The notes under the pieces were generated by a model that saw only the letters and a program-made list of their open reading frames with translations, had not been told where the DNA came from and ran no database searches. DNA of 10,372 bases from Acidobacteriota bacterium (GTDB lineage Bacteria > Acidobacteriota > Holophagae > Holophagales > Holophagaceae), in contig JAJYBX010000031.1 of the NCBI GenBank assembly GCA_021778785.1, forward strand, positions 1 through 10,372, given 5' to 3'. Numbering within the stretch: position 1 is the first letter of the stretch; the number at the start of each line of letters is the position of its first letter. This document shows positions 1-10,372 of the stretch, piece after piece. The position numbers and the translations under genes are program-made.

Positions 1-484
1 CCCAGGCTGTGAGGAACACCAGCGGGAAGGCCGCGGCCTGCTCGAAGCTCCAGTTGCCGGGGATGGGCAGCAGGTTCGCCGCGGGCACCAGCACATGGGT
101 GGCCGCCGTGCCGTCCGCCGCGCTGCCCAGGATGCCGTAGCTCCCGCAGAGCATGTCGTCGCCCCGGAGGCAGGCGGGACAGAGCCCGCAGCTGAGGCCC
201 GGCGCGATCATCACGCTGCCCCCCGGCTCCACCCCCGGCGGCAGGGCCGTGCCCTCGCCCACGGCGTCGAACACGCCCGCGCCGTCGCTCCCCGGCGTGA
301 GGGGCAGCGGCAGCGGGAATCCAGGGATGCCCCCGGTGGTCCAGAGGTCCAGGTGGTTCAGGGCCATGGCCCGGAGGGCGATGCGCACCCATCCCGGTTT
401 CGGCTCCTGGGGCGTGAACGGCTCGCGGACGGGCGACCCCGCGGGGCCGTGCTGGTCCACTCGGAAACGGAAGGGCTGGGTCAT
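1..484 (-). CDS. Zinc-ribbon MDR (alcohol dehydrogenase-like) oxidoreductase, 3' end cut by window edge
   Basis: N-terminal 161 residues of a medium-chain dehydrogenase/reductase; the nucleotide-binding half lies beyond the left edge. Visible: the GroES-like fold start, the motif ALNHLDLW (residues 41-48), GSDGAG (65-70) and a structural-zinc cluster C99-x2-C102-x2-C105-x7-C113 within GLSCGLCPACLRGDDMLC. The catalytic-zinc ligands of classical alcohol dehydrogenases (Cys of the GVCHTD motif, His of GHE) appear replaced by Asn and Ser, as in the Zn_ADH_like/quinone-oxidoreductase-type subfamily as I recall it. The protein therefore probably holds only structural zinc and is an NAD(P)H-dependent reductase of unknown substrate. 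The start ATG at 484 has GAGGAG about 6 nt upstream and lies 14 bp after the gpsA stop, so it is the last visible gene of the operon. Family assignment is secure, substrate is not. Confidence 0.88.
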   Translation of the reverse strand, partial: MTQPFRFRVDQHGPAGSPVREPFTPQEPKPGWVRIALRAMALNHLDLWTTGGIPGFPLPLPLTPGSDGAGVFDAVGEGTALPPGVEPGGSVMIAPGLSCGLCPACLRGDDMLCGSYGILGSAADGTAATHVLVPAANLLPIPGNWSFEQAAAFPLVFLTAW

Positions 485-498
485 GGCAGACTCCTCGG

Positions 499-1500
499 CT
501 ACTCCGATTTCAGTTCCCGGGTCATGAGGCGCCGGACGGCCTCCTTCGGGGACTCGCCGTTCAGCAGGCGCTGCACCTCGGTGGCAATGGGCAGTTCCAC
601 GCCGACTTCAGCCGCCAGGGCCAAGGCCGCCTGGGTGGTGAACATGCCCTCGATGATCTGTCCGCCCAGGGCGTCCCGGGCGGCCTCCACCGTTTGCCCC
701 TTCCCCACCAGCTCCCCGAAGGTGCGGTTGCGGCTCTGGGGGCCCGTGGCCGTGAGCAGCAGGTCGCCCATGCCGGCGAGGCCCATGACCGTGGCCGGCT
801 GCCCGCCCAGGGCCTCCACGAGGCGGGCCATCTCGGCCAGGCCGCGGGTGATGAGGGCGGCCCGGGCGTTGTAGCCCAGCTTCAGGCCGTCCACCAGGCC
901 CGCGGCGATGGCCAGCACGTTCTTGAGGGCGCCGCAGAGCTCGGTGCCCACTACGTCGCGGCTGAGGTAGATGCGGAGGCGATCCGAGGCGAGCTGGGCC
1001 TGGAGGGCCTGGGCCCGTGCGTCGGGCACGGAGGGTGGCAGGGCGAGCACGATGGCCGAGGGCACCCCGCGGGCCACTTCGTCCGCGAAGGTGGGTCCCG
1101 ACAGCGCGCCCACCGGCACGTCCAGCACCCCCGTGAGGGCCTGCGTCAGCGTCTGGTGGGTGCTCTGGAGGATGCCCTTGCTCACATGGATCACCAGCTC
1201 CGGCGGCGCCGGCGCCTCCTTCCGCAGTTTCCGCCAGGCGTCGGGCGTGGCCTGGGTGGGCATGGCGGAAATCCAGAGCGGCGCCGAGAAGGCCTCGGCG
1301 GCATCGCCCGTCAGGCGCAGGGAATCGGGAAAGGGGGCGTCCTTCAGGCGCGGGTGGCAGCGGCCCGCGGAGAGCAGGGCCACCTCCTCAGGGAAGCCGC
1401 TCCAGAGGACCACCTCCGCCCCGGCGCGGGCCCAGGTGATGGCCAGGGCCGTGCCCCAGGCACCGGAGCCGAAGATGCCGATGTCCGGTCGGCTAGACAT
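499..1500 (-). CDS. gpsA: Glycerol-3-phosphate dehydrogenase [NAD(P)+]
   Basis: Cytosolic enzyme reducing dihydroxyacetone phosphate to sn-glycerol-3-phosphate, the backbone of membrane phospholipids. The 333-residue length is normal for GpsA. Visible motifs: Rossmann loop GSGAWGTALA (11-20), HVSKG with K108, SGPTFA (134-139), the catalytic-lysine segment GALKNVLAIAAG (K193), and the C-terminal block GLAGMGDLLLT (240-250) followed by S256-R257-N258-R259, which bind substrate and cofactor in this family. Its ATG lies inside plsY: the two reading frames overlap by 8 bp, a strong sign of translational coupling with the enzyme that consumes its product. The next gene starts 14 bp downstream. No missing key residue was seen. 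Confidence 0.97.
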   Translation of the reverse strand: MSSRPDIGIFGSGAWGTALAITWARAGAEVVLWSGFPEEVALLSAGRCHPRLKDAPFPDSLRLTGDAAEAFSAPLWISAMPTQATPDAWRKLRKEAPAPPELVIHVSKGILQSTHQTLTQALTGVLDVPVGALSGPTFADEVARGVPSAIVLALPPSVPDARAQALQAQLASDRLRIYLSRDVVGTELCGALKNVLAIAAGLVDGLKLGYNARAALITRGLAEMARLVEALGGQPATVMGLAGMGDLLLTATGPQSRNRTFGELVGKGQTVEAARDALGGQIIEGMFTTQAALALAAEVGVELPIATEVQRLLNGESPKEAVRRLMTRELKSE

Positions 1501-2182
1501 GGGGGCCCTCCCCCTTCTTCGCGCCCCAGAGGGGCGATTCGGTGCCCTTCAACAGCCGGGCGATGTTCTCCTGGTGCTTGGCCACCACCAGCAGCGCGAT
1601 GAGCACCCACAGGAAGACGGCCTGCCAGGGATCCTGCTCGCGGATCCCAGCCTGGACCTGGATGCCGAACAGATCCGCCCTGTGCACCGTCTCCCGCACC
1701 CAGCCCATGGAGACCGGCAGCGCCAGGGCGCCGACGATGCTCCCCAGGCTCACGTACCGCGTGAGGGCCACCAGGAGGAGGAAGAGGCCGAGGCTGGGCA
1801 GCACGGCCATGGCCCGGTAGGCCAGGGCCGCCCCCAGGGCCGTGGCGACGCCCTTCCCGCCCCGGAATTTCAGCCAGGGCGTGAACACATGGCCCGCCGT
1901 GGCGCAGAGGGCAATGGCAGCCTGCATGTCCACGGGGAAATCGGCCTGCCTGGCGAGATAAACCGGCAGGAAGCCCTTGGCGATGTCCAGCAGCAGGGTG
2001 ATGATCCCGAGGCCCTTGCCGCCCACCCGGCTCACGTTGGTGGCGCCGATGTTGCCGCTGCCGTGGGCGCGCACATCCCCCTTCCCGGCCAGCTTCACCA
2101 GCAGGAGGCCGAAGGGGATGCTGCCGCAGGCGAAGGCCGCGAGGCACCCGAGGACCAGGGATGTCGGATCGGTGGAGGACAT
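1493..2182 (-). CDS. plsY: Glycerol-3-phosphate acyltransferase PlsY (acyl-phosphate dependent)
   Basis: Integral membrane acyltransferase that moves an acyl group from acyl-phosphate to position 1 of glycerol-3-phosphate, giving lysophosphatidate. The protein is 229 residues, slightly longer than the usual ~200. The three PlsY signature motifs are present: GSGNIGATN (41-49), KFRGGKGVAT (105-114, preceded by GHVF) and HQENIARLLKGTE (203-215). Hydrophobic segments lie around residues 7-29, 57-77, 86-102, 120-140, 143-160 and 187-202, consistent with a multi-pass protein. It sits between cinA (12 bp gap) and gpsA (8 bp overlap). The pairing with gpsA places production and use of glycerol-3-phosphate in one transcript. 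The start at 2182 leaves a short polar N-terminus directly before the first membrane segment, as expected. Confidence 0.96.
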   Translation of the reverse strand: MSSTDPTSLVLGCLAAFACGSIPFGLLLVKLAGKGDVRAHGSGNIGATNVSRVGGKGLGIITLLLDIAKGFLPVYLARQADFPVDMQAAIALCATAGHVFTPWLKFRGGKGVATALGAALAYRAMAVLPSLGLFLLLVALTRYVSLGSIVGALALPVSMGWVRETVHRADLFGIQVQAGIREQDPWQAVFLWVLIALLVVAKHQENIARLLKGTESPLWGAKKGEGPHV

Positions 2183-2194
2183 GGCGCCAGTGTA

Positions 2195-3436
2195 TCAGCG
2201 GCTCCGCGCCTCCACTGCGCGCCGCAGCAGGTCCAGGGCCCGGGCCGCGCTGCGGAGCTGCACCTCGTTGCGGTCCCCCGGCACCTGGAAGGTGTGCGTT
2301 TCCGTTCCGCCAGGGCCGGCGAGGGCGAGATGGACGGTGCCCACGGGCGCATCGCCCTCCGCGCCGGGTCCCGCATTGCCCGTGACGGCCAATCCCCACG
2401 TGGCGCCCAGCCTCCCCTGCACCGCCTCCGCCAGCCGCCGGCTGGTGGCCTCGGACACGGTCCCTTCGGTGGCCAGGAGGGGCCCGTCCAACCCCAGCAG
2501 CGCCCGCTTGGCCTGGGCGCTGTACACCGTCGCGCCACCCAGGAAGGCCGCGCTGGCGCCGGGGACGGCGGTGAGCCGGGACGCCAGCAGGCCGCCCGTC
2601 ATGCTTTCGGCCACGGCCAGGGTCTCGCCCCGGGCCTTCAGGCGGTCCAGCACCGCCTCCTCCAGGTTGCCCTGGCCCACGCAGGCCAGGTCCGCCCCGA
2701 GCAGGGGCTCGAAGTCCGCCCGGGCCCGATCGAGGGCCGCCGGGTCGTCCCCGCGGGCCAGCAGCTCCACCTGGGTGAGGCTCGCCAGGATGGTCCATTC
2801 GAGCTGCCCATGCCGCTCCCGGAGCTCCTGGGTCCGCTGGTCCAGGGTGCTCTCCGGCACGCCGCCCACCACCATGCGGAGCGTGTGGACCGGTCGGCCC
2901 CCCTGGGCCCGGAGGCGCGGCAGGGCATGTTCCTCCCACATGCGCTTCATCTCCCGGGGGACGCCCGGGAACATGAGGATGCGGGTGCCCGGATGCCCAG
3001 GGGGGTCCTCCCAGAAGACGCCCGGGGCGGTGCCCACCTGGTTCCTCAGCGCCTCCGCGCCTGCGGGGATGAGGGCCTGCTTGAAGTTCGCCGGCGGCGG
3101 CACCCGCTTCCGGGCCTCGTAGAAGGCCAGGATGTCCGCGCGACTCGGGGCATCCTCCCGCAGGGGCACTCCGAGGAGTTCCGCGAACACTTCCTTGGTG
3201 AAGTCGTCGAAGGTGGGCCCCAGCCCGCCCGTGGTGAGGATGAGGTCAGAGCGGTCCAGCGCCGCACGGAAGACCTCCGCCAGGTCCTCCCGGCTGTCGC
3301 CCACGGCGGTCTTCAGGCTCAGGCCAAGCCCCAGCTCCGCCAGCCGCTCCGCCAGCCACACCGAGTTGGTGTCCAGGCGCCGGGTGGTGAGCAGTTCGGT
3401 CCCGATGGCGATGCATTCGATCCGCATGGGTTCCAT
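2195..3436 (-). CDS. cinA: CinA family protein: MoaB-like domain plus C-terminal nicotinamide-nucleotide amidase (PncC-like) domain
   Basis: Two-domain CinA protein of 413 residues, a typical length. The N-terminal molybdopterin-binding-like (COG1058) domain shows IAIGTELL (9-15) and the signature TTGGLGPTFDDFT (68-80); in other bacteria it acts as ADP-ribose pyrophosphatase. The C-terminal PncC-like domain shows AESMTGG (276-282), VYSAQAK (304-310) and TGNAGPG (352-358). Relative to the usual AESCTGG, YSNEAK and SGIAGPG, several positions beside the catalytic Ser278 differ, so activity of this half is less certain. The family function is recycling of nicotinamide mononucleotide in pyridine-nucleotide salvage. 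A second ATG three codons in (3427) has a GGA just upstream and is an equally credible start. It lies 15 bp after the small membrane protein and 12 bp before plsY, so it is mid-operon. Confidence 0.94.
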   Translation of the reverse strand: MEPMRIECIAIGTELLTTRRLDTNSVWLAERLAELGLGLSLKTAVGDSREDLAEVFRAALDRSDLILTTGGLGPTFDDFTKEVFAELLGVPLREDAPSRADILAFYEARKRVPPPANFKQALIPAGAEALRNQVGTAPGVFWEDPPGHPGTRILMFPGVPREMKRMWEEHALPRLRAQGGRPVHTLRMVVGGVPESTLDQRTQELRERHGQLEWTILASLTQVELLARGDDPAALDRARADFEPLLGADLACVGQGNLEEAVLDRLKARGETLAVAESMTGGLLASRLTAVPGASAAFLGGATVYSAQAKRALLGLDGPLLATEGTVSEATSRRLAEAVQGRLGATWGLAVTGNAGPGAEGDAPVGTVHLALAGPGGTETHTFQVPGDRNEVQLRSAARALDLLRRAVEARSR

Positions 3437-3451
3437 CGAACCATAGCTAGG

Positions 3452-3613
3452 TCACTCCAGCCAGCGCTCGAGCACCCAGCGTCCGGCCCAGATTCCGAAG
3501 CCGGTTCCCACCACGCTCAGCACCACGGCGGTCCCGAGGCCCGCGAACATGCCCAGCCACCACCCCACCATGCTGCCCAGGGTGGCGCCCACGAAACCCA
3601 TGAGCTTTTCCAC
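3452..3613 (-). CDS. Small glycine-zipper membrane protein, unknown function
   Basis: A 53-residue ORF starting at GTG 3613, preceded by a GGGGAGGGG purine tract with about 4-5 nt spacing, and ending at TGA 3452-3454. It is nearly all hydrophobic, with only E2, K3 and a charged tail (R45, E49, R50, E53). Two predicted membrane helices each carry a strict every-fourth-residue glycine ladder: G9, G13, G17, G21, G25 in the first and G36, G40, G44 in the second. Such glycine zippers allow tight helix packing and oligomers. It is the first gene of the cinA-plsY-gpsA operon, 15 bp upstream of cinA. Regular glycine spacing, a good ribosome-binding site and tight spacing argue that it is real. I do not recognise a named family; role unknown. 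Confidence 0.75.
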   Translation of the reverse strand: MEKLMGFVGATLGSMVGWWLGMFAGLGTAVVLSVVGTGFGIWAGRWVLERWLE

Positions 3614-3636
3614 GGAACCCCTCCCCGGCCTAGGAT
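3607..3636 (+). promoter_or_regulatory. Candidate sigma70-type promoter for the 95-residue hypothetical gene
   Basis: TTTCCA (3607-3612) and TAGGAT (3631-3636) are separated by 18 bp and each matches the -35/-10 consensus at 4 of 6 positions. The predicted start of transcription would give a leader of about 20 nt that contains AGGAG (3646-3650) before the ATG at 3661. The -35 element overlaps the start of the divergent small membrane gene. Based on sequence inspection only. Confidence 0.3.
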
Positions 3637-3660
3637 GATTCGAACAGGAGAGGCGTTCCC

Positions 3661-3948
3661 ATGCTCATTTCCGATCTCGACGATCTGGTGCTCGAATCCG
3701 ACGAGGAGGCGGGCCTCCAGGAACTGGGGCGGCGCTTCCTCTCCCGCGGCCCCTGGACCACCGTGGCCTTCCTCGTGAAGACCCGCAGCGGCTTCGAAGC
3801 CCCCTGGGAGGGGCCCTTCCTCTGGCTGCACCGCTACCAGAAGGTGGCCCAGGGCTGGAAGCTGGTCAGCCGCTTCCACACCACGGAGACGGAGCAGCTC
3901 CAGCGGCTGCTGGCCGCCCTGGGGGATTGGGGACTGACCGGGGACTGA
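3661..3948 (+). CDS. Hypothetical 95-residue protein
   Basis: I do not recognise this protein. It starts at ATG 3661 with AGGAG about 10 nt upstream and ends with TGA 3946-3948. There is no signal peptide or membrane segment, so it is probably cytosolic. The first ~20 residues are acidic (DLDDLVLESDEE). The middle (residues ~30-75) is rich in aromatics and basic residues (W32, F37, W48, F52, W54, RYQK at 57-60, W65, F71) in a pattern that looks like alternating beta strands. The C-terminus is a short amphipathic helix (TETEQLQRLLAALGDWG). It is transcribed alone, divergent from the cinA operon, and converges on the DinB-like gene with only 3 bp between stop codons. Codon use matches its neighbours. 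Confidence 0.8.
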   Translation: MLISDLDDLVLESDEEAGLQELGRRFLSRGPWTTVAFLVKTRSGFEAPWEGPFLWLHRYQKVAQGWKLVSRFHTTETEQLQRLLAALGDWGLTGD

Positions 3949-3951
3949 AGC

Positions 3952-4479
3952 CTACTTCATCGCCGGAAGGTAGCGTTCCTGGATGATCCCCAGGTGGTGG
4001 GCCGTGTGCCCCGCGCAGAAGTACGGGAAGCTGCGGGCCGTGACGGGCACGCCATTGGCGTTGCCGATGTTGCCCCAGGCCGCATCCGGGAAGCCGCGGA
4101 ACAGCCCCAGGCTCGCGGCGCGGACCGCCTGCCATTCGGCCAGGAGATCCGGCAGGGGGCGCCGGTCGGCGTGGGCCGCCGCCGCGTAGGCATTCTCCTC
4201 GTAGCCCGGGAGGGGCGTGGTATCCCCCCGGCCGACGCGCATGGCGCGATAGCTGAACACCCGCTCCGCATCGATCAGGTGCTGGAGCAGATCCTTGAGG
4301 GTCCACTTCCCCGGGGCATAGCGGAAGGCGGCCCGGGTCTCGTCCAGGCCACCGAAGAGGGCGCTGACTTCATCCATCTGGACCTGGAGGAAGGCCAGCA
4401 CATCGCCCTCGGGGACGGCGGCCACGTAGGGGGCGTAGGACGGGGCGTATTCGCCGGGCTTGGGACGGTCCAGGATCAT
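3952..4479 (-). CDS. DinB-like metal-binding four-helix protein (DinB/YfiT superfamily)
   Basis: A 175-residue protein of the DinB/YfiT putative metalloenzyme superfamily, a four-helix bundle holding a divalent metal with a His triad. Visible candidate ligands: H67 in LLQHLIDAERVF (65-76) and H158/H162 in the C-terminal GHTAHHLGIIQERYLP (157-172). GKWTLKDLLQH, just before the first His, is also typical of the family. Some members are bacillithiol or mycothiol S-transferases and others are uncharacterised; the substrate here is unknown. The start at 4479 is chosen over an in-frame upstream ATG at 4539, because AAAGGAGAGG lies just upstream of 4479 and the longer form would run into pyk. The ribosome-binding site begins in the pyk stop codon (TAA at 4494-4496), so the gene is probably cotranscribed and coupled with pyk. 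Confidence 0.88.
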   Translation of the reverse strand: MILDRPKPGEYAPSYAPYVAAVPEGDVLAFLQVQMDEVSALFGGLDETRAAFRYAPGKWTLKDLLQHLIDAERVFSYRAMRVGRGDTTPLPGYEENAYAAAAHADRRPLPDLLAEWQAVRAASLGLFRGFPDAAWGNIGNANGVPVTARSFPYFCAGHTAHHLGIIQERYLPAMK

Positions 4480-4493
4480 GGGCGACCTCTCCT

Positions 4494-5918
4494 TTAGAAC
4501 GTCATCACCTTCATGGTGTTCGTCGTGCCGCTCTTCCACAAGGGGAGGCCCATGGTCATCACCACCCGGTCGAGGCTCATGAGTTCGTGCTTGGCCTGGA
4601 GGAGCTCCCGGACCACCTCCACCATCTCGTCCGTGCTGCTGACCCGGGGGATGAGCATGGACGTGACCCCCCGGAGCAGGCCCATGCGCCGGGCCGTGGT
4701 CTCATCCACGGTGGCCCCCAGGACCGGCGTCCGGCCCGCCAGGCGGCTCACCATGCGGGCGGTGCCGCCCCCTTCGGTGAACGCCACGATCCAGCGGGCG
4801 TTGATCTCGTCCGCCGTGCGGCAGGCGGCGAAGGCCACGGAGATGTCCGTGCGGGCCAGCACCTTCTCGGCGAACTCCTCGGGCAGCGTCTTGGCCCGCT
4901 GCTTGATGTTGGCATCGGCCTCCGTGGCGATGCGGGCCAGCCACTGCACTGCCTCCACGGGGTACTTCCCCGTGGCGCTCTCCGCGCTGAGCATCACCGC
5001 ATCGGTCCCGTCCCAGATGGCGTTGGCCACGTCGCTGGCCTCGGCGCGGGTGGGCTGGGGGTGTTCGATCATGCTCTCCAGCATCTGGGTGGCGGTGATC
5101 ACGGGCTTGAGGGCCCGGCGCGCGGCCTTGATGATCTGCTTCTGGAGGCCGGGGACCCGCTCCACGCCCAGCTCCACGCCCAGGTCGCCCCGGGCCACCA
5201 TGACCCCCCAGGACACATCGAGGATCTCGTCCAGGTAGGCCAGGGCCGCCGGATGCTCGATCTTGGCGATGACCGGCTGCGTCCCGCCCAGGTGCTGGAT
5301 GATGGCCTGGAGCTGCTGGATGTCCGAGGCTCGGCGGACGAAGCTCTGGGCGAAGAGGTCCACCTGGTGCTCCACACCCCAGCGGATGTCGACGTGGTCC
5401 TTCTCCGTGAGGGGATCCATGTTCAGGGACATGCCGATGGGATGGACGCCCTTGCGGCCCTTCAGCGGCCCGCCCACCAGCACCTTGGCCCGCAAGGCGT
5501 CCGGTGTGACGGCGGTGATCTCCACCTCCAGGGCCGCGTCATCCAGCAGCCAGTGCTGCCCCACCTCCGCGCCATCGAACAGCTCGGGATGCGGCAGGGG
5601 CGCGGCCCAGGCCAGGCCCGTCGGCGCGGATCCCCCCGCCCGGTAGAAGACGCCCTGGCTCCCCTCGGCGAGATCCACGGGCTCGGCCAGTTCGCCGATG
5701 CGCCACTTGGGCCCCTGCAGGTCGAGGAAGACGGGAATGGCCCGTCCGAGTTCGAGGGCCAGCTCACGCACGCGCCGGAGGTTCTCCGCCCGGGTCTCGG
5801 GGTCGCCATGGCTGGCGTTCAGGCGGACCGCATCGGCCTCCCGCAGCGCTTCCCGCAGGCGGTCGCCCTGGAGCATCGCGGGACCCAAGGTCATCACGAG
5901 TTTGGTTTTGCGTGTCAC
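4494..5918 (-). CDS. pyk: Pyruvate kinase
   Basis: Last step of glycolysis: phosphoenolpyruvate + ADP to pyruvate + ATP. With a GTG start at 5918 the protein has 474 residues. Visible: KTKLVMTLGPA (4-14), RLNASHG (32-38), LDLQGPKWRIG (65-75, as in PykA-type enzymes), the B domain roughly 72-165, AKIE (218-221, catalytic K219), MVARGDLGVE (240-249, metal site), TATQMLESM (275-283) and SAESATGKYP (311-320), then the C-terminal domain to about 474. GTG 5918 is preferred over ATG 5942 because GAGG lies about 8 nt before it and family members normally begin right at the first beta strand; the ATG form adds 8 residues with a weak binding site. It is followed 14 bp later by the DinB-like gene and is divergent from a Fis-type regulator. 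Confidence 0.96.
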   Translation of the reverse strand: MTRKTKLVMTLGPAMLQGDRLREALREADAVRLNASHGDPETRAENLRRVRELALELGRAIPVFLDLQGPKWRIGELAEPVDLAEGSQGVFYRAGGSAPTGLAWAAPLPHPELFDGAEVGQHWLLDDAALEVEITAVTPDALRAKVLVGGPLKGRKGVHPIGMSLNMDPLTEKDHVDIRWGVEHQVDLFAQSFVRRASDIQQLQAIIQHLGGTQPVIAKIEHPAALAYLDEILDVSWGVMVARGDLGVELGVERVPGLQKQIIKAARRALKPVITATQMLESMIEHPQPTRAEASDVANAIWDGTDAVMLSAESATGKYPVEAVQWLARIATEADANIKQRAKTLPEEFAEKVLARTDISVAFAACRTADEINARWIVAFTEGGGTARMVSRLAGRTPVLGATVDETTARRMGLLRGVTSMLIPRVSSTDEMVEVVRELLQAKHELMSLDRVVMTMGLPLWKSGTTNTMKVMTF

Positions 5919-5931
5919 GGCCCACCTCACG

Positions 5932-5960
5932 TCCACAGGCATTCCACACAGTTTTCCACA
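5932..5960. repeat. Three helically phased TCCACA (TGTGGA) elements in the pyk leader
   Basis: TCCACA occurs at 5932-5937, 5943-5948 and 5955-5960, with start-to-start spacing 11 and 12 bp, about one DNA turn. The last is part of TTTTCCACA (5952-5960), one mismatch from the DnaA box TTATCCACA. On the pyk strand the array reads TGTGGA three times and covers the alternative ATG start and the region directly upstream of the GTG start. It could be an operator, a DnaA-linked control site or chance; nothing else in the sequence decides between these. Confidence 0.4.
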
Positions 5961-5994
5961 GAGCGGGCCTGCCTTTTCATCATGTCACAGGGCT

Positions 5995-6022
5995 TTGCAC
6001 GGCGTCACCGGAGTGCTACCTT
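5995..6022 (+). promoter_or_regulatory. Candidate promoter for the Fis-type regulator
   Basis: TTGCAC (5995-6000), a 16-bp spacer and TACCTT (6017-6022) preceded by TGC (6014-6016), giving an extended -10 arrangement. It would start transcription around 6030, about 25 nt before the ATG at 6055 and its GGAGAG binding site. Matches are partial. The 112-bp pyk/regulator gap must carry promoters in both directions; the pyk promoter could not be placed convincingly. Confidence 0.3.
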
Positions 6023-6054
6023 CGATCTCCCGATTCGTTGTTGGAGAGAACCGA

Positions 6055-6279
6055 ATGCGCGAGAAGCTGCGAAGTCTCGTGGCCGAGATGGTGCGTGGCG
6101 GCGTGCCGCTGGAGATGGCCTGCCGTGAGTTCGAGCGGCTGTTCATCCAGGAGGTGCTCGCCACCCACGAGGGCAACCACAGCGCGGCCGCCCGGGAACT
6201 GGGCATCCACCGCAACACTCTGTCGAAGAAGCTGGAGGCCCCTCCCAGCCGGCTCCGGCGCGTCAGCCTGGCCAGCTAG
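6055..6279 (+). CDS. Small Fis-type helix-turn-helix DNA-binding protein
   Basis: A 74-residue stand-alone protein matching the C-terminal DNA-binding domain of Fis and NtrC-type activators. After a short helix (residues 1-19) comes the Fis-like segment MACREFERLFIQEVLATHEGN (about 20-40), then the helix-turn-helix SAAARELGIHRNTLSKKL (43-60), very close to the family pattern in which AA-LGI-R-TL-KL positions are conserved. There is no receiver or AAA+ domain, so it is a single-domain nucleoid-type or local regulator. ATG 6055 has GGAGAG 6 nt upstream; an intrinsic terminator follows at 6317. It is divergent from pyk and upstream of the gap pair, which makes control of these glycolytic genes an attractive but untested idea. 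The C-terminal tail after residue 60 (EAPPSRLRRV) is basic. Confidence 0.85.
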   Translation: MREKLRSLVAEMVRGGVPLEMACREFERLFIQEVLATHEGNHSAAARELGIHRNTLSKKLEAPPSRLRRVSLAS

Positions 6280-6316
6280 GGCCGTCCCGCCGCCAGCCTC
6301 CGTCCGAACCGCCTTG

Positions 6317-6340
6317 AAGCCCGGCCTGGCCGGGCTTTTC
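6317..6340 (+). terminator. Intrinsic terminator after the Fis-type gene
   Basis: Inverted repeat AAGCCCGG (6317-6324) and CCGGGCTT (6330-6337) with a 5-nt loop (CCTGG), an 8-bp mostly GC stem followed by a short T run (TTTT at 6336-6339). It separates the Fis-type gene from the GAPDH pair, implying that the latter has its own promoter. Confidence 0.75.
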
Positions 6341-6368
6341 CATTCCGTCGGAAGCGCCGCGATTTCCT

Positions 6369-6396
6369 TCGACAGGACCGGTCCGGAACCGATACA
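6369..6396 (+). promoter_or_regulatory. Candidate promoter of the GAPDH pair
   Basis: TCGACA (6369-6374, 5 of 6 to the -35 consensus), a 16-bp spacer and GATACA (6391-6396). TACAAC at 6393-6398, with 18-bp spacing, is an alternative -10. It lies just after the terminator and about 20 nt before the ATG at 6417, which has GGAGG at about 6406-6410. Confidence 0.38.
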
Positions 6397-6416
6397 ACAG
6401 GATTCCGGAGGCAGGC

Positions 6417-7421
6417 ATGAAGAAGGTGGCCATCAACGGGCTGGGCCGCATCGGCCGTCTGGCGCTGCGGCACCTGATGAAGGCCCCCCACGTCCAGGTG
6501 GTGGCCGTCAACGACCTCACGGACGCCGCCACCCTGGCCCACCTGATGAAGTACGACTCCGTCCACGGTCCGGCCGACTTCCCCGTGGCCTCCGACGGCG
6601 GTTTCCTGGTCCTGGACGGCCACCGCATCCGCGTCTACGCCGAGAAGGATCCGCAGCTGATCCCCTTCGGCAGCCTCGGCGCCCAGGTGGTGCTGGAGTG
6701 CACGGGCCGCTTCACCCGGCGGGCCCAGGCCGCCGCCCACCTGCAGAACGGCGTGGGCCACGTGCTCATCAGCGCCCCCGCGGAGGACGCCGATCGCACG
6801 GTGGTCATGGGGGTGAACGAGGGCGCCCTCGACCTGGCGAAGGATCGCGTCATCTCCAACGCCAGCTGCACCACCAACTGCCTGGCCCCGGTGGTGAAGG
6901 TCCTGGATGACGCCTTCGGCCTGGACCACGGCTTCATGACCACCGTGCACAGCTACACCAACGACCAGCGCATCCTCGACCTGCCCCACAAGGATCTGCG
7001 CCGGGCCCGGGCCGCGGCCCTCAGCATGATCCCCACCAGCAGCGGCGCGCCCAGGGCCATCGGGCTGGTGCTGCCCCACCTCAAGGGCCGCCTGGACGGT
7101 CTCGCCGTGCGCGTCCCCACGCCGGACGTCAGCATCGTGGATCTCACGGCCACCCTGAAGTCCGACGCGACCCGCGAGGCGATCCACGCAGCCTTCCGCA
7201 CGGCCGCCGACCAGGGCCCCCTGGCGCCCTACCTGGAGGTGCTCGACGCCGAACTGGTGAGCGTGGACCTGGTGGGCAACGCCGCCAGCGCCCTCTACGA
7301 CCCCTTCCTCACCAAGCTCCTCGGCCCCCGCATGGTCAAGGTCTTCGCCTGGTACGACAACGAGTTCGGCTACGCGGCCCGGTTGAAGGACCTCTGCCTG
7401 CACGTCCTGGAGCGGGTCTAG
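6417..7421 (+). CDS. gap: Type I glyceraldehyde-3-phosphate dehydrogenase, canonical copy
   Basis: Phosphorylating GAPDH: glyceraldehyde-3-phosphate + NAD+ + Pi to 1,3-bisphosphoglycerate. The 334-residue length is standard. Visible: NAD fold start INGLGRIGR (6-14), VNDLTD (31-36, the Asp typical of NAD preference), CTGRFTRR, the catalytic SNASCTTNC with C151 and C155, H178 in TTVHSYTNDQ (175-184), LPHKDLRRARAA, the phosphate loop IPTSSGAP, AVRVPTPDVS and the nicotinamide-contacting WYDNEFGY near the C-terminus. All hallmark residues are intact, so this is the likely main glycolytic enzyme. A GGAGG ribosome-binding site precedes the ATG. It is followed after 3 bp by a second, diverged GAPDH; the frequent gap-pgk-tpi arrangement is absent here. 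Confidence 0.97.
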   Translation: MKKVAINGLGRIGRLALRHLMKAPHVQVVAVNDLTDAATLAHLMKYDSVHGPADFPVASDGGFLVLDGHRIRVYAEKDPQLIPFGSLGAQVVLECTGRFTRRAQAAAHLQNGVGHVLISAPAEDADRTVVMGVNEGALDLAKDRVISNASCTTNCLAPVVKVLDDAFGLDHGFMTTVHSYTNDQRILDLPHKDLRRARAAALSMIPTSSGAPRAIGLVLPHLKGRLDGLAVRVPTPDVSIVDLTATLKSDATREAIHAAFRTAADQGPLAPYLEVLDAELVSVDLVGNAASALYDPFLTKLLGPRMVKVFAWYDNEFGYAARLKDLCLHVLERV

Positions 7422-7424
7422 CCG

Positions 7425-8435
7425 ATGAAGACCCTCGCCCTCAACGGCCTGGGCCGCATCGGCCGCCTCGCCGTCCGCATCCTCGCCGAACGGCGCCCGG
7501 ACCTGCTCTGCGCCCTCAACGACCCCGCGCCCCTGGATCAGGTGGTGCACCTGCTCCGCTACGACTCGGTGCATGGCCAGCCTGATCTGCCCATCGAGGG
7601 CCTTCGGGAGGGCGGCCAGGATTTCCTCCGCCTCGGCGGCCGGAAGGTGCCCCTCTTCCACGCCCCGGACCCTTCGGAGATCCCGTTCCCCGAATGCGCC
7701 AGCCTGGTGGTGGAGGCCAGCGGCCGCTTCACGCGACGGGCTGACGCCGCCCGCCACCTGAAGGGCGCCGTCACGCACGTCGTCATCAGCGCCCCCAGCC
7801 CGGACGCGGACCTCACGGTGATCGCCCCGGTGAATGGCGCGGAGCTTGATCTGGCCCGCCACCGGGTCATCTCCAATGCCAGCTGCACGGCCCACGCCAC
7901 CGCCCCCATGCTGCGGATCCTGGACCAGGCCTTCGGCCTCGACCACGCGGGCATGAGCACCGTCCACGTGGTGACCAACGACCAGCGCCTGCTGGACCTG
8001 CCCCACAAGGACCTGCGCCGGGCCCGGGCCGCCTTCATGAGCATCATCCCCACCACCTCCAGCGCCTTCGGGGCGCTGCACCGGGTCATGCCCACCCTCC
8101 CCGAGGGCTTCGGCGGCGTGGCCCTCCGGGTGCCCACCCTCAACGTGAACCTGGTGGACGTGGTGGCGACCCTCCGGCGGGATGCGGACGTGGCGGGGAT
8201 CCGTCGAGCCTTCCAGGACGCCGCCGGGGGGGCCTGGAAGGACCTCGTGGGCCTCGCCGAACCCCACGCCGTGAGCAGTGACTTCACGGGCCGGGCCGAG
8301 AGCGTGGTGATGGACCTGGACCTGACCATGGCCCTGGGCCCCCGCTTCGTGAAGGTCTTCGGGTGGCACGACAACGAGACCGGCTATGCGGCCCGCCTCT
8401 GCGACCTGGTGATCGACCTCGCCGGGCGGATCTGA
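7425..8435 (+). CDS. Diverged GAPDH paralogue with altered active-site motif
   Basis: 336 residues, full-length GAPDH fold, but clearly diverged from its upstream twin. Kept: NGLGRIGR (7-14), D33 in LNDPAP, catalytic C154, H181, TNDQR (184-188), LPHKDLRRARAA, LRVPTLNVN and WHDNETGY. Changed: the usual CTTNC is CTAHA (154-158); SYTNDQ is VVTNDQ; the phosphate-loop glycine in IPTTTGA is Ser in IPTTSSAF; the Tyr of WYDNE is His. These changes lie around the nucleophile and the inorganic-phosphate site, so the enzyme may be active on another aldehyde (an erythrose-4-phosphate dehydrogenase-like role is one idea, though E. coli Epd keeps CTTNC), may act without phosphate, or may be regulatory. It starts 3 bp after gap, probably translationally coupled, and converges on the flavoprotein gene 7 bp downstream. 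GAPDH family certain; exact activity unknown. Confidence 0.92.
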   Translation: MKTLALNGLGRIGRLAVRILAERRPDLLCALNDPAPLDQVVHLLRYDSVHGQPDLPIEGLREGGQDFLRLGGRKVPLFHAPDPSEIPFPECASLVVEASGRFTRRADAARHLKGAVTHVVISAPSPDADLTVIAPVNGAELDLARHRVISNASCTAHATAPMLRILDQAFGLDHAGMSTVHVVTNDQRLLDLPHKDLRRARAAFMSIIPTTSSAFGALHRVMPTLPEGFGGVALRVPTLNVNLVDVVATLRRDADVAGIRRAFQDAAGGAWKDLVGLAEPHAVSSDFTGRAESVVMDLDLTMALGPRFVKVFGWHDNETGYAARLCDLVIDLAGRI

Positions 8436-8442
8436 GCGTCCG

Positions 8443-9675
8443 TCAGCCGAGCGAGCCCGCCGCGAAACCCGTGCTGAAGGCCGCCTGCAGGTTGTAGCCG
8501 CCCACAGGCCCATCGAGATCGAGCAGCTCGCCGCAGACCCGCAGGTTCTCCCAGCCCCGCAGGGCCATGGTGTGCGGATCCACCGCCGACAGCGCCACGC
8601 CGCCCGCCGCCACCTCCCCCCGCGCCAGGGGCACGGGACGCGGCGCCCCCAGGGGCAGGGCCGTGACCAGCGCCACCAGGGTCCGTCGCGCCTCTTTGGG
8701 GAGATCCTTCAACCTGAGATCCCGCGGCAGGCCTGCTTCCGCCAGCAGGGGATCCACCAGCCGCTCGGGCAGGTGACGGCCCAGCCAGGTCCCGGCCAGC
8801 AGGCGCGGGTTCGCCCGGGCCTCGGCCTGCAGCGCCGTGTCCACGGTCTCGGGGGGGTCCACCACCGCCGCGTAGGTCAGCCAGGCCGGACCGCCCCGTC
8901 GGGCCCGCTCTGCGGCTTGGCTCAGCTCCAGGGCCGCGGGGCCGCTGATGCCGGTCTTCGTGAAGAGCGCATCGCCCCGGAAGGCGGCGAGGCGTCGTCC
9001 TTCCGGCCCGGCCGACAGCCGCAGCTCGCCGTCCCTCAGGGCGACCCCCTCCCAGGCGGGCCTCGGGATCTCCAGGGGGATGGGCGCCAGGGCCGGGAAC
9101 CAGGGACGCACGGGGACACCCAGGGCCTTCAGCCAGTCCAGGACTTCGCCCCGGGTGCCGGTCTCGGGATAGCTGGCACCGCCGGTGGCCAGGATCACCC
9201 CCCCCGCGGTCACGTCTTCCCGCTCCAGGCGCACGCCCTCGATCCGTGGCGCACCTCCCAGGAGGCCCGTCACCCGGGCTCCCGTGCGCACGTCCACGCC
9301 TGCCCGGTGCACCAGTGTCTCGAAGGCCGCCACCACGGCAGAGGCACTGCCCGGGCGATCCAGGGGGAACACCCGGCCGTTGTCGCGGACGTAGGTCGCC
9401 ACCCCCTCCCGCCGCAGGAGATCCAGCACGGCCTCACTGCCGAAGGCGTGGAGCGAAGCGCGGAGGAACCGGGCCTGGTCTTTCGTGAAGGCCGCGAGCA
9501 GGGCCTTCGGCGGCCCGTCGTGCGTGATGTTGCACTTCCCCCCGCCGCTGATGCGGAGCTTCACCCCCAGCCGCCCATTGGCTTCCAGCAGGGTCACCCG
9601 GTGGCCCAGGGACGCCGCCCGCCAGGCCGCCACCAGCCCCGCCGCCCCGCCACCCACCACGATCACGCTCGTCAT
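8443..9675 (-). CDS. HI0933/BaiN-like FAD-dependent oxidoreductase
   Basis: A 410-residue flavoprotein of the HI0933 family (often named BaiN-like or 'aminoacetone oxidase family FAD-binding enzyme'). Visible: FAD-binding GGGAAGLVAA (8-17) with the acidic E31 ending beta 2, the family signature RISGGGKCNIT (41-51), ATGGASYPETGTRG in the middle, and the C-terminal FAD-contacting block GELLDLDGPVGGYNLQ with AFSTGFAAG. Physiological substrates of this family are poorly known; a cytosolic redox role is inferred. The start at ATG 9675 places the dinucleotide-binding motif at the N-terminus as usual. The reading frame stays open far upstream, but only through the purE leader repeats, and that extension is not credible. 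It is divergent from purE and converges with the second GAPDH gene. Confidence 0.93.
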   Translation of the reverse strand: MTSVIVVGGGAAGLVAAWRAASLGHRVTLLEANGRLGVKLRISGGGKCNITHDGPPKALLAAFTKDQARFLRASLHAFGSEAVLDLLRREGVATYVRDNGRVFPLDRPGSASAVVAAFETLVHRAGVDVRTGARVTGLLGGAPRIEGVRLEREDVTAGGVILATGGASYPETGTRGEVLDWLKALGVPVRPWFPALAPIPLEIPRPAWEGVALRDGELRLSAGPEGRRLAAFRGDALFTKTGISGPAALELSQAAERARRGGPAWLTYAAVVDPPETVDTALQAEARANPRLLAGTWLGRHLPERLVDPLLAEAGLPRDLRLKDLPKEARRTLVALVTALPLGAPRPVPLARGEVAAGGVALSAVDPHTMALRGWENLRVCGELLDLDGPVGGYNLQAAFSTGFAAGSLG

Positions 9676-9733
9676 GGGTCCATCATGACCGGGTATCCTC
9701 GAGGCATCGTCCGACATCCCGGAGAGGTGACAC

Positions 9734-9934
9734 ATGCTGGATCGACCGCTGGTGGGCCTCATCTTCTTCGCCGACTTCGCTGGCTCAGACTCCTGTTTGC
9801 TGGCCCGTTCGACCGTTCTTCTGGAGGGATGACCCATGCTGGATCGACCGCTGGTGGGCCTCATCTTCTTCGCCGACTTCGCTGGCTCAGACTCCTGTTT
9901 GCTGGCCCGTTCGACCGTTCTTCTGGAGGGATGA
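9734..9934 (+). other. Two identical 32-codon leader mini-ORFs in front of purE
   Basis: ORF 1 runs 9734-9832 and ORF 2 runs 9836-9934. Both encode the same 32-residue peptide: the 10 PurE N-terminal residues [10 protein letters not shown] followed by FFADFAGSDSCLLARSTVLLEG in two stretches of the B element. Each ends with TGA exactly 3 nt (CCC) before the next ATG. Each start has a good binding site: GGAGAGG before the first, GGAGGG (9823-9828 and 9925-9930) before the second and before purE. The arrangement would permit reinitiation or coupled translation into purE. Whether the peptides are made is unknown; they could be by-products of a duplication. Confidence 0.5.
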
Positions 9935-9967
9935 CCCATGCTGGATCGACCGCTGGTGGGCCTCATC
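9734..9967 (+). repeat. Perfect 102-bp tandem repeat (2.3 copies) duplicating the purE start region
   Basis: Units begin at ATG 9734, ATG 9836 and ATG 9938; the first two 102-bp units are identical base for base, and the third is the first 30 bp, which is the real start of purE. Each unit consists of a 30-bp A part (10 codons, [10 protein letters not shown]) and a 72-bp B part (9764-9835 and 9866-9937) that ends with GGAGGG and the next ATG. The sequence upstream of the first ATG (GGAGAGGTGACAC, 9721-9733) matches the end of the B part (GGAGGGATGACCC) at 10 of 13 positions. The period is 34 codons, so all six frames keep their phase through it. The B part looks less GC-rich than the surrounding genes. 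Confidence 0.93.
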
Positions 9968-10372
9968 ATGGGCAGCCGCTCGGACTGGGAGACCATGGAG
10001 CATGCGGCGGAGACGCTGAAGGAACTGGGCATCCCCTTCGAGTCCGAGGTGGTGAGCGCCCACCGCACGCCGGACAAGCTGTTCAAATACTGTGAGAAGG
10101 CGGAAGGTCGCGGTCTGCGCGTGATCATCGCTGGCGCGGGCGGGGCCGCCCACCTGCCGGGCATGGCCGCCGCCAAGACCGCCCTGCCCGTGCTGGGCGT
10201 GCCCGTGCAGAGCAAGGCCCTGAACGGCATGGACTCCCTGCTCTCCATCGTGCAGATGCCCGCGGGCATCCCCGTGGGCACCCTCGCCATCGGCAAGGCC
10301 GGGGCCATCAACGCCGCCCTCCTGGCCGCCGCCATCCTGGCTGGTACGGACGAGAGCCTTCGCGCCCGCCTG
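9938..10372 (+). CDS. purE: N5-carboxyaminoimidazole ribonucleotide mutase PurE, 3' end cut by window edge
   Basis: Class I PurE of de novo purine synthesis, converting N5-CAIR to 4-carboxy-AIR after PurK. 145 of about 160-170 residues are visible. Motifs: [10 protein letters not shown] (11-20), SAHRTPDK (40-47) with catalytic H42, [12 protein letters not shown] (65-76), [19 protein letters not shown] (86-104) and [13 protein letters not shown] (107-119). The start at 9938 is chosen because it gives the standard N-terminus, has GGAGGG 7 nt upstream, and the in-frame ATGs at 9734 and 9836 are cut off by TGA stops at 9830 and 9932. It is divergent from the flavoprotein gene; purK would be a natural next gene but is outside the window. 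The leader holds the 102-bp tandem repeat described separately. Confidence 0.96.

Follow-up and report, generated by a model that had tools for sequence, protein, structure and literature searches.

Introduction

The leader open reading frame (ORF) of iraD in Escherichia coli is translationally coupled to its gene and repressed by CsrA, as far as the account in PMC5574718 goes. A short first cistron that brings ribosomes to a second start, with the ribosome-binding site (RBS) inside the first cistron, is also the principle of the bicistronic design cassettes of synthetic biology. Purine riboswitches and the leader RNAs of Rfam represent another type of control element, located in the 5' leader of purine-synthesis genes. 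Mycobacterial interspersed repetitive units (MIRUs) are known to occur in tandem copies. As described in a 2025 review (PMC12548453), MIRUs are short repeats dispersed over the genome, with a small ORF coupled at the start codon; the same review gives stop-to-start spacings of -4 to +3 as efficient for coupling and those of -4, -1 and -8 as enriched.

Here we describe a leader of purE in a genome of the Acidobacteriota. The window, i.e., the whole stretch of DNA analyzed, is an entire contig (C34; 10,372 bases) of a draft genome that consists of 435 contigs and is 80% complete. Like the coupled upstream ORF of iraD, the purE leader contains a short ORF whose stop overlaps or adjoins the next gene start, a layout through which regulation of the leader ORF can pass to the gene. 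Unlike the iraD leader as PMC5574718 presents it, the purE leader starts with the first ten codons of the gene itself, stands in tandem and contains a core that is conserved at the nucleotide level. It shares with MIRUs the short repeat in tandem copies and a small ORF that would be coupled at a start codon, but MIRUs are dispersed in the description of PMC12548453, whereas the purE unit is restricted to a single gene, whose start it repeats. In contrast to the bicistronic design cassettes, it is natural and bears a conserved core together with the repeated start of its target; unlike the riboswitches and leader RNAs of purine synthesis, it matches no Rfam family. The purE leader is best called a variant of the coupled leader ORF, unusual in that its start duplicates that of its own target and that it carries a conserved core. 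We found no description of a purE leader of such layout among the matches listed in a literature search, which cannot establish that the layout is unpublished.

Results

Two closed leader ORFs precede purE

An earlier note on this DNA had described a perfect tandem repeat with the layout A-B-A-B-A at 9734-9967, where A is the first 30 bp of purE and B is a 72-bp segment that closes with an RBS. Layout, coordinates and unit identity were all confirmed in the window sequence: the period is exactly 102, and the two 102-bp units, 9734-9835 and 9836-9937, show 0/102 differences. An exact tandem of this length is not a chance match. All features are on the forward strand. The first unit consists of A copy 1 (purE codons 1-10, 9734-9763) and B copy 1 (9764-9835), and the latter comprises a conserved 27-nt core (9764-9790), a 15-nt linker of free sequence (9791-9805; 2/15 columns invariant in nine genomes), a second, weaker conserved box, CGTTCGACCG (9806-9815), recognized by the conservation of its offset across genomes, and the RBS GGAGGG of leader ORF 2 (9823-9828), which was read directly. 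The second unit repeats this order with A copy 2 (9836-9865) and B copy 2 (9866-9937), the latter containing the second copies of the core (9866-9892) and the box (9908-9917) and the RBS GGAGGG of purE (9925-9930). A copy 3 (9938-9967), which is purE codons 1-10 proper, opens purE at 9938. The gene (9938-10372) belongs to the AIR carboxylase family (Pfam PF00731, AIRC; 3.3e-62) and is cut by the contig end.

Each A plus B forms a closed ORF of 32 codons with a TGA three bases ahead of the next ATG. Leader ORF 1 extends from 9734 to 9832 (32 aa; TGA at 9830-9832), and leader ORF 2, which is the same as ORF 1, extends from 9836 to 9934 (TGA at 9932-9934). The repeat had been called in-frame; the repeat itself stands, but it does not make one longer purE. 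A single in-frame extension of the gene is ruled out, since a TGA ahead of each start yields two closed 32-aa ORFs and then purE. The first start is preceded by GGAGAGG at 9721-9727, read directly and in register with the later copies, which is the leader that purE would use without any unit; each leader ORF is thus a 32-codon frame with GGAGAGG or GGAGGG 5' of its start. These features support the proposal that a duplicated unit, placed after a copy of codons 1-10, re-supplies an RBS and the purE start. The 57-nt segment 9707-9763 is 84% identical to 9809-9865 and 9911-9967. Given that this likeness begins 5' of the first A, the repeated unit takes in leader sequence too.

Two further features of the window were recorded. 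Its end (10201-10372) overlaps contig C57 (locus L032) by 172 bases with 2 mismatches within purE, and these mismatches indicate that strains are mixed where the assembly breaks. Upstream, two adjoining genes (6417-7421 and 7425-8435), four bases apart, both match glyceraldehyde-3-phosphate dehydrogenase domains in Pfam.

The unit is confined to purE and present in half of the close-type genomes

purE was present in 45 of the 47 genus genomes examined. A close type of purE (at least 87% identity) is carried by 20 of the 47, the window's genome included, and the leaders of all 20 were read. The unit was present in ten of them (one cut by a contig end) and absent in the other ten, in some cases beside near sisters. 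Two units each were found in the window genome (G000), in its nearest relative, Geothrix rubra (isolate Red803, G011), and in G020; one unit each was found in G021, G008, G014 and G045. G018 has one unit with the core and one whose core is lost, the one unit of G032 is interrupted by other sequence, and that of G017, the tenth genome, is truncated at the contig end. Among the genomes with units, G008, G018 and G032 are near-complete. With one genome per species, the copy number between species is 0, 1 or 2.

Several side observations were made in these leaders. The sequence that interrupts the unit of G032 (L008, 1320-1420) is a repeat resembling ACCACCAAGACACCAAG with an inverted partner, and similar sequence also occurs in the purE leaders L004 and L011. 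By eye, a perfect-looking hairpin (CTCAG...CTGAG) lies 5' of the purE promoter region in L015, L016, L018 and L019, and the stems of G014 and G045 differ by changes that seem to compensate each other, again as judged by eye. Three genomes (G025, G026 and G030) have two purE-like genes each, those of G026 being one of the close and one of the distant type.

No unit was seen in the printed leaders of ten distant-type purE loci (L022-L031), which were inspected; the remaining distant-type loci were covered by pattern and model searches only. When up to three mismatches were allowed, the core was found at 12 sites in nine of the 47 genus genomes, which are also nine of the 77 family genomes, and every site lies just 5' of purE. 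A sequence-model search of the 47 genomes likewise gave 12 sites that scored 48-51 bits, each of them at purE, with the next best site at 21 bits, and a scan of genome contigs with a 22-nt part of the core returned seven sites on five contigs (G020, G011, G021, G014 and G045). The search for a source of B elsewhere in the genome, which the earlier note had suggested, thus yielded none at up to three mismatches of the core, and a dispersed repeat as the source of B is ruled out because the core occurs only at purE, not over the genome as a MIRU would. The core was absent from viral contigs in an exact 22-mer scan, and the 204-bp double unit had no blastn match in phages or plasmids; a phage or plasmid origin is not supported by these searches. 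The ten unit-less genomes contained no remnant of the core in up to 600 nt upstream of purE (47 nt only in G036), the best matches having 12-15 mismatches.

Leader ORFs that duplicate the start of a gene were also sought elsewhere, in 400 kb of G008 (12% of the genome, purE not within). An initial scan that allowed as many as 9 mismatches returned 195 hits and was too lax. With stricter settings, 11,091 candidate starts yielded 10 hits, each at 9-11 mismatches. Of the nine control loci, seven were flagged, and the window, where purE has no stop, and G032 were missed; two of the seven flagged controls (G014 and G045), at 10-11 mismatches, are within noise. Considering this performance, the scan excludes only close copies, and only in the 400-kb sample of G008.

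The core is constrained as nucleotides

Only columns 1, 2, 14 and 25 of the core vary among nine genomes, and each of these changes alters the encoded amino acid. None of the 8 core third positions tested varied, versus 75.6% of 135 purE codons in the nine genomes, and each of the 128 eight-codon windows of purE contained third-position changes (minimum, 4/8). At the level of single nucleotides, 2/25 of core columns 3-27 vary, whereas the purE windows (n=411) have at least 4 varying positions and a median of 9; this contrast is smaller than that at third positions but has the same direction. G017, which is outside the nine-genome count, has one further change, in the last core codon. Over 28 pairs of 8 genomes, the mean pairwise difference was 1.7% for the core, 31% for purE third positions and 58% for the rest of B. 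Since the core columns vary only with a change of peptide while third positions stay fixed, the constraint acts on nucleotides. A function of the peptide is not favoured, as every core change alters it.

The weaker box, [TG]CGA[AC]CG, lies 15 bases 3' of the core, with the same offset in 8/9 genomes and one more base in G017. Mean differences were 52% in the linker, 60% in the remainder of B and 31% in the box region; B is one strongly and one weakly conserved block within otherwise free sequence. In G014 and G045 the box is a perfect 10-bp palindrome (CGTTCGAACG). The earlier suggestion of a very recent neutral event does not agree with the presence of homologous units in nine further genomes and with the strong conservation of part of B as nucleotides.

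The A copies track the purE start of their own host in most genomes, with 0 to 6 mismatches in seven; the copies of G014 and G045 differ from it at 10 and 11 positions, respectively. GGCCTCAT is found at the purE start in 10/10 unit-bearing versus 4/10 unit-less genomes, a comparison in which related genomes are not independent.

Most leader ORF stops lie at coupling distance from the next start

Relative to the next start, the leader ORF stop is at +3 in the window genome and G. rubra, at -4, the MIRU-type spacing, in G008, G018, G014 and G045, and at -8 in G020 and G021. Coupling spacing is therefore found in 8/10 unit genomes; the exceptions, G032 (-80) and G017 (-44), have an early stop and a changed last core codon. 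The upstream A keeps its start codon in 12/12 core-bearing units. A shift of one base in either direction removes any stop before purE in six of the eight genomes, though not in G020 and G021. When the whole of B after the core was shuffled, a stop fell within 8 nt of the next start in 61-86% of cases for 101- and 103-bp units, in which the TGA of the next A makes a nearby stop easy to obtain; the same type of shuffle gave only 3-4% for 102-bp units. These results make coupling plausible, with modest statistical support. From the sequence, we infer that the leader would be transcribed and translated and that coupling would operate.

RNA folds and promoters

No common fold was found across 11 units (z-scores, -3.0 to +2.6). 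A conserved hairpin in the core was not supported, as 17% of shuffled cores were as stable. The RNAalifold consensus of nine sequences contains 20 pairs, of which 3 changed on both sides, but its columns are mostly invariant and it was not relied on. We also considered whether the upstream A and core sequester the purE RBS, with a mixed result across genomes: compared with shuffles, the pairing of A plus core with the RBS gave fractions from 0.017 to 0.93 and beat the shuffles in some genomes only. The leader had no Rfam match at the gathering threshold or at E<=1, and a scan for one promoter type detected no sigma-70-like promoter at 9600-10000.

Gain and loss of the unit

A tree was built from purE codons 11-145; it is poorly resolved, with 10/18 inner branches open. 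On this tree the unit label changes 7 times as compared with a mean of 7.4 after shuffling (248/500 shuffles as low), and well-supported branches force only 3 changes. The genomes with a unit do not cluster on the purE tree. The earlier reading of the element as an insert is supported by relatives that lack exactly that segment: the 75-nt leader of G007 is identical to that of G008 (0 differences) and is followed directly by purE, whereas G008 has the unit. The leaders of G037 and G014 appear alike apart from a one-base gap, and those of G022 and G020 differ (47/75, ungapped).

Within a genome, the tandem copies differ at 0/102 positions in the window genome, 2/102 in G. rubra and 0/103 in G020, and between genomes the units of the window genome and G. 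rubra show 7 differences. The identity of copies within a genome, together with the clean presence or absence of the unit, fits recombination between A copies that duplicates, homogenizes and cleanly deletes it, and the identical or near-identical tandem copies of three genomes fit frequent recombination. The patchy distribution would follow from duplication and clean deletion by this route. Judging from the wide spread of the unit and its shared tail sequence, losses would outnumber gains. A contingency switch, in which copy number acts on purE, as the earlier note had proposed, is possible.

Discussion

The explanation we favour, to which we give about an even chance, is that the unit is a leader cistron that is old, is coupled to purE in translation and carries a putative cis element controlling the gene, and that it has been duplicated, homogenized and lost by recombination between A copies. 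One or two short leader cistrons would precede purE, each with its own RBS and with a start that copies purE codons 1-10, and the position of the stop would let the terminating ribosome re-start on the next cistron. A factor that binds RNA or DNA would most likely recognize the core and the weaker box and act through the coupled leader to set purE expression. In its part of the Geothrix group the cistron would be old, and recombination between A copies would duplicate the unit, keep the A copies alike within a genome and delete the unit cleanly. As judged from its conservation, the core is a probable regulatory site. Action as RNA and action as DNA would both suit it, and the fixed distance between the two blocks would also fit a DNA-binding factor. 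Since the core occurs at no other gene, the factor, if any, may serve purE alone. A regulator with one site per genome is unusual, and this counts against the explanation, as do the unclustered presence of the unit on the poorly resolved purE tree and the lack of a common fold and of an Rfam match; half of the close-type genomes are without the unit, so that any function would be dispensable.

The same two conserved blocks could be read without any role for translation. B would then be a second promoter or operator of purE whose core and box bind a transcription or sigma factor, the upstream A being a passive relic. The free 15-nt linker, constant in 8/9 genomes and off by 1 nt in one, the palindromic box of G014 and G045 and the lack of support for an RNA element from folding agree with this reading; against it, the upstream A keeps a start codon in 12/12 core-bearing units and coupled stops are kept in 8/10 genomes. 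In addition, no sigma-70-like promoter, the one type scanned, was found at 9600-10000, and a DNA operator would usually recur across the genes of a regulon, which the core does not. We regard a promoter or operator as rather unlikely. It is also unlikely, and slightly more doubtful, that the unit is a mobile or MIRU-like repeat with its own ORF, which inserts at a start codon and is harmless through coupling; the core would be its recognition end, and the sameness of the core would reflect spread between genomes. Its length of 101-103 bp, its small ORF and the coupling spacing recall MIRUs as PMC12548453 describes them, as does the patchy presence, and the tandem copies are another likeness to MIRUs. 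In addition, the near sisters G007 and G008 differ precisely by the unit behind an identical leader, and presence is unclustered on the purE tree. However, the core stays at one locus across the family (12 sites in 9/77 genomes, at up to three mismatches), the viral contigs lacked an exact 22-mer of it, the phages and plasmids searched lacked the double unit, and none of the window ORFs tested with Pfam, among which 10 proteins gave a match, resembled a recombinase or transposase. The remaining part of B has diverged to the degree expected of neutral sequence, which argues against a recent spread of the whole cassette.

A functionless, neutral tandem duplication whose copies are kept alike by recombination would account for the (near-)identical copies of three genomes and for the absence of the unit from half of the close-type genomes, the conservation of the core then being accidental, through its shortness or through gene conversion among genomes. 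Neutral homogenization should affect B as a whole; between species, however, the core alone is kept and linker and tail differ by 50-60%, and we consider this explanation improbable. An assembly artefact, which would affect the copy number in the window genome, is suggested by the fragmented, incomplete draft and by the two-base differences between the overlapping ends of C34 and C57. G. rubra, however, carries two copies of equal length that differ slightly, and single copies are present in near-complete genomes. The two-copy layout of G. rubra makes an assembly error unlikely as an explanation of the structure, and we hold an artefact to be very improbable.

If the favoured explanation of a coupled, regulated leader cistron is extended, the locus may be a cis-regulatory cassette in which the leader copies the start of its target, recombination keeps the two in step and a dedicated factor reads the core. 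Bounded by copies of the start, such a cassette could be added, removed or multiplied with the gene unharmed, and its number would tune purE over evolution or even between cells; we put this forward tentatively, as a possibility on the unlikely side. The layout makes the leader removable or multipliable by recombination with the gene left intact, which allows a direct test of leader copy number against expression, and G007/G008 and G022/G020 are natural pairs of absence and presence for comparison. If the core is regulatory, the purE leader would represent, in Acidobacteriota, a hitherto undescribed element that controls purine synthesis, and it would clearly exemplify a leader cistron that duplicates the start of the gene downstream of it.
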